DNA from: Spirochaetota bacterium
Lineage (GTDB): Bacteria > Spirochaetota > Brachyspiria > Brachyspirales > JACRPF01
Reading direction: 5' to 3'
DNA length: 64,000 nucleotides
NCBI GenBank assembly: GCA_016214035.1
Contig: JACRPF010000020.1
Coordinates: 318,800-382,799 of the forward strand
Each line of letters begins with the position of its first letter. The first letter of the stretch is position 1. Under the pieces are notes generated by a model that saw nothing but the letters and a program-made list of their open reading frames with translations, searched no databases and was not told the DNA's origin. A program made the translations under genes and the position numbers. Below are positions 1 through 64,000 of this stretch, one piece after another.

Positions 1-1000
1 CCCGCCATGAGCATAGTGATGGATAATCCGATTAATTGCCACATAAGGACATTGGCCGGAGCAACAATCACTTTCGATGGCAGCAGTATCATCGCCGCCC
101 AACGGTTATCCGCATGACCAAACCTGATGGGCACTATAGCTACCAGATAGTCTTTTGTTAATTGATATCTTTCTCGTCCTGTTTTTACCGTATTCAAGTA
201 TACTGCATAATCACCACTGCTAATCAAATCAGAGAGTGATCTCCCTCTTACTTGAGGCTGACCGGTTGCAGCAACCACCTTCCCATTGTTGCCGATCAAA
301 TATAGTTTCCCAGTCCCATGATAAATGTTCACCCTATCTGCAACTTCCTGAAGAAAATCCACAGGGATGTCTCTCCTGCGACTCCATAGAAGACATCATT
401 AACCACAATTGGAGCTACAACCGAGATCATCAGCACAGCTTTACCCATAACTGGATAAGTGTACAAATCGGTAACATATTCCCGCTTGGTGCTTTTAGGC
501 ACTTGGTACCAGTCACCGGTATCGAAATCAACAATCGGTTCTACCGAAATAACTCCCGTGCCACGGTTCCAGTAAGGAAAATAGCGCCCGCTCTTGCCAT
601 ATTCTTTCGTATTGGCATACCGCGAATCCTGACCGTCAAAAGCATTCGGCTCCCACAAGGTCCATACGCCTATGTACTGCGGATTCTCGATTAGCACCTG
701 TTTCATCATGGCATTGACCTGTTCGCGACTAATTTTCAGCGTGTTTCCCGGTTGTTTCACAGCCATCAATTCCTGAGCCCTAGCACGAGCTGTATCAAGA
801 CTCACCTCAATTTCCGCCTTCACGATACCAGCTTGAGTTCGCGCTTCTGATAAGGCCCTCTCCTCTGCGGCGCTAATTGCCGATGACCTAGAAATAATTA
901 CCACATAGACTACGACAGCCATACCGCTAATCATCAGACATATGCTTGTCCATATTACTATTGTTATCTTGATTGATTTGATTTTAAATTGTCCATTCAT
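1..1000 (-). pseudogene. Frameshifted, edge-truncated Cache-domain sensor (chemoreceptor or kinase)
   Basis: The gene reads leftward from an ATG at 1000 and runs off the window. Residues 1-35 give a cytoplasmic tail and a hydrophobic segment, followed by an extracellular dCache-type domain with the motifs 'IGVWTLWEPNAFDG', 'YWNRGTG' and 'YPVMGKAVLM'. The original frame stops at 329 just after 'GVAGE'. The domain continues in another frame from about position 374 ('DIPVDFLQEVADRV', 'KLYLIGNNGKVVA', then 'MLMAG' at the edge), so one base is missing near 370-376. The second frame is open to position 1 and ends in a second hydrophobic stretch. This architecture is shared by methyl-accepting chemotaxis proteins and histidine kinases, and the output domain is outside the window. 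The frameshift could be real decay or an assembly error. Confidence 0.7.
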
Positions 1001-1021
1001 GTAACGTCAGTTTACCTTTAT

Positions 1022-2035
1022 TCAGTGTTGAACTATGTCGCGGACCTTTAGCATCAAGTACATGTCGGATCTTTGCTGCAAATCCCATATCGAAAACAGC
1101 TTCTGTATTAGTGCAAGTTTCATCAATAATGCCATAGTGTATACAACATCGCTGGTATATCCGGAAATATAAAGCAATTTCATAGATGGATAAATAGTCA
1201 TACGCTGACCATACATTTCAATGTGGTTCATACTAGACATCATGGCACCGGATAACAGAATATTGACATCTCCTTTGTGCTCCTGTGTCATTTCAAGACT
1301 GCGAGCTGGGTATTCAGCACAAATTATATTATTTGCAAGAACTATAAAAATTATAAAAACCACGCCATCTGATGGGTTCTGCGAGTTAAGTAAAGCGATA
1401 CTTATGAGCCCGTTCAACATGCTTCCATCCTTATTGCACATCAAGGCTTCAGCTGTTGTTTTGCCATTTTGTTTCAAGTTTGTATTGAGGCGCGTGTTAT
1501 TTCGCCCATATTCTTCATCGTTCGCATACAGAATGCGGATATCGCTTCCGATAAGTTCCTTTTTTGAAAAACCAAAAATGATCTCGGCACCGGTGTTGAT
1601 GTCGATAATTTTCCGGTCAAGCGTTGCCATTCCGATGCCTACAGGAGCTACATAAAAGATGCTGTTTCGTACTGCTTCGTTATGCTGTATATGCCGATTC
1701 ACGCTCATTATGGTATAAGACATCTGGTTGAAGGATTGCGCAAGCATTCCAAGTTCATCACGGGAGGACACGATAGTGCGTGCACACAAGTCACCGGCGG
1801 TGATCTTCTGCCGCACGTCCATGCGGGGCATTTTAAGATCGAGCAATATAACCACAGGATTACCCTCGGGACGCTCGGCATAGGTACCGCGGCGATAAAG
1901 AGAATCCAACGACTCCACCCCATCCCGCGAAATGACGATATAATTAGCCAGCTTGTATTTACTGAGCGCATTGACCGTCAACTCGATATCTTTGAGGTCA
2001 TCTTCGACAAACAAAATACGTTTCAATGAATCCAT
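1022..2035 (-). pseudogene. Mosaic response-regulator pseudogene with inserted HAMP/PAS segment
   Basis: The start at 2035 is chosen because GAAGGAG lies 7 nt upstream. Residues 1 to about 73 are the first half of an Rcp1-type receiver ('ILFVEDDLKDIELTV', 'VVILLDLKMPRMD'). Directly after 'RMD' the frame switches to about 155 residues that closely match the HAMP end and first PAS domain of the neighbouring kinase. The last 100 residues look like the second half of a different receiver, with 'PSMKLLYISGYTSDVVY' and 'IQKLFSI'. Its phosphoacceptor stretch reads 'ILLSGAMMSSMN' where such domains normally carry Asp. No kinase core or complete receiver is left, so the product is unlikely to signal. 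It lies just downstream of the kinase, whose stop at 2050 precedes this start, as expected for a former kinase-regulator pair. Confidence 0.7.
1353..1823 (-). repeat. 471-bp copy of kinase HAMP/PAS1 coding DNA (copy 2)
   Basis: This stretch aligns without net indels to 4778-5248 at a constant offset of 3425 bp. By eye the encoded segments differ at about 21 of 155 residues. The end at 1823 falls in the shared string CACGTCCATG, which also occurs at the receiver's 'RMD' codons, so short homology may have guided the fusion. Confidence 0.85.
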
Positions 2036-2049
2036 AGGAATACTCCTTC

Positions 2050-5000
2050 TCAATGTTCCTTCGGCAGCGAAAAATAGAATGTCGCGCCCTTATCAAGAGC
2101 CCCTTCCGCCCACGTCCGTCCACCGTGTTTGCTGATAATGCGCCGTACATTCGCCAGCCCCACACCATTACCCTCAAATTCGTCATCACGGTGTAATCGT
2201 TGAAAAACGCCGAATAAATTATCCATATAATTCGGATCAAACCCCACTCCATTGTCACGTACAAAAATGACGATCTCCGCATCCTCGCTGCGGTATCCAA
2301 TTTCAATCTCCGCCTGCTCGCGGTGCCGTGTGAATTTAATTGCATTCGAGACCAGATTTACCATCACCGTACGCAGAAGTGACTGGTCACCCATGACTGT
2401 CGGCATTTCTGCAATGCGCCACGATATATGCCTTCCTTTTATATCCTGAGAAAACTCCTTGATAACATCGTGTGTAATATCATCCATATCCACCGGATGT
2501 ATATTCATCCCATATCGTCCTAGCCGTGAAAAAGCGAGAAGATCGTCGATCAAGGTCCCCATTTTATTTGTTGAATCAAGGATGTTATGCATATAACGGC
2601 GGCATTGCTCATCAAGTTTACCTTCTGTCATATCCTGCAACATTTCCATGAATCCGTCGATGTGACGCAGCGGCGCGCGCAGATCATGCGAGACGGTATA
2701 GGAAAACGCCTCCATCTCTTGGTTTATAACATTGAGTTCCGTAGTTCTTTCCTTGACTAATTCCTCCAAGTGGTTGCGGTATTTTCCTAACTCATCTTCA
2801 GATTTTTTACGCGTAGTGATATCCTGTACACTACCAATGGCATAGAGTGGTTTTCCATTTGAGTCTAAATATATTCCAGCAATATCACTTACCCATTTCA
2901 TTTGTCCACTCTTGTGCGTGAACCGATATTCAACTTGAATTTTACCACCTCCATTTGCAATAGCTGTGCTTATTGCCTCCTGGCAAACATGAACATCATC
3001 GGGATTAGTTAGTGCATTTACTTCTTCAACTGACATTTTACAAAGTTCTTCAGATGAATAACCGGAAATATTCTTTATCACCGGGCTCATATAGTCATAG
3101 GTGTTGGTAGTGTAATTTCTTTGGTAGAGTGCCACCTGCGAATTTTCTAATATCGCTTTGAAGTGCGCTTCACTTTTACGTAATGCGTCTTCAATATGTC
3201 TTCGTTCCGTGATATCGAGCAATATCCCATTAAAAACTATTTCGCCTTTCTGCCTTTTGGATACAGATGCTCCTCTTACATATTTCTCTTCTTTTGCCGT
3301 AGGAGTAATGAGTTTTCCTTCAAAGTCCCAACTACTTTCACTGCTAATTGCTTCTTTAATTGATGTAATAAACCTTTCCTTATCTTCTTCAGCCACACAT
3401 TCGAGAAAGCGAGTAAAATAAGTTTCCAATGGCTCAGCCTTTACACCAAATATGTCTTCTGAACGTTCGCTTACAAAATATAAGCCCCATTCGCCATTAT
3501 CCTTTGCAAAAAATTGATATACAACACCCGGCACTTTGTTTGCTATATCTTTTAAGCGTTCTTCGCTCTCTTTCAGCGCCTCTGCTGCCCGCTTACTTTC
3601 TGTGATGTCAATGATGTACCCCAAATAATGGGTTATCTTGCCGCTTCTATCCCGGACAACCGTGGTGTAGTCATAGAGCCAGCGATAATTCCCGTCCGCC
3701 CTAGCGATCCGGTACTCTTGTTCAAAGAAAGGTACCCCTTCATTGCTGTGAGCCACCACCTCATCCCCGATTCTCTGAAGATCATCCGGATGCACGATGC
3801 TGGCATAGGGAAACCTTCCGGAAAGAAAATCCTCAGGTTTGTATCCGAATTGCGCTGTGATGTTGGGAGAGACGTACTCGACGGGCCAACCCGAGGCTGA
3901 TAACCACTTAAAAACAACTACGGGTCCAGCTATGAAAAGCTTGTTCTCATCCTGCAACTCTTTTTCAGCCCGCTTGCGATCAGTAATATCCTGCACACTG
4001 CCCATACAATAGATTGGTGTACCATTTGAATCCAAAGTCATTTCACCAACATCACTCACCCATCTTATTTTTCCGTTCTTATGTGTGAATCGATATTCAA
4101 AATGAACCTTACCTCCTCCATTTGCAACAGCTGTGCCTAATGCCTGTTGAATAGCATGAACATCATCGGGATTAATTAACGCATTTACTTCATCAACCGA
4201 CATATACATCAGTTCTTCTGATGTATAACCGGTAATATTTTTAATAACCGGGCTCATATATTCATAGGTATTTGAAATATAATCTCTCTTATATAGGGCA
4301 ACTTGTGAATTTTCCAAAATGGCTCTGAAACGGGCTTCGTTAGCCCGCACAACTTCCTCCACTCGCTTGCGTTCGGTGATATCTTCATATACCCCTAATA
4401 CTCCATACACATTTCCATTGGCATCTGTAAGCGGCATCTTGGATGTATCAATCCAGAGACGAGTTCCGTCTGCTTGCTGCAGCGGTTCGATAATATGCAG
4501 TTTAGGACGATTGTTGGTTATCACCTCATGATCATCGGCGCGGTATGCTTCAGCCTCTTCTTTCGGCCAAGGCAGATCAAAATCGGTTTTTCCTGCAATT
4601 GCATCCGGCGTGCCGATTCCAACAGCCTGTCTGAATACTTTGTTGCAGCCTATATAGACACCATTTTTATCCTTCCAGAATATAGATTGAGGCACTGCGT
4701 CCAAAATCTGAGATAATATTTGTTGACTATTGCGAAGTGATTCTTCGGCTCGCTTCTGTTCGGTGATATCCATAATGATAAAAACCACGCCATCCGATGG
4801 GTTCTGCGGGTTAAGTAAAGCGATGCTTATGAGCCCATTCAACATGCTTCCGTGCTTATTGCACATCAAGGCTTCAGCTGTTGTTTTGCCTTTTTGCATC
4901 AAGTCAGTATAAAGGAGCGTGTTATTTCGCTCATATTCATCATCGTTCGCATACAGAATGCGGATATCGCTTCCGATAAGCTCCTTTTTTGAAAAACCAA

Positions 5001-6180
5001 AAATGAGTTCGGCACCGTTGTTGATGTCGATAATTTTCCGGTCAAGCGTTGCCATTCCGATGCCTACCGGAGCGACATTAAAGATGCTGCTTAGTACTGC
5101 TTCGCTATGCTGTATATGCTGATTCACGCTCATTATGGTATCAGCCATCTGGTTGAAGGATAGCGCTAGCATTCCAAGTTCATCACGGGAGGACACGACC
5201 GTGCGTGCGCACAGGTCACCGGCGGTGATCTTCTGCTGCACGTCCATGAGCCGCTTGATAGGTGTGAGGATTATTCGTCGCAGCACGAATGCGAGAAATA
5301 ATGCCAACATGATTGTCCCAACGAGCATCGCTACTGTTGCGATTACCGAATGATACACTTTTCTCAGCGCTTCCGACCGTTTACTGACAACCGCTAGTTT
5401 CCATTTTGTTGGCGGTATTTCACGAGAGTAGAGTGTGCAGGATTCGTTATTAATCACTAGCGGAACGGGTGTGCTATTCGCCTGTGAAATGGCTTTCAGC
5501 AACGTAGCCTTTATTTTTTCCCAGGTCACATTAACACCCTGTTCACCACAGATCATATTTCCCTCGTCATCAAGAAGCATCGCAAAACCAGTTGAACCAA
5601 TGCGTATCCTATTGACGCGTTCAATTAACTTTGCTATTCGTATAGTGCCGCCGAGTGCGCCAATATGCCTTTTGTTTTCGTCATATATTGGAACGAGTAA
5701 AAGCACAATGGCCTCGCCTGTATCCCGGCTTACGAGGGGTTTCGATACGACTATTTCTCCTCTTTGAACAGATGGAAAGTAATACCGGTCGGAAACGCTG
5801 AAGCTTTTCCCATCTGTTCCGTGAACCGTACCGTCGAGTTCATCGTAGTATAAATACTCGATGTCCTCCATTGTTTCACCCCACTGGCGAAGCTGCGGTA
5901 TAATTTCCGAAAGCCGGCCACCGTGTAGTGAACGGCTTGCTGCGAGCGTAGTCATTGTGTCGATGTGCGTTTTTAAATAATCTCGTATTGCCTGGGAGTG
6001 AATATCTGCCTGTAGCCGTGAAAGATTTTCCGATTCTTCAGTAAGCGCATGCGTCGCAAAGTTGAAACCGACATAAAGGACTGCGCCGCCCCCAAACACC
6101 AAAGGTATAAGCGCAAGAAAAAGTATTTTTCGGGTCAGATTCATTCCCGAAATAAAATCCTTTATGGCCATATGCACCAC
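2050..6180 (-). CDS. Membrane-bound multi-PAS sensor histidine kinase
   Basis: A 1376-residue sensor kinase. Seen in order: TM1 (about 18-40), an extracellular Cache-like sensor (about 45-270), TM2 (about 280-305), HAMP (about 305-355, 'DELGMLALSFNQM'), six PAS/PAC units (about 370-1135, most ending in 'DITERKR'-like linkers), HisKA with 'VSHDLRAPLRHIDGF' as the H-box (about 1160) and HATPase with 'NLVSNAIKFT', 'DNGVGFD' and 'GNGVGLANVRRII'. The kinase core resembles the phytochrome-type HisKA/HATPase family. PAS units 3 and 6 are nearly the same sequence ('ILENSQVALY', 'EVNAL.NPDDVH'), pointing to internal duplication. No receiver or output domain is attached. Its natural partner may have been the downstream response regulator, now a pseudogene, or the regulator at 6647. 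The ligand is unknown. Confidence 0.9.
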   Translation of the reverse strand: MVHMAIKDFISGMNLTRKILFLALIPLVFGGGAVLYVGFNFATHALTEESENLSRLQADIHSQAIRDYLKTHIDTMTTLAASRSLHGGRLSEIIPQLRQWGETMEDIEYLYYDELDGTVHGTDGKSFSVSDRYYFPSVQRGEIVVSKPLVSRDTGEAIVLLLVPIYDENKRHIGALGGTIRIAKLIERVNRIRIGSTGFAMLLDDEGNMICGEQGVNVTWEKIKATLLKAISQANSTPVPLVINNESCTLYSREIPPTKWKLAVVSKRSEALRKVYHSVIATVAMLVGTIMLALFLAFVLRRIILTPIKRLMDVQQKITAGDLCARTVVSSRDELGMLALSFNQMADTIMSVNQHIQHSEAVLSSIFNVAPVGIGMATLDRKIIDINNGAELIFGFSKKELIGSDIRILYANDDEYERNNTLLYTDLMQKGKTTAEALMCNKHGSMLNGLISIALLNPQNPSDGVVFIIMDITEQKRAEESLRNSQQILSQILDAVPQSIFWKDKNGVYIGCNKVFRQAVGIGTPDAIAGKTDFDLPWPKEEAEAYRADDHEVITNNRPKLHIIEPLQQADGTRLWIDTSKMPLTDANGNVYGVLGVYEDITERKRVEEVVRANEARFRAILENSQVALYKRDYISNTYEYMSPVIKNITGYTSEELMYMSVDEVNALINPDDVHAIQQALGTAVANGGGKVHFEYRFTHKNGKIRWVSDVGEMTLDSNGTPIYCMGSVQDITDRKRAEKELQDENKLFIAGPVVVFKWLSASGWPVEYVSPNITAQFGYKPEDFLSGRFPYASIVHPDDLQRIGDEVVAHSNEGVPFFEQEYRIARADGNYRWLYDYTTVVRDRSGKITHYLGYIIDITESKRAAEALKESEERLKDIANKVPGVVYQFFAKDNGEWGLYFVSERSEDIFGVKAEPLETYFTRFLECVAEEDKERFITSIKEAISSESSWDFEGKLITPTAKEEKYVRGASVSKRQKGEIVFNGILLDITERRHIEDALRKSEAHFKAILENSQVALYQRNYTTNTYDYMSPVIKNISGYSSEELCKMSVEEVNALTNPDDVHVCQEAISTAIANGGGKIQVEYRFTHKSGQMKWVSDIAGIYLDSNGKPLYAIGSVQDITTRKKSEDELGKYRNHLEELVKERTTELNVINQEMEAFSYTVSHDLRAPLRHIDGFMEMLQDMTEGKLDEQCRRYMHNILDSTNKMGTLIDDLLAFSRLGRYGMNIHPVDMDDITHDVIKEFSQDIKGRHISWRIAEMPTVMGDQSLLRTVMVNLVSNAIKFTRHREQAEIEIGYRSEDAEIVIFVRDNGVGFDPNYMDNLFGVFQRLHRDDEFEGNGVGLANVRRIISKHGGRTWAEGALDKGATFYFSLPKEH
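4778..5248 (-). repeat. 471-bp kinase HAMP/PAS1 segment (source copy 1)
   Basis: Intact in-frame part of the kinase gene that is duplicated at 1353-1823 in the neighbouring mosaic pseudogene. This copy is taken as the source because it lies in a complete domain context (TM2-HAMP-PAS). Confidence 0.85.
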
Positions 6181-6207
6181 CTGGGCCGAATTCCATAGCC
6201 CGTAGTG

Positions 6208-6330
6208 TCAGTACTCCGATAGTGTAATAATCTGTCCGTTGCCATCACCTTTTTCATTACTCTTTAATGTACTCTCAAACACGTCCGGCGGCAAGTATCC
6301 AAGAGATGAAAGTAACCGCTTCCGGCCAGA
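6208..6330 (-). mobile_element. IS3-family transposase C-terminal remnant
   Basis: On the minus strand a 40-codon fragment ends at the TGA at 6208-6210. It contains 'SSLGYLPPDVFES', which matches the conserved C-terminal 'HS.LGY.SP..FE' signature of IS3-family OrfB integrase-type transposases. An in-frame stop at 6331-6333 precedes it, and no DDE core is present. It sits 28 bp upstream of the large kinase gene. Only the tail of a degraded element remains, and I could not find its terminal repeats. Confidence 0.55.
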
Positions 6331-6387
6331 TCACCTCATCTCATTACAAATCAATATGCCGGCGGCTCTGTCCATGCCGGCATTTTT
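6303..6387 (+). terminator. Orphan rho-independent terminator with preceding hairpin
   Basis: TGCCGGC (6357-6363) pairs with GCCGGCA (6376-6382) and is followed by a T-run (6382-6387), the form of a plus-strand intrinsic terminator. Just upstream GAGATGA (6303-6309) can pair with TCATCTC (6336-6342). No plus-strand gene ends here. It may terminate readthrough or antisense transcription from the kinase side, or belong to the IS remnant. The rest of 6181-6646 shows no gene. Confidence 0.5.
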
Positions 6388-6646
6388 TCAATAGATATTA
6401 TCCCTACACTTGAAGCTGTTTTTACAAAAATCATATATCGTGTATTTCAAAATGCACCTCAATGTGAGCACATGAAACACTTTTGGAAAATTATTTCTTT
6501 GTTATAGTCTTCTGTGTAAATGTATGCCCTTAAACAAATAACAAACCGTGAGCGGCATCATAACTATCGATGTTGGGGCGTACGAAGATAATTTCATCGA
6601 GTTCGGATTGAAAAAATCCATCACCTATGGGAGTAATAGAAATACA

Positions 6647-7072
6647 ATGGACGATGTAATACTCATTGTAGATGACGCGCCATTAATACGACAGCTGGTT
6701 AAGATTTTGCTCACCGATGAGGGATATTTTATAATTGAGGCTGAAAGCGTACATACCGCATTGACAATGCTTTCGGGGACGACGCCCCGAATGGTTATTA
6801 CGGATATCAATATGCCGGGAAGCAATGGCGTTGAGCTTATATCCCATATTCGCGCAAACAATACTATGCTGCCGATACTCGTTCTCAGCAGTGATGTCAG
6901 GAAGACGCTGCAAGACGAGTGCCGGATTGCCGGGGCAACAGCAATGATGGATAAATTACATATTATCGATTATCTTTGCGATACGGTAAATGTTTTATTA
7001 AAGCAAAATAATACAAGGACACATGACAATAGATTTCCAGAAAGTCCGAGATATATTTTCTTAAACAGATGA
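6647..7072 (+). CDS. Single-domain CheY-like response regulator
   Basis: A stand-alone receiver of 141 residues starting 'MDDVILIVDDAP'. The acidic pair is in 'IVDDA', the phosphoacceptor Asp in 'MVITDINMPG', the conserved Ser in 'LVLSSD', and the switch Lys in 'AMMDKLH'. There is no DNA-binding or enzymatic output domain, so it probably works by protein contact, as in chemotaxis or a phosphorelay. An upstream GTG at 6548 would add 33 residues without domain similarity. The ATG at 6647 fits the fold, although its GGGAG lies rather far upstream. It is transcribed divergently from the kinase at 2050-6180 and may be its partner. Confidence 0.75.
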   Translation: MDDVILIVDDAPLIRQLVKILLTDEGYFIIEAESVHTALTMLSGTTPRMVITDINMPGSNGVELISHIRANNTMLPILVLSSDVRKTLQDECRIAGATAMMDKLHIIDYLCDTVNVLLKQNNTRTHDNRFPESPRYIFLNR

Positions 7073-7216
7073 GATAAGGATATCTATGATATGATGCATG
7101 CGGACACAAGCGAAACATCAGCAAATGATTTTTGAATATTTGCACAGGCCATTTTCGATTATTTGTAGTATACTAATATTTAAATATTCCTATTTCCCGC
7201 CAAGGTCTATTGCTAT

Positions 7217-8476
7217 ATGAAATTATGTTTTCTTGCATCCTGGGATTTTAGCAAAGTGTCATTATACCGTATTCTTCGGTATAACAAAATACTTGTGAAT
7301 ATTGCCGAAGAAGCAGTCGTTATCGGAGCCACCTGCAAATTTTTTGATTCGACACTCGACCTATCCGATTTTTATCGTCGAAAAGAGCATTTGCAGTACG
7401 ACGGAATCATTTTTATGCTTGGGTGGGGATGTAGAGAGCACGAACGAATATGTCACCGCATTGAGCTTCAAGTCCCCTCGGTCAATATTATGCTCGATTC
7501 TCGATATCCTAATAGAAATTATGTCGGCTGCGATGATGCAGGTTCAATGCAGGCGCTTCTCGTCCATCTCGTTTCAGAAGGATTTCAACGCATCGGTCTT
7601 TTCAATCACAGCAATCAGGCGCATACGCACCTGCAATACCGCACCTATAATGATTTTATTCGCCGCAATGGACTTCCACTGCGCCAGGAATGGGTAGCCG
7701 GTTTTAACCTGAAGACAAATTTATTCAAGCGCACGTTACATAAATATGTGATCAACAAAAATTTTCAGAATAGGAATTCGTTATTTGACGCTTATATGAA
7801 CGTACCTGAACGTCCGGCAGCTATAATATTTTCCCTCGACTTGTGGGCGATACATTTTTGCGAATATGCAAAAGAACGTGGCATTCGAATCCCCGAGGAT
7901 ATCGCCATTGCGACATTTGAAAGCGGAACCCATCAGGAGGTCGAGAATAATTTTCTGACTATCGCGCGCGAGGATCATGTGTATATTGCAAAGACCGGCG
8001 TTCGCCTATTGAATGAAATTATTCAAGGACGGCGCGAACGATACAACAATAGTATCCTCTTCCCACCAGATATCATTATACGGAAGTCGTCACTTAAGAA
8101 TTCATACGACAAGGTTCAGACCGAGCGAGATATATTCAAACATCATGTTGCATCTTGTATTCACCAGTACTACGCGGACAATGAACTGAAAAAAACAATC
8201 TGTACTCAACTGGGTATTTCCAAAGAGTATTTTTTCAAAAAGTTCAAGATTGTGTTCGGGAAGGATTTTTCTTCACATATTATCGCATACCGGTTAGAAA
8301 AAGCCGCATATTATCTTATGCACACAATCACCCCCATCACCGAAATCCTTTTCAATTGCGGTTTCAATAATAGTCAGAATTTCAATTATTCGTTTCGGAA
8401 AAAATATGGTTGTACACCGAAGGAATATCGAAAAAGGAAAAGCATCCGGAACCATCAAGTACTTCACAATGCATGA
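7217..8476 (+). CDS. XylR-type transcription regulator: LacI-like sensor plus AraC HTH
   Basis: A 419-residue regulator. Residues 1 to about 285 resemble a periplasmic-binding-protein fold of the LacI/XylR type, with 'YDGIIFMLGWG', 'VGCDDAGSMQALLVHL', 'GFQRIGLF' and 'IRIPEDIAIATFES'. Residues about 310-410 form a double helix-turn-helix AraC domain, with 'LGISKEYFFKKFK', 'ITEILFNCGFNNSQNF' and 'FRKKYGCTPKEYRKR'. Enterobacterial XylR has the same layout and activates sugar catabolism genes when sugar binds. No sugar operon lies next to this gene, so its target and ligand are unknown. The gene has the lower GC of the flanking patch. Confidence 0.85.
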   Translation: MKLCFLASWDFSKVSLYRILRYNKILVNIAEEAVVIGATCKFFDSTLDLSDFYRRKEHLQYDGIIFMLGWGCREHERICHRIELQVPSVNIMLDSRYPNRNYVGCDDAGSMQALLVHLVSEGFQRIGLFNHSNQAHTHLQYRTYNDFIRRNGLPLRQEWVAGFNLKTNLFKRTLHKYVINKNFQNRNSLFDAYMNVPERPAAIIFSLDLWAIHFCEYAKERGIRIPEDIAIATFESGTHQEVENNFLTIAREDHVYIAKTGVRLLNEIIQGRRERYNNSILFPPDIIIRKSSLKNSYDKVQTERDIFKHHVASCIHQYYADNELKKTICTQLGISKEYFFKKFKIVFGKDFSSHIIAYRLEKAAYYLMHTITPITEILFNCGFNNSQNFNYSFRKKYGCTPKEYRKRKSIRNHQVLHNA

Positions 8477-8750
8477 GTCTGAACTGAGCCCCATCACCAG
8501 CATAGTCTTTTTATCCGATTATTGAAATCTGACCATTGCCATCCCTCTGTTCATTGTATTTTCCTTTTTAGCCGCATAACATTTCATCAAGGTTAATTCC
8601 ATCGATCAACCACATCAAGCTGTTATTTTTCATTTCAGCGAGGCGTAGAAGCGGGGCGCGACATATCACCCATTATCGGCACATAATCACGCATGGTTCC
8701 CATCCAAATTCATACTCATGCACGGATAGTGCAATTTAATACGGCACACG

Positions 8751-9824
8751 TCAACCGCCGAGAAGTGCTATGCGGGAGAAAATATAGGAAAGAGACTCTT
8801 CTTTAATAACATGTCTGAGAAACGGCGTCCCGTCACCGCCGCCGATTTTTCTTTTTTTCCCGGGCAGACGTGACCGCCACTTTCTTGTGCCGTCGGTGCG
8901 CTGCCAGGTGACAAGGCCGATGCGCTCGGCGTCAAGTTCCAGACAGGTGCAGCCGCGCTTGCCGATGGGCGAACCCGGATTGAAAAGACAGGGAACGAGC
9001 AGGTTCTCATGGTAAAGACTTGCGACAGATTCCCCCCGCTGTTTCCGCCGCGCCACGGCTTCGTTCATCTCCTGTTTAATGGCGGCAATGCGCACGGCGG
9101 TCTTTCTGCGTTTTGCCTCGGCCATCTTCGGGTATTGCCTGCAGAGGAGCTCGATCTCGAAACGAAGCGAATCGATCTTCGACATCGACTCGAACAGGGG
9201 GCGATGGGTGTGTCCGATGATGGAGAGGATACGCTCCTGCTGGGCGAACGCGTAAACGTGCTTTTCCACGAAAAAACGTTTCGTGCTGCTCTGAGCGACC
9301 GTGATATTTTTGATTCCGAGCGGTGTGGCCAGATAACGAAGGACAAAGGCGGCAACCGCATTGTATTCGCGGTCATATCTGCTCATCTGATGACCGTGAA
9401 AGATGAATATCTCTCCATGCGCGTGGCTCAGGCGAAGGCTCTCGCCCAGCGGATATGCCGGCGCGCCCGCTCCCGTGTATGTGAGCTCAAGGTCGTGGTT
9501 ACCGACTATCTTGCAGAGCTTGCCGGCGTTGTGAAATGAATCAAGTATACGATAGAACTCGGGCCACGTGCGGCGTATATCGCGTTCCTCAAAGCGGTAC
9601 AGGTCCTCGATGTCGCCGTTGAGCACGAGCGTGAAGCCCCGTTTCAGATAATAACGGAGCGAATAGAGAACCATCTCCGCGTTCTGGCGGAAATCATCAC
9701 CGCGCTTTCCGTTACCGAGATGCAGATCCGACATGATGACCACGGGCCCCAGACGATCCAGATCGAGCCTTGGCGACGCCTGGTACAGGGCCTGGAGAAT
9801 GCCCAGACTTTCATCCGCTTTCAC
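8751..9824 (-). CDS. Calcineurin-like metallophosphoesterase
   Basis: A 357-residue protein with the complete di-metal phosphoesterase motif set: 'SDLHLG' (about 32), 'NGDIEDL' (about 70), 'GNHDLE' (about 115), 'FHGHQM' and 'IGHTHRP'. The family hydrolyses phosphomono- or diesters, and the layout is closest to UDP-diacylglucosamine-hydrolase-like or DNA-repair-like members. The substrate cannot be told from sequence. A Lys/Arg-rich insert (about 225-260, 'AEAKRRKTAVRIA') and a basic segment ('KWRSRLPGKKRK') are unusual and could bind nucleic acid or membrane. It starts with GTG and overlaps the stop of the upstream AraC-type gene by 4 bp (GTGA), so the two are co-translated. Confidence 0.85.
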   Translation of the reverse strand: MKADESLGILQALYQASPRLDLDRLGPVVIMSDLHLGNGKRGDDFRQNAEMVLYSLRYYLKRGFTLVLNGDIEDLYRFEERDIRRTWPEFYRILDSFHNAGKLCKIVGNHDLELTYTGAGAPAYPLGESLRLSHAHGEIFIFHGHQMSRYDREYNAVAAFVLRYLATPLGIKNITVAQSSTKRFFVEKHVYAFAQQERILSIIGHTHRPLFESMSKIDSLRFEIELLCRQYPKMAEAKRRKTAVRIAAIKQEMNEAVARRKQRGESVASLYHENLLVPCLFNPGSPIGKRGCTCLELDAERIGLVTWQRTDGTRKWRSRLPGKKRKIGGGDGTPFLRHVIKEESLSYIFSRIALLGG

Positions 9825-10693
9825 CGCGCTACACTCCGCGAATCCCTGATAGCATCACGCGGCGACATCTTTCTGTATTTTTTATAGATGCGCGAAAAAT
9901 AGAACGGGTCCTCGAATCCGAGCCGCTTTGCAATCTCGCGCACGTTGGGCGACGGCGCAGTCCTGAAATATGCGTCGGCCTTGCTTAACTTCATATCAAG
10001 CAAGGTTTCCTTGAAGCTCTTGCCGGTGGTACTTTTAAACAGATGCGATATCGTGGATGCGCTCTTGCCGGTGAGCGTTTCGATGTCTGACAGCGATATC
10101 GTCTTTTCGATGTTGGCTTTCAGATACTCAAGCGTCTTTTCAACCAGAAGGTTTCCCTTAAGCGACACCATGTTGCTCGAGACGATGTAGCGGACGATGA
10201 CCGAAAACAGACCGAGTATGTTCGAAAGATTTTTTTCCGGCACATACGGCAGCCGGTAGAACGCGGCGCGCAGTTCCTTCACCGCGCCGAATTTCCGTTT
10301 GTACTGTTTGAGGAGATGCGGCTGTATGCTGTCCGACGTCCTGAACTGTCCTATCATGATGAAACCGGCTATCTGCCCGTCCACGATTACCGGCATCACC
10401 GCCTCCATGAGCCCCGCATGACACTGATAGACCGCCATGCTTTTGGTCCGCGCCGATTCGGCGCACTTCTCGCGGTCCATGCGCGTGCAGAAGCTCAGCC
10501 GGTCGAGTTTTGTCTGTATGAGCCGGCAGTATTCGGCGCCGGAACGGTTCATGCCGGTGGTGAGCTCCTTGCCGTCGAACGAGAAAAAGGTGATCTTGAT
10601 GTTGAAGCAGGCGGCGAAGTAGTCGAGCACTTCCTGCACGTCGTTGCGGAGGATGATGTCTATTGCGCTCTTCATAGCGTGGGACAATTCCAT
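9821..10693 (-). CDS. PocR-domain AraC-family transcriptional regulator
   Basis: A 290-residue protein. Residues about 12-175 form a PocR ligand-binding domain with the typical Cys cluster ('EYCRLIQ', 'SFCTRMDREKC', 'YQCHAGL') and the PAS-like strand 'DGQIAGFIMIGQF'. Residues about 190-285 carry the AraC double helix-turn-helix ('SLSDIETLTGKSASTISHLF', 'IAKRLGFEDPFYFSRIYKK'). PocR domains sense small metabolites such as hydrocarbon derivatives or sugars. The gene is divergent from the ten-gene amino-sugar operon starting at 10812, and 118 bp lie between them, so it is the prime candidate for that operon's regulator. Its stop overlaps the phosphoesterase start. Confidence 0.88.
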   Translation of the reverse strand: MELSHAMKSAIDIILRNDVQEVLDYFAACFNIKITFFSFDGKELTTGMNRSGAEYCRLIQTKLDRLSFCTRMDREKCAESARTKSMAVYQCHAGLMEAVMPVIVDGQIAGFIMIGQFRTSDSIQPHLLKQYKRKFGAVKELRAAFYRLPYVPEKNLSNILGLFSVIVRYIVSSNMVSLKGNLLVEKTLEYLKANIEKTISLSDIETLTGKSASTISHLFKSTTGKSFKETLLDMKLSKADAYFRTAPSPNVREIAKRLGFEDPFYFSRIYKKYRKMSPRDAIRDSRSVAR

Positions 10694-10811
10694 GTATTCA
10701 ATTGCATCATTTTCATCTTGTAATAATTATATAATCCCATGCAGAAAAGTCCATCCATTTTCCCTGTTCGTCCATTCCCCTTTTATACGAAGGGGATATA
10801 TTATTCCCAGC
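10694..10811. promoter_or_regulatory. Divergent promoter region with 21-bp-spaced direct repeats
   Basis: GTCCAT occurs at 10749 and again at 10770, exactly 21 bp apart (two helical turns), within similar pyrimidine-rich surroundings. AraC-type regulators often bind paired direct half-sites at such spacing. TATAAT at 10728-10733 is a possible -10 element for the operon. CCCCTT (10777-10782) and AAGGGG (10790-10795) form an inverted repeat just before the first gene. The assignment to the divergent PocR-AraC protein is inferred. Confidence 0.45.
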
Positions 10812-11906
10812 ATGGAAAACACGTTACAAACGAACGAAAAAGCACTTGCCCGCGACCTGGATCAGACCGGCATGCAGGCGGCGCTTGCAGATATCGCGGT
10901 GCAACGCGGTATTGCCGCGGCGCTCGATGCGCTCTACGACTGGTCATTCGCTGTCGGCTACATCACCCGTGAAAAACTCGAAGACAATAAGCGATACCGG
11001 TATTTCGATGAATCCACCGGCGTGACTTTCCGCACACAGATAAACTATGCCCGCAGCAATTACTCGCCGAAACCGCTCACCGGAGTGAACATACCGAAAC
11101 TCCATTGCCCCATCTGCTACGAAAATGTAGGTATACCGGGCAAAGAGGACCTTCGGGTGTTCCGTTTCGACCTCGCGCCGTCGCGGACGTTCTTCGCACA
11201 GCTCACGCCGTTCCCGCTCTTTCCGTATCACTATGTGCTCATCGACATGCAGAAGCGCCCGATGATAATGGAACGGCAGAGCGTACAGGACCTCGTAGAC
11301 TTCATCACGATGTCGCCGGGATATACCGGCTGCTCGAACAGCGATGTGGAATGGGCCGGCGCGTCGGTTCTGGTACATCATCATTATCAGGTATTCAAAG
11401 GGCTGTCGCTGCCGATTATGGAAGCTTCCATAATACCTGAATACAGCGGACGTGCGAAAAAGAGCGGACATGCGGTGTCGTACGGCCTCTTGAACTATCC
11501 GATAGCGACATGCCGCGTTTCATCGGCCGATGCCGCAGCATTCACCGATGCGTGCGGCGATGTGATTGCCGCATGGAAAAAACAGCTACCGGGAAAGAAC
11601 ACCTGCAATCTCACCGTCGTCCGTGAAAACGGTATGTGGACGGCGCATATCATTTTCAGAAATCCGGATCATCGTACGCCGGGACATCTGACAAAAATAA
11701 AAAGCGAAGGTGTCGGCATCATCGAGGTAGCCGGCGAGGGGATTTATCCGGTGCCGAAAGGACCGGAAGAAAAAGAACTCTGGCGCATGATAGATGAAGA
11801 GGGTCTGTCGGTCATCAAAGGTGTTATAGAAGGAAACAATCCTGTTGCGCGTTCTGATTTCAAAAAGCTTAACTCGCTTATCGGAGACGCCGTATATGGT
11901 TCTTGA
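10812..11906 (+). CDS. HIT-superfamily (GalT/GDP-galactose phosphorylase-like) nucleotidyltransferase
   Basis: A 364-residue protein. A 'HCPIC' motif (98-102) suggests a metal site as in GalT-like enzymes. 'FPLFPYHYVLID' and 'SVLVHHHYQ' (His 189-191, Gln 193) match the HIT-fold core in which a His next to Gln forms the nucleotidyl-enzyme intermediate. 'VRENG.WTAHIIFRN' is the second half of the fold. It resembles DUF4922/plant VTC2-like members more than classical GalT. Inference from the operon: it swaps a nucleotide onto a hexose- or HexNAc-1-phosphate made by the kinase at 16251 and feeds the epimerase at 12760. It is the first gene of the operon. The start at 10812 is the only ATG near the conserved region, and its AAGGGG lies 16 nt upstream. 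Confidence 0.7.
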   Translation: MENTLQTNEKALARDLDQTGMQAALADIAVQRGIAAALDALYDWSFAVGYITREKLEDNKRYRYFDESTGVTFRTQINYARSNYSPKPLTGVNIPKLHCPICYENVGIPGKEDLRVFRFDLAPSRTFFAQLTPFPLFPYHYVLIDMQKRPMIMERQSVQDLVDFITMSPGYTGCSNSDVEWAGASVLVHHHYQVFKGLSLPIMEASIIPEYSGRAKKSGHAVSYGLLNYPIATCRVSSADAAAFTDACGDVIAAWKKQLPGKNTCNLTVVRENGMWTAHIIFRNPDHRTPGHLTKIKSEGVGIIEVAGEGIYPVPKGPEEKELWRMIDEEGLSVIKGVIEGNNPVARSDFKKLNSLIGDAVYGS

Positions 11907-12741
11907 TTGTCATATCCATATCAGTTCATCCGATACTCCAAACGGTGCGCTGCTGAAAGAGAATATGAAAAAGGCCGGAGTTGACGGCGGCGCACTGCTT
12001 TCAATACCGCCGGCATCGTTCGCAACACATGCGGGAAAGGGATTTGATGCGAAGCTGTTTTCCTGCGACGCAAGACTCGACAACCTTTTCGCATGGACGA
12101 ACGGCAATGAACGGCTCTATCCGTTTTACTGGATCGATCCTTCGGCACATGGTGCACGACGCGAAGTGACGCGCGCAGCATCACGCGGTGTTACCGGTTT
12201 CAAGGTCATCTGCAACAGCTTTTACCCCGATGAACGCAGCGTCATGAAGGTGTTCCGCGACATCGCGGAGACCGGACGGCCGATACTGTTTCATTCCGGT
12301 ATACTCTGGGACGGCGAACCGTCGGGCAAATACAACAGGCCGGTACGTTTTGAATCACTCCTCACGATACCGAAATTACGGTTCGCGATGGCGCATATAT
12401 CCTGGCCGTGGTGCGATGAACTTATCGCCATGTACGGAAAGTTCTGCCACGCGAGAAAAATCCGCGGCGACAATGCGTCCGAGCTTTTCATCGACTTCAC
12501 ACCGGGCACACCGCCGATATACCGCGAGGAAGCGCTCCGCAAAGTGTTCACGGTTGGCTATCCGGTAAACGACAATGTACTTTTCGGTACAGACAGCACC
12601 GCCGGAAACTACAGCATCCAGGGCTCGTTACAAACACGCACGCGCGACAACGGTATTTACCGGAAGCTGAAACTTCCGAAACAGACGACAGCAAAGATAT
12701 ACGCGGATAATTTCCTGCGGTTCATAGGTCAAAGCCGGTAA
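11896..12741 (+). CDS. Amidohydrolase-2 family metal-dependent hydrolase
   Basis: A 281-residue TIM-barrel protein. The metal-binding 'DCHIHIS' opens the protein, followed by 'GFKVICNSF', 'RPILFHSGI' (His of strand 5), 'RFAMAHISWPW' (His of strand 6) and 'NVLFGTDST' (catalytic Asp of strand 8). The family covers decarboxylases and lactone or amide hydrolases. In this operon a sugar-lactone or amide substrate is likely, for instance a product of the neighbouring dehydrogenase, but nothing in the sequence fixes it. The ATG at 11896 overlaps the previous stop by 11 bp, which implies translational coupling. Confidence 0.75.
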   Translation: MVLDCHIHISSSDTPNGALLKENMKKAGVDGGALLSIPPASFATHAGKGFDAKLFSCDARLDNLFAWTNGNERLYPFYWIDPSAHGARREVTRAASRGVTGFKVICNSFYPDERSVMKVFRDIAETGRPILFHSGILWDGEPSGKYNRPVRFESLLTIPKLRFAMAHISWPWCDELIAMYGKFCHARKIRGDNASELFIDFTPGTPPIYREEALRKVFTVGYPVNDNVLFGTDSTAGNYSIQGSLQTRTRDNGIYRKLKLPKQTTAKIYADNFLRFIGQSR

Positions 12742-12759
12742 ACGGCACAAGGAGCGGGT

Positions 12760-13695
12760 ATGGCAAACGTAGTGGTAACCGGCGGCGCCGGTTTCATCGG
12801 CAGTCACATTGTGGAGGAAAGCGTAAAACACGGCGACACGGTGACGGTGTACGACAATCTGCATTCCGGATATATGAAGAACATCGAACCGTTCATGAAA
12901 TCAGGCGTGCGTTTCGTGAAAGGCGACATCATGGATGAACGGAAGATGGTGAAGGTCTTTGACGGCGCGGACACGGTGTATCACCTCGCGGCGCTCATCA
13001 GCGTTCCGGAATCGATGCAGAAAAAAACAGATTATGTGCGCGTGAACACGATAGGCATACTCAATGTGCTCGAGGCGGTGCGGAAGGCCGGAGTCTCGAA
13101 CGTGGTGCATTCATCGTCCGCGGCGGTATACGGCGACAATCCTGTTGTACCGAAACGCGAGAACATGCTGCCCGAGCCCAAATCCCCGTACGCGGTGACC
13201 AAACTCGACGGCGAATATTACTGCACGATGTATAGAAAGGAATACGGCATCAACGCGACCGCGCTCAGATATTTCAACGTGTTCGGCCCGCGTCAGGACC
13301 CGAAATCGCAGTACGCGGCGGCGATACCGATATTCGTGAGCAAGGCGGTAAAGGGCGAGGATATCACCATATTCGGCGACGGCGAACAGACGCGGGACTT
13401 CGTATACGTGAAGGACGTGGCGCAGGGCAATATGCTCGCTGCACGCACCGGCGGCGACGTGTTCAACGTGGCCTGGGGCAAAAAGATAACGGTGAACGAT
13501 CTGGCGAAAAAGATCATCGCCATCACGGGATCGAAATCGCGCATCGTGCATCTGGCGGAACGGCCGGGCGACATCAAGCATTCCGTGGCCGACAATAAAA
13601 AGATAGTCAACGAGCTCGGGTTCACGCCGACAAGCGATCTTGATAAGGGTTTAGCAGCAACCGTAGAGTACTTCGTTAACCTTCATAAGAAATAA
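12760..13695 (+). CDS. UDP-glucose 4-epimerase-like extended SDR
   Basis: A 311-residue NAD-dependent epimerase/dehydratase. The dinucleotide motif 'GGAGFIGSH' (about 8-16), 'YHLAALISV', catalytic Ser in 'HSSSAAVYG', the 'YAVTK' Tyr/Lys pair, 'RYFNVFGPRQDP' and 'GDGEQTRDFVYV' are all present. This is the GalE/WbpP group, which interconverts UDP-Glc/UDP-Gal and often UDP-GlcNAc/UDP-GalNAc. Context suggests UDP-HexNAc epimerisation between the nucleotidyltransferase at 10812 and central metabolism. AAGGAG precedes the start. It lies 18 bp after the amidohydrolase gene. Confidence 0.85.
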   Translation: MANVVVTGGAGFIGSHIVEESVKHGDTVTVYDNLHSGYMKNIEPFMKSGVRFVKGDIMDERKMVKVFDGADTVYHLAALISVPESMQKKTDYVRVNTIGILNVLEAVRKAGVSNVVHSSSAAVYGDNPVVPKRENMLPEPKSPYAVTKLDGEYYCTMYRKEYGINATALRYFNVFGPRQDPKSQYAAAIPIFVSKAVKGEDITIFGDGEQTRDFVYVKDVAQGNMLAARTGGDVFNVAWGKKITVNDLAKKIIAITGSKSRIVHLAERPGDIKHSVADNKKIVNELGFTPTSDLDKGLAATVEYFVNLHKK

Positions 13696-13709
13696 CTAAG
13701 GAAACAATA

Positions 13710-15077
13710 ATGGCATCCACCGTTTTCACACAGAAAAAACCGGCGATAGGAATCCGCTGCGTGCATCTTGACCTCAAGGGGCTCCCGCCCACGCGTGCAC
13801 GCCTCCTCTCGCTCCTCGACACATTCGCGACTATGCGCATCAATGCGGTGCTCGCCGAATGGGAGGATATGTTCCCGTGGACGGTAGACCAGCGGTTCCG
13901 CTGCGAGACGGCGTACACCCCCGCCGACATACGCGCGTTCGCCGCGAAGGCAAAGCGGCTCGGTATCGAGATAATTCCGCTCGTGCAGTGTCTCGGCCAC
14001 ATGGAAACGGTGCTCAGGCATCGCGAGTACATCAATCTGCGCGAAATACCCGAGAACAACGATGTGATCAATCCGCTTGCGGAAGGCGCGCGTGAACTCA
14101 TCGAGCGCATGGTCGACGATGTTCTGGCGCTTATCCCCGACGTAACGCATTTCCATCTCGGCGGCGACGAGGCGTGGACGTTCGGCAGTCACCCCGACAC
14201 GAAGGCATACATCAAAAAACACGGAGCGGGTGCGCTTTACATGAAGCATGTGGGGCCGATACTCGACAAGCTCAACGCGCGCGCCATACGCCCGATACTC
14301 TGGCATGACATGATGACGCACTGGGACAATGCTGCGCTCAACGACATCAAAAACCGCGCCGACCTCTGCGTCTGGGGATACGGCGATGATCCCCGCAAAA
14401 CAAAACATCATTTTGCTGTGTCACATATCAAACGGTTCAAAAAGACCGGCATAGCGATGTGGGCGGGCACCGCATACAAGGGCGGCGACGGACTCGACCG
14501 CGATCTGCCCGACCTCGACCGGCGCGAGATGAATATGCTCGCGTGGGGCGAAGTTGCACATGAGTACAAGATGAAGGGAATCATCATCACCGCATGGAGC
14601 CGCTACAGCACGAACCAGATGCAGGTGTCGCCCATCGACGGAGCACTCGACGCGCTCGCGCTCGGGGCCATCATCGCGCATGACGGAAAAAAGCCGAAGG
14701 ACCGCACGGCGTCATGCATGGCGCTCCTCAAGCGCGCGGAAGAAGACAAACGCTTCGTCACCTGCCGCGACCTGCTTGCAAAATTGTCGTCACAGCGCAT
14801 GGCCGCATGGGAGAATGTGCGCATCGTACGCGGCTATATCGTCTGCGCAACGGACGATATACGGCGCGCGGGAAGTTATCACGCGGGAATGCACCTGCAG
14901 CATCTTACCGGTCACGTGGCGAACTGTATCGCGATAGCACCGAAAATACAAAAGGCGTTCACGGGACTCATCCCGGCGATATGGGTGGAGCGCTATCTGA
15001 ATGAACGCATACGTCCCCTCCAGGATGAGGTTGCCGTTATCAGAACGATGTTCAATAAAATTAAAAAGGCGGAATAA
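13710..15077 (+). CDS. GH20 beta-N-acetylhexosaminidase, hexosaminidase D-like
   Basis: A 455-residue GH20 catalytic domain without signal peptide or accessory domain. 'IEIIPLVQCLGHME' and 'FHLGGDEAW' carry the family signature, and the Asp-Glu pair in the latter is the substrate-assisted catalytic dyad. 'LWHDMM' and 'GVAWSRY'-like aromatic motifs ('IITAWSRYS') line the -1 site. The pattern resembles the HexD branch of GH20, an intracellular exo-hexosaminidase group with a preference for GalNAc. The product should be free GlcNAc or GalNAc in the cytoplasm, the substrate of the kinase at 16251. AAGGAAAC precedes the ATG, and the stop abuts the next start. Confidence 0.82.
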   Translation: MASTVFTQKKPAIGIRCVHLDLKGLPPTRARLLSLLDTFATMRINAVLAEWEDMFPWTVDQRFRCETAYTPADIRAFAAKAKRLGIEIIPLVQCLGHMETVLRHREYINLREIPENNDVINPLAEGARELIERMVDDVLALIPDVTHFHLGGDEAWTFGSHPDTKAYIKKHGAGALYMKHVGPILDKLNARAIRPILWHDMMTHWDNAALNDIKNRADLCVWGYGDDPRKTKHHFAVSHIKRFKKTGIAMWAGTAYKGGDGLDRDLPDLDRREMNMLAWGEVAHEYKMKGIIITAWSRYSTNQMQVSPIDGALDALALGAIIAHDGKKPKDRTASCMALLKRAEEDKRFVTCRDLLAKLSSQRMAAWENVRIVRGYIVCATDDIRRAGSYHAGMHLQHLTGHVANCIAIAPKIQKAFTGLIPAIWVERYLNERIRPLQDEVAVIRTMFNKIKKAE

Positions 15078-15078
15078 T

Positions 15079-16242
15079 ATGAAAACGATACGACTCGGTG
15101 TCATCGGTGCGGGCGGACGCGGACATATATCACATCACGCGCACAAACCGGAAAACGGCGTGGAACTGGTTGCGGCCGCGGACGTTTCCGACAAACCGCT
15201 CGACGAATTCAAACAGAAGTTCGGCCCGAAGGCGTTCGTCACGAAGGATTACCATGAGCTCCTGAAACGCGACGACATCGACGCGGTGTTCGTGACCTCG
15301 CCGGACTTCATGCATGAGGAACAGGGTGTTGCGGCACTCGCCGCGGGAAAAGCGGTATACTGCGAGAAACCGCTCGCGATAACGCTTAAAGGCTGCGACC
15401 GGCTGCTCGAAACCGCCAGAAAGAACCGCACGAAACTATTCGTCGGCCACAATATGCGCTACATGGCGTTCGTGAGAAAGATGAAAGAGATCGTCGACAG
15501 CGGCGCCATCGGACGTGTGACCACGGCCTGGTGCCGGCATTTCATCAATTACGGCGGCGACGCGTATTTCAAGGACTGGCATTCGGAACGAAAATATTCC
15601 ACGGGACTGCTGCTCCAGAAAGGCGCGCATGACATCGACGTCATCCACTGGATCTGCGGCGGTTATTCGAAACGCGTGACGGCGCTCGGCGCGCTTTCCG
15701 TCTACGACAAGTGCGCCCGGAGAAGTCCCGATGTCCCGGGTGTGAAATCGTGGCACGACACGAACTGGCCGCCGCTGGCGCAGAAAAACATGAGCCCGAT
15801 CATCGACGTTGAGGACCAGACGATGATGCTTATGGAACTGGACAACGGCATTATGGCGTCGTATCAGCAGTGTCATTACACGCCGGAGCCGTGGCGTAAT
15901 TATGTGTTCATCGGCACCGAGGGACGCATCGAGAACTTCGGCGATCACGGCGAGCATTGCGTGATACGCCTCTGGAATAAACGCGGACCCTACCGCGAAA
16001 AGGGCGACGTGGAATATCCGGTGTCACACGAGAGCGAAGGACACGGCGGCGCCGACCCGCGCATTGTTGAGGAGTTCGTCCGTTTCGTCAAGGACGGCGG
16101 AAAGACCTACGCGTCTGCGGTTGCCGCGCGGTACAGCGTTGCCGCCGGTTATCTCGCCACCATGTCGCTTCGCGAAGGCGGGAAGCCGTATGTGGTCCCG
16201 CCGGTAAAAAAAGACATCGTCAGCTACTTTGACAATCTGTGA
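15079..16242 (+). CDS. Gfo/Idh/MocA-family sugar oxidoreductase
   Basis: A 387-residue protein. The N-terminal Rossmann domain shows 'LGVIGAGGRGHIS' (about 6-18), 'DIDAVFVTSPDFMHEEQG' and the hallmark 'YCEKPLA'. The C-terminal alpha/beta domain has 'KGAHDIDVIHWI' with the catalytic Asp/His pair and 'GIMASYQQCHY'. Such enzymes oxidise or isomerise sugars and inositols with NAD(P), and GH109 members use the same fold to cleave alpha-GalNAc by an NAD-dependent route. The latter is worth noting here because the operon handles HexNAc, but a plain dehydrogenase is equally possible. The start lies 1 bp after the GH20 stop. Confidence 0.85.
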   Translation: MKTIRLGVIGAGGRGHISHHAHKPENGVELVAAADVSDKPLDEFKQKFGPKAFVTKDYHELLKRDDIDAVFVTSPDFMHEEQGVAALAAGKAVYCEKPLAITLKGCDRLLETARKNRTKLFVGHNMRYMAFVRKMKEIVDSGAIGRVTTAWCRHFINYGGDAYFKDWHSERKYSTGLLLQKGAHDIDVIHWICGGYSKRVTALGALSVYDKCARRSPDVPGVKSWHDTNWPPLAQKNMSPIIDVEDQTMMLMELDNGIMASYQQCHYTPEPWRNYVFIGTEGRIENFGDHGEHCVIRLWNKRGPYREKGDVEYPVSHESEGHGGADPRIVEEFVRFVKDGGKTYASAVAARYSVAAGYLATMSLREGGKPYVVPPVKKDIVSYFDNL

Positions 16243-16250
16243 GGCCCGCA

Positions 16251-17360
16251 ATGGAAGCTACCGCATACGATTTGCCGGCAATCTGCAGACAATTTCAGAT
16301 GACCGGAACGGTTGCCGGGGCAGAACCCTACGGCTCGGGGCACATCAACGCGACCTATCTGGTCCGGACAAAAGAGAGCGACGCCTACGATTATATACTC
16401 CAGCGCGTCAACCATAACGTGTTCAAGAACGTCCCGAACCTCATGGATAATATACTCCGGGTGACCACGCATGTGCGCGGCAAGCTCGCAAAAATACCGG
16501 GAGCGAATCCCGACCGCGAAACACTCACCGTTATACCGGCAAAGACCGGGAAGCCGTATCATCAGGAAACTGACGGAACGTTCTGGCGTATGTATATCTT
16601 TGTGGAGAACACGAAAAGCTACGACATCGTTGACAGTCCGACGAAAGCATTTGAGGGCGGCAGAATGTTCGGTCGTTTTCAGAAAATGCTCTTCGATCTT
16701 CCGGGCGGCCCGCTTCATGAAACGATACCTGAATTCCACAACATCGCGATGCGGCTTGAACGATTCCGCGAGACGCTGGCACGCGACCCGAAGCAGCGTG
16801 CAGCATCGGTTCGTAATGAAATTTCATTCGTGGAGAAACGCGCCGAAGAGATGCAGACGATACTCAGGCTCGGACGGGACGGAAAGATACCGCTGCGTGT
16901 GACGCACAACGACACGAAGTTCAACAACGTGCTGCTCGACGCGAACGACAAGGGCCTCTGCGTCATCGATCTTGACACGGTGATGCCGGGCTACGTGCAC
17001 TTTGACTTCGGCGATTCGCTCCGCACGGTGACGAACACCGCTGCAGAGGATGAGAAGGACACGTCGAAAGTTTCCATGAATATCGACCTGTTCGAGGGAT
17101 ATGCGAAGGGATATCTGTCCGAGGCGAAGGATTTCCTCACGCCTGTCGAGGTGGACAATCTCGCGCTCGCGGCGCGTGTGATGACATTCATCATCGGGCT
17201 CAGTTTCCTCACCGACTACATCGACGGCGATAATTATTTCAAGATAATATTTCCCGAGCACAACATCCAGCGCACGCGGGCGCAGTTCAAGCTCCTGTCG
17301 AGCATGGAAGAACAGTACGACGAGATGCGGAAGATCGTAGCCGCAAACACGAAACGGTGA
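16251..17360 (+). CDS. N-acetylhexosamine 1-kinase-like kinase
   Basis: A 369-residue aminoglycoside/choline-kinase-fold enzyme. 'GSGHINATYLV' is the nucleotide loop, 'YILQRVNHNVF' carries the ATP-binding Lys/Arg region, 'RVTHNDTKFNNVLLD' is the catalytic loop with Asp and Asn, and 'CVIDLDTVMPG' is the metal-binding Asp motif. 'FDFGDSLRT' follows, as in NahK/LnpB of bifidobacteria. That enzyme phosphorylates GlcNAc and GalNAc at C1. In this operon it would act on the sugar released by the GH20 and hand HexNAc-1-phosphate to the HIT-fold transferase. The stop overlaps an alternative GTG of the next gene by 4 bp. Confidence 0.82.
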   Translation: MEATAYDLPAICRQFQMTGTVAGAEPYGSGHINATYLVRTKESDAYDYILQRVNHNVFKNVPNLMDNILRVTTHVRGKLAKIPGANPDRETLTVIPAKTGKPYHQETDGTFWRMYIFVENTKSYDIVDSPTKAFEGGRMFGRFQKMLFDLPGGPLHETIPEFHNIAMRLERFRETLARDPKQRAASVRNEISFVEKRAEEMQTILRLGRDGKIPLRVTHNDTKFNNVLLDANDKGLCVIDLDTVMPGYVHFDFGDSLRTVTNTAAEDEKDTSKVSMNIDLFEGYAKGYLSEAKDFLTPVEVDNLALAARVMTFIIGLSFLTDYIDGDNYFKIIFPEHNIQRTRAQFKLLSSMEEQYDEMRKIVAANTKR

Positions 17361-17365
17361 GAAAC

Positions 17366-18004
17366 ATGAAACTGTCAGTGCCCTATTTCGGAACAAAACG
17401 GATGAACGCGAAATCCGCGGCTCGCGCACTTGACGCATTTCCGCGCACCGCGATAGCACAGACGCCGTGGGCGGAGTTCCCGTACAAACCGGAAACGACA
17501 TTCACGCTGGCGTACGGCGACGATGCGTTCTACATCAGATATAATGTCCGCGAAAAGGAACTGCTCGCGCTGTACCAATATCCGAATCAGCCGGTATGCA
17601 AGGACAGCTGCGTTGAGTTCTTCGTCTCCCCCGACGGAAAATCATATTACAACATCGAGTTCAACTGCATCGGCGCCTGTTACATCGCCGTGGGCCCCGA
17701 CCGCGCGCACCGGCGCATGATTCATCCAAAGCTCGTGGCAACCGCTGATGTATTTTCGACACTCGGGAAGAAGCCCTTCGAACAGCGCACCGGTGACTTT
17801 ACCTGGGAACTTACGGCAGTCATACCGTATGCGATAATGGCGAACCCGGCGGGAGCACCGTCACGCGGGAAAACGTTCACCGCCAATTTCTACAAGTGCA
17901 GCGACGAGATGACAACGCCGCATTATCTGACGTGGAACAACGTGGGCACGATAGAGCCCGATTATCATCAGCCGGAATATTTCGGCGAGATAGAATTTTT
18001 CTGA
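17366..18004 (+). CDS. CBM9-like carbohydrate-binding protein
   Basis: A 212-residue single beta-sandwich domain of the CBM9-like type. 'DDAFYIRYNVRE', 'CKDSCVEFFVSP', 'YYNIEFNCIG' and 'TWELTAVIPY' follow the strand pattern of the family, and 'ANFYKC' and 'GEIEFF' close it. No signal peptide is visible, unusual for a glycan-binding module, so it may work in the cytoplasm. It could bind the amino-sugar oligosaccharide or act as an unknown enzyme of the same fold. GGTGAG lies just before the ATG at 17366. Confidence 0.7.
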   Translation: MKLSVPYFGTKRMNAKSAARALDAFPRTAIAQTPWAEFPYKPETTFTLAYGDDAFYIRYNVREKELLALYQYPNQPVCKDSCVEFFVSPDGKSYYNIEFNCIGACYIAVGPDRAHRRMIHPKLVATADVFSTLGKKPFEQRTGDFTWELTAVIPYAIMANPAGAPSRGKTFTANFYKCSDEMTTPHYLTWNNVGTIEPDYHQPEYFGEIEFF

Positions 18005-18015
18005 GGAGATCACGC

Positions 18016-19236
18016 ATGCTGAAAGGAAACGCAATTGTCGGACAGTCCGGCGGACCGACGTCGGTGATCAACGCAAGTCTCGCGGGCGTCATCGACGGCG
18101 CAAAGAAATTCGCGGGCATAAAAAAACTCTACGGCATGAATTACGGCATCGAGGGATTCATGCAGGAACGGCTCATCGATCTTTCCGCGCAGCCGGCGGC
18201 CGTGGTTAAAGGGCTGCGTATGACGCCGTCATCGTCGCTCGGGTCGTCACGGCACAAAGTGAAGGAAGAGGATTTTCCGCGCATCATGGAAGTACTCAAG
18301 AAATACGACGTGCGCTATTTCTTTCTCATCGGCGGCAACGACACAATGGACACGATAAACCGCGTGGAACAGTACTGCCGGAAGAACGGCTATGAACTCA
18401 CCGGCGTGGGGATTCCGAAGACCGTGGACAACGACCTCTTCGGCACCGACCACACCCCCGGCTATGCGTCGGCGGCGCGCTACAATGCGCTGTCCGTGAT
18501 GCAGGGCGGCATTCTCGCGCGCGACATGCAGCGCGTGGACAAGTTTTCCGTATATCAGACCATAGGTCGCGATGCGGGCTGGCTTGCTGCGGCGTGCGCG
18601 GCGGGAAAAACGGACGAGGCGTCGGCCCCGCATCTCATCTACACGCCGGAACTTCCGTTCAGCAAAGAGGATTTCCTTAAGGACGCGGCGGCATGTGTGA
18701 AGGAATACGGCTTTGTATCCGTTGTCTGCGGCGAGGGCATCAAGTATAAGGACGGCACACCGGTGAGCGCGTCACGGACGAAGGATAAATTCAACAATAC
18801 GGAATTCGGCGCGATGGGCGGTGCGAGCGCGGCGCTTAATCTGCACGCGATGCTGCGCGAGGCGTATGGATGGCGCGGGGAGTTTCAGATTACCGAATCG
18901 CTCATCATGTGCGCGGCGGACCGCGGGGTCGCAAACGATTTTTCCGAGGCGTACCGCTGCGGCATCGAGGCGGTGAAGCTCGCTTCGAAGGGCGAGAGCG
19001 GTTATATGGTGACAATGAAACGCATTTCGAACAAGCCCTACCGCATATCGTACGAAAAAGCGAAGCTCTCCGATGTGGCGGTGAAGGCGAAGCCGATGCC
19101 GCTTGATTATCTTACCGCTGACGGCAATTTTGTGAGCAAAAAGTTCTTCTCATACCTTTCCCCGCTCATCGGCGACATGCCGGGATATGTGCGGCTGAAA
19201 CAGAAGTTCGCGAACAAATCGAAAAGTATCGACTGA
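18016..19236 (+). CDS. pfp: PPi-dependent 6-phosphofructokinase
   Basis: A 406-residue group-A phosphofructokinase. 'GQSGGPTSVINA' binds the phosphodonor, and 'GGNDT' (106-110) replaces the GGDGS of ATP enzymes. 'PKTVDND' (134-140) holds the Lys typical of PPi users and the catalytic Asp, and 'GRDAGWLAA' follows. The enzyme converts fructose 6-phosphate and PPi to fructose 1,6-bisphosphate reversibly, saving ATP. Its place between the kinase/GH20 genes and the deacetylase/SIS genes suggests that fructose 6-phosphate is the exit point of the operon's pathway. GAGGAG precedes the start. PPi use is inferred from the two residues named. Confidence 0.85.
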   Translation: MLKGNAIVGQSGGPTSVINASLAGVIDGAKKFAGIKKLYGMNYGIEGFMQERLIDLSAQPAAVVKGLRMTPSSSLGSSRHKVKEEDFPRIMEVLKKYDVRYFFLIGGNDTMDTINRVEQYCRKNGYELTGVGIPKTVDNDLFGTDHTPGYASAARYNALSVMQGGILARDMQRVDKFSVYQTIGRDAGWLAAACAAGKTDEASAPHLIYTPELPFSKEDFLKDAAACVKEYGFVSVVCGEGIKYKDGTPVSASRTKDKFNNTEFGAMGGASAALNLHAMLREAYGWRGEFQITESLIMCAADRGVANDFSEAYRCGIEAVKLASKGESGYMVTMKRISNKPYRISYEKAKLSDVAVKAKPMPLDYLTADGNFVSKKFFSYLSPLIGDMPGYVRLKQKFANKSKSID

Positions 19237-19246
19237 GGAAACAACA

Positions 19247-20020
19247 ATGGAATTCAACAAATCAGCAGTAGTCATTCACGCACATCCGGACGATACCGAG
19301 GCGTTCTGCTCGGGGACGCTTAAACACTTGAAGGACAAGGGCTTCAGCATCGCCATAGCAACGATGACCGCGGGCGGCATGGGCGGCATAGGCATGAGTG
19401 AACAAAAAACCATTGCAGTGAGAAAAAAGGAGGCCGCGAAAGCGGCCGCGGTGCTCGACGCTCCATATCACTGTTTCGGCGGACGGGACGGATATCTTTT
19501 TGACACCGAGGCGCTTCGCGTCGCCGTCATTGATTTTGTCAGAAAGCACAAAGCGGGCGTGGTACTCACGCATCTGCCGTTCGATTACCACAGCGACCAC
19601 CGCACCACCGCGCAGATTGTGGAGGCCGCCGTGATGCTCGCATCGCTCCCGAGCGTTCCATGCAGGGCGAAACCGCTCGAGGTGACGCCGCTGCTCTATC
19701 ACACGGCACCGCTCGGATTCTCGGATCCATTGGGCAATCCTATTGCCGAACCGCATTTCTTTGTTGATATCACGAAGACTATCGACACAAAAATGGACAT
19801 GCTCGCGCATCACCATTCGCAGATAGAACTCATGCGCGTGATGCACAAGATGCCGAATTTTTTCGACGAGATGAAAAAATACAATATCGACCTCGGGAAA
19901 ATCGCCGGTGTGAAATATGCCGAATGTTTCTGGCAGCACCTGGGCGGCGGATTTCAGAAAGATCCGCTCCTGCAGCGTGAACTCGCGGATGTCATACGCA
20001 AACTGAAAAAGATAAAATAG
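19247..20020 (+). CDS. PIG-L family N-acetylglucosaminyl deacetylase
   Basis: A 257-residue Zn-dependent LmbE/PIG-L deacetylase. 'HAHPDDTE' (about 11-18) gives the His-Asp-Asp Zn/catalytic motif, and 'YHSDHR' (about 117-122) supplies the third Zn ligand. The fold is complete and cytoplasmic. Known substrates carry GlcNAc: GlcNAc-inositol, GlcNAc-malate, GlcNAc-PI and diacetylchitobiose. Here it probably removes the acetyl group from a HexNAc derivative, doing the work of NagA, which is absent from the operon. It is followed after 13 bp by the SIS gene, which fits a deacetylation-deamination pair. Confidence 0.83.
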   Translation: MEFNKSAVVIHAHPDDTEAFCSGTLKHLKDKGFSIAIATMTAGGMGGIGMSEQKTIAVRKKEAAKAAAVLDAPYHCFGGRDGYLFDTEALRVAVIDFVRKHKAGVVLTHLPFDYHSDHRTTAQIVEAAVMLASLPSVPCRAKPLEVTPLLYHTAPLGFSDPLGNPIAEPHFFVDITKTIDTKMDMLAHHHSQIELMRVMHKMPNFFDEMKKYNIDLGKIAGVKYAECFWQHLGGGFQKDPLLQRELADVIRKLKKIK

Positions 20021-20033
20021 ACAGGAGCACATC

Positions 20034-21050
20034 ATGAATCTTACCGATAAAAAATATACCGCATATGCACTCGCGAAAGAAATGCTTCAGACGGCCGATG
20101 TGGTGAAAAAGTTCGACCCCTTGTGCGCGGATGATTATGCACAACGCGCCAAAAAGATGGAACGGCTGTTCTTCACCGGCGAAGGTTCGAGCAGGATATT
20201 TCCCGCAAAACGCGCGATGACCGCGGCGATGCGGCTCGGAAAACTCCCGCCGATGGCCACCGACGGCGCGACACAGGCGCTTGAGTATGACCTGTCACGG
20301 CACGCGGTGTTCGGCGCGTCGAACTCGGGCAAAACAAAGGAGCTGGTGCGCCTTTTCACCAAACTCAAAAACGAAAAGCATCCGGCATATTTCGGGCTGG
20401 TGGCGAACAAAGAAACGCCGGTTGAAGCGCTTTCGCACAAAACGCACGTATTGTCCTGCGGCAAAGAGGACGCCGTTGCCGCGACCAAATCCGTCGTCGA
20501 GCAGGCGCTCTTTTACGATGCGCTCCTGCATGCGATGAGCGGTAAAAAAATGGCGGACCTTTCCGCTGCTTCACAGGCGATAGAAAAGGCGCTCACCCTG
20601 TCGATCGATCCCGAGATCACCAAAAAACTCGCCGCGGCGAACATGCTCTATTTCGCGGGCCGCAACACCGGCGTTGCCGAGGAATTGACGCTCAAGACGA
20701 ACGAGATAACGCGAAAAAAGTCTGACTATCTTGAAGGCACGTACGCAGTGCACGGCATTGAAGAGGTGATGAATCCGAACGAAGCGGTCATTATCATCGA
20801 ACCGTTCGCGTCAGAAGAAGAGAAGTTCGCCGAATGCCTCGTAAAAGGCGTTGGCATGACGGTCATCGCCATCGCGTCGCGGCAGACGAGTTTCCCGACG
20901 GTGATAATCCCGGATGCGGGTGAATATGCCGAATATGTTGAGCTCTGCGCTGGATGGAATCTGCTCCTTGAAACGGGCATTGCGCTCGGCATAAATCTTG
21001 ACAAGCCGGTGCGGGCGAGAAAAGTGGGGAATGAGTATAGTGCGGGGTGA
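20034..21050 (+). CDS. SIS-domain sugar isomerase/deaminase (GlmS/AgaS-like)
   Basis: A 338-residue double-SIS protein. The first domain shows 'TGEGSSRIFPAK' and the phosphosugar-binding 'GASNSGKTKELV'. The second shows 'MLYFAGRNTG', 'YLEGTYAVHGIEEVM' (the position of the catalytic Glu-His in GlmS/AgaS relatives) and 'AVIIIEPF'. Members convert amino-sugar 6-phosphates to keto sugar phosphates, with ammonia release in AgaS/FrlB-like deaminases. As the last gene of the operon it would supply fructose or tagatose 6-phosphate to the PPi-PFK. It has no glutaminase domain, so it is not GlmS. AGGAG precedes the ATG. Confidence 0.75.
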   Translation: MNLTDKKYTAYALAKEMLQTADVVKKFDPLCADDYAQRAKKMERLFFTGEGSSRIFPAKRAMTAAMRLGKLPPMATDGATQALEYDLSRHAVFGASNSGKTKELVRLFTKLKNEKHPAYFGLVANKETPVEALSHKTHVLSCGKEDAVAATKSVVEQALFYDALLHAMSGKKMADLSAASQAIEKALTLSIDPEITKKLAAANMLYFAGRNTGVAEELTLKTNEITRKKSDYLEGTYAVHGIEEVMNPNEAVIIIEPFASEEEKFAECLVKGVGMTVIAIASRQTSFPTVIIPDAGEYAEYVELCAGWNLLLETGIALGINLDKPVRARKVGNEYSAG

Positions 21051-21082
21051 GGGTTCGCGCGTTATGCGCGGGAAGAAATGTC

Positions 21083-21254
21083 TTTCTCGAAATCGTCACA
21101 TAACTCGCGTATTGCTGGATCGTTTTGATTGAGCTTATCCGCTAATAAGCATATCCTTTTTTAATCGAATGCCGTCTTTGCTCAAACAAATGTGCCGCTT
21201 TCTCGAAAGACATTTCTCCCCTTCGCCAAGCGCGGTGATGGGTGAAAGTGATTG
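21083..21254 (+). repeat. Miniature repeat element, copy A
   Basis: About 170 bp that recurs at 21297-21472. The unit is bounded by inverted ends: GAAATGTCTTTCTCGAAA at its left (from 21075) and the near-complement TTTCTCGAAAGACATTTC at its right (21199-21216). Inside, CTTATCCGCTAATAAG can form a small hairpin. There is no reading frame of note. Size and inverted ends resemble a MITE- or RUP-like element. Confidence 0.7.
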
Positions 21255-21296
21255 AGCGTGAATGGTGGCCGCTGAATGTGCTCGGGAATAAATATA

Positions 21297-21472
21297 TTTC
21301 TCGAAATCGTCACATAACTCGCGTATTGCTGGTACGTTATGATTGAGCTTATCCGCTAATAAGCATATCCTTTTTTAATCGAATGCCGTCTTTGCTCAAA
21401 CAAATGTGCCGATTTCTCGAAAGACATTTCTTCCCTTCGCCAAAAGCACACGGTGATGGGTGAAAGTGATTG
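21297..21472 (+). repeat. Miniature repeat element, copy B
   Basis: Nearly identical to copy A, with a handful of substitutions and short indels. It is bounded by GGGAATAAATATATTTCTCG on the left and the near-complement ending CATTTCTTCCC on the right, and followed by the same CTTCGCCA...GGTGATGGGTGAAAGTGATTG tail seen after copy A. It is a tandem direct duplication with a spacer of about 40 bp. Confidence 0.7.
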
Positions 21473-21537
21473 CAGATGTATGCAGCGTAAATAAATAACC
21501 AAGATGCGCGGCGGAACTGATGTCTCTGAGCGAGCTC

Positions 21538-21709
21538 GGAGATAAATGTATTTCTGAACACCGTGCGCGGCTCGGCCGTCCATCCTTGGACGGATTTGCC
21601 GCAAACGCGCCATCGTGGCGCTCGCTATTCAGCGATGAGACCGCTTATGGTACTGATTACAAAGGCAATAAGCATGTAAAGCAGGTTGCTCAGAAACACA
21701 TTTATTCCC
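21538..21709 (+). repeat. Third related element with different interior
   Basis: GGAGATAAATGTATTTCTGA (21539-21558) and TCAGAAACACATTTATTCCC (21690-21709) are near-complementary ends matching the end consensus of copies A and B. CTTCGCCA follows as in those copies, but the interior is unrelated. Apart from the three elements, 21051-22030 holds no convincing gene. Confidence 0.55.
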
Positions 21710-22030
21710 TTCGCCAACCGCACGGTGTAAAAAAATGAATGACGGCAAGGGATATTCTGGTTATTGATTTTTCCGACTGAACGCAGCCCAGTCAATTAGC
21801 CTATCGCCTGTTTGTGAATAAGAAAAATGAGCGTCGACCTTTATTTTGCAGCAGGCGCTCTCCGAACATTTATTGCAACGCACTTCTTGATCATAACATC
21901 TTTCCCTGCACGGCGGGGAAAGGAGGTGGAGGTTTGAGGCCGATATCAAATCTCTTTCAGCATCGTCGCAGTTGAATCTATCTTCACTTATTCCGCATGC
22001 GGGGTGAGTATTTGCGTTACGAAAACCCGG

Positions 22031-23416
22031 CTATCGCGTCAGTATATCTTTCAATCTGTATGCAACCGTATTGATATCGCCAGCGCCTAAGGTAACAACA
22101 ATATCACCGGCGCGGACTTCCGATGCAAGGAAATCAACGATTGCATCGAACGACGATATATATAAAGCCCTCCGGTTTTCCGCCGATATTTTCGATACAA
22201 GATCTTTCGCATGTACCAGATGTCGTTCCACTTCACTGTCGCGAACAAAATATATATCAGGCACAATGACCATATCCGCATAGTGAAATGACTTTGCGAA
22301 TGAGTTCAGCAGAAAACGGGTACGTGAATGCTGATGAGGTTGAAAAACCGCGATAATCCGCGCACGTTGTTTCGCCTCCCGCAATGATTTTAATACGGCG
22401 ACGATCTCCGTCGGATGATGCGCATAATCGTCCATGATGATTACGCCGCCCGAATTGCACAGTATTTCCATCCGTCGTTTTGGCGTTGTGCAATTTTTGA
22501 GCGCGTCGGCGATCACGCTGTCCGGCACCCCGAGTGTGCCGCATAATGAAATCGCGGCCAGTGCGTTTATTACATTGTGTTTTCCGGGAACAAACAACCG
22601 GTAGTTACATTTCCCACGGGAATGTTTCACCGAGAACGAGCTGCCATCAACATGGAATTGTAAATCATATGCCGAAAAATCAGCGTCATCGTCGATCGCG
22701 TATGAAACCTTCTTAGCATCCACCGTCTGAAGGAATCGAGCGGTATTCGTCGAATGCTTTGAATAGCACAAAATGCCGTCGGGCGGAATATGTCGCGCAA
22801 AGGCGGCGAAGGACTCCACGATCTCATCGATATCCCTGTAATAGTCGAGGTGATCCTCCTCGATATTGTTGATGATCGCGTATTTCATTGCGAGATTATG
22901 AAACGAACGATCGTATTCACATGCTTCCGCTACGAAATATTTCCCCGCGCCGACACGATATCCTTTATTGTCAAACAGGGGAACGCTTCCGCCGATTATG
23001 AATGACGGATCGAGGTTCGCCTTATAAAGGGTATACGCGACCATTGAGCTTGTCGTCGTTTTCCCATGCGTTCCGGCGACAGCAATCCCATCTTTCAGCG
23101 CCATGAGCATCCCAAGACATTGCGAATACTTGACATGCGGAATGTGCGCGATACCGGCATGCATCAACTCGCAATTGTCATCACGGATCGCGGCAGAACG
23201 GACCACAAGCTGACAGTCGCGGGGAATATGCGCCGCATTATGCCCAATACTGATATGCAGCCCGGCATTTCGTAGTACAGCCGTATTACCGTTTTCGGAA
23301 GCATCCGAACCGCTGACTTTTTTCCCCATCGCGGCAAGATTCATTGCAAGCCCGCACATGCCCGACCCGCCGATACCAATGCAGTGAATTGAAGAGATGT
23401 TTCGTATATCAATCAT
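22031..23416 (-). CDS. murC: UDP-N-acetylmuramate--L-alanine ligase
   Basis: A 461-residue Mur ligase that adds L-Ala to UDP-MurNAc in the cytoplasm, the first peptide step of peptidoglycan synthesis. 'CIGIGGSGMCGLA' (about 12-24) binds UDP, 'AGTHGKTTT' (about 113-121) is the ATP P-loop, 'NNIEEDHLDYY' carries the central-domain His, 'PGKHNVINALAA' follows, and 'MDDYAHHPTE' is the MurC/Mpl signature of the C-terminal domain. Full family length. It stands alone, with no dcw cluster neighbours, between a repeat patch and a gene-poor stretch. Mpl is a less likely alternative, since the length and N-terminus fit MurC. Confidence 0.93.
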   Translation of the reverse strand: MIDIRNISSIHCIGIGGSGMCGLAMNLAAMGKKVSGSDASENGNTAVLRNAGLHISIGHNAAHIPRDCQLVVRSAAIRDDNCELMHAGIAHIPHVKYSQCLGMLMALKDGIAVAGTHGKTTTSSMVAYTLYKANLDPSFIIGGSVPLFDNKGYRVGAGKYFVAEACEYDRSFHNLAMKYAIINNIEEDHLDYYRDIDEIVESFAAFARHIPPDGILCYSKHSTNTARFLQTVDAKKVSYAIDDDADFSAYDLQFHVDGSSFSVKHSRGKCNYRLFVPGKHNVINALAAISLCGTLGVPDSVIADALKNCTTPKRRMEILCNSGGVIIMDDYAHHPTEIVAVLKSLREAKQRARIIAVFQPHQHSRTRFLLNSFAKSFHYADMVIVPDIYFVRDSEVERHLVHAKDLVSKISAENRRALYISSFDAIVDFLASEVRAGDIVVTLGAGDINTVAYRLKDILTR

Positions 23417-23659
23417 TTCAGCATACTATCACAACAATACATTTTCGCAACGAATTGGAACATTCGGACTGCAAATCAATAAAGCGACCGAACGGAGATA
23501 AATGAATTAAAAGTAATATAAAAACATCAGAATGAAATGGTTAATGAGGAGTATTATTTGTGTGAATTTAAAGATGAGAGCGGATCATCGAGCAAATATA
23601 AAATCCCTGGGAAAGCTGCTTGACGTAGTGCATAGGACTTCGTTGGTTGGATATATACA

Positions 23660-23759
23660 GAAAGGGGTGTGAATAGAGGTATTGGCTTTGAGGCCAATAG
23701 TTTGGGTTGCCTATACAAACACGCGAGGCCGGATACGACACGGGGCCGCATCTTTTTTT
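23660..23759 (+). ncRNA. Possible small RNA ending in an intrinsic terminator
   Basis: Two hairpins follow each other: ATTGGC/GCCAAT (23681-23686 with 23693-23698), then GC..GGCC/GGCCGC (23723-23730 with 23744-23749), which is followed by seven T (23753-23759). No open frame of quality crosses them, and the base composition is more AT-rich than the genes around. I do not recognise an Rfam family. The rest of 23417-23891 shows nothing else. Confidence 0.25.
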
Positions 23760-23891
23760 ACGTTCCCAAGGGTTATTTCAAAGATCAATACCATCAATAT
23801 AACAAAATGTTAAAAAAAGGCAAGTGGGGTACAACAACAGCGGGACAGTATTTTCTCCGCATCCATTGCAGATATCCGGCCGGTTTCTGTT

Positions 23892-24731
23892 TCAACGCTT
23901 TGCAGGTGCGGGCATCTCGGGGGCATATCCCTCGTCGAACGGTGCGGGACGCGGGGGTGACGGCGGGAAATCGTAATATATCACCACGGCCTGCTGCGTG
24001 CGGTACATGCCGGTGTCGTACTTGAAAGCGACGACGGAAACGCTGTGACTTTCCTTTTCGCCCATCCCGGTTCCGGCGACACTTTTTGACTCCGACCGGA
24101 CAGCCGATGCAGCCGCTGTCGATTTTTTCGAATCACGCGACTGCGCGATCATCACTTCTTCAACGACGGGGTTTCGTTCAAACCAGGTTTCCATATCGTT
24201 CTTTGACCAGAAATATGCCGCGCCGATGACGCCGCAATTCACCGATAGATCCTTTCCCCAGGAATTCGACCGCCATGCGGCGTATGAATCCTCCTTTGAA
24301 GTGAAAAAGAATCTGCGCGCCTCGCTCCCGGTTACCTGCCATCCGCGTATGGTGACGTACGAGTTCGGCTCTATGATCCATTTCTTTCCGCTTGCGGGAG
24401 CCGCCGGTGCGCCGGTGATGCTTGAAAGGCCGTCGATGGTCAGATTAACCGCTGCACGCACCGGAAGCGGATTATGGAGCCGTATGCTGTATCGCTCTTC
24501 CGGCACTGCGGCTATGAACGGTTTTCCCCATTTCGCGCTTTCCGGTTTTCTTCCGGCGGTATCAGAGATGACCTCCACGTTGAACGCATAGGTATAGGTG
24601 CGGTTCTCGTACGAGACACTGTCACCCCGGATCACCTTGGTACGGCATTGCAAGGTGTACGGGACGGACGCCCCCCACAGTGCCGATACCGCCATTATTC
24701 CGCAAACCACGAAAAGATTCCGCTTGTTCAT
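23892..24731 (-). CDS. Secreted protein of unknown function
   Basis: A 279-residue protein with a clear signal peptide ('MNKRNLFVVCGIMAVSALWGASV'-like; cleavage near Ala/Ser 20-22). GGAGG precedes the ATG at 24731. The middle has a beta-rich pattern 'YSIRLHNPLPVRAAVNLTIDGL' (here in parts) and 'IEPNSYVTIRGWQVTG' followed by 'EARRFFFT', which I know only from uncharacterised secreted bacterial proteins. A Ser/Ala/Lys-rich linker (about 205-230) and a Pro-rich tail ('FPPSPPRPAPF') follow. Likely periplasmic or surface-exposed. No enzymatic motif is visible. Confidence 0.7.
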   Translation of the reverse strand: MNKRNLFVVCGIMAVSALWGASVPYTLQCRTKVIRGDSVSYENRTYTYAFNVEVISDTAGRKPESAKWGKPFIAAVPEERYSIRLHNPLPVRAAVNLTIDGLSSITGAPAAPASGKKWIIEPNSYVTIRGWQVTGSEARRFFFTSKEDSYAAWRSNSWGKDLSVNCGVIGAAYFWSKNDMETWFERNPVVEEVMIAQSRDSKKSTAAASAVRSESKSVAGTGMGEKESHSVSVVAFKYDTGMYRTQQAVVIYYDFPPSPPRPAPFDEGYAPEMPAPAKR

Positions 24732-24818
24732 AACTGCCTCCGTTGACAATCTTATACCTGATAGAACGGCCAAAGCGGTAAAAAGTAACAGATGAGAAGG
24801 CGCCTGACCGCAGTTCGA

Positions 24819-25196
24819 TTACCGCTGCGCAATGCCGGCGGACGATACCCAGCCCTTGTCGCCGTCGTCAAAATGGATGAAATAGGCGCGACCGACGACT
24901 TTCGCAATTTTTCCCTGGTACATCTTTCCATCGCTCCAGCGGGCGAGCACCGCAGTACCTGCTGCAAGATTGAACGGCCGCACCCGCACCGAGGGGATGA
25001 CGGCGGAATCATTGTCGGCGAAGACAATGCGGTATCCGCTGCCCTTGATCGTATTGTCGATCTCGACGACTGTGCCCACGTAATAGAGCTTCGCAGGCTC
25101 CCAGTACCCCATGACTTCATCGCCGACAGAGAATGACTGGGCTGTGAGAACGGCGCCGGACATGAGCAATGCAAGAAAGGTGATAATCCAGTTCAT
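24819..25196 (-). CDS. Secreted tandem Tudor/agenet-like domain protein
   Basis: A 125-residue protein with a signal peptide (residues 1-19, 'ALLMSGAVLTAQ'). Two short repeats follow, each like a Tudor/agenet beta-barrel: 'VGDEVMGYWEPAKLYYVGTV' with 'YRIVFADND', then 'VLARWSDGKMYQGKI' with 'YFIHFDDGDKGWV'. Such barrels usually bind methylated residues in eukaryotes. In bacteria similar secreted modules are of unknown role. It is transcribed in the same direction as the secreted protein downstream and 87 bp away. GGAGG-like GGAGGTTCC precedes the ATG at 25196. Confidence 0.65.
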   Translation of the reverse strand: MNWIITFLALLMSGAVLTAQSFSVGDEVMGYWEPAKLYYVGTVVEIDNTIKGSGYRIVFADNDSAVIPSVRVRPFNLAAGTAVLARWSDGKMYQGKIAKVVGRAYFIHFDDGDKGWVSSAGIAQR

Positions 25197-25293
25197 ACGG
25201 AACCTCCAATAAAATATAAATGCGATTGACATGACTATGTCGAAATCCATTGTATATAATGTAATCCAACATATCCGCAGCGTCAAGTCATGT

Positions 25294-26139
25294 TTACAGC
25301 AGTTTAAAAACCGTATCTTTGAAAAGACTCCGGTAATATCCTGATGCGTCCTTTCCCGAGATGAATGCGATGAACTCCCCGGTGATAAAACGATACCCCG
25401 CAAGCGCAAAATCCTTCGCGGTGGTTGCGCCGACCGTTCGTTCGCATTTGTACAGTTCCGGCTGCGAAACCGCCGGTGATGCATCCAGCCGGAATGAAAT
25501 TGTCTGTTCACCGCCGGTGCGCGCGATGCGGTTCAGTAATTCCTGTCTGCAGTTAGCCGGGCCGCAGATCATCGTACCGCCGTCTGTTCTTATTGAACGG
25601 ATCAACACGCCGCCGTATGAGGTGACATCACCGTCACGCCGTGTTTGAAAGCAGATATCTACGCCGTATTCATGAAAGAATATATCCCCGGCGTTTTTTT
25701 CACGCCGGTATACCGAGCCGTCCGGATGATCGTTACTGTGAAAATAGTACAGCTCAAGCTCATGCAGTCGATATACCGTGCCGTTGACTGACAATACAAA
25801 CGATGTCATGAGCCGTTTAAAAAACGCATCCGCGCTTTCAACCGTGAAGCCTCTGAACAGTTCATCGGCACCGGCAGACGGCGTACCCGGGGCGGTAAGC
25901 CGTTCCAGTTTTTCCAGATACGCATATGCCTCGGCATAGGTACTGCCGCACATTTCAATGCTCGGCGTGAGATTGGCGCACACCTTCGGATAGGCCGCGG
26001 TGCCGTGTATAGTGCAGCTGAAATCGATGGACAGATGCGGGCAGCGTTCACCGGCTTTCTTGCCGTTGGGCATACCCGGCATGGGAGAACTAATTGATAT
26101 CGCGATGCAGCATGCGCCGCAGCCTTTTCTGCATATCAT
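25294..26139 (-). CDS. YkgJ-type cysteine-cluster protein with C-terminal domain of unknown function
   Basis: 281 residues from the ATG at 26139, chosen because GGAG lies 7 nt upstream. Residues about 3-75 are a YkgJ/UPF0153 Zn- or Fe-chelating Cys cluster: 'CRKGCGACC', 'RCPHL', 'CTIHGTAAYPKVC' and 'EMCG'. The last 180 residues form a separate domain with 'HELELYYFHSNDHPDG', 'FFHEYGVDICF' and 'SYGGVLIRSI', which I recognise only as a conserved uncharacterised pattern. The fusion of the two is unusual. It is the last gene of a four-gene minus-strand group (Dabb, NUDIX, GNAT, this). Confidence 0.65.
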   Translation of the reverse strand: MICRKGCGACCIAISISSPMPGMPNGKKAGERCPHLSIDFSCTIHGTAAYPKVCANLTPSIEMCGSTYAEAYAYLEKLERLTAPGTPSAGADELFRGFTVESADAFFKRLMTSFVLSVNGTVYRLHELELYYFHSNDHPDGSVYRREKNAGDIFFHEYGVDICFQTRRDGDVTSYGGVLIRSIRTDGGTMICGPANCRQELLNRIARTGGEQTISFRLDASPAVSQPELYKCERTVGATTAKDFALAGYRFITGEFIAFISGKDASGYYRSLFKDTVFKLL

Positions 26140-26170
26140 GCCGCTGCTCCGCAGTACTGAACAGGATATG

Positions 26171-26656
26171 TCATAGCGCCAATTCCCAGTCGACGACGTC
26201 GATCCATTTATTGAACTTGAAGCCGACGCTGTGATAATGCGCCGCTTTTTTAAAACCGAGCTTTTCATGGAGCCGCTCGCTCGCGGTGTTGGGCACTGCG
26301 ATGCAGCCGATGAGCACATGCATGCCGCGTCTCGTAAGCTCATCGATGAGCGCGGTATAGAGATCGATGCCGATGCCCCTGCCGGTCCTGGTGTGATCCA
26401 GATATACCGTTGTCTCGGCGGTGAACCGGTACGCGGAACGCTGTTTCCATTTTGACGCGTACGCATACCCGGCGATGACGCCATCCGTCTCGCAGACGAA
26501 CCAGGGATAGTCCGCGCTGACATCCGTAATGCGGCTGCATATCTGCGCGGAAGTCACCGGTGTTTCCTCAAAGGTTATCGCAGTATTTTTGATGTAGTGA
26601 TTATATATAGCCGCTATCGGGCCGGCATCTGTCTCTGCATTGACTGGACGTATCAT
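26171..26656 (-). CDS. GNAT N-acetyltransferase, phosphinothricin acetyltransferase-like
   Basis: A 161-residue GNAT. 'IAAIYNHYIKNTAITFEE' is typical of the Pat/YncA group, 'GYAYASKWKQRSAY' and 'TVYLDHTRTGRGIG' give the substrate and acetyl-CoA pyrophosphate loops, and 'NTASERLHEKLGFK' closes the fold. Relatives acetylate phosphinothricin, methionine sulfoximine or other amino-acid-like toxins, and the true substrate is unknown. Its ATG overlaps the NUDIX stop by 4 bp, so the two are co-translated. Confidence 0.88.
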   Translation of the reverse strand: MIRPVNAETDAGPIAAIYNHYIKNTAITFEETPVTSAQICSRITDVSADYPWFVCETDGVIAGYAYASKWKQRSAYRFTAETTVYLDHTRTGRGIGIDLYTALIDELTRRGMHVLIGCIAVPNTASERLHEKLGFKKAAHYHSVGFKFNKWIDVVDWELAL

Positions 26657-27159
26657 CGTGCCGTCCCCCGCGATACTACCGCGTGTGAAAGAATATCAAA
26701 GTAATCGTACCGCACGAACGTTCCATCCGCGATCATGGCGGAAAGCCCGCCCCACGTAACCCACCGCGTATCGGCAACTTCAGGACACATGACAATATCG
26801 CTGAATTCGCTGCGTTGTCCGCGTGCGATCCATATATCGGAAAAATCATCGGCGCGTCGCTGCCGGGTGAGCAGCGTGAACTTTTCCGGTGCGATGCAGA
26901 GTCCCAGTTCCTCGTGCGTTTCACGAAGCGCAGCGGTGATGCTGTCCTCGCCCTGTATCGCCGCGCCGCCCGTTGCGGCCCAGATGCCCGGCATCCATGA
27001 CAGATCGGGCGAACGCTTCTGGATGAGCATATTGCCCGATTCATCGATGATCCAGATATGCACCACAAGGTGATAATCACCCGGAGCTATTTTCCGCCCG
27101 CGCTCTACCGTCCGTCCGGTCAACGCGCCGGTCTCATCAAGTATGTCCCATATCTCCAC
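26653..27159 (-). CDS. NUDIX hydrolase (IPP-isomerase-like subgroup)
   Basis: A 168-residue NUDIX protein. The Nudix box reads 'GGAAIQGEDSITAALRETHEE' with the final 'LGL', matching GX5EX7REUXEEXGU. The N-terminus 'WDILDETGALTGRTVERG' and 'WMPGIWAATGG' are typical of the Idi-like NUDIX group often annotated from YfcD relatives. It would hydrolyse a nucleoside-diphosphate-linked compound. No isomerase-specific Cys/Glu set is evident, so hydrolase is the safer call. It is the second gene in the minus-strand group. Confidence 0.85.
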   Translation of the reverse strand: MEIWDILDETGALTGRTVERGRKIAPGDYHLVVHIWIIDESGNMLIQKRSPDLSWMPGIWAATGGAAIQGEDSITAALRETHEELGLCIAPEKFTLLTRQRRADDFSDIWIARGQRSEFSDIVMCPEVADTRWVTWGGLSAMIADGTFVRYDYFDILSHAVVSRGTAR

Positions 27160-27187
27160 GATTGAACACCTTCCGCCGAACTACCGG

Positions 27188-27484
27188 TCACTCATAATCG
27201 TAGACAAGCACTTTTGTCCAGAAGCCGCTGCAGTCATTGAGGAACTTTTTATGCAGGGGATCTATCTGATACGCGTCGTGTCCGGCAAGCCCGTCGAACA
27301 TCACGGTGAGGCCGTAATCGTAGGAACGGTCCACCACCGGCCTGTCGGTTGCTGCCGGTTTGCCGCAGAATCCGCTTTTCGCTGACGGTATGGCTGTCAG
27401 TGTTTTCAGCTCGCGTTCAAAGAGCGCGCGGTTCTCCGCGGTGATGTCTTTTTTCAGCCAGAAGAAAACGGTGTGTACGAACAT
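27188..27484 (-). CDS. Dabb-family (stress-responsive alpha/beta barrel) protein
   Basis: A 98-residue Dabb domain: 'HTVFFWLKKDI', 'YDYGLTVMFDG', 'YQIDPLHKKFL' and 'VLVYDYE'. Dabb proteins form dimeric ferredoxin-like barrels, some with enzymatic cyclase activity, most of unknown function. First gene of the minus-strand group with 28 bp to the NUDIX gene, divergent from the plus-strand SemiSWEET-like gene. Confidence 0.82.
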   Translation of the reverse strand: MFVHTVFFWLKKDITAENRALFERELKTLTAIPSAKSGFCGKPAATDRPVVDRSYDYGLTVMFDGLAGHDAYQIDPLHKKFLNDCSGFWTKVLVYDYE

Positions 27485-27611
27485 GATGGAACTCCTTGCG
27501 ATAATGAATGAGTATACAATATCGTAATAATTTGCATAGCGCCCCGAGTCGCTTGCAGTTACCCGTGATATTTATATACTGTAGCGAATAAACCTATGAA
27601 GGCGGCACCCT

Positions 27612-27899
27612 ATGCACATGAGTATTTTTGAAGCACTGATGATATTCGCGTTCGGCGTGAGCTGGCCGATATCCATTATCAAAACCATACGCGCCAAGAA
27701 TGTCGAGGGCAAAAGCAGACTTTTTCTGCTCATCATATTCCTCGGCTATGTCTCGGGCATCATACACAAGGCTATGTTCTCGCGCGATCCGGTCATCGTG
27801 CTCTACATCATCAACGGAATCCTCGTGCTCACCGACCTCATGCTGGTGCTCTACAAGAAAGAAAATTCCCCGCTCAAGCGCCTCCTGAAACGCGCCTGA
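27612..27899 (+). CDS. SemiSWEET/PQ-loop-like membrane protein
   Basis: A 95-residue protein with three predicted membrane helices: about 5-24, 38-54 and 60-82. The first helix holds 'FGVSWPISIIKTI', the PQ-loop-like Pro in helix 1, followed by 'NVEGKSRLFLLII', as in bacterial SemiSWEET sugar facilitators. These work as dimers and pass small sugars by diffusion. Substrate unknown. It is followed after 21 bp by the DUF6062-like gene, same strand. Confidence 0.72.
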   Translation: MHMSIFEALMIFAFGVSWPISIIKTIRAKNVEGKSRLFLLIIFLGYVSGIIHKAMFSRDPVIVLYIINGILVLTDLMLVLYKKENSPLKRLLKRA

Positions 27900-27920
27900 C
27901 CGGGAATAACGGAGGTACCG

Positions 27921-28568
27921 ATGCGCCGCGAAAAGCACATACCGTATTTCGAACTTGTCGATACGTTCAAGGCGCCGGAGTGTCCGGTATGTTTTCTCGT
28001 CAAGGACCGGCGCGACAAGTATTTCAACACGCTTGTCTACGAACACCTCACCGACAAATTCTTCCGCGTGGCGTTCAATAAAGCGTCAGGTTTCTGCAAC
28101 GAACATTCACACAAATTCCTCGACTACTCGGCCGGCGCCGGTATTTCCATCGTGCATGAGAGCCTGCTCGATATCGTCATCGGGTATATTGAAAAGGGGA
28201 CGCTCGGCAAGATGAAGTACACCGGGCCCTGCAAGGTCTGCGAGATTGAGCAGTCGTTCGAGCGGCAGTATCTTGAGACCATACTCGCGTACATCGACGA
28301 CGCCGCGTTCAAAAACGATTTTCTCCAGTCGCACGGCCTCTGTGTGCCGCACTGCCGCGACTTCATGCGCGACGCCTGGCCGCTCCCGAAATGGTTCACG
28401 GAATTCCATCTTGAAAAATACAAGAATTTCCGCGCGTCGATGCGCCGCTTCATCGACAGCACCGACTTCGTGAAGAAGGATACGGCGGCTGCCACCGAGG
28501 AAGACAAGACCGCATGGCGGAAAATTATCCCGCTCATGGCCGGATACCGCGGCAGAAAAGAGCGGTGA
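27921..28568 (+). CDS. DUF6062-like cysteine-rich cytoplasmic protein
   Basis: A 215-residue protein of the DUF6062 type. Paired Cys/His motifs are 'CPVCFLVKDR', 'GFCNEHSHKF', 'GPCKVCEIEQ' and 'GLCVPHCRDF', which suggest a metal or redox site arranged in two repeats. The family is uncharacterised and known from clostridia and spirochaetes. GGAGGT lies before the start. It ends 10 bp before the convergent kinase gene, with no terminator between them. Confidence 0.75.
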   Translation: MRREKHIPYFELVDTFKAPECPVCFLVKDRRDKYFNTLVYEHLTDKFFRVAFNKASGFCNEHSHKFLDYSAGAGISIVHESLLDIVIGYIEKGTLGKMKYTGPCKVCEIEQSFERQYLETILAYIDDAAFKNDFLQSHGLCVPHCRDFMRDAWPLPKWFTEFHLEKYKNFRASMRRFIDSTDFVKKDTAAATEEDKTAWRKIIPLMAGYRGRKER

Positions 28569-28578
28569 GAATACGCCG

Positions 28579-30528
28579 TCAGCCGTTGACTGCCGGAAGC
28601 CGAACAGTGAAGCGCGAATGGCTGTCCGGTACGCTTTCAATCGTGATATCGCCGCCCATTCCTTTGATGATGCTGAACGATATCGATAATCCCAACCCGG
28701 TTCCGTCGCCCGGCGGTTTTGTGGTGAAGAACGGCGTGAAGAGACTCCGCCGCACCTGTTCCGTCATGCCGATGCCGTTGTCATGCACGCCGAGTAGGAT
28801 GTCACTCCCTTCGCGGGCCGTGGTGACGGTTATTTCCTTCACATAACCGGACGCTGCGCCGGCGCTCCTTTCTTCAACGGCGTATCGGGCATTGGTAAGC
28901 AGATTGAGCACCACCTGCTCGAGCCGGTAGAGGTTACCGCTCACGCGCGGTTCGGCCGCATCAAGCCGTTCGATGACGCGTATTCCCTGCACACTGAATT
29001 GCGCGCCCACCATGCCGAGTACATTGCGTATGCTGTCGTTTACGGCGAAAACGGAGACATCGTCGTTTTTCTGTTCGCGCGCGAAGCTGCGTATCTGTTC
29101 GACGATATGCGTGATACGCCGAGCATACCCCTTCAGCGCGGACACTTTGTCCACCGTGTAGGGATTATCGGCCGCCCGCAAGGCAAGATTATCAAGCGCC
29201 ATCGTTATTGCCATGAGCGGCTGGTTCACTTCATGCGCGATGCCCGATGCGAGCACACCGAGCGATTGGAGTTTATCCGCACGCAGGAGTTCTTCTTCAA
29301 CGCGTTTGTGTTCGGTGATATCCCGGACGTTGACCACCACACCCCTGATATCGGGATTGTCAAGCTGATTCGTTCCCCATGCCTCAAGATGCACCCAGTC
29401 GCCGTTCTTATGCCGGTGCCGGTACTGAACGCCGCCCTGTCCCGTTGCGATGATACTTCTGAATGCAGCCTCGACCTTGGCCTGATCGTCGGGATGTATC
29501 AGATCGCGTATCACCGGGATATCGGTGACCTCGGACGGCTGATATCCGAGCGTACGGACCACGGAGTCGCTCACGTAGCGCTGCATGCCGTCGGCGTCGA
29601 GGATGACGACGGTGTCGAATGAATTGCGTATAAGCTGGGAGAAACGCCGTTCGCTTTTTTGCAGCGCCTCTTCGGCCTGTCTCTGGGCGGTTATGTCAAT
29701 GGTTACGGTGAGCAGACACTCGCGTCCGCCGATAGTGATACGCTCGCCTTTGACGAACCCCACGACCGTATGCCCGTCTTTCGCCCTGAAGTTCATCTCC
29801 ATCCCGGCGATACATCCGCGGACGCGCATCTCCCCGACAATTCTGTCGCGATCTTCACGGGTGATCCAGCCGATCTCATCCGACTTATGGCCGATGATCT
29901 CGTCACGGCTGAAACCGGAAATGCGTATCGCCTCCTCGTTCACATCGATATAGATGCCGGTTGCATATTCGGTGATGCTCAAGAGGACAGGAGCGTTCTG
30001 AAATGTTTTTGAGAATTTCTCCTCATTCTCGCGCAGCGCCAGTTCAGCCGTCTTTCGCCCGGTGATATCGCGGACGATATGCACGAACGAAGTGATATGC
30101 CCGTCATCGGTTATCGGCCATGCTGCCAGATGATAAAAGCGCCCCTCATGCTCCATCTCGCTTTCTTCAGGCACCGCGCTCACGCGACTTTTGGCGCAGG
30201 GGCACAGTGCGAGCGGCGTGTCAGTACCGTGCACCAGCTCGTAACATTTTCTGCCGAGAATCTGTTCCCGCGGCAGCCGTATATTTTCAGCACCGCTTTT
30301 GTTGATATTGATGATACGGTGATCGGTGTCAATCAGAAGAACGATGTCGGAAATGGCGTCGAAGGTGGTCTGCCACTGCTGTTCGGATGCGCGGCGTATG
30401 GCATCCGTGCGCCGCCGTTCAGATTCATCACGCGTAATCTTCGCTCTGCGGATGCGTACTGCAGCATAGATGAAAAGCCCCGCGGCAGCCGCCGCACAGA
30501 GCACCGGCACCACGTGATTAAAGCTCAC
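28579..30528 (-). CDS. PAS-domain sensor histidine kinase
   Basis: A 649-residue kinase. One N-terminal membrane helix (about 8-25), then three PAS/PAC units (about 45-165, 170-290, 295-410), each ending in a 'DIT' linker. HisKA follows with 'ASGIAHEVNQPLMAITMAL' as the H-box, then HATPase with 'NLLTNARYAVEE', 'DNGIGM' and 'FFTTKPPGDGTGLGLSIS'. The HEVNQPL form marks the NtrB/DctB-like class. The kinase at 31016 has the same core, and the regulator at 30557 lies between them, so the three genes form one signalling unit. The signal may be redox or small-molecule binding in the PAS units. Confidence 0.88.
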   Translation of the reverse strand: MSFNHVVPVLCAAAAAGLFIYAAVRIRRAKITRDESERRRTDAIRRASEQQWQTTFDAISDIVLLIDTDHRIININKSGAENIRLPREQILGRKCYELVHGTDTPLALCPCAKSRVSAVPEESEMEHEGRFYHLAAWPITDDGHITSFVHIVRDITGRKTAELALRENEEKFSKTFQNAPVLLSITEYATGIYIDVNEEAIRISGFSRDEIIGHKSDEIGWITREDRDRIVGEMRVRGCIAGMEMNFRAKDGHTVVGFVKGERITIGGRECLLTVTIDITAQRQAEEALQKSERRFSQLIRNSFDTVVILDADGMQRYVSDSVVRTLGYQPSEVTDIPVIRDLIHPDDQAKVEAAFRSIIATGQGGVQYRHRHKNGDWVHLEAWGTNQLDNPDIRGVVVNVRDITEHKRVEEELLRADKLQSLGVLASGIAHEVNQPLMAITMALDNLALRAADNPYTVDKVSALKGYARRITHIVEQIRSFAREQKNDDVSVFAVNDSIRNVLGMVGAQFSVQGIRVIERLDAAEPRVSGNLYRLEQVVLNLLTNARYAVEERSAGAASGYVKEITVTTAREGSDILLGVHDNGIGMTEQVRRSLFTPFFTTKPPGDGTGLGLSISFSIIKGMGGDITIESVPDSHSRFTVRLPAVNG

Positions 30529-30556
30529 TACCGCCTCCGCACTCCCGTTATTCCGA

Positions 30557-31009
30557 TCACCTGTTCTGTTTTTTCAGATCGTGCAGTTCTTTTTCAAGCA
30601 GCGCACACCGTTCCTCGGCGGCCTTCAGCCGCTTCGTAAGCTCGTGTGCCCGCGCGGCGCGATCGAGCGCCTGTTCAATCTCTTTCGCGTTTGACGGCTT
30701 GAGGCAGAAATCCACCGCGCCGCCGCGCACCGCATCGATGACCGAGCGCGTATCGCCGTGGCCGGTGACCATGATGACCTCGATATCGGGAAACTGTTCT
30801 TTTATCTTTGTAAGAAGCGTGAGTCCGTCGACACCGGGCATGCGCAGATCGAGCATGATGATATCGGGCTTCGATGCTCCGATCATGACGAAGGCCTCAT
30901 CGGCGGATGCAGCGGCAGACACCGAATGGCCGCGGAGCGTCAGATATTCCGCGGTCTCCTTACGGATAATCTCTTCGTCATCGATGATCAGTATCCGGTT
31001 TGTTCCCAT
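30557..31009 (-). CDS. Response regulator receiver with C-terminal coiled coil
   Basis: A 150-residue protein. Receiver residues 1-120: 'IIDDEEII' (acidic pair), 'DIIMLDLRMPG' (phosphoacceptor Asp), 'MVTGHGD' (Thr) and 'FCLKP' (Lys). Residues about 122-150 are a heptad-like helix ('KRLKAAEERCALLEKEL') that may dimerise. There is no DNA-binding domain. It is sandwiched between two NtrB-type kinases and probably accepts phosphate from one or both. Confidence 0.87.
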   Translation of the reverse strand: MGTNRILIIDDEEIIRKETAEYLTLRGHSVSAAASADEAFVMIGASKPDIIMLDLRMPGVDGLTLLTKIKEQFPDIEVIMVTGHGDTRSVIDAVRGGAVDFCLKPSNAKEIEQALDRAARAHELTKRLKAAEERCALLEKELHDLKKQNR

Positions 31010-31015
31010 ATGACC

Positions 31016-33319
31016 TCACGTCACGGGCGGCAGACGCACGATGAATTCCGTGTGATCTCCCGGGCTGTCAACGGAGATCTCGCCGCCCATGCTCTGTATT
31101 ATACTGTAGGTAATGGATAATCCAAGCCCCGTGCCCTCACCCGGCGGTTTTGTGGTGAAGAACGGCGAAAACAGATTGCGCCGCACGCTATCCGGTATGC
31201 CGATCCCATTGTCCCTGACGCGAAGTACCGCAGACCCGTTCTCGTTGGCGGTAGCGATGCCGATCTTCCTGTTCCAATCCCGAGGCTTTCCCCGTGCTTG
31301 TTCCATGACGGCATGCTTCGCATTCGTGAGCAGATTGATGACCACCTGCTCGAAACGAAAGATATCGCCGCGGGAAAGCGGCACCGCCGGATCGCGCACA
31401 ACGGCAAGATCGATGCCAAGTACGCGATACTGGGAACCGAGCAAGTTCATCACGTTGTCGACGCAGTCATTGACCGAGAACGTCCCGGTTGCGCCATCGT
31501 TCTGTTCACGCGCGTAGGCCCGCACCTGATCGACGATACGGGTGATGCGCTGCACATATCCTTTCATCGATGCGATCTTATCCGCCGTGTACGCATCGCC
31601 CCCGCCTTTCACCGAAAGGATATCAAGCGCCATCGAGATAGCCATGAGCGGCTGGTTCACCTCATGTGCGATACCGGTGGCAAGTATGCCGAGCGACGCA
31701 AGCTTGTCCGCATGCAGGAGCGCTTCCTCGGCGTGTTTGCGTTCGGTGATGTCGCTCAACGTACCCACCATCCTGACTGCTCTGCCTTCCGCGTCATGCT
31801 CGATCACTTTGCCGCGGGTGGATACCCAGCACCATCCGCCGGCCTTCGTCTTCATCCGCAGATCGATGGAAAACCCAGCCCCGCTTCCGGTGCTCCGTGC
31901 CAGATCGCCTTCGACACGGACGATGTCATCCGGATGCACGAGTGCACGCCAGCCGGTATACGTGGCGGGGAATGCGCCGTCGTCAAATCCGAGTATGGCA
32001 TAATAGCGCGGGCTGAAATACGCAGTGCCGCTCGGGACATTCCAATCCCAGATGCCGTCATTGAGCGCCGCAAGCGTTACGGCATACCGTTCATCGCTCG
32101 CGCGCATCGCCTCATTCGCCCGTTTGCGCTCGGTGATGTCGTCGAAGGTCGTATAGACCATACCGGGTGACGTTTCGCCGGGCTGAAAGAACGGGACCGC
32201 GGTTACTGATATCCAGGAATGCGACTTTGTCTTCGGGTGATACACGCCCATGGTAAAGGGGCCTTCCGTTCGTCCGGTACGAAGCGCGACCATTGCCGGA
32301 TGGTCCTTTCCCGGCAGTTCGGAACCGTCCTCGCGGATCGCTTTCCAGTCGGGATCCATCGATGTCTTCCCCATCATTTGACTTACCGTCAGGCCCAGTA
32401 TCCGCTCCGCAGCAGGATTCGCGGAAATGATAGCCCCCTCGGCATTCTGATACACGATGCCCTGCGTCATCGTCTCGAACAGACGACGGTGCCGCTCTTC
32501 ACTTTCCCGTAGCGAGACCGCGGCATGATACTGTTCAGTTATATCCTGTACCGATCCGTAAATCCCGACAAGACGGCCGTCTGATGAGAACTTCTGCCGC
32601 CCCCGGTGATCGATCGATTTGACGCTGCCGTCCTTCGCGATTATCCTGTACATATAGGTTATCTCGACGGCATCCATGGGCCGCAGCTGCTTTTTGACCT
32701 GCGCTTCGACGAATACCCTATCGTCGGGATGAACGAATCCCTGGAATTCATCTAAGGTCGGGGACGGACTGTCCGGCGGCAGTCCGAAGATCGACATCAC
32801 GCCCTTCGACCAGGTGATCGTCATATCCGCCAGATCCAGCTCCCAGAAACCGATCTTAGCCACCCCCTGTGCCGCATCCAGTTTCGCAAGGCTGTCCTTG
32901 AGCTTCGTTTCAACGGCCGTTCGTTCAGCAATGACATCGACAAGCCGCAGCGCCATACGCACCGACGCGAGCAGAACGTCGATCCCTGCATTTTTGAGTA
33001 TGTACCCGTATGAAGCTACCCCCCCGGTCTTTGCAACCGTGTCTTTCTCCATCCGCGACGAAAGAAAAACGACCGGGATGCTGTTAAACCGGTGAATCTC
33101 CTCTGCGGCGGCAGCGCCGTCGATCCCCCCGCCCAGTTCGATGTCCATGAGAATAAGATCGACAGACGTCTTCTCTTCCCGGACTACGGCGACAGATTCT
33201 TCGCCGGTAACGGCATGGATGACCGTGTAGCCTTCGTTTTCCAGCAGCTGTCTTTCCATCGCGGCGATGACGACTTCATCTTCCACGAGGAGTATGGTTT
33301 TCGGTAGTATGTTGTTCAC
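31016..33319 (-). CDS. Hybrid receiver-PAS histidine kinase
   Basis: A 767-residue cytoplasmic kinase with an N-terminal receiver (about 8-125, 'LILMDIELGGG' phosphoacceptor Asp, 'SSRMEKD', 'YILKNAG'). Three PAS/PAC units follow (about 145-275, 280-410, 415-535), then HisKA 'ATGIAHEVNQPLMAISMAL' and HATPase 'NLLTNAKHAVMEQ', 'RDNGIGIPDS' and 'FFTTKPPGEGTGLGLSITY'. No membrane helix. The kinase core is closely similar to the gene at 28579, so the two are likely duplicates. It is first in the unit and overlaps no neighbour. The N-terminal receiver may let an upstream kinase control it. Confidence 0.88.
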   Translation of the reverse strand: MNNILPKTILLVEDEVVIAAMERQLLENEGYTVIHAVTGEESVAVVREEKTSVDLILMDIELGGGIDGAAAAEEIHRFNSIPVVFLSSRMEKDTVAKTGGVASYGYILKNAGIDVLLASVRMALRLVDVIAERTAVETKLKDSLAKLDAAQGVAKIGFWELDLADMTITWSKGVMSIFGLPPDSPSPTLDEFQGFVHPDDRVFVEAQVKKQLRPMDAVEITYMYRIIAKDGSVKSIDHRGRQKFSSDGRLVGIYGSVQDITEQYHAAVSLRESEERHRRLFETMTQGIVYQNAEGAIISANPAAERILGLTVSQMMGKTSMDPDWKAIREDGSELPGKDHPAMVALRTGRTEGPFTMGVYHPKTKSHSWISVTAVPFFQPGETSPGMVYTTFDDITERKRANEAMRASDERYAVTLAALNDGIWDWNVPSGTAYFSPRYYAILGFDDGAFPATYTGWRALVHPDDIVRVEGDLARSTGSGAGFSIDLRMKTKAGGWCWVSTRGKVIEHDAEGRAVRMVGTLSDITERKHAEEALLHADKLASLGILATGIAHEVNQPLMAISMALDILSVKGGGDAYTADKIASMKGYVQRITRIVDQVRAYAREQNDGATGTFSVNDCVDNVMNLLGSQYRVLGIDLAVVRDPAVPLSRGDIFRFEQVVINLLTNAKHAVMEQARGKPRDWNRKIGIATANENGSAVLRVRDNGIGIPDSVRRNLFSPFFTTKPPGEGTGLGLSITYSIIQSMGGEISVDSPGDHTEFIVRLPPVT

Positions 33320-33484
33320 TGATGCCTCTTGAAATTGATTCCTAACGCGCTGGCTCTACGAAGGACCATTTCATCGGACTTTCCGGAATACCATAATGAA
33401 AGTATATTATCGCCCGTATCTATAGTATACTGTACATGCGGAATTTTCCAAGTCACGGGTGAACTGAAAAAACGACGAAGAATA

Positions 33485-34303
33485 TCAGTCTACTGAACGG
33501 CGGTGTATGGCGACGGATGAATGTCTGCGGCGGTGCCGGTCGACGGCGATATTGTAATTCTTCGGGTCTATCTCCCAGCGTTCATCGACGATGAAGTTGT
33601 AGTAATACTGCCCGTCGGGCATGTCGTTCGTGTCAAAGGATATCGTCCACAACCCCGTGCCGTCGTTACTCATCTGATGCAGATACGGCGAGAAATCGTG
33701 CTTGTCGGTGGTGAAATACACCTCGCGGGCGTTTGCGTTGGAGAGAAAAAACATGACAACGCCGTTATCCTTATAGATGGGATTCGATTTATAGAAGATG
33801 ATGTCGTTGGTTATCTCGTAGTAACTCACCATTTGATTGTCATTGTCAAGTGCCGTGTTCGGCTGCAAAGGGTCGTTCATCCAGATGCCGTCAACACGGA
33901 AGCGGTAGAAGTACCGGCCTTTCTTTATTATTGCACGGTCATTTTTGTACGGTTGTTCATACAAATAATAGTAGATGCCGTTCGTACCTCGATTGAGCCT
34001 GATGGTTCCTTCCCAGTTGATGAAATCGCCGGAAAGTTCCACCTTCATGCGGTGATTTCTGTCACGGTTTGCATCGCGTTCAAGGAAGGTAAAAAGGATG
34101 CCGTCGTTCACCACATGGGCGGCCCGGGCTTCCTTGATGAAGAAATACCGGTACTGCACGCGTTTCGCCTCTTCACGTGCTTCCTCCTCGGCGCTGGGCG
34201 CTTCAACTTTTTTTTCACAGGCGATGAATGTCACTGCTGAACATGCGGTGATGAGGAATGCCGCGAGAACGTGTTTCAGATAATGCTTAGGTATATCTAA
34301 CAT
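33485..34303 (-). CDS. Lipoprotein with tandem CBM48/E-set-like domains
   Basis: A 272-residue protein. The signal peptide ends in the lipobox 'TFIAC', so the mature N-terminus should be a lipidated Cys near residue 29. A charged linker ('APSAEEEAREEAKR') follows. Two similar beta-sandwich domains resemble glycogen-binding AMPK/CBM48 modules: about 75-165 ('VELSGDFINWEG', 'GRYFYRFRVDGIWMNDP') and about 180-262 ('GQYYYNFIVDERWEIDP'). The second lines up with the first, indicating a duplication. Role may be glycan binding or scaffold function at the membrane. It lies close to the flagellar gene fliS, but a link is not shown. Confidence 0.72.
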   Translation of the reverse strand: MLDIPKHYLKHVLAAFLITACSAVTFIACEKKVEAPSAEEEAREEAKRVQYRYFFIKEARAAHVVNDGILFTFLERDANRDRNHRMKVELSGDFINWEGTIRLNRGTNGIYYYLYEQPYKNDRAIIKKGRYFYRFRVDGIWMNDPLQPNTALDNDNQMVSYYEITNDIIFYKSNPIYKDNGVVMFFLSNANAREVYFTTDKHDFSPYLHQMSNDGTGLWTISFDTNDMPDGQYYYNFIVDERWEIDPKNYNIAVDRHRRRHSSVAIHRRSVD

Positions 34304-34363
34304 ATCAACGAAAGTATATCATGATAATAAGAAATTGTGTATAGGCCGGAGAAACCGGGGCTG

Positions 34364-34792
34364 TCAGCCGGTGATGTTCACTTTGCCGGCGCTCAATGCC
34401 GGGGTGGCGGGGCGTTCCGGGACCGATACCGATTCGGCGGCTTTCGACCAGGCGTCTTTCAGTTCTTTCATATACCCGATGACTTCGACGATGGGCTCAC
34501 GCTCTTTTTTAACGTTCGCCTCAAGCAGACGCTTGTTCATGTAGGTGTAGATGGCGGCGAGACGGTTGGCGATATCTCCGGCGTCGTAATTGAGCGACGC
34601 GAGCAGTTCCACAATAATATCCTGCGCCTTGACGATATTGTTATGCACGGTATCTATCTTGTGCTTGTCGCCCACGGCCGCAAGCGCCGTCTCGAGGAAT
34701 TTGATGGCGCCGTCATAAAGCATGACGACGAGTTTTCCCTGTGAACTCGTGTTCACATCGGTTTTTTTGTAGTGTTCAATGCCTTTATTCAT
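34364..34792 (-). CDS. fliS: Flagellar export chaperone FliS
   Basis: A 142-residue FliS. 'YKKTDVNTSSQGKLVVMLYDGAIK' (in parts) is the conserved N-terminal signature, 'NNIVKAQDIIVELLASLNY' and 'IANRLAAIYTYMNKRLLEAN' are the helical-bundle core. FliS binds the C-terminus of flagellin in the cytoplasm and keeps it from polymerising before export. It shows the organism is flagellated. A Pro/Ala-rich tail is extra. Only one small gene of the flagellar type lies next to it, so the main flagellar clusters are elsewhere. Confidence 0.92.
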   Translation of the reverse strand: MNKGIEHYKKTDVNTSSQGKLVVMLYDGAIKFLETALAAVGDKHKIDTVHNNIVKAQDIIVELLASLNYDAGDIANRLAAIYTYMNKRLLEANVKKEREPIVEVIGYMKELKDAWSKAAESVSVPERPATPALSAGKVNITG

Positions 34793-34806
34793 ATCATATT
34801 CCGGAG

Positions 34807-35001
34807 CTATTCGTTACTCGTCACTTCCACATAATTGATGTCGTCCATATCGGCGATGGTGGTGCCGCTGACAATATTATTGCCGCGCACGCTGAAATCG
34901 CTCATGGAAAGGGTTCTTCCGCTTTTCAGGGTGAGCTGGACATCAAGCCCTTTTACGTTGGCGAACCGCTGAACGACATTTTTGAACGAGTTTTGTGACA
35001 T
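34807..35001 (-). CDS. Small conserved-type protein upstream of fliS
   Basis: A 64-residue protein with a strong ribosome-binding site (GGAGG, 5 nt from the ATG). It has no hydrophobic segment. 'GLDVQLTLKSGRTLSM' and 'DMDDINYVEVTS' suggest a small beta-sheet fold. Not recognised. It lies 14 bp upstream of fliS on the same strand and is probably co-transcribed with it, so a flagellar or export-related role is possible. Confidence 0.6.
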   Translation of the reverse strand: MSQNSFKNVVQRFANVKGLDVQLTLKSGRTLSMSDFSVRGNNIVSGTTIADMDDINYVEVTSNE

Positions 35002-35165
35002 ATGCGCCTCCGATACAGGTTATCCCGACGGGATATCTCTATTATCGAAGCGAATTACAAAGAGCTTTATTACTTTTTAATCTATCAAAACGGGCGGGAA
35101 AGTCAAGGGAGGTTGCCTGCGGCGGCGCGGGCCGGAGTACCGCGCTGGTAGCTCGGGAAGCAATG

Positions 35166-36146
35166 TTACGGCCGCTTGTGTTTGAAAATCCGGTAAACCA
35201 CAACGGTATACACCAGCACCAGCGGTATGCCGACAGCAGCGATGACGCTCATCACGGTGAGTGTGAGTTTTCCCGACGAGGCGTTGTATATCGTTATCGG
35301 CGTCGTGGAAGATTGCACCAGATTCGGAAAATGCACGGACGCGGCGATTATCCAGAGCGAGATGATGACTGCTGATGACAGATAGAACGGAACCTTCTGC
35401 CCCGCGACAAAGCGCATGCCGACGAGTGCTGCGATAACACTCACCGCACCGAGCCATGCGGGAATATTGGTCCACGCGTTCGGCAGATAATACAGCGCGG
35501 CAATCGCGGCGACAGGAAATGTGATGACAACAGCAATCCACACGCCGTTCATCACCGCACGGGCGCGCACCGCCATATCGCCGTCGGAACGTTTGAGGGC
35601 GTACGCGGAACCCTGGAGCAGGATGACCGCGAGCGCAATGAGACCGATAGCGAGCGGGAACGGCCGGAACAGCATACCGAAGGAGCCCGCGTAGTTCATG
35701 GACGCGTCGAGCGGAATGCCGAGAATGATGTTGCCGAGCGCCACGCCGAAAAGCACCGGGGCAAGCGCGCTTGACACGGTGAACGCGGCGGCCCAGAACG
35801 GACGGCGCGGTTCATCGTATTCCCAGAACTCGATGGACACCGCGCGGAAGATGAGCGCCACGAGGAGCAGCATGAACGCGAGGTAGAATCCGCTGAACAC
35901 GCACGCGTACGCAACGGGAAATGCCGCAAAAAGCGACGCGCCGCCGGCGACAAGCCACACCTCATTGCCGTCCCAGACGGGACCGATGAGCGAGAACAGT
36001 TTTTTCCGTTCGCCATTATCGCGCGCGAGCAGCGGGAACAACGCGCCGATGCCGAGATCGAAACCGTCGAGCAGCGTATAACCGATGAAAAAGAATCCGA
36101 TGACAAAAAACCATGAGGTCTGGAGTATGACGAGTGCCGTATCCAT
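35166..36146 (-). CDS. cydB: Cytochrome bd quinol oxidase subunit II
   Basis: A 326-residue integral membrane protein with eight or nine predicted helices. 'YTLLDGFDLGIGALFPL' and 'IGPVWDGNEVWLVAGG' are the CydB signature motifs. It pairs with CydA in the high-affinity bd-type oxidase that reduces oxygen to water with quinol. The start lies 1 bp after the cydA stop, so the two are coupled. Confidence 0.95.
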   Translation of the reverse strand: MDTALVILQTSWFFVIGFFFIGYTLLDGFDLGIGALFPLLARDNGERKKLFSLIGPVWDGNEVWLVAGGASLFAAFPVAYACVFSGFYLAFMLLLVALIFRAVSIEFWEYDEPRRPFWAAAFTVSSALAPVLFGVALGNIILGIPLDASMNYAGSFGMLFRPFPLAIGLIALAVILLQGSAYALKRSDGDMAVRARAVMNGVWIAVVITFPVAAIAALYYLPNAWTNIPAWLGAVSVIAALVGMRFVAGQKVPFYLSSAVIISLWIIAASVHFPNLVQSSTTPITIYNASSGKLTLTVMSVIAAVGIPLVLVYTVVVYRIFKHKRP

Positions 36147-36147
36147 A

Positions 36148-37470
36148 TCAATACCCCGCCGTGGTGGTGTTCATGCCTTTGGCTATAATGTTCCTCAGCA
36201 CGATGATGAAAATGCCGAGCAGAAAGAGTTCGACGCCGAATATCATGATGAGCGACGCGGCAATCTGCCATGCGGGAACATTGAGCGATACCGCGTTCTT
36301 CGTGAGGAGTACATCATACACAACCCACGGCTGGCGCCCCACCTCGGCGGCTATCCATCCCGTCTGATTGGCGATATGCGGCACGATGAATGACAGCATT
36401 GCCGCCCAGAGATACCATACATACGCGGTGAGTTTTCGCAGCAGCATCAGAAGACCGGTGAGAAGCGCGAAGGCGAAAAGATACATACCGATGACAATCA
36501 TAATATGATAGCTTGCGAACGGAAGCATGACCGGCGGACGTTTTCCCTTATCGAATTCTTTAAGCCCCGCGACACGCGTGGAAAAATCGCCGTAAATGAG
36601 AAAACTCAGCATTCTGGGCAGCGATATAGCCAGATGTGTTTTTTCATTCTTTTCATCGGGTAAGCCGAAAAGTGTAAGCGGAGCGGCATCGGTAGATTCC
36701 CACAGGCCTTCGAATGCCGCCATTTTCGCCGGCTGCGTTTTTCCCACCTGCACCGAATGCGCATGCCCTGTGAAAAGCTGAACAACGCCGGTGAGCATTA
36801 CAACACTCATCGATGTTATGAAAAGGATGCGCGCCTCATCTGCAAAACGTTTTTTGATAAGGAAATATGCAGCGATGGCGCCGGTGAAAAACGCGCCGGT
36901 AAGCCATCCGGCAACCGTGGTGTGCACGAACCGCACGATGGTTGAAGGGTTCCACACCGCGGCGGCAAAATCGGTGAGCACGGCACGGCCGTTTTCCATG
37001 GTATAACCGGCGGGCGTCTGCATCCATGAATTCGCGACGATAATCCAGAACCCCGACATATGCGCGGCCAGAAAGACGAGAACGATAGACAGCCAATACA
37101 CCGCTTTGTGGACGCGGTTGCGGCCGAACAATATAACGCCGATGAAGACCGATTCGAGAAAGAACGCCAGTATACCCTCCGCTGCTAGGAGCGGTCCGAA
37201 AATATTTCCGACAATTTTCGAGTATTCACCCCAGTTGGTGCCGAACGAAAATTCCATCACGATGCCGGAGGCGACGCCCACGGCAAACACGAGACCGAGC
37301 ACCTTCGCAAGGAATTGTGATATCGTTTTATATATCTCGCGTCCCGTCGCAAGGTACAGCGACTCGATGACGAGCATCACGAGCGTGAGACCGAACGTGG
37401 TGGGCGGGAACAGGAAGTGAAAACCTATGAGCGCGGCGAACTGTATACGTGCAAGAATGACGGCTTCCAT
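36148..37470 (-). CDS. cydA: Cytochrome bd quinol oxidase subunit I
   Basis: A 440-residue subunit. The heme b595 axial His is in 'GFHFLFPP', the Glu of the proton path in 'WGEYSKIVGNIFGPLLAAEG' (in parts), and 'GRQPWVVYDVLLT' is the conserved QX loop end. The Q-loop between helices is short, as in the cyanide-insensitive (CIO) branch rather than the long E. coli type. It is preceded at 47 bp by the tandem synthase-like genes and may be in one operon with them. No accessory CydX or CydCD is nearby. Confidence 0.94.
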   Translation of the reverse strand: MEAVILARIQFAALIGFHFLFPPTTFGLTLVMLVIESLYLATGREIYKTISQFLAKVLGLVFAVGVASGIVMEFSFGTNWGEYSKIVGNIFGPLLAAEGILAFFLESVFIGVILFGRNRVHKAVYWLSIVLVFLAAHMSGFWIIVANSWMQTPAGYTMENGRAVLTDFAAAVWNPSTIVRFVHTTVAGWLTGAFFTGAIAAYFLIKKRFADEARILFITSMSVVMLTGVVQLFTGHAHSVQVGKTQPAKMAAFEGLWESTDAAPLTLFGLPDEKNEKTHLAISLPRMLSFLIYGDFSTRVAGLKEFDKGKRPPVMLPFASYHIMIVIGMYLFAFALLTGLLMLLRKLTAYVWYLWAAMLSFIVPHIANQTGWIAAEVGRQPWVVYDVLLTKNAVSLNVPAWQIAASLIMIFGVELFLLGIFIIVLRNIIAKGMNTTTAGY

Positions 37471-37517
37471 AGCATGTTACTCCTCGGGATGAATTTGCCG
37501 CGTAGGTTGTTTTCCTG

Positions 37518-39854
37518 TTACGCTCTCATCTTTATCGTAAACGTAAACCCGATGGCACCGATGACGTAAATAGCGATGCTTGCGATAAGCACGGCGGTAA
37601 AACCGTACTGTATCGAAATGTAGATGGCGAGAAAGCTTGCCACAACGGAAAACACGCTGTTAACCGACCAGAGCCACGGAATCGACGACTCGACGCCCGA
37701 CACCGCGCGAATCCCTGACGGCATGAGAAAGCCCATGAAGAAACCGCTGAGCGACGTAAGGAGCGCAATGATGACGACACGCGCGATGAACGGCATCTCG
37801 ATAATAGCCGATGATGCCAGGTGCGACACCAGATATGAGATACCCGCGGCAGCGATGACGGCGAGCACGGCGAAGCGTATCGCGTTGTAGGGGCTTTTGA
37901 ACCGTTCAGACACGAAACTCCCGATGCCGGAACTCACGAGAAGCGCCGAAAGCACCACGGAGAACGAGTACACCGGATGCCCGAGTATGAGCATGTACTT
38001 CTGCATGAGCACAATCTCCATGAACATGAAACCAAGCCCGAGCGACGCGAAGTACACGATGCTCCCCACCTTGTTGGTGAGCTTGCGCAGCCCGCCGATG
38101 TTGAACACGAGGAGCGGCAGGATGAGGAACGCGAGCGACCATAGCGTCACGTCGCCGGTGATACGTTTGAGCATGAGGAAGGGTTCCGGATAAAAGCGGT
38201 TGACCGCGTAATTATCGGCGGTGTATTCCTTGATGTGCGGCTTCATCCGCTGGGTGAAGAACGGCCAGTCATCCGTTGACGGCCGCAGTTCGGAATTCGC
38301 CGTCATATACATACGGTCGATGTTCTTCGTGAGCACAAGCCGTGAGACTTCGGTGTTGTAATCACCGCCGCCGGGTGCGTACATGATTTCATGGCTCTGT
38401 GAAGCGATGAACGCGATGGCCGCATCACGCTCGGCCGGCGTGAATGCCGCGTTCTTCACGAGCACTTTGCATTTGCGGTATATCGACGAATGATTGTCCG
38501 CGACGATTATCGAGTTTGAGAAATCGGCAGCGCGCCCCATGCGGCGGAACGCCTCGCGGAACACGGTGACGAACCGCGACGCGTCGGGAATGGGATTGCT
38601 GAAATAGATGATGCCGCCCGGAGTGAGGTGCGTAAGGTAGTCGGTGAACGCCTCGACGGAATAGAGATAGCTCTCCGCGATGGTGAACGCCCCCGACGAC
38701 ACGGCCGTCTGCGCAACCGCATTGTCGAACACGAGCACATCGTATTTCCGTTTGCTCGATCGTATGAAAAAGCGGCCCTCGTCTTTGGTGAGATGGACGT
38801 TGGACCTGACGGCGAGGTTACCCGCATATGAAGCGTACTTTGTCTTGAGAATATCATGTATCGTGCCGTTGAACTCGGCGCCGTACACATTGGCCGCGCC
38901 CGCGTGCAGCGCCATGAGCACGTCTTTTCCGCCGCCCACGCCGATGATGCCCACGTTCGACGGATTTTTCCTGACCGCATACGGATAATAATGATCGTAG
39001 ATGAGACCTTCGCCGTTGTAGCGCCGGTAATTGCTCGTATCTTTATACCGGAACAGATCGGTATAGCAGGAATAGTCAGCGGTTATAAGCAGGTGTCCGC
39101 GCGTCTCGTGCATGGCCACATACGCGAAGTTGTCCCAGTCCGCGAATTCGCGGCGTCCGAACTGCGTAAGATCGCGTTTGCCTTTACTCACGCGCACTTC
39201 GGTGTTCTTAAGCTGCGGATATACGAAAAATATCCCCGCAACGGTCACCACGACGGGGATGATGACGGCGAACCATTTTATCTTAAGCCACGCGAAGAGT
39301 CCCGCCGCTATGGACACCATGACCGCGAGGATGAACGACGCGACGAGCGGGCCGCGATGCGGGAAGATGAGGAGTGCCGCAAGCGCGCCGAGACCGCCGC
39401 CGACGAGGTCGAAGAAATAGATCTTCGTGATATAGTCACGGAAGTTGGTGAACAGGTATGAAAAGATGAAGCCGCCGAGAATGAACGGTATCGAGAGAAT
39501 AAGGAAGAAACGGACGAACAGCGCCTGATGCTTGACGGCGGCGGCAGTAGCCGAACCGAGCATTTCCATCTCGAGCGGAATACCGTTGACCGCAAGAAGC
39601 GTGAACGGCAGCGCCGCGGCGAGCAGCACCGATACGATCGAAAGTACGATGCCCGCATGTTCTTTCAGAAAACGGTTGAAAAAGAACACGAGAAGCGATC
39701 CGATGCCCATACCGAAAAGGGCCACGGAGATTATCATGAACGCGAAGTGATACCAGAACATGAGCGCGAACATGCGGTTGATGATGGTCTCAAACGCGAG
39801 CACCGCAAGCGATATGATGAATACGGCAGCGTATACGGCCCATCGGGTTTTCAT
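37518..39854 (-). CDS. Membrane-bound spermidine-synthase-like protein (copy 1)
   Basis: A 778-residue protein. About seven N-terminal helices ('IISLAVLAFETIINRMFAL') precede a cytoplasmic methyltransferase-fold domain of the spermine/spermidine synthase type (about 300-480: 'IGVGGGKDVLMALHAGA', 'NVYGAEFNG', 'KYDVLVFDNAVAQT', 'YLTHLTPGGIIYFSNP'). Six or so C-terminal helices follow ('LGLGFMFMEIVLMQKYMLIL'). Such fusions are common in diderm bacteria and their substrate is unproven. It overlaps the 39851 paralog by 4 bp and precedes cydA. The two copies share layout and many stretches, pointing to tandem duplication. Confidence 0.8.
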   Translation of the reverse strand: MKTRWAVYAAVFIISLAVLAFETIINRMFALMFWYHFAFMIISVALFGMGIGSLLVFFFNRFLKEHAGIVLSIVSVLLAAALPFTLLAVNGIPLEMEMLGSATAAAVKHQALFVRFFLILSIPFILGGFIFSYLFTNFRDYITKIYFFDLVGGGLGALAALLIFPHRGPLVASFILAVMVSIAAGLFAWLKIKWFAVIIPVVVTVAGIFFVYPQLKNTEVRVSKGKRDLTQFGRREFADWDNFAYVAMHETRGHLLITADYSCYTDLFRYKDTSNYRRYNGEGLIYDHYYPYAVRKNPSNVGIIGVGGGKDVLMALHAGAANVYGAEFNGTIHDILKTKYASYAGNLAVRSNVHLTKDEGRFFIRSSKRKYDVLVFDNAVAQTAVSSGAFTIAESYLYSVEAFTDYLTHLTPGGIIYFSNPIPDASRFVTVFREAFRRMGRAADFSNSIIVADNHSSIYRKCKVLVKNAAFTPAERDAAIAFIASQSHEIMYAPGGGDYNTEVSRLVLTKNIDRMYMTANSELRPSTDDWPFFTQRMKPHIKEYTADNYAVNRFYPEPFLMLKRITGDVTLWSLAFLILPLLVFNIGGLRKLTNKVGSIVYFASLGLGFMFMEIVLMQKYMLILGHPVYSFSVVLSALLVSSGIGSFVSERFKSPYNAIRFAVLAVIAAAGISYLVSHLASSAIIEMPFIARVVIIALLTSLSGFFMGFLMPSGIRAVSGVESSIPWLWSVNSVFSVVASFLAIYISIQYGFTAVLIASIAIYVIGAIGFTFTIKMRA

Positions 39855-42211
39855 GCGATACTCTCACGCGGAACGATCTTGAACACGAAGGCAAGTATAC
39901 CGACGGCGTAGCAGGCGAGGCTCGCGATGAGCACCACGGTGAAGCCGAACTGTATTGACACATAGATCGCCACGAAGCCGGCAACCGTTGAGAAGACGCT
40001 ATTGATGGACCAGAGCCACGGTATCGACGATTCCACTTTCGACACCGCGCGAATGCCCGACGGTATCATGAAGCCCATGAAGAAACCCGAGAGCGCCGTC
40101 ATGAGCGATATGATGAGCACACGCTGCCAGAACACAAGTTCGATGACGCTGTTGGTGAAATACTTCATGAAGATGAACGCCGCCACGGTTGCGACGATTA
40201 TCCCTAAGCCCCCGGCGACGACCGCCGTGTATGGTTTTTTGATATAGTCCGAAACAAAACTTCCGATGCCGGTGGCGATAAGCAGCGACGACAGCACCAC
40301 GGCGAACGAATATACCGGATGCCCGAGCACCAGCATGTATTTCTGCATGAGCACTATTTCCATGAACATGAATCCGAGACCCACGCCGCTGAAATAGATG
40401 ATGCTGCCAACCTTGTTGTTGAGCTCCTTGAATCCCTTGAGATTGAAAATGATGAGCGGAAGTACGAGGAAGATGAGTGAACCGAGAAACACATAGACGG
40501 CAATTTCGCGAAGCATGAGAAACGGACCGTAGTGATAATTGTCTTTCTTGAGGTCTTTCATGCTCGCATCGCCCGCCGATGAGCGGTCTTTGTACGCCTG
40601 CGAGTAGAACGGCCAGTCATCCGTTGACGGGCGGAGCTCACGTTCGCTCTGCGCATATTCGCGCTCGATGTTCCTTGTCGTCACGAGCCGCGACGCATAG
40701 GTATTCACATTGGTGAACGGCGCGTACCAGACAACATGACCGATGCTTTCGGTGAATGCCATGACTGCGGCGACTTCCTTCGGGGTATACGGCGAGTTTT
40801 TCAGCATCACCTTGCAGCGCTGATATACCTTGTTGGGGTCTTTCGCGACGATGACGCACTGCTTGTATTCGTCGGCACGTCCCATGCGTTTGAACGCCTC
40901 ACGCGTGATGGTTATGAAGCGCGAGTAGTCGGACAGGGGATTACTGAGATAGAGCACACCGTTGGTGGTGAGCTTGCCCATATAGTCCATGATGGCTTCA
41001 ACGGTATAAAGATATCCTTCAGCGAGCGTAAATGCGCCGGAGTTCACCGCCGCTATCGCGATGGCGTTGTCGAACAGAAGCACATCGTAGTTGCGTTTCG
41101 ATGAACGTATGAAGAACCGGCCTTCGTCGCATGCGATATGCACGTTTGAGAGACGACCGAGATTGCCGGTGTATTCGGCGTATTTGTTCTGGAACACATC
41201 GTATATCGTCGGATTGAACTCGGCGCCGTACACGTTCTTTGCGCCGTACTTGAGCGACAGAAGCACGTCCTTGCCGGCACCGACGCCGACGATGCCCACG
41301 TTTTCCGGCTCGGGCCGCACGATGAACGGATATGCATGGCCTTCAAGACCGCGTTTGGAAATGTCGAACGGCTTGGTGAAGTCCACGCCGCGCATGTCGA
41401 ACATATAGGTGTACGTAGAATAATTTCCGGTGACGATGTAACTCCCCTGCTGCTTTTCGCGGGGATGCACGGCAGTATAGCCGAAATTATCCCAGTCATG
41501 ATAGGTAGCCGCAAGCGGCAGATCCCAGAGATACCGTTTTGCGTTGCTGATGCGAATCTCTGTCTTGCTTATCATCGGAAAGACGAAAATAAATGCAAGC
41601 GCGAGGACGACAGCCGGAACGATGATCGCAATCCATTTCCTCTCACGGAACGCAAATGCGCCGGCCGCGACCACCATGGCCGCCGCAAGAAAAAACGAAG
41701 CGATGAACGGTCCGTTATGCGGGAATATCGCGAGTGCCGCGAAACAGCCGATACCGCCGCCGACGAGATCGAAGAAATAGATGCGGTTGATATCTTCTTT
41801 ATAATTTGTAAACAGAAACGAAAAGACAAAGCCCGCAAGCACGAATGGAGATGCCAGCAATAGAAAGAACTTGATGAAATACGCTTTATGAACCGCATCG
41901 GTGGCTATCTTTTCCATTTCAAGCGGGATGGAATTGATTCCCATAAGTGTAAGGGGCAGCGATATTGCCAAGAGGAGCGTGCATATGCCGAGAACGGTAC
42001 CGCTCCATCTCTTGACAAACTTATTAATGAAGAAAACGATGAGCGCACCGAGCCCGATGCCGAACAGCGCCACGGAAACCACCATGAATGCGAAATGATA
42101 CCAGAATACAAGCGAAAACACGCGATTGATGATGTTTTCATACGCAAGCACCGCAAGCGAGACAAGAAAGACGCCTGCGTAGATGGGAATGTTCTTTTTT
42201 TCAATAATCAC
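39851..42211 (-). CDS. Membrane-bound spermidine-synthase-like protein (copy 2)
   Basis: A 786-residue paralog of the gene at 37518, first in the transcriptional order. The same halves appear: N-terminal helices ('VSLAVLAYENIINRVFSLVF'), synthase domain with 'VGIVGVGAGKDVLLSLKYGA', 'NVYGAEFNPTIYDVF' and 'YDVLLFDNAIAIAAV', and C-terminal helices ('GLGFMFMEIVLMQKYMLVL'). In the substrate-binding region 'DNA' replaces the catalytic Asp-Thr pairing of true spermidine synthases, so polyamine transfer is uncertain. It may transfer an aminopropyl or methyl group to a membrane substrate. Confidence 0.8.
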   Translation of the reverse strand: MIIEKKNIPIYAGVFLVSLAVLAYENIINRVFSLVFWYHFAFMVVSVALFGIGLGALIVFFINKFVKRWSGTVLGICTLLLAISLPLTLMGINSIPLEMEKIATDAVHKAYFIKFFLLLASPFVLAGFVFSFLFTNYKEDINRIYFFDLVGGGIGCFAALAIFPHNGPFIASFFLAAAMVVAAGAFAFRERKWIAIIVPAVVLALAFIFVFPMISKTEIRISNAKRYLWDLPLAATYHDWDNFGYTAVHPREKQQGSYIVTGNYSTYTYMFDMRGVDFTKPFDISKRGLEGHAYPFIVRPEPENVGIVGVGAGKDVLLSLKYGAKNVYGAEFNPTIYDVFQNKYAEYTGNLGRLSNVHIACDEGRFFIRSSKRNYDVLLFDNAIAIAAVNSGAFTLAEGYLYTVEAIMDYMGKLTTNGVLYLSNPLSDYSRFITITREAFKRMGRADEYKQCVIVAKDPNKVYQRCKVMLKNSPYTPKEVAAVMAFTESIGHVVWYAPFTNVNTYASRLVTTRNIEREYAQSERELRPSTDDWPFYSQAYKDRSSAGDASMKDLKKDNYHYGPFLMLREIAVYVFLGSLIFLVLPLIIFNLKGFKELNNKVGSIIYFSGVGLGFMFMEIVLMQKYMLVLGHPVYSFAVVLSSLLIATGIGSFVSDYIKKPYTAVVAGGLGIIVATVAAFIFMKYFTNSVIELVFWQRVLIISLMTALSGFFMGFMIPSGIRAVSKVESSIPWLWSINSVFSTVAGFVAIYVSIQFGFTVVLIASLACYAVGILAFVFKIVPRESIA

Positions 42212-42393
42212 GGGTTTCCTCGGATTGCAGATTGACGGCCGTGAAGACGATCCATGGCCGCGTGCAGTAACGCGGACGAATTATATATCGCCTATGGTGA
42301 AACGCAAGCAAATGCGACGATTATCCAGTAACGGGCTGTCGAATACGTCCCGAAAGCATAGTATCGAAAACGGCGGCTTTTCCCCGCATCACG

Positions 42394-42954
42394 CTAATAA
42401 TACGCGGCGTTAAGCCTGAAAACACCGGATTCATTTTTTAATTCCCGCAACACATCCCTGAACAGATGCACGTCCATGGTCATGGTAGCATCGATCAGAT
42501 AGAAATAACTTATCGATACCAATAATGCGGCCACCGATTGCAGGGCATTCCTCAAATTCGCCCGAGTAAAATATCGTTCCCGCTCATGTTTGATCTTATT
42601 GTACGCCCGCCACCAGTTCGGATTTTCATTCTGTTTCCACCGCTTCCAAGGCATCAGGGTAAGATCATGCCCTGGTGCAAATACCTTTTCATCCGCCATC
42701 GACGGCCACGAGCGCATGATCTCGGCACGGTATTCGTCCATAGTGCCGGACGTATCGACGGCGTTCAGTCTGCCGCATAATAATCTCAGAACCACGTCGT
42801 TTTCCGATGATGCGATCTGGAGGATACGTGACAGCTCGATGGAAAACACGGCCCCGTTCCTTCTGTCGAATTCAACATACCGGGCGACTTTTTTAAGATC
42901 GTCCTCGAGTGTAAGGTAAAGATCCCAATGCGTTAACCTGTTGTAGTGTTTCAT
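42394..42954 (-). CDS. Protein of unknown function with conserved 'WWRAYNKIKHER' motif
   Basis: A 186-residue soluble, mostly helical protein. 'PNWWRAYNKIKHERERYF' (in parts) and 'NALQSVAALLVSISYFYLID' resemble a family of small uncharacterised bacterial proteins, and the 'YNKIKH' helix is HEPN-like, but I cannot confirm a nuclease motif (Rx4-6H). It stands alone between the synthase genes and the DUF6171-type gene, 182 bp and 236 bp away. The base composition is ordinary. Function unknown. The start at 42954 is the ATG, with a GTG one codon upstream. Confidence 0.55.
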   Translation of the reverse strand: MKHYNRLTHWDLYLTLEDDLKKVARYVEFDRRNGAVFSIELSRILQIASSENDVVLRLLCGRLNAVDTSGTMDEYRAEIMRSWPSMADEKVFAPGHDLTLMPWKRWKQNENPNWWRAYNKIKHERERYFTRANLRNALQSVAALLVSISYFYLIDATMTMDVHLFRDVLRELKNESGVFRLNAAYY

Positions 42955-43190
42955 CACCCTGTCACTTACTGCATGGCGGATGCGCCCGGAGTACCGCCCG
43001 CATATACCGACGATAAAAACATATTCATACGCGATCTCTTTCCATCAGGGAACGATGCTGATTTACGCCGTTCAAAGAGTGCGGTATCCGTGATGATATC
43101 GCGACGAGTTGTTTTGTCAAGTAATCGGTGCGCCGTACTTCATATACCGCTACGTCCCGGAGTGAGCCGTCCGTTCTGCGGCAATGAGCA

Positions 43191-43457
43191 TCACCATTTC
43201 GACCCTGCGGGATGCATGCAGGTGAAATCGTCGAAATGCGCCATCACCGGGATGATGCATCCGCAGTGACGGCAGGTGCTTTCATATGCGTAATATCCGC
43301 ATGCGCCGCAGCGTGATATACGCTCCCGGTACGTCTCCGCATCGACTGTCACGCCGCCTTCACGTGCCAGTATCTCCCGCGTCATCCGGGTAATGTCATC
43401 CGGAGTAAGCCACGACGAGGTACCGCACGCTTTACAATCCGAGGCGGTCTCTGTCAC
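43191..43457 (-). CDS. DUF6171-type small zinc-ribbon protein
   Basis: An 88-residue protein with four Cys pairs: 'DCKACG' (8-13), 'SRCGACGYY' (about 49), 'STCRHCGC' (about 60) and a late 'FTCMHP'. '[10 protein letters not shown]' precedes the second pair, as in DUF6171 proteins. It starts with GTG overlapping the arabinofuranosidase stop (GTGA). Probably a metal-binding structural protein. The longer frame upstream of 43457 is a shadow of the GH51 gene. Confidence 0.65.
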
Positions 43458-44941
43458 CGGAATTCCGCCGTCACCACCGAACGCGGCGGAAGTTTTATAA
43501 ACGCAACACCGTTTTTCAGCGATACGCCGTCGAATGTTTTCACCGTCACCGCATCGTTTTTCGCGAATGTATTGTGTGCATCCATTGCATCGGCAGTGAT
43601 GATGCTGCCTGAAACGTTCGACGTATTCCGCCCGCGTATGTCGCACTTCACTTCGATGGTCTCGGTGAGATGCGCGTTCGTGAGCGACAGATGCATCACA
43701 TCACCGCCGTCAACCGATGCAGACGCGGTCACCGCCGGTATCTTCACACCGTTCATCTCGAATTCACTGCTCGTGAATGAGAGCGGTATGCGTGCGGCAT
43801 TCTGGTGAACCTTGAACATACTGAACACATGATATGTCGGCGTGGTGAGCATCTTTGCGCCTTCGGTGAGTATCATCGCCTGAAGCACATTGATCGTCTG
43901 CGCTATATTCGCCATTGAGACGCGGTCGCAGTGATTATTGAATATATTGAAATTGATGCCGGCCACCAGCGCGTCACGGAGCGAATTCTGCTGATAGAGG
44001 AATCCGGGATTCGTTCCCGGCTCAACGTCATACCAGGTGCCCCACTCGTCGACCACAAGACCCACTTTTTTCTCGGGATCATACCGGTCCATGATGGTCG
44101 AATGTCTGGTGATGAGTTCTTCCATGAACAGCGTTTTCTTTATCGTATCGAACCATTCGTCCTGCGTGAATCCCGTTGCCGCGCCTTTTTTATTCCATAC
44201 GCGCGGAACGGTGTAATAGTGGAGACTCAATCCCTGGATGAGCTTTTCCTTCGGCGCAAAGACATCGCGCATCATGACGTCCGTCCAGTGATAATCGCCG
44301 CCGTTCGGTCCGCAGGCGATGCGGTAGATATTATTGCCGCCCGAGTTCTTCACATACGTCGCATAACGCCGGTACTCGTTGGCGTAATATTCCGGCGTCA
44401 TGTTGCCGCCGCAGCCCCAGTTCTCGTTTCCCACGCCGAAGTACGGGAGCCGCCACGGTTTGTCGCGGCCGTTCATCCGGCGTTCATCGGCGAGCGGTGA
44501 CGACCCGCTGAACGTGCAGTACTCCACCCAGTCGCGCATCTCCTGTACGGTTCCGCTTCCCACGTTCCCGCAGATATACGGTTCCGCGCCGATGAGTTCG
44601 CACAGATCGAAGAACTCATGCGTGCCGAAATGGTTGTTCTCCACAACGCCGCCCCAATGCATGTTGATCATCGACGGGCGGTCTTTGTACGCGCCGATGC
44701 CGTCACGCCAGTGGTAATCGTCAGCGAAACAGCCGCCCGGCCAGCGGAGCACCGGCACCGCAAGCTCTTTGAGCGCAGCAATGACATCGTTGCGCACGCC
44801 GCGGGTGTTGGGTATCGGCGAATCGGGGCCCACCCAGATGCCTTCGTAGATGCATCTGCCGAGATGTTCGGCGAAATGTCCGTAGATGTTTTTGTTGATG
44901 ACACCTTTGCGTTCGTCAGCGTTCATGGTCATGGTGATCAT
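43454..44941 (-). CDS. abfA: GH51 alpha-L-arabinofuranosidase
   Basis: A 495-residue enzyme releasing terminal L-arabinofuranose from arabinan or arabinoxylan oligosaccharides. '[15 protein letters not shown]' is the family signature, the acid/base Glu is in '[11 protein letters not shown]' (about 175) and the nucleophile Glu in '[10 protein letters not shown]' (about 293). No signal peptide, so it acts in the cytoplasm on imported oligosaccharides. The start at 44941 is set by GGAG 7 nt upstream, and other ATGs lie at 44947, 44932 and 44926. It follows the regulator at 44960 by 18 bp and is likely co-transcribed with it. Confidence 0.93.
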
Positions 44942-44959
44942 TATCATTCTCCGTAATTA

Positions 44960-45976
44960 TTATTGTGCGGCAATACTTTCACGTTCGATGAACCGCGCCG
45001 GAAGCATGATGGTGCGCGGCGCCAGGACTCCCTCGCGGCAATAGTTATTGAGCATGACCACCGTCTCGGCGAGCAGTTCCTTCGGATCGAGCGAGAACGT
45101 CGCGAGCGCGGGAGTAATTTCCGCGGCCATCGGAATATCGTCGCAGCCGATGACGGCGATGTCGCCGGGAATCCGTACGCCGTTCTCCTTAAGTCCGGCG
45201 ATAAGTCCGCATGCCATCGCATCGTTGGCGCAGAACACGCCGGTCGTCTTTTCGGATCGGCGCGTATCCATGAGCGTACGCGCCGTTTCATATCCGCCGT
45301 GATAATTCATCTTCGCATCGATGATGACGGGGGCAATGCCGTACGTGCCGCACGCGTCAAGAAAGCCGTCGCGGCGCGCCCGTGAAGCCGCAAAACGTTT
45401 CGGCCCGGCGATATGCGCGATGCGTTTATGTCCGCGTTCAGTGAGTTCACGGCATGCCGCCGAACCGATTGCCGCATCGTCATAATGCACCTGTGACACT
45501 GCTGCGGATGGATACGACTGCACGGCGACAATGGCGCGATATGACTTCATGAATAAATCGATAGACGCATTATCGAAGGTACCCACGATGATGAGCGGCG
45601 ATGATTCGTTCTTCGGCGTATGCGCAGCCGTGACCATGCGGAGCGCAATGCCGTCCTCGGCCAGCCACTGCGACAGTTCGGTCATGAACATGCTGTAGAA
45701 CGGATCGCCCGATCTGAGCTCGGGTGAAAGCGAAAGGTGAATGACATCGAGGAGCGGTTTTGGTTTGATGAAAGTACCGCTTCCCTGTTTCTGGAACAAA
45801 AGGCCCTCTGCCATCAGTACTTTGAGAGCGGCGCGCACTGAAACGCGGCTCGCTTGAAACATCGCGGCAATATCGCGTTCAGAGGGGATACGCACTGCTG
45901 TTGAGGAACGCAGCGACGCTATCTCATCTCTGATATTGTCGGCCAGCATCGATCGTTTTGTAGGTTTTACAAACAT
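44960..45976 (-). CDS. GntR/LacI-type regulator of the arabinofuranosidase unit (AraR-like)
   Basis: A 338-residue AraR-like repressor: GntR winged helix (about 5-75: 'IRDEIASLRSS', 'IPSERDIAAMFQASRVSVR', 'LLFQKQGSGTF') and a LacI-type sugar-binding domain (about 90-330: 'SQVHYDDAAIGSAAC', 'GHKRIAHIAGP', 'GVFCANDAMACGLI', 'VIGCDDIPMA'). AraR-type proteins release DNA on binding L-arabinose. It overlaps its own operator-like repeats at 45977-46020. No Shine-Dalgarno sequence is visible before the ATG at 45976. Confidence 0.87.
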   Translation of the reverse strand: MFVKPTKRSMLADNIRDEIASLRSSTAVRIPSERDIAAMFQASRVSVRAALKVLMAEGLLFQKQGSGTFIKPKPLLDVIHLSLSPELRSGDPFYSMFMTELSQWLAEDGIALRMVTAAHTPKNESSPLIIVGTFDNASIDLFMKSYRAIVAVQSYPSAAVSQVHYDDAAIGSAACRELTERGHKRIAHIAGPKRFAASRARRDGFLDACGTYGIAPVIIDAKMNYHGGYETARTLMDTRRSEKTTGVFCANDAMACGLIAGLKENGVRIPGDIAVIGCDDIPMAAEITPALATFSLDPKELLAETVVMLNNYCREGVLAPRTIMLPARFIERESIAAQ

Positions 45977-46031
45977 AATACCACTTTAATACCAGTTGGA
46001 TACAATATAATACCACTTTTTAAAAAGTCAA
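45977..46031 (-). promoter_or_regulatory. Promoter and operator of the arabinose regulator
   Basis: On the minus strand TTGACT (46026-46031) and TATATT (46004-46009) form a near-consensus sigma-70 promoter with a 16-bp spacer. AATACCA occurs three times on the plus strand (45977, 45988, 46009), and around 45990-46003 the sequence ATACCA..TGGATA is an imperfect palindrome. These copies cover the -10 element, the start region and the first codon, suiting autorepression. The predicted leader is only about 20 nt long. Confidence 0.6.
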
Positions 46032-46139
46032 GCGGAATGCGTTTCAGCATCGCAGTGCACTTTTTTCGCTTCTATTTGTTATATACAGTGACAGCCCGGT
46101 ACACGGCATGCCGCTTACCGGAATTTTATGGAGCATAGT

Positions 46140-46394
46140 ATGAATTTCAACGTAAAAGAAGCACTCAGCGAACTTGATCGCATAACCGAAGAACGGACCG
46201 CAGAAACCGCGAACGCAAAAGTGAAGAGCAGGATTGCCGGACTACCGGAACTCGAACGTTCGGTATTCCTGCTTCGGGCGCAGAAACGGTCGTACACCGA
46301 AATAGCGCATCTCCTGAAACGCACACTGTTCGATGTGAAATGCGCCATGTGGGATGCCGTTGCCCGGCTTTCATCTCCGGCAGGCGATCAGTAG
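46140..46394 (+). CDS. Small sigma-70 region 4-like helix-turn-helix protein
   Basis: An 84-residue protein. 'IAGLPELERSVFLLRAQ' and 'RSYTEIAHLLKRTLFDVKCAMWDAVARL' resemble region 4 of ECF sigma factors, which reads the -35 element. The region 2 that binds core RNA polymerase is missing, so it is not a complete sigma factor. It may be an anti-activator or a small DNA-binding regulator. The start at 46140 is preceded by GGAG at 6 nt, whereas the upstream ATG at 46128 has no such site. Confidence 0.6.
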   Translation: MNFNVKEALSELDRITEERTAETANAKVKSRIAGLPELERSVFLLRAQKRSYTEIAHLLKRTLFDVKCAMWDAVARLSSPAGDQ

Positions 46395-46422
46395 CGAAAT
46401 ACATCAACGTGCACAGCCGCAC

Positions 46423-46456
46423 TTGACAAAAACGAATCGCAGGATTATCGTATACT
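46423..46456 (+). promoter_or_regulatory. Sigma-70-like promoter of the small secreted protein gene
   Basis: TTGACA (46423-46428) with TATCGT at 17-bp spacing (46446-46451), overlapped by the better hexamer TATACT (46451-46456) at 22 bp. GAGGAG follows 6 nt before the ATG at 46479. Confidence 0.45.
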
Positions 46457-46478
46457 ATATTAATTTGAGGAGTATCTC

Positions 46479-46934
46479 ATGAAAAAGTTTCTTCTCGTCT
46501 CCGCATTCTTCACCGGACTGCTCGCAGCCCAGATCGCCGTAAACTTCAATCCGAACACCGGCGACGCCGCACTCGACCTGTCGCTCAACAGTCTGAACGT
46601 CACCGCCAAAGCGGATCTCAAGACATTCACCGGCGACATCAGCGCAACGTACAAGATCGAAGTTCCGAAGATCGAAGCGCTCATCACCACGCAGAAGCTT
46701 GAACCGGCCGAGATTTTTCTTGCCGCCGAGCTTGCCGCTATTGCAAAAAAGCCCATCGATGAAGTTGTAAAGACATATACGGCGAACAAAGCGAAAGGCT
46801 GGGGTGCCGTTGCGAAGGCGCTCAACATTAAGCCGGGCTCACCGGAATTCAAGGCATTGAAAGGCAAGGCCGACGACAAGAACGCAAAGGCGAAAGCGAA
46901 AAAAGAAACCAAAGGTAAACCCGCTAAAAAATAG
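46479..46934 (+). CDS. Small secreted lysine-rich protein
   Basis: A 151-residue protein with a signal peptide (residues 1-17, 'FLLVSAFFTGLLAAQ'). The mature part is 'IAVNFNPNTGDAALDLSLNSL', seen here in parts, with an Ala/Lys-rich C-terminus ('KAKAKKETKGKPAKK'). 'GWGAVAKALNIKPGSPEF' resembles the DUF-type helical repeats of small exported proteins. Function unknown. It has a strong promoter and its own terminator, so it may be well expressed. Confidence 0.7.
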   Translation: MKKFLLVSAFFTGLLAAQIAVNFNPNTGDAALDLSLNSLNVTAKADLKTFTGDISATYKIEVPKIEALITTQKLEPAEIFLAAELAAIAKKPIDEVVKTYTANKAKGWGAVAKALNIKPGSPEFKALKGKADDKNAKAKAKKETKGKPAKK

Positions 46935-46953
46935 CGGACATCCGGTCGAACAC

Positions 46954-46981
46954 AGGGACTCCTTCGGGGGGCCCTTTTTTT
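46954..46981 (+). terminator. Intrinsic terminator with UUCG tetraloop
   Basis: AGGGACTCC (46954-46962) pairs with GGGGGGCCCT (46966-46975, one mismatch) around a TTCG loop, followed by seven T. It ends the small secreted protein gene, on the plus strand, just before the convergent nuo operon. Confidence 0.8.
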
Positions 46982-47014
46982 ATTATCGGATAAAATCCGT
47001 GGGCATTGCCCGAA

Positions 47015-48442
47015 TCAGAACAGGAGATGCGCCGCCTCGCCGGCAAGTGATATGAACGGCTGCGGATAGATACCAAGCGCGAGGATGACGGCGAGCAGCA
47101 GAATCCCGAGTCCCCAGGAAATCAGCCCGGTCTTTATCTGCTGACGGGCTTCGCCGTCCTGCGTGTATGCGATGCGTATGATGTTCAGATAATAATAGAT
47201 CGCGAGCGCGGTGTTGATGACGGCCAGTATCACGAGCCAGATAAGACCCTTATCGAACGCCGAGGTGAGCACGAGAAATTTCCCCATGAAGCCTACAAAC
47301 GGCGGTATTCCGGCAAGACCGAAAAGACCTGCGGCGAGCAGTGCCGCGAGAAGCGGTGAACGCTTCGATAATCCCGCAAGGTCATCGATGAGCACATTCT
47401 CACCGGCCTGCGAGACCTTATCGATGACGAGAAAAACCGCGACCGTCATTACCGTGTATCCGGCGAGATAATAGATAGCGAAGGCGAATCCGTCCTGCCC
47501 CATCGTCGCCACACCGGCAAGGAGATACCCCGCATGCGCGATGCCGGAAAATCCAATAAGCCGTTTGACATCCTTCTGCACGAGCGCCGACAGATTCCCG
47601 ACGAACATTGAAAGCGCGGCTATGACCGCAATTATCGTTGTCATCATGCCGCCTGCCGACACCGCAATGGCGGCGATACGCAGGAGCACCGCGAGCGCCC
47701 CGAGCTTGGGTACCGCGGCGATGAACGCGGCGGTCTCGTTTGAAGCACCCTGATACACATCGGCTATCCAGAAATGAAACGGGACTGCGGCAAGCTTGAA
47801 GAGAAGCCCCGCAGAAACGAGCGACACTGCCACGATCACCACGGGTTCCGGCCCGGTCTCCTTCAGATGCGCAAGCATATCGTAAAGCGCCGTTGTACCG
47901 GTGAGCCCGAACAGATAACTCACGCCGAAGAGCATGATACCCGTTGACGCGATGCCGAACATCACGTATTTCACCGCAGCTTCCATGTGCTCGCGCATAT
48001 CGCCGATTTCATTGCGGAGCGGCACCATGAGATACATCGTGCATGACGCGAGTTCAAGCGCCACAAAAAGCGTGATGAACTCAACACTGCTGACGAGGAG
48101 GAGCAACCCCAGCGTTGAGACCGAGAAAAAGAAATACCATTCCGGACGCACATCCTCGTCGATGCCGCGGAGACTTCTGCCCTGATACAGCACCATGGCC
48201 GCCGCCGCAAGAAGTATCAGTTTCATCAGCTGTGAGAACAGATCGACCCGGTATGCGCTGTAAAAGAACGAACCATGCGCATGAAGCGTACCGACAGCGG
48301 CGACGGTTGCGGTGATCAGAATCACGCGTGTGGCATTTTTGGCAAGCGCATCGCGCCGTTTGCCGAGCGTTATGATGAAGAGCACGAGCGCACCGGCGAC
48401 AAGAACGATCTCCGGCAGCATCGGAATATACGCGATTATCAT
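47015..48442 (-). CDS. nuoN: NADH-quinone oxidoreductase subunit N
   Basis: A proton-pumping antiporter-like subunit of about 475 residues with 14 predicted helices. 'LLFKLAAVPFHFWIADVYQGA' (in parts) holds the central Lys and the conserved His/Trp, and 'KRLIGFSGIAHAGYL' the second half-channel Lys. The start at 48442 has AAAGGA upstream, and an earlier ATG at 48463 overlaps the nuoM stop by 7 bp. Last gene of the operon. Confidence 0.92.
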   Translation of the reverse strand: MIIAYIPMLPEIVLVAGALVLFIITLGKRRDALAKNATRVILITATVAAVGTLHAHGSFFYSAYRVDLFSQLMKLILLAAAAMVLYQGRSLRGIDEDVRPEWYFFFSVSTLGLLLLVSSVEFITLFVALELASCTMYLMVPLRNEIGDMREHMEAAVKYVMFGIASTGIMLFGVSYLFGLTGTTALYDMLAHLKETGPEPVVIVAVSLVSAGLLFKLAAVPFHFWIADVYQGASNETAAFIAAVPKLGALAVLLRIAAIAVSAGGMMTTIIAVIAALSMFVGNLSALVQKDVKRLIGFSGIAHAGYLLAGVATMGQDGFAFAIYYLAGYTVMTVAVFLVIDKVSQAGENVLIDDLAGLSKRSPLLAALLAAGLFGLAGIPPFVGFMGKFLVLTSAFDKGLIWLVILAVINTALAIYYYLNIIRIAYTQDGEARQQIKTGLISWGLGILLLAVILALGIYPQPFISLAGEAAHLLF

Positions 48443-48456
48443 TGCAGTCATTTCCT

Positions 48457-49989
48457 TTACCATGGCCGCACCGCCTTCGTCCCCGAAGCGGCGGACGCAG
48501 CCGCATGCACCTGATCGGCAAGATGCGCTGCGCTTACATGCATGACATCGATTAACGGTTTCGGCGCAAGCCCTATCCAGAAGACGAATAGTACCGGCAC
48601 GGCAAGCACGATTACCTCACGCAGAGAAATATCATGCAGCGCTGAATGATCCGGATTGGAAACGCCGCCCCATATCGTACGCTGCAGAAACCTGAGCATA
48701 TATGCCGCAGCCAGAAACGCTCCCGGAATCGCGGCAGCCATCACCCATGGTGAAATGCCGAAGGCTCCGGCGAGCACGAGGAATTCGCCGATGAATCCGT
48801 TCAGTCCGGGAAATGCCATCGAGCTTAATCCGAACACCGTGAGAAAGACGATGAACACCGGCATGAATTTCCCGATTCCCGCCATCGCGGAAAGTTCGCG
48901 CGAGTGAAGCCGCTCGTAGATAATGCCCACCGCGAGGAACAGCGCTCCGGTGGTGATTCCGTGATTGATCATCTGAAGCATTGCCCCTTCGATGCCGGTG
49001 ACGGAAAACGCGAAAATGCCGAGCGTCACAAATCCCATATGTCCCACGCTCGAATACGCGACAAGCTTTTTCACGTCGCTCTGGGCCAGCGCCGTCAATC
49101 CGCCGTAGATGATGGAAACAATCGACAGCGCGACCAGATACGGCATGAGCGCGGTTGATGCAAGCGGTGTTATGGGAAGGCAGAAGCGCAGAAAACCGTA
49201 ACCGCCCATTTTCAGCAGAATGCCCGCGAGGATAACGCTCCCCGCGGTAGGCGCTTCAACGTGCGCGGCGGGAAGCCACGTATGGAACGGAAACATCGGG
49301 ACCTTGATGGCGAATGCGAACGCGCAGGCGAGAAAGATGATGACCTGAAAATTGAATCCGAACTGCTGACCCATGAGCTGCGGTATCGAAAACGTATGAG
49401 GCTCGCTGGTGAAATAGAGCGCGATGATTGCCGCGAGAAGGAGCACGGAGCCGACCAGCGTGTAGATGAAAAACTTCATCGCCGCGTAACTCCGCCGCGG
49501 TCCGCCCCACACGGCGATGAGGAGGAACATTGGAATGAGCATCGCTTCCCAGAAAAGATAGAACAGCACCGCGTCGAGCGCGCAGAACACGCCTATCATC
49601 GCCATCTCCATAAGCAAGAGCGCGACATGGAATTCCTTCACGCGTTCCGTGATCGACTTCCATGATGCGAGTACGCAGAGCGGCATGACGAACGCCGTGA
49701 GGAGTACGAGCAGAATGCTGATACCGTCGACACCGAGCGTGTAATGAACGTTTATCGCCGGTATCCAGAGATGATGTTCACCGAACTGATAGAGTGCCGT
49801 CGTTGTGTCGAATTTTACGAGCAGCAGGAGCGATAAAACCGCAGTGATGACGGTGACAGCGAGCGCCCACCAGCGCACCGCATGCGCCGGCACAACCAGC
49901 GCAATGAGCGCTGATATCGCCGGCAGAAATATGATGATGCTCAAGAGCGGAAAGCCTACGTGGTTTATATACAGAAATTCCACAGTCAC
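48457..49989 (-). CDS. nuoM: NADH-quinone oxidoreductase subunit M
   Basis: A 510-residue pumping subunit. 'FWEAMLIPMFLLI' carries the TM5 Glu, 'FAIKVPMFPFHTWLPAAHVEA' (in parts) the TM7 Lys and the HTWLP motif, and 'LLKMGGYGFLRF' the next Lys. The start is a GTG at 49989 just after the nuoL stop. Second last in the operon. Confidence 0.93.
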   Translation of the reverse strand: MTVEFLYINHVGFPLLSIIIFLPAISALIALVVPAHAVRWWALAVTVITAVLSLLLLVKFDTTTALYQFGEHHLWIPAINVHYTLGVDGISILLVLLTAFVMPLCVLASWKSITERVKEFHVALLLMEMAMIGVFCALDAVLFYLFWEAMLIPMFLLIAVWGGPRRSYAAMKFFIYTLVGSVLLLAAIIALYFTSEPHTFSIPQLMGQQFGFNFQVIIFLACAFAFAIKVPMFPFHTWLPAAHVEAPTAGSVILAGILLKMGGYGFLRFCLPITPLASTALMPYLVALSIVSIIYGGLTALAQSDVKKLVAYSSVGHMGFVTLGIFAFSVTGIEGAMLQMINHGITTGALFLAVGIIYERLHSRELSAMAGIGKFMPVFIVFLTVFGLSSMAFPGLNGFIGEFLVLAGAFGISPWVMAAAIPGAFLAAAYMLRFLQRTIWGGVSNPDHSALHDISLREVIVLAVPVLFVFWIGLAPKPLIDVMHVSAAHLADQVHAAASAASGTKAVRPW

Positions 49990-49990
49990 C

Positions 49991-51787
49991 TCACCGTATG
50001 ATGACGAATGCCAGTATTAGGAGAAAAGCGCCGAGCAGCAGCGCCAGTGCAAGCAGCCCCGACTGAATATGCCCCGGCTGCAGACGCCGTACCGCACCGC
50101 CGATGGACCGTACCGATTCCGCCGTTCCGTCCACGGCGCTGTCGATGACTGCCGCATCAAACGTATTCGCCGCACGGGCGGCACCGAGCACGGATTTAAA
50201 TCCGAGCGTGCGATACGCCCCGTTCACCGCGGTGTCAATCCACTGTGCCGGTTTCTCAGCAAGCCACAGAAATATCCGGCCGCCCTTGCGGTAGAACCAA
50301 TCGAGATCGATGCTGATCGTTGCATGCGGTTCAAGCATTTTCAGACAAATGAAAAATCCGAGCGCCGTGAATAGAAGTATCTGCAGCGTTTCAAGAATGT
50401 GATAACCGGTGTATGGATGATATTCCACCGCGAACGGCAAAAGACGATAGAGCGCTCCGGGAAAAATACCGATAGCGATGCAGAGCACCGCCGTTATCGC
50501 CATAGCGAGATTCATGTTCCACGGAGCATCCTTCGCCCGCTGTTTCACTTCATCACTAGAGCGGTCTTTTCCGAACCAGATGAAGTACGGCACTTTCAAT
50601 CCGGTGTGAAGAAATGTCCCCGCCGACGCGAGAAGGAGCAGCATACCCGCCCACACGCGATGGTCCTCGAAACTTGCGGCAACTATTATCGATTTGCTCA
50701 CGAAGCCGCTGAAGAGCGGAAATGCCGATATGGATAATCCGCCGATAAGCGTGAACAGAAACGCGAGCGGCATTTTTCGATAGAGACCGCCGAGCGCGCT
50801 GAAGCGGCTTTCACCCGTCATGTGCAGCACCGCGCCGGTTCCCATGAAGAGCAGTCCCTTGTAGAGAATATGCGCGAACGCATGTGCGCATGCGCCGTTG
50901 ACGGCAAGTTCTGTGCCGAGTCCCACCGCGGCCACCATGTATCCCACCTGACTGATGATGTGATACGCCAATAATTTTCTGCTGTCGTTCTCAAGCACCG
51001 CAAACACCACGCCGTATATCGCCATGACCACACCGAGCGGCAGGAGCAGTTCCATTCCGGCGACACCGCGTATCAATGCATACACGGCGGTTTTCGTGGT
51101 AAAGGCGCAGAGAAACACCGAACCGGCGACGGATGCTTCAGCGTATGCGTCAGGCAGCCACGCATGGAGCGGCGGCACCGCGGCGTTGAGCAGAAACCCT
51201 GCGGCGATGAGATACGTCGCGAGATCGGGATGCAGCACATCGAGGTGATCGAATGTGAGCGAACCCGTCGCCTTCCAGCGGAGAAGTATTCCCGCAAGCA
51301 GCGATAACCCGCCGGCGATATGCACAAGCAGATACCGGTAGCCCGCACCTTCGGACCGTTTCGAACGCCGCTGCCAGATGAGAAACACGGACGAGAATGC
51401 CATGAGTTCCCAGAAAAGAAACAGCGATACAAAATCGCCGGCAAAGATAACGCCGAGCGATCCGGCAACGTATATCCATGAGGCGATGTGATGTCCGTTC
51501 TCCTGTACATGCAGCGAGTACACGGTTCCAAGCAGCGCCATGATGCCCATGATGATGGCGAATATCATGCTGAGTTTATCCACACGCCCGAAAACGAGAT
51601 CGAGACCGAAGGTGTGCAGTATTCCGAAAACGCCCGGCCCCGCAAATTGCAGTACTATGACGCGAATCAGCACGAGCAGCGGAACGATCACCAGATATAT
51701 CGTTTTCACCTTTTTCGGAATGAACGGCAAAAGCAGCGCGCCCGCGATGAGCACGAGCGCCGGATGCAGCCAGAAACTACTTGTCAT
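49991..51787 (-). CDS. nuoL: NuoL/MrpD-like antiporter subunit with C-terminal lateral-helix extension
   Basis: A 598-residue subunit. The start at 51787 was chosen because the residues upstream do not fit. 'FWELMAFSSVFLIW' carries the Glu, 'AVPPLHAWLPDAYAEA' the channel motif, 'TKTAVYALIRG' a Lys, and 'SRKLLAYHIISQVGYM' the second. The last 120 residues extend as a helix-turn-TM tail ('RRLQPGHIQSGLLALALL'), similar to the tail of NuoL that braces the membrane arm. Sequence style is closer to MrpD/hydrogenase-4-like subunits than to classical NuoL. It takes the NuoL place in the gene order. Confidence 0.85.
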   Translation of the reverse strand: MTSSFWLHPALVLIAGALLLPFIPKKVKTIYLVIVPLLVLIRVIVLQFAGPGVFGILHTFGLDLVFGRVDKLSMIFAIIMGIMALLGTVYSLHVQENGHHIASWIYVAGSLGVIFAGDFVSLFLFWELMAFSSVFLIWQRRSKRSEGAGYRYLLVHIAGGLSLLAGILLRWKATGSLTFDHLDVLHPDLATYLIAAGFLLNAAVPPLHAWLPDAYAEASVAGSVFLCAFTTKTAVYALIRGVAGMELLLPLGVVMAIYGVVFAVLENDSRKLLAYHIISQVGYMVAAVGLGTELAVNGACAHAFAHILYKGLLFMGTGAVLHMTGESRFSALGGLYRKMPLAFLFTLIGGLSISAFPLFSGFVSKSIIVAASFEDHRVWAGMLLLLASAGTFLHTGLKVPYFIWFGKDRSSDEVKQRAKDAPWNMNLAMAITAVLCIAIGIFPGALYRLLPFAVEYHPYTGYHILETLQILLFTALGFFICLKMLEPHATISIDLDWFYRKGGRIFLWLAEKPAQWIDTAVNGAYRTLGFKSVLGAARAANTFDAAVIDSAVDGTAESVRSIGGAVRRLQPGHIQSGLLALALLLGAFLLILAFVIIR

Positions 51788-52049
51788 AGTAGTCCTCCCG
51801 CTTCGACACGCCGATTCTCCCGAGCAGCTTTGAAACGACGATGATGACGATACATGCCGCAAGACCGAACACCGCCCAGAATGCCGGCAGTTTTTCAATT
51901 TCAGTATGCGCGTGCGCTTTGTCGACAAATATACCGAGCACTATGAGCGCCGCCATTACAATACAACTTGTAACGATCACTGCACGCATATGCCGCCGCA
52001 TCGCATCGATGATACGCACGATGATATTAGCTGATGACTGTTCCGTCAT
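51777..52049 (-). CDS. Small two-TM accessory subunit of the nuo operon
   Basis: A 90-residue protein with two predicted helices ('VIVTSCIVMAALIVLGIFV' about 24-42 and 'FWAVFGLAACIVIIVVSKLL' about 57-76) and the cytoplasmic ending 'SKREDYYDK'. It lies between the MrpD-like gene and nuoL, overlapping both by 4 and 11 bp, so the three are translationally coupled. I know similar small proteins at this spot in Desulfobacterota-like nuo clusters but no function. It may hold the additional antiporter subunit in place. Confidence 0.6.
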   Translation of the reverse strand: MTEQSSANIIVRIIDAMRRHMRAVIVTSCIVMAALIVLGIFVDKAHAHTEIEKLPAFWAVFGLAACIVIIVVSKLLGRIGVSKREDYYDK

Positions 52050-53521
52050 TGCAGTACCGCCTTGAACAATGGAGTAACGATATCGGGATAGAACCCGATG
52101 GCGAGTGAGAGCACCGCGGTTATGCAAAGCGGTATCACCATGCGCAGATCCGCCTCACGAATTCCTGCGCTTCCGTTCGCTTCGGCAGGTTTGCCGAAAA
52201 ACGCGCGTATGGTTATTGGAATAAAATATGCGGCATTGAGGAGCGTGCTCACGAGAAGGACAGCAAGCAGTACCGGCTGACCGGCAGTCATCGTCCCCAA
52301 AAGCAGCCGCCATTTGACGGCAAAGCCGCCCGCCGGTGGAACGCCGATCATTGACAATGACGCGACGGCGAACGCCGCGAAGGTGAACGGCATCACGCGT
52401 CCGAGCCCGTCAAGCTCAGATATTTTTTTGCGATGCGTCGCCACGAATATGGCACCGGCACAGAAGAAGAGCGTAATCTTTGCGAATGCGTGACTCGCTA
52501 TCTGCAGAAGTCCGCCGGAGACAGCATCCGGCGTGATCAGTGCGGCACCGAGAATGACATACGCGAGCTGGCTCACCGTAGAATACGCAAGCCGCGCTTT
52601 GAGATCGTCCTTGCTCAACGCGATAATGGATGCGGCAAGTATGGTGAATGAAACGAAATACGCCGTGGGAATTCCCAGATTGTACGCCTGCATGGTGTCG
52701 GTGCCGAACACATAGAGCATGACACGAACGGTCGCGAACACGCCCACTTTGACAACGGCCACCGCATGAAGGAGTGCGCTCACCGGTGTGGGAGCCACCA
52801 TGGCGCCGGGAAGCCAGCCGTGCAGCGGCATCAAACCGTTCTTCGCAAAACCGAGTATGCAGAGAACATAGAGCACCGTCATGAGTATGCGATGCGCGCC
52901 CTTCGGAATAATCCCCGCATGTATATTCGTCGCAAAATCGAGCGAACCGGCGAGCATGAAAATCCCGACGATCGCGGGCAGCAGAAAGAATTTCGCCGCG
53001 GCGGTAAGATACGCGATGTATTTTTTTCCGCCGGCATATCCTTCCTCATCCTGATGATGCGCGACCAACGGATATGTCGTAATGCTCACGATCTCATAGA
53101 ATAAGAACAGCGTGAAAAGATTATTGGAGAATGCCACGCCCATGGCGCCGAATATCGCGAGTGCAAAACTGACATTGAAGCGCGTCTGCGCATGTTCATT
53201 AAGCCCGCGCATATATCCCACCGAATAGAAAACGGCTATCATCCAGAGAAATGATGCGACCAGCGCGAACAGCAGCGACATCCCGTCAACACGGAGACTG
53301 ACGCTGATACCGGGTATCAGTGAGAAAAGCTCTACGATCGGCATAGCGCCATGTATCGCAGAAATGAGCGACAGAACCGCGAGAAATGTGGTCGTCGCAG
53401 CGATGAAAGAAACTCCCTCGCGTATGTTCGGATGCTTTCGTGCGATGAGTACACCGAGCGCACCGAGGAATGGCACGCACACGGCGAGTACAAGTCGTAT
53501 TTCAATTGACGGCATCATCAT
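52046..53521 (-). CDS. Additional MrpD-like proton/cation antiporter subunit
   Basis: A 491-residue protein with about 14 predicted helices. 'LFYEIVSITTYPLVAHH' has the TM5 Glu, 'FAKNGLMPLHGWLPGAM' the TM7 Lys and the HGWLP motif, 'HAVAVVKVGVF' and 'LKARLAYSTVSQLAYVI' further Lys. It is an antiporter-type pump in addition to the usual L, M and N. It starts right after the nuoK stop. The operon thus encodes four such pumps instead of three. Na+ or H+ specificity cannot be told from sequence. Confidence 0.85.
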   Translation of the reverse strand: MMMPSIEIRLVLAVCVPFLGALGVLIARKHPNIREGVSFIAATTTFLAVLSLISAIHGAMPIVELFSLIPGISVSLRVDGMSLLFALVASFLWMIAVFYSVGYMRGLNEHAQTRFNVSFALAIFGAMGVAFSNNLFTLFLFYEIVSITTYPLVAHHQDEEGYAGGKKYIAYLTAAAKFFLLPAIVGIFMLAGSLDFATNIHAGIIPKGAHRILMTVLYVLCILGFAKNGLMPLHGWLPGAMVAPTPVSALLHAVAVVKVGVFATVRVMLYVFGTDTMQAYNLGIPTAYFVSFTILAASIIALSKDDLKARLAYSTVSQLAYVILGAALITPDAVSGGLLQIASHAFAKITLFFCAGAIFVATHRKKISELDGLGRVMPFTFAAFAVASLSMIGVPPAGGFAVKWRLLLGTMTAGQPVLLAVLLVSTLLNAAYFIPITIRAFFGKPAEANGSAGIREADLRMVIPLCITAVLSLAIGFYPDIVTPLFKAVLQ

Positions 53522-53522
53522 G

Positions 53523-53849
53523 TCAGCCCTTCATATCCTTTGTGTCGTCGGTTGCTATCGATCTGAAATGACGGTATACCGCAACGACTACGCTTAAGCC
53601 TATCGCCGCTTCAGCCGCCGCAATACCCATGATGAAAAGCGTGAACACCTGACCGGCCACGGCGTCGGCCGCACCGAAACGGCTGAACGCCATGAAGTTG
53701 AGCGACGCGCCGGCGAGTATGAGTTCGCTCGCAATGAGCATGCCGATGTAATTGCGTCTGCGGAGCATGCCGATGAGCCCGATGACGAACAGCGCCGCGC
53801 CGATGATAAGGTAGACGCTCAGTTCGCTGGTAAGTGTCGTGAACGTCAT
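53523..53849 (-). CDS. nuoK: NADH-quinone oxidoreductase subunit K
   Basis: A 108-residue three-helix subunit. 'LRRRNYIGMLIASELILAGAS' (in parts) holds the conserved Glu of helix 2, and 'FTLFIMGIAAAEAAIGL' the Glu of helix 3, both on the membrane proton path. It overlaps nuoJ by 4 bp. Confidence 0.94.
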   Translation of the reverse strand: MTFTTLTSELSVYLIIGAALFVIGLIGMLRRRNYIGMLIASELILAGASLNFMAFSRFGAADAVAGQVFTLFIMGIAAAEAAIGLSVVVAVYRHFRSIATDDTKDMKG

Positions 53850-54376
53850 GATTTGTTCCGTCCTTCACGCGCCACGACAAGCGCGCCGAGAATGGCCGCG
53901 AGGAGCACGAGCGATATCATCTCGAAGGCGAGGCTGTACGTAGACAGAAGCGCACGGCCTATCTGCTCGACGCTTCCCATATGCTCGGATGTCGTCGCGC
54001 GCGGCCAGGGTGCTTTGACGGCTATCATCGTGAACGCCCAGAGTATCGCCGTGGCAGCGGGGATTGCGCCTATGGTGAGGAGCGTATTATGCCGGGTGGG
54101 TTTCGCGAGTGCGTCGCCCTCGGCGAGCATGATACCGAACATTATCGTGATGCATACCGCGCCGATGTAGATAAGTATCGCCATGAGCGCGAGGAATGGA
54201 CTGTCAAGAAAATAGAAAAGTCCGCCGAGTCCGGTGAAGCAGAGCGCGAGCCCGGCCACCGCGCGTATCAGCCGCCGCGCAAGCACCGCGATGAGCGCAC
54301 CGACGATAGTGATGAGCACGAATCCGAGGAACGCTATCGTCCCCAATACCGGCAGCGAGAATGCGGTTATCGTCAT
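53846..54376 (-). CDS. nuoJ: NADH-quinone oxidoreductase subunit J
   Basis: A 176-residue subunit with five helices. 'LIYIGAVCITIMFGIML' is the helix-3 region with the conserved Tyr. It overlaps nuoI by 4 bp and nuoK by 4 bp. No frameshift or truncation. Confidence 0.92.
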   Translation of the reverse strand: MTITAFSLPVLGTIAFLGFVLITIVGALIAVLARRLIRAVAGLALCFTGLGGLFYFLDSPFLALMAILIYIGAVCITIMFGIMLAEGDALAKPTRHNTLLTIGAIPAATAILWAFTMIAVKAPWPRATTSEHMGSVEQIGRALLSTYSLAFEMISLVLLAAILGALVVAREGRNKS

Positions 54377-54816
54377 GAGCGGTTCCTCCTGACGCGTTCC
54401 AGGAGATCGTAGTGAAAATCCTCTTTGCGCGTACTGGCACTGTTGTATTCGTCGGAAAACCGTATCGCGTCGAACTTGCAGCTTTCAACGCAGAGCCCGC
54501 AAAGACTGCACTTCGTGAAATCAAGCTGATAGGTCGCAAGCGTGCGTCCCGGCCTGTTCTCGGCTTTCACGCCGGTCAGCGATATGCATTTCGACGGGCA
54601 CGCTTTTTCGCAGAGCATGCACACCGTACACTTCGGTTCGTGTTTCGCATCGTCCCAGACGAGCGCGATGCGCCCGCGGAAGTTCTTCGACATCGGTATG
54701 GTCTTACGTGGATACTGCACGGTAATGGCGGGTTTGAGCATCTGTTCGAACGTGATGCGAAGTCCCGTGAGAAGGCTCATGAAATCGCGTGTGAGTTGTA
54801 TGATATGCCGTATCAT
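54373..54816 (-). CDS. nuoI: NADH-quinone oxidoreductase subunit I (two 4Fe-4S)
   Basis: A 147-residue ferredoxin-like subunit carrying clusters N6a and N6b: 'CTVCMLCEKACPSKC' and 'CSLCGLCVESCKFDA'. It passes electrons to NuoB. The start at 54816 fits the family ('MIRHIIQLTRDF'), overlapping the nuoH stop by 4 bp. A longer upstream frame is a shadow of nuoH. Confidence 0.94.
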   Translation of the reverse strand: MIRHIIQLTRDFMSLLTGLRITFEQMLKPAITVQYPRKTIPMSKNFRGRIALVWDDAKHEPKCTVCMLCEKACPSKCISLTGVKAENRPGRTLATYQLDFTKCSLCGLCVESCKFDAIRFSDEYNSASTRKEDFHYDLLERVRRNRS

Positions 54817-55817
54817 GAGCCGAACACCTTCACCCAGAATCCGGTGATGAGGAGATTCGCAAGCGTCAACGGAATGAGTGTTTTCCATGAAAGATTGAGG
54901 AGCGAATAGAACTGCGTGCGCGGAAACGTCCACCGCACCCAGATGACGAAAAATACAAGCGCATACAATTTTGCGGCGAACCACCACACGCCGGGGAACA
55001 ATCCCGTCGGATCATGCCAGCCGCCGAGAAAAAGTATGACGGCGAGTGAACAGCCGATGACAATGTTCGCATACTCGGCGAGAAAAAAAAGTCCCGAACC
55101 CATACCCGAATATTCGGTGTACGCGCCCGCTATCAGTTCGCTTTCCGCCTCGGCGATATCAAACGGTGTGCGGTTCGTCTCCGCGAGCATGCAGATGATG
55201 TAGACGACGAAAAGCACCGGCAGAAGCGGTGACGCGTTGAAGCGGAAAACATTCCAATGCCAGAACGCGCCCGCCTGCTCGTTGACAATCGTCGTGAGGT
55301 TCATCGTCTTCGTGATGAGCACCACCGTCACCACACAGATGAGCATGGGTATTTCATAGGCTACATTCTGGGACACCGCGCGTGCGGCGGAAATGATGGC
55401 ATATTTATTCCGGCTTCCCCAGCCGCCCACGAGCAGCCCCAGTATCACCACGGTCGTGAACGCATAGACCATGAGAAGACCGATATTGATATCGCGCGCC
55501 TGAAGACCCGGTGCGAACGGAATGGCGATAAAGCTCATCAACGCCGGAACGATTGCCAGCGCCGGTGCGGCTACGAATAACATCGTATCGCCGCCCTTCG
55601 GTGTACGGAACTGCTTCGCGAGCAGCTTAATAACGTCGGCCGGTATCTGCAGGAGCCCGAACGGCCCCGCTTCCTTCGGGCCTATGCGCCGCTGAATGCG
55701 TGCCATGATTTTCCGTTCCCCCCAGCCGAGGATGACGGCATTGAATACGGCGAAAGCGAGGAATCCAACGATATACAGCAGGAAACGTATGAGTGAATCG
55801 ATCGTGTATGTCTGCAT
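54813..55817 (-). CDS. nuoH: NADH-quinone oxidoreductase subunit H
   Basis: A 334-residue membrane subunit at the quinone site. 'GWGERKIMARIQRRIGPKEAG' (in parts) and 'ETNRTPFDIAEAESELIAGA' (in parts) are the conserved loops, and 'RWTFPRTQFYSLLNLSWK' the last. Complete length. Confidence 0.94.
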   Translation of the reverse strand: MQTYTIDSLIRFLLYIVGFLAFAVFNAVILGWGERKIMARIQRRIGPKEAGPFGLLQIPADVIKLLAKQFRTPKGGDTMLFVAAPALAIVPALMSFIAIPFAPGLQARDINIGLLMVYAFTTVVILGLLVGGWGSRNKYAIISAARAVSQNVAYEIPMLICVVTVVLITKTMNLTTIVNEQAGAFWHWNVFRFNASPLLPVLFVVYIICMLAETNRTPFDIAEAESELIAGAYTEYSGMGSGLFFLAEYANIVIGCSLAVILFLGGWHDPTGLFPGVWWFAAKLYALVFFVIWVRWTFPRTQFYSLLNLSWKTLIPLTLANLLITGFWVKVFGS

Positions 55818-55819
55818 AA

Positions 55820-56941
55820 CTACCTGTCTATCTCCGGTATCACCAGATCGAGACTTCCCATGAACGCAAGCATATCGGCAAGGAGCATGCCTTCAGACAC
55901 TTCCGGCAGGAGGCTCAGATTTGAGAAGCACGGCGAGCGGAGCTTCATGCGGTACGGCGTGTTGCTGCCGTCGCTCACCATGCGTATGCCGAACGCGCCG
56001 CGCGGCGTTTCAACCGCCTGATAAAAATCACCTACGGCGGGTTTCAGAATACGCGGCACTGAATCATTTTTGTAAGCACCGGCGGGAACATGCGCCGCAG
56101 CCTGTTCGATGATGCGAAGCGACTGCTCCATCTCTTTCATGCGGACGATGAAACGCGCCATTGAGTCGCCGTCGCTTAGGAGCGGCACCTCGAAATCATA
56201 TTTATCATAACCGCTGTAGGGCTCTGTCTTCCGTACATCATAATTCACACCGCTGCCGCGCGCCACCGCGCCTGATGCGCCGTATGACCGGCACATATCG
56301 GGTGTTATATCACCGATACCCTGAAGACGCTCCCGCAGTATCGGATTGCCGGTGACGAGTGAATCGTACATCTTGAGTCGTTTTCTCATATGCGGCACGA
56401 CCTTTTGCACGCCGCTGATGAACGCATCGTCGACGTCGGCCGATACGCCGCCGAACCTGAGATAGCAGAATGTAAGCCGTGACCCGGTTATCGCGTCCAT
56501 GAGATCGAGTATCATTTCACGGTCGTCGAAGGTGTAGAGGAGCGGCGTGAATCCGCCGAGGTCTACGATGAGCGCGCCGAACCAGAGGAGATGACTCGTG
56601 ATGCGGTTGAGCTCCGCCATGATGACGCGTATCACCTGCGCACGTTCGGGGACTTCGATGCCGCATGCCTTCTCGACGATGAGACAGTGCGCGAGACTGA
56701 ACGATATCGCGCCGAGATAATCGAGCCGCGCGAGATTGGGCAGATACTGCGCATACGTCCGGTTCTCCGCCATTTTTTCATGCATGCGGTGTATATACCC
56801 GAGCACGGGTTCCGCATGGACTATATATTCGCCGTCCATCGTGAGCTTGATGCGGAGCACGCCGTGCGTCGCCGGATGCTGCGGCCCGAGATTGAGAACG
56901 AATGTCTCCGCCTTGTGTTTTGCATAACGCATCGGACTCAT
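55820..56941 (-). CDS. nuoD: NADH-quinone oxidoreductase subunit D
   Basis: A 373-residue quinone-site subunit homologous to the large subunit of NiFe hydrogenases. 'NLGPQHPATHGVLR' (about 15-28) carries the quinone-binding His, 'GYIHRMHEKMAENRTYAQ' (in parts) and 'GSLDLVIPEIDR' (C-terminus) are family marks. The metal-binding Cys of hydrogenases are gone, as expected. Its start overlaps the nuoC stop by 4 bp. Confidence 0.95.
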   Translation of the reverse strand: MSPMRYAKHKAETFVLNLGPQHPATHGVLRIKLTMDGEYIVHAEPVLGYIHRMHEKMAENRTYAQYLPNLARLDYLGAISFSLAHCLIVEKACGIEVPERAQVIRVIMAELNRITSHLLWFGALIVDLGGFTPLLYTFDDREMILDLMDAITGSRLTFCYLRFGGVSADVDDAFISGVQKVVPHMRKRLKMYDSLVTGNPILRERLQGIGDITPDMCRSYGASGAVARGSGVNYDVRKTEPYSGYDKYDFEVPLLSDGDSMARFIVRMKEMEQSLRIIEQAAAHVPAGAYKNDSVPRILKPAVGDFYQAVETPRGAFGIRMVSDGSNTPYRMKLRSPCFSNLSLLPEVSEGMLLADMLAFMGSLDLVIPEIDR

Positions 56942-57372
56942 TTGCCGTAGTCCTTGCGCAATGGATGATAATCGGCGTCCTCGGCGAGTAGGAGCGGTGT
57001 ATGATCATCAAGTCCGGAAAATCGTATGCCGAAAAAATCATGCGCTTCACGCTCGTGCCACGCCGCGCCCTTATATATGGAAGAAATACTCTGAACCTCG
57101 CCATTGTCGCGTGTGACGCGGATGCGAAGCGCAGCACGTATCTTCATTCCCCAGTGATAAAAATCATAGACCAGTTCGCATTGCCCCGCTTCCGGCCAGT
57201 CAACGCCGGTTATCGACTCAAGCGCGAACGATGCTTCACGGAGTTTCGCCGCAGCATCTGTCATACGTTCAGGTATTATCGCCGCATCAATATGATATCC
57301 TTTCTCCGGATACGATGTTGCCGCCGGTGTCTGCACGGCGAATGGCGACAGTATCTGAATCAATTCATTCAC
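56938..57372 (-). CDS. nuoC: NADH-quinone oxidoreductase subunit C
   Basis: A 144-residue 30-kDa-subunit-type protein. '[20 protein letters not shown]' (in parts) is the signature that contacts NuoD, and 'PLRKDYGK' ends the protein. Shorter than the E. coli version because C and D are not fused. It overlaps nuoB and nuoD by 4 bp each. Confidence 0.93.
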
Positions 57373-57875
57373 TGCTGTACTCCGGATTCAACACGCGGGA
57401 ACCGCCGCTTGCCGGTAATCTTTTCTTCAAGCGTAAGTATTCCCTCAATGAGTGCCTCGGGGCGCGGCGGACAGCCGGGGATATAGACGTCCACCGGTAT
57501 GAGTTTATCTATCCCTTCGATGATGCCGTACTGCCCTTCGAACACGAACGGCCCGCCGGATATCGCGCAATTTCCCATGGCGATGACCCATTTCGGTTCG
57601 GGAATCTGATCGTAAAGCGTCACTACCGACGGCGCCATTTTTTTACTGATAGTCCCGTTGACGATGAGCACATCCGCCTGACGCGGCGACGGGCGGAACA
57701 CCTCGGCACCAAACCGCGCCACGTCGAACCGCGACGCGCCGGTTGCCATCATCTCGATGGCGCAGCACGCAAGTCCGAAGGTGAGCGGCCACAGCGAGTT
57801 CGCCCTGCACAGATCAAGGAGATCGTCCAGGACCGCAAGCTGTATCAGGCCTTCCGGGATTTCCTGCGGTTCCAT
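57369..57875 (-). CDS. nuoB: NADH-quinone oxidoreductase subunit B (cluster N2)
   Basis: A 168-residue subunit. '[14 protein letters not shown]' supplies the adjacent Cys pair, '[11 protein letters not shown]' and '[13 protein letters not shown]' the other two ligands of the 4Fe-4S cluster N2. The ATG at 57875 has AAAGGA 9 nt upstream. An alternative ATG at 57896 would lengthen it by 7 residues. It overlaps the end of nuoA by 31 bp. Confidence 0.94.
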
Positions 57876-58252
57876 GTGAACACATCCTTTTTCCATGCGT
57901 AGATGAGGACAAGCGATAAAATTCCTACAAAGACGGCAAGTTCTATGAAATCCTGCCAGCGGTACTGCGTGTTATACACAACGGCAACGGGGAAAAGAAA
58001 CAGCACGTCCACCGCGAACGCGATGAACATAAGCGCGTAAAGATAGTACACCGCGCCGTAGCGCATCCATGCGTCACCGATAGGCTCGACGCCGCATTCA
58101 ATTATTTGATCGGTGCGGTTCGCGTACTGCCGCGTCTTCCGCGGCGCGATGAGCCACGAGATGACGATCGGCGCGGCCACGAGCGCAAGCCCTCCCAGAA
58201 ACAGGGCGATGATATACATAAGGTCAATAAGTGCTTTATCGGATATCGACAT
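57845..58252 (-). CDS. nuoA: NADH-quinone oxidoreductase subunit A
   Basis: A 135-residue subunit with three helices. '[12 protein letters not shown]'-like motif is present as '[16 protein letters not shown]', with the conserved loop Cys, Glu and Asp. First gene of the operon. A long C-terminal basic tail ('[10 protein letters not shown]') overlaps the nuoB start. Confidence 0.92.
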
Positions 58253-58330
58253 GGTTATACTCTAGTGTTATAATAGTATAATAATATGCAAATAAGGCAA
58301 GTATTAATTGCGACTAATAGCGCAGTGTAT
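58253..58330 (-). promoter_or_regulatory. AT-rich promoter region of the nuo operon
   Basis: Between nuoA and yceI the minus strand has TTGCCT followed 16 bp later by TACTAT, and several overlapping TATA-like hexamers. No exact Rex site was found here by eye. Confidence 0.35.
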
Positions 58331-58401
58331 GTAGTGTATAAACCGGAGACTTCGTATCTTCAGCCCGTAGTCTGTTCATCGCCGTCAGCGTTTCGCGACC
58401 G

Positions 58402-59064
58402 TTACTGCATTGCGATGGATATGTTCGTCAGGGATTCGGCGGATACGGTCAAATCCCACTTCACGTCTATTTTATCATCGCACACAATCGTACCGAACAT
58501 CATATTCGGCGGTTTGATGCCGAAATCGGTCATGCGCACGGTCGTTTGCCCGACTACCTTTATCGTCTTGTCGTTCACATCGGCAATCGCATCGAGTGTC
58601 TCAGGCTTTTCCTTTCCCGCAATCTTAAGCGATCCGAACGCCCGTATCACATATCGTCCTGCCGTTTTTGCATCAGCGGCGACCGTGTAATTCGAGATGC
58701 TGAACACGATATCGGGGTATTCCTTATACTTCATCGTGTCGTACAGATACGGATCAAGCCCCCACGTCGGCGAATGCAGGTTCGTGACCGGGATGACAAG
58801 CAGACATTTCGATATCTGCGACGTGAGCACAACGAGCGTCTGCAGTTTTTTCAACCCGCTTCCGTCAGGATTGTAGGACATCTTGGTATCGAGTAATACA
58901 TTGGTCGCAATGCTCTCATAGGGGTGCAGCGTTGAATTGCCCTCGAGCCACACCTTGCTTCCGCTCTTCATATTGATTTTATACCCGACCGACGGGGCGG
59001 CCGTTACGACGGCAGCAAAGAGCATTGCGCACGCAATCGCCGGCAGAATCTTAGTTGTTTTCAT
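58402..59064 (-). CDS. YceI-family periplasmic protein
   Basis: A 220-residue protein with a signal peptide (about 1-22, 'AIACAMLFAAVVTAAP'). 'VWLEGNSTLHPYES' and 'YPDIVFSISNY' and 'TVRMTDFGIKPP' give the YceI lipocalin-like beta-barrel, which binds long isoprenoid chains in relatives. It acts in the periplasm. It is downstream of the porin gene on the same strand and separated by a strong hairpin at 59101. Confidence 0.88.
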   Translation of the reverse strand: MKTTKILPAIACAMLFAAVVTAAPSVGYKINMKSGSKVWLEGNSTLHPYESIATNVLLDTKMSYNPDGSGLKKLQTLVVLTSQISKCLLVIPVTNLHSPTWGLDPYLYDTMKYKEYPDIVFSISNYTVAADAKTAGRYVIRAFGSLKIAGKEKPETLDAIADVNDKTIKVVGQTTVRMTDFGIKPPNMMFGTIVCDDKIDVKWDLTVSAESLTNISIAMQ

Positions 59065-59100
59065 AACATGCTCCTTAATCGGTCCGGATAACCGGGGCTA

Positions 59101-59125
59101 CCCGGCGGACTCTGCGTCCGCCGGG
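59101..59125. other. Intercistronic hairpin between the porin and yceI genes
   Basis: CCCGGCGGAC (59101-59110) and GTCCGCCGGG (59116-59125) form a perfect 10-bp stem with a 5-nt loop TCTGC. No T-run follows on either strand. Such stems can protect the upstream mRNA or act as partial attenuators. It lies 47 bp after the porin stop. Confidence 0.6.
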
Positions 59126-59172
59126 CATCCCGGATTGTCGTACGTGTTTCAAATACTCAAACAAAGATCACT

Positions 59173-60636
59173 TTAGAACGTGAACTGCATGAGTCCGCGG
59201 AACACCATCGGATTTTCAATCATGAAATTCCGTGTGGTGGTCTGATTGGGCATCAGGATCAAGTTATACGAGCCGTTTCCTTTTTCCCAGACCACCAGCG
59301 CATTTCTCTGTATGTCAAGTTCAAAGATGAACTTCACGTCAAATATCTGCGCGGTCACCATCGGAGCGAATTCCATCATCAGTGTCTGCGGAATCGGGGT
59401 ATACGATGTCGTTGTGGCGCCGGTCACCACGGTCCATGTATTGGTATTTACCGTGCTTGCCGCGGTGGTAGATGTTCCTACTTTTGCGTTATTCGGAGTA
59501 TTCAGGAGAGAATAGCGCATACCAACACCTACATTTTTCACAAGAGGTATCGGCAGCGTTTTCATCGTCACTATCGCGTCGGCAACACCGCCCCAGAGCT
59601 GCATTTTAACATCGCTGTTTCGCAGTTCGCCGAAATTTGCTTCAACACTTGCGCGCGCTTCGATGTCTTTGGTAATCGGAACGGTAACGGCGGCATCCGC
59701 ACCAACCTGATAGAAAATGGTGGATGTGGCCGATGTCACCGTCGTACCGAGCGGGTTCCAGTTTGCGTTGAGCAGCAATCCGGTTCCCGACGCTTTGGTA
59801 ACATACCGGGTAGCGAGTGCAGACCCGTGCCCGATGCGTGAATTGCCGATGCATCCGGTCGCATTCAGATATGCGGCATATTTTATTTCCGTGCCGTTCG
59901 TATCGCCTCTTCCGGGAGTAAATGCGTCTTTATCGAGGCCATTGTTGACGCCCAGACGCACCGCCATCATCGGTATGCCGAGTATTTCCGGAAGATACCG
60001 CTGCGGCACATCACCGCCGCCGCCGGTAAACACACCCGCCGCGCCGCTGAAAAGACCTATTTTGCCGTGAAACGCAAGACCGATGTCGCGCCCCATATCA
60101 AATCCCATCGTATTGAGCGAGCGGTCCGCGTTTATGGTGTCTTCGTCGAACACCAGACGTTCGCGGCCATAGGGAACGAGCATCTGACCGTAACGGAATT
60201 GCAAAACGTCATCGATGATGTGCGTATTGCCGTATGCATCAAGAAGCGATAATATCGAGTTGACGCTTGTGGACGAAGACGGGATCTCCTCGCCGCCGAA
60301 CGCAAGTTTCAGACGGAAATCGGTAGACCGTACATTCCCGTTGAAGTCCAGTCTCGCCTGCTTCATGAACATGGTAATCCGGTTGAGGTCTTTGCCGAAT
60401 GCGTTGATAGCATTTGAGGTATTGTCATATACCGTGACATTCGTACCCGGCACCAGAACGCCGTTCGTATAGAATTTTGTGTCGGCGTTCAGGTCGGCGG
60501 TCTTTTCGATATTGATGAGTCCCTGCATGGTCCCGTCAATATTGAGTGTCACGTCGCTGTTCTTGATGACCGTGACTGCGGAAAGCGATGCTGCGGTTGC
60601 GGCGATTGCCGCTCCAACGAGAAACTGTTTCAGCAT
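59173..60636 (-). CDS. Outer-membrane porin
   Basis: A 487-residue protein with a signal peptide (about 1-20, 'FLVGAAIAATAASLSA'). The mature part is a beta-barrel pattern: 'VTLNIDGTMQGLI', 'TMFMKQARLDFNG', 'QFRYGQMLVPYGRE', 'RYSLLNTPNN', and the last residues 'FRGLMQFTF' end in Phe as OMP barrels do. It resembles phosphate-selective-porin-like families (OprP/O) without a clear specificity. Start at 60636: AAAGGAG precedes it, and residues upstream to 60783 are a shadow. Same strand as rex, 153 bp downstream of it. Confidence 0.8.
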   Translation of the reverse strand: MLKQFLVGAAIAATAASLSAVTVIKNSDVTLNIDGTMQGLINIEKTADLNADTKFYTNGVLVPGTNVTVYDNTSNAINAFGKDLNRITMFMKQARLDFNGNVRSTDFRLKLAFGGEEIPSSSTSVNSILSLLDAYGNTHIIDDVLQFRYGQMLVPYGRERLVFDEDTINADRSLNTMGFDMGRDIGLAFHGKIGLFSGAAGVFTGGGGDVPQRYLPEILGIPMMAVRLGVNNGLDKDAFTPGRGDTNGTEIKYAAYLNATGCIGNSRIGHGSALATRYVTKASGTGLLLNANWNPLGTTVTSATSTIFYQVGADAAVTVPITKDIEARASVEANFGELRNSDVKMQLWGGVADAIVTMKTLPIPLVKNVGVGMRYSLLNTPNNAKVGTSTTAASTVNTNTWTVVTGATTTSYTPIPQTLMMEFAPMVTAQIFDVKFIFELDIQRNALVVWEKGNGSYNLILMPNQTTTRNFMIENPMVFRGLMQFTF

Positions 60637-60789
60637 TGGTATGCTCCTTTGTTTTTTTGCGCCCATCCGATGCGGATGTTCGTCCGTGATTAAATCGATG
60701 CCGACATATTCAGATACTCCGACTGATGTACGATGCTTCCTTTGTACCTCCGTGCCTATGGATTGAAATATCAGATGTGTCATAGCTTC

Positions 60790-61422
60790 CTACCGTGAAA
60801 AAAATGCGATCTTTTCGAGCATGAGCGTAATATCAATCCCGTCAACGAATACGCCTTCCGGCACTTTAATCGGCACCGGTGCGAAATTCAGTATTCCCGT
60901 AATTCCCGCCGCTATCATCCTGTCGGCTGTTTCCTGAGCGGCACCGGCCGGCACCGTCAGTATCCCTATCCTGACGTTCTTTTCACGCACCACTTCCGTC
61001 ATGCGATCCACATGAAAACTGCTGATGCCCATGACCGGGCTCGCAATCTTCGACGCATCGATATCGAATACGGCTTCAACAACAAGTTCCGGATGATAAC
61101 TTTTAAAATTTGAGAGAATTGCCTTTCCTAAATTGCCCAATCCGGCAAGCGCAACACGTATCTGCCTGCCCGATTGTATCGTCTTTTCAATGCTTTTCGT
61201 CAGATTTTTGACGTCATAACCCTTTTGGGGCGAACCGAAATAGCCCGTCAGCATCAGATCTCTGCGTGTCTGCTCCGGGGTATTGTTGGCCAAATCCGCA
61301 AGATCGCGGGAAAATATATACCCGCCGTTTTCCCCGTTGATATTCAGCAGAAGCCGGCGATACATGATAAGCCGCTCAATGACTTTCGGCGATATCTTAG
61401 TGTCGGGCTTTTCATGTTTCAT
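60790..61422 (-). CDS. rex: Redox-sensing transcriptional repressor Rex
   Basis: A 210-residue Rex. Winged helix about 1-80 ('ISRDLADLANNTPEQTRRDL'-like 'FSRDLADLANN', 'YFGSPQKGYDV'), then the Rossmann domain with 'VALAGLGNLGKAIL' (GxGxxG) and 'VDGIDITLMLEKIAFF' at the end. Rex binds DNA when NADH/NAD+ is low and releases it when NADH rises, controlling respiratory and fermentative genes. Its own promoter carries two adjacent Rex-like sites. Confidence 0.92.
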   Translation of the reverse strand: MKHEKPDTKISPKVIERLIMYRRLLLNINGENGGYIFSRDLADLANNTPEQTRRDLMLTGYFGSPQKGYDVKNLTKSIEKTIQSGRQIRVALAGLGNLGKAILSNFKSYHPELVVEAVFDIDASKIASPVMGISSFHVDRMTEVVREKNVRIGILTVPAGAAQETADRMIAAGITGILNFAPVPIKVPEGVFVDGIDITLMLEKIAFFSR

Positions 61423-61423
61423 A

Positions 61424-61491
61424 TTGTTACTTAATTAACACTGTTACTTGTTTCACAGCCATAGTATACTAAATAACTAGGCATTAGTCAA
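61424..61491 (-). promoter_or_regulatory. rex promoter with two abutting Rex-like operators
   Basis: On the minus strand TTGACT (61486-61491), a 17-bp spacer and TATACT (61463-61468) form a near-consensus promoter. Two 18-bp palindromes follow: TTGTTACTTAATTAACAC (61424-61441) and CTGTTACTTGTTTCACAG (61441-61458), which share one base. Both fit the Rex consensus TTGTKAANNNNTTMACAA with two to four mismatches. They lie at the expected transcription start and the translation start, so repression of rex by its product is implied. No Shine-Dalgarno sequence is seen before the ATG at 61422. 61492-61634 shows nothing further. Confidence 0.72.
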
Positions 61492-61634
61492 GTATTACTA
61501 TAGATATAGTGGCATTAAAAGACACGGCGGCACGGGTAACAGTGCGGTGAAATAACCGGTACACTAAGGCTTTTACTGTTGTTTGTTTATGCCGCGGGAG
61601 GACCGTTACCGTACATTCCCCGGGCGGAGACGAA

Positions 61635-62501
61635 TCAGTCGACGAAGTTATTCGCCTTCAGCTTTTCAATGTAGTTTTTTATCAGCTCGTTCGGCGTCCA
61701 GCCCAATTGCTTCGTGTTCTGGCTGCGCAGTTCCGCCGTCATCCTGTTGCCGACACGTTCAGGCAGATATTCTATCGTCCCGCCGAACATCTCTGCGATC
61801 TCAAGGACGGAATACGCGTCGTCGGCGCCGATACCGTAATCGCCGCCCTCGCCCTTTTCGCCCACCAGCACGAGTCCCGCAACGATATCATTGACGTGGG
61901 TGAAATTCCTTTTCTGCGTTCCGGGTTTCACCACCGCGAGATTCTGCTTCGTGCGCATCTTGTATTTATAAATGCCGATGAGCGTGGCATAATCGCCCGT
62001 CTCATTCTCTTTTGGTCCGTACACATTATAAAAATATGTGGTGGCGAATTTCAGATCGAACCAGCGCGCATACATCTCAACCATCTCGGTATTGCGCGCC
62101 TTGGTATACGCATACGGACTCGTCTCCTTGTCCGAACTGTACTGCGCGAATTTGGTGCTCGATCCCGCATAGAGAATTTTGCACCGCTGCTTGCGCCAGA
62201 ACTCGAACACCTCGAACGTCCCTTTGACATTCGATATGCCTGTCTGCTCGATATTCTTGAAACTGTTCTCAACGCGGGAGTACTCGCCCAGGTGATAGAT
62301 CATGTCGAACGTACGTCCGGCATACACCTTCTGTATGTTCTCCGTGCTGTCGGTAACATAGTCGACGCCCGGAATCCGCCGCGTTGTATCCTTCGCAAGA
62401 TTTATGTCGATGCTCGAAACCTCGCAGCCCATTTCCATGAGCTTCTTGCAGAGGTGAAAGCCCACGAACCCTTCACCGCCGGTGACCAGTACTTTTTTCA
62501 T
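61635..62501 (-). CDS. NAD-dependent epimerase/dehydratase (extended SDR)
   Basis: A 288-residue nucleotide-sugar SDR. 'VTGGEGFVGFHLCK' (about 5-18), 'YHLGEYSRVENS', 'YAGSSTKFA' with the catalytic Ser, 'YAYTKARN' with Tyr/Lys and 'YFYNVYGPKE' are present. The sequence is close to UDP-glucose 4-epimerase or dTDP/GDP-sugar modifying enzymes, but the substrate is not fixed. The second ATG at 62501 is used, since the one at 62510 has no better ribosome-binding site. Downstream there is no clear partner. Confidence 0.82.
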   Translation of the reverse strand: MKKVLVTGGEGFVGFHLCKKLMEMGCEVSSIDINLAKDTTRRIPGVDYVTDSTENIQKVYAGRTFDMIYHLGEYSRVENSFKNIEQTGISNVKGTFEVFEFWRKQRCKILYAGSSTKFAQYSSDKETSPYAYTKARNTEMVEMYARWFDLKFATTYFYNVYGPKENETGDYATLIGIYKYKMRTKQNLAVVKPGTQKRNFTHVNDIVAGLVLVGEKGEGGDYGIGADDAYSVLEIAEMFGGTIEYLPERVGNRMTAELRSQNTKQLGWTPNELIKNYIEKLKANNFVD

Positions 62502-62558
62502 ATGTGCCATATACCGGCATTATATGGCAACCCGGTATTTTTGTCTATTTTCTCCCGC

Positions 62559-64000
62559 TCAGAGCGCCTCGAATTTCACCGCGGTTATCCAGAGCGTGGT
62601 GGCTTTCGGCGTGGTACCGAGAAAAAAACCCGGCGTACGAATCGATTTTCCGTCGACGTTCATTGTTCCGGTAAGCTCGATGACCACCTTTTTCCATTCG
62701 GTGTCTGCGGCGAACGGAACGTCCTCGGGTTTCAGATACTTCGCATACGGCGGGGACGAGACGATGAACACCATCTTTCCCTGCATCTGCCGTGTGGCCT
62801 TGCACCAGAACGATATCCGGTATTTCGCCTTATCAACGACAGGCTTCTGCGCGGTGAACCAGAGCTGAATATCGGTCTCGCCGTTTCGCGATGACGGCTC
62901 CTCAACCGCGATCTTCGCGGCACCCGCACCCGCGGGCGACACCGTTTCCTTATCGAATGATATCACGGCTTTCGCGCCGCTCTTCGGATCGATATAATTT
63001 CCAACCGTTTCCGGGAACGACGTCATGCCGGCAAAATCCCATGCGGCGAGCGTCTCTTTCGCCACCACCGCCTTCTCGCCCGATATCGCAACGAGTATCG
63101 GCACCGCGGTACCATACGATTCAAAGTCGATCGACGTTATCGCCGTTTCCGGCTTCGGGTTTTCCCAGGCAAGCGCCCAGAGTCCCACGCCCTGACTCAG
63201 TTTATTTTCTTTGGTGAGCGCAATACGCGCCTTCGGCAGATCCATGGGCTTCCACCAGTCGGCAATGTTCTTTCCGTCCTCAAGGACAACGGTGGCTTTT
63301 GTGCCGTCCGCATAATGAATACGGTATTCGCCCACCTTCGGCGAGGCCCATGCCATGGTATGCAGAAAAAACAGTCTGCTGAACGTACCGTTCACCGGTA
63401 TGCCCTCTGCTTTTGCCGGAAAGTAATATTTCGCCGCGTTGCTGAGCACGATGCACGACCTGCCGTCATTCTTCGCCGGATCGATAATCCGGAACGGTAT
63501 GCCGAGAAACGTCTGTGCGCCGAGCGGCATGTTGCGGAAATCATTCTCGCCCTGATCGGTCCAGCCGCCTTTTTTATCGCCGTCAACCTCGTCGGCGAAT
63601 CCCTGATTTGCGAACGCGCGGATGTCTATGGCGGTGACTTTCGTTCTGTCAACGGTGATGTCCCGCTGTCCGTCATTCCACGGTCGCGTAAGGGCGAACG
63701 GTTTTTCTGCACCGAGATAATGCGTAAGGATATTGCACAGATACGTTGATGCCGCGCTGTCAAGGCCCCAGAGATCGGTCGCCGCGAGCTGGCTTGCGAA
63801 TATGCGGCCGCTGCCTATCGTCCCTTCCTCCACAACCGTGCCCACGCCGCGTTCGCCGAGGAATGGCCCGCGCACCGCGAGTGCATTCATGCTGAATGCG
63901 CTGAACATGTAATTCACCACATAGCCGCGGGGCGTATTATCCCACGTATCGAAATTCTCCTGCGACAGTCCGCTGAACACCGGATGCGCCGTCATGAACA
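62559..64000 (-). CDS. C-terminal part of a large carbohydrate-related protein (edge-truncated)
   Basis: The gene runs into the right edge, and the frame is still open at 64000. The visible 478-residue part contains 'HPVFSGLSQENFDTWD', 'GRIFASQLAATDLWG', a jelly-roll-like middle ('TAIDIRAFANQGF', 'GIPFRIIDP') and a C-terminal CBM-like sandwich ('ISFWCKATRQMQGK', 'WKKVVIELTG'). I recognise the style of accessory domains in large glycoside hydrolases and glycan-binding proteins, but the catalytic domain, if any, is outside the window. Strand and frame are certain, the function is not. Confidence 0.55.
   Translation of the reverse strand, partial: FMTAHPVFSGLSQENFDTWDNTPRGYVVNYMFSAFSMNALAVRGPFLGERGVGTVVEEGTIGSGRIFASQLAATDLWGLDSAASTYLCNILTHYLGAEKPFALTRPWNDGQRDITVDRTKVTAIDIRAFANQGFADEVDGDKKGGWTDQGENDFRNMPLGAQTFLGIPFRIIDPAKNDGRSCIVLSNAAKYYFPAKAEGIPVNGTFSRLFFLHTMAWASPKVGEYRIHYADGTKATVVLEDGKNIADWWKPMDLPKARIALTKENKLSQGVGLWALAWENPKPETAITSIDFESYGTAVPILVAISGEKAVVAKETLAAWDFAGMTSFPETVGNYIDPKSGAKAVISFDKETVSPAGAGAAKIAVEEPSSRNGETDIQLWFTAQKPVVDKAKYRISFWCKATRQMQGKMVFIVSSPPYAKYLKPEDVPFAADTEWKKVVIELTGTMNVDGKSIRTPGFFLGTTPKATTLWITAVKFEAL

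Follow-up and report, generated by a model that had tools for sequence, protein, structure and literature searches.

The window is a 64,000-nucleotide stretch of the genome of an uncultured spirochaete (Spirochaetota). Between positions 10812 and 21050 it carries ten plus-strand open reading frames, with the first ATG at 10812, the last stop at 21050 and intergenic distances of -11 to +18 bp, as expected from the earlier note, which had described ten same-strand genes with gaps of 18 bp or less. Family assignments were checked against Pfam, NCBIfam and the PDB. Nearly all of those proposed in the earlier note held. The best start placements for the Gfo/Idh and 6-phosphofructokinase (PFK) genes were the ATG codons at 15079 and 18016, respectively. 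Statements on genes outside the operon derive from targeted family searches of the genome.

A search for the same gene order elsewhere, which the earlier note had suggested, found all ten genes in identical order in a genome of a different genus of the same family (L085), with one inserted Gfo/Idh paralogue and with proteins 58-91% identical to those of the window. A third genome (L086), from a second Spirochaetota family, has a rearranged cluster with most of the ten genes. The clustering is therefore not due to chance. A divergent minus-strand gene (9821..10693) encodes an AraC-type regulator with a PocR domain (PF10114, 9.7e-34) and HTH_18; it probably controls the operon, and its orthologue lies in the same place upstream of the L085 cluster. 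Hydropathy analysis gave no sign of a signal peptide or of a membrane segment in the ten proteins, which makes the encoded route look cytoplasmic. No transporter adjoins the operon.

Entry and exit enzymes

The entry module consists of an N-acetylhexosamine 1-kinase (NahK), a short class-II GalT relative and a UDP-HexNAc-type GalE. The kinase, gene 6 (16239..17360), matched the Bifidobacterium longum NahK structures 4wh1/4ocj with an E-value of 1e-87 and keeps the catalytic HNDTKxNN and IDLDT motifs. Gene 3 (12760..13695) encodes a putative GalE/WbpP-type UDP-HexNAc 4-epimerase whose best PDB matches were 6dnt (3.6e-73), with which it shares ERPGDIKHS, and WbpP/WbgU (about 1e-58). It has Ser at the specificity position, occupied by Tyr299 in E. 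coli GalE, and its sequence is compatible with use of UDP-HexNAc. For both kinase and epimerase, the nearest relatives are enzymes acting on HexNAc. Gene 1 (10812..11906), a putative short class-II GalT-type (HIT fold) hexose-1-phosphate uridylyltransferase, is divergent: it gave a partial, under-cut-off match to PRK05270 (UDP-glucose-hexose-1-P uridylyltransferase, 8.6e-28) and scored below all curated cut-offs. It is nevertheless colinear with Treponema GalT2 proteins, GxSxLxHxHxQ included, and so keeps the HxHxQ site. A PDB sequence search with gene 1 returned nothing meaningful, and its AlphaFold model, made from two input sequences, had a pLDDT of 39 and was left unused. GalY, a predicted GalT replacement (PMC5583593), was ruled out as a counterpart, since it is an NTP_transferase and belongs to another family. 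The earlier note's idea of a Leloir-like kinase, transferase and epimerase set is supported.

The exit module consists of a pyrophosphate (PPi)-type PFK, a PIG-L deacetylase and a SIS deaminase. The PFK, gene 8 (18016..19236), scored 414.5 bits against PRK14072 (cut-off 273), confirming its earlier assignment, and matched PDB 3k2q (3.7e-78). Its PPi-type PFK motifs, PKTVDND and GGND, align with 3k2q/3hno. Gene 9 (19247..20020) belongs to the PIG-L (LmbE) family (PF02585, 8.6e-26; 91.4 bits, cut-off 28.2) and contains the metal-ligand motifs AHPDD and HSDH. Its nearest solved relatives are TT1542 (3e-18) and diacetylchitobiose deacetylases (2e-16). Gene 10 (20034..21050; PF01380) is predicted to encode a tandem-SIS amino-sugar-phosphate deaminase. 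It matched the NagB-II structure 8eol at 3e-6. Its model (pLDDT 70) has the tandem-SIS fold of the GlmS-isomerase/deaminase group, with Z of about 19-22 to GlmS and deaminases and of about 22 to GlmS isomerase domains, and Foldseek placed the Pyrococcus furiosus GlcN-6-P deaminase 2cb0 at rank 1 (E=3e-12). Because its curated scores fall short (31.6 of 430 bits for NagB-II, 26.9 of 580 for GlmD), we treat gene 10 as a separate branch, without family membership, that from its model would work like a SIS-type GlcN-6-P deaminase (NagB-II/GlmD).

Gene 4 (13710..15077) is a cytoplasmic GH20 beta-N-acetylhexosaminidase (PF00728, 8.8e-14; PDB 8qk1, 1.2e-33) with the GGDE catalytic motif and no signal peptide. 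The remaining three genes have no clear step in the pathway proposed below. Gene 2 (11896..12741), an Amidohydro_2 hydrolase (PF04909, 1.4e-08) and possibly a lactonase or deacylase, is 58% identical to its L085 counterpart; no homologue was found in L086, and a PDB sequence search gave nothing meaningful. Gene 5 (15079..16242), a Gfo/Idh/MocA oxidoreductase (PF01408/PF02894), is 91% identical in L085 and is a candidate dehydrogenase or redox-type glycosidase, with DgpA as best PDB match (2e-25). Assignment to GH109 (redox alpha-GalNAcase) was not adopted, the match to 2ixa being only 2.9e-12, over the Rossmann part, and below many dehydrogenases. Gene 7 (17357..18004) is a cytoplasmic CBM9_2 protein (PF16011, 4.9e-59) of a type that recurs next to NahK or PFK/SIS in both Spirochaetota and Bacteroidota.

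Proposed route to fructose-6-phosphate

The operon probably specifies cytoplasmic catabolism of HexNAc, above all GalNAc, down to Fru-6-P/FBP. The analysis established gene content, conservation, family membership and key motifs; we infer both the reactions and their order. GH20 would free HexNAc inside the cell, and NahK would convert GalNAc to GalNAc-1-P or GlcNAc to GlcNAc-1-P. The GalT-like protein would exchange UDP-GlcNAc and GalNAc-1-P for UDP-GalNAc and GlcNAc-1-P, and GalE would return UDP-GalNAc to UDP-GlcNAc, the net effect being conversion of GalNAc-1-P to GlcNAc-1-P with the UDP-sugar acting catalytically. GlcNAc-1-P would then leave through PIG-L deacetylation and a phosphohexomutase encoded outside the operon, with deacetylation either preceding the mutase (yielding GlcN-1-P, then a substrate of GlmM) or following it (acting on GlcNAc-6-P). 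SIS deamination would give Fru-6-P and NH3, and the PPi-PFK would convert Fru-6-P to FBP. The operon contains no phosphohexomutase; a GlmM-type mutase that passes its cut-off is encoded elsewhere in the genome.

The earlier note had placed deacetylation after conversion to UDP-HexNAc and epimerization. That order was not supported: given the GalT-type exchange expected of the HIT protein, the sugar should leave as GlcNAc-1-P and not on UDP, and the PIG-L protein most likely acts on a phosphosugar. Deacetylation of UDP-GlcNAc, UDP-GalNAc or free HexNAc, with the exit starting before or outside the phosphosugar pool, is unlikely. The diacetylchitobiose deacetylases among the nearest solved PIG-L relatives do use unphosphorylated substrates, and deacetylation could precede phosphorylation in clusters with ROK kinases. 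With a UDP-sugar as substrate, however, the GlcNAc-1-P released by the exchanger would have no further use, and deacetylation of the free sugar would bypass NahK, which acts on N-acetylated sugars. In addition, Bacteroidota commonly carry a NagB-PIG-L fusion (above cut-off in 56 of 148 genomes), which supports a coupling of deacetylation to deamination and suggests a 6-phosphate substrate.

The replacement of NagA and NagB by PIG-L and SIS, also claimed earlier, applies within the operon but not to the genome as a whole, which has one NagA-like and three NagB-like genes elsewhere, all divergent and below cut-off. Since these are retained, the PIG-L/SIS exit may not be the only one in this genome.

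Distribution of the exit trio and of NahK

SIS loci with flanks numbered 27 (21 from Spirochaetota and 6 from Bacteroidota). PFK was present in 24 of the 27, as was a PIG-L gene, of subfamily A in 14 loci and subfamily B in 10; the subfamilies are about 22% identical, so that two distant PIG-L types appear to have been recruited to the same PFK/SIS pair. The trio is far commoner than the entry set, whose three genes were found linked in only three genomes, and it mostly occurs without NahK, HIT or GalE, so that the Leloir set can be separated from the exit. The earlier note had taken homologous clusters lacking the kinase, transferase and epimerase as evidence against its reading: most trio loci do lack them, whereas the clusters most closely related to the full operon retain them. 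Outside NahK clusters, ROK kinases feed the trio. Trio loci carry NagC-like ROK regulators or ROK kinases, the Bacteroidota locus L041 combines the trio with NahK, GH20 and a sodium/solute symporter, and in one case (L172) the trio lies about 3 kb from a canonical NagA (353 bits). These neighbours point to GlcNAc-type sugars.

Weighing against the proposed route, physical linkage of NahK to the trio was limited to five loci, and among 393 Spirochaetota genomes, 44 have NahK, 21 have SIS and 6 have both (about 2.4 expected). In the NahK tree, Spirochaetota rows are scattered (4 changes); since the deep forks lack support, NahK transfer between Bacteroidota and Spirochaetota is only suggested.

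Separability raises the doubtful prospect that one transcript serves two routes, with NahK/HIT/GalE salvaging UDP-HexNAc for glycan or cell-wall synthesis and PFK/PIG-L/SIS catabolizing GlcNAc, a division also consistent with NahK or HIT relatives that occur without the trio. Against this, both modules occur together in three genomes, which span two families and differ in gene order, and NahK without Leloir partners pairs with the trio in L041 and in a second Bacteroidota locus, L044, which likewise has an adjoining symporter. A galacto route, with SIS as an AgaS-like GalN-6-P deaminase yielding tagatose-6-P for phosphorylation by PFK, is improbable, since although the SIS model also matches the AgaS-type tagatose-6-P isomerases 3c3j and 3odp (Z about 20), NahK yields 1-phosphates and not GalNAc-6-P, HIT and GalE would be superfluous, the best deaminase matches are GlcN-6-P enzymes and the trio co-occurs with ROK/NagC-type genes typical of GlcNAc.

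The route through GlcNAc-1-P looks like a known sugar-epimerization entry joined to a deacetylase, deaminase and PFK exit that recurs in two phyla, turning N-acetylated amino sugars into a glycolysis intermediate. We found no prior description of the PFK/PIG-L/SIS trio in the open-access literature. Tentatively, the trio may be a conserved, unnamed amino-sugar exit common to Spirochaetota and Bacteroidota that, together with NahK, takes GlcNAc-1-P directly to GlcN-1-P, which housekeeping GlmM then converts to GlcN-6-P. If so, carbon would pass through phosphosugars without GlcNAc-6-P as an intermediate, and the fate of GalNAc-1-P in Leloir-type GalNAc users would be explained. The trio is also a candidate, testable NagA/NagB replacement currently missed by family-based annotation.

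Comparison with known systems

The lnpABCD (GNB/LNB) pathway of bifidobacteria uses NahK, a GalT-type uridylyltransferase and GalE on HexNAc-1-P/UDP-HexNAc (PMC6668579), and the operon has a NahK together with putative GalT-type and GalE counterparts. The operon differs in that its transferase is a short, divergent GalT2, the PIG-L/SIS/PFK exit is built in and no ABC transporter adjoins it. The GH112 phosphorylase of lnpABCD is matched by none of the ten genes and a GH20 hydrolase is present instead, in agreement with the earlier note. BT4240 of Bacteroides thetaiotaomicron, like gene 6 a cytoplasmic kinase of the NahK family, is a GalNAc-preferring 1-kinase required for growth on GalNAc (PMC11992087). 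That work does not include downstream enzymes for GalNAc-1-P; the operon offers a nearly complete candidate set for these on one apparent transcript, with only the mutase encoded elsewhere.

In the Thermococcales Dac-GlmD chitin route, as outlined where PMC4101496 cites it, diacetylchitobiose is deacetylated and an exo-glucosaminidase is used. In both systems a PIG-L protein deacetylates and a SIS-type GlcN-6-P deaminase acts next (predicted in the operon); the operon differs in its GH20, its 1-kinase and the PPi-PFK linked to them. NagA-NagB catabolism likewise proceeds by deacetylation and then deamination to Fru-6-P, as proposed for the operon. Neither NagA nor NagB is among the ten genes; the corresponding deacetylase (PIG-L) and deaminase (SIS/NagB-II-like) are unrelated to them, and the operon includes its own PFK.

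Layout and conservation of the operon

The operon at 10812-21050 comprises ten plus-strand genes, spaced by -11 to +18 bp, that encode in 5'-to-3' order a GalT-like HIT protein, an Amidohydro_2 protein, a GalE-type epimerase, a GH20 protein, a Gfo/Idh protein, a NahK-type kinase, a CBM9_2 protein, a PPi-type PFK, a PIG-L protein and a SIS protein. Hydropathy analysis revealed no signal peptide or membrane segment in any of the ten, so the predicted route looks cytoplasmic. A PocR/AraC regulator gene lies upstream and divergent. An AraC-type regulator with a periplasmic-binding-protein-like (XylR-like) sensor domain is encoded at 7217-8476, just upstream of the region. On the 3' side (21065-21443), a 165-bp sequence with inverted termini occurs twice (95% identity between the copies, which are 214 bp apart); matches in this Spirochaetota genome (5.2 Mb, 98% complete) total 25, the remainder mostly partial or 70-75% identical, making up a dispersed MITE- or REP-like family.

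The operon is real and conserved. Locus L085, from another genus and the sole other genome of the family in the compared set (G001), keeps all ten genes in order at 58-91% identity, with a second Gfo/Idh gene added. A third genome, of another family (L086), carries Gfo/Idh, NahK, HIT, PFK, PIG-L, SIS, a CBM9-like match and a LacI-type gene, followed by GalE. Two Bacteroidota loci (L041 and L044) contain NahK-PFK-PIG-L-SIS-CBM9 and then a sodium/solute symporter, with GH20 also present in L041; neither locus has HIT or GalE. Conservation of the Gfo/Idh protein (15079-16242) is unusually strong, at 91% identity to its L085 counterpart versus 58-84% for the remaining nine.

The proposed PFK/PIG-L/SIS exit

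Searches with the window SIS protein detected it in 21 of 393 Spirochaetota genomes, and further ones in Bacteroidota. A PFK gene was present in 24 of the 27 SIS loci with flanks, and a PIG-L gene likewise in 24. Near-duplicates (L041/L044, L121/L122, L123/L124 and L116/L120) reduce the number of independent loci below 27; the linkage is nonetheless far beyond chance neighbourhood. Two PIG-L types share these loci: the window's own in 14 and, in the other ten (L114-L116, L118, L120-L124, L172), a second subfamily, only ~22% identical, which stands in for it beside PFK and SIS and mostly has an aldose-1-epimerase gene next in the cluster. Nine of the ten SIS partners of this subfamily fall on one branch (support 94/85), so a single swap of deacetylase type could account for most of the pairing. 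Regulators of NagC/ROK type adjoin other loci with the trio, and in L172 a canonical NagA lies ~3 kb away (353 bits versus a cut-off of 226).

The predicted SIS structure is of moderate confidence (pLDDT 70; < 50 for segment 220-245), and the fold match fails to discriminate between a deaminase and an isomerase. Independent support for coupling PIG-L with a glucosamine-phosphate deaminase comes from PRK02122 proteins (e.g. L175:2276-4210 and L176:2154-4088), in which NagB and PIG-L domains are fused, and which exceed the cut-off in 56 of 148 Bacteroidota genomes. This natural deaminase-deacetylase fusion is named only as deaminase-like. The putative exit is recurrent and apparently undescribed. 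Elsewhere in the window's genome are a divergent NagA-like gene (167.9 bits versus a cut-off of 225.65) and three NagB-like genes (135-148 bits versus the nagB cut-off of 236.9); given their retention, the operon may represent a parallel amino-sugar route.

Putative entry genes

The kinase matches Bifidobacterium longum NahK (1e-87) with catalytic motifs kept. A NahK-family relative, BT4240 of Bacteroides thetaiotaomicron, is a GalNAc-preferring 1-kinase needed for growth on GalNAc (PMC11992087). NahK is the entry kinase of the trio loci in the window, L085, L086, L041 and L044, and ROK kinases serve in L130, L132, L121/L122 and L172. NahK and the SIS family occur together in six Spirochaetota genomes, against ~2.4 expected (44/393 and 21/393, respectively), the genes being linked in only three of the six. 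The cytoplasmic CBM9_2 protein (17357-18004 in the window; also L027, L028, L030, L042, L053, L055, L060, L062, L064, L076, L077, L081 and L082) is a conserved partner, encoded directly 3' of NahK in many Bacteroidota (Pontibacter, Adhaeribacter, Rufibacter) and elsewhere beside the trio. In a Bacteroidota MAG, a cytidylyltransferase-like protein (L005:8851-9987, starting VFVTGCFDMLHSGH) encoded immediately 5' of NahK could be a different nucleotidyl-activation partner.

Class-II GalT from Treponema can be aligned with most of the HIT protein (~25% identity, GxSxLxHxHxQ kept), whose scores lie below curated family cut-offs. The closest matches to the epimerase are 6dnt and WbpP/WbgU, which are UDP-HexNAc epimerases; at the specificity position, occupied by Tyr299 in E. 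coli GalE, it carries Ser.

Proposed route

NahK would generate GalNAc-1-P and GlcNAc-1-P, and GalT-type exchange with UDP-GlcNAc, together with GalE, would convert the former to the latter. Exit from GlcNAc-1-P would then call for a deacetylase, a mutase and a deaminase. This scheme assigns no step to the Amidohydro_2, Gfo/Idh and CBM9_2 proteins. For the mutase, the genome offers two phosphohexomutases, one of them of GlmM type and scoring above its family cut-off. Because the native GlmM reaction is the interconversion of GlcN-1-P with GlcN-6-P, deacetylation at the 1-phosphate is attractive; the ROK-fed clusters and the NagB-PIG-L fusion, on the other hand, suggest the 6-phosphate stage. 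Deacetylation of the UDP-sugar, implied by the earlier note, is less likely because GlcNAc-1-P would be left without a use. As read from its gene content, the operon joins a putative Leloir-type HexNAc entry to the PFK/PIG-L/SIS exit.
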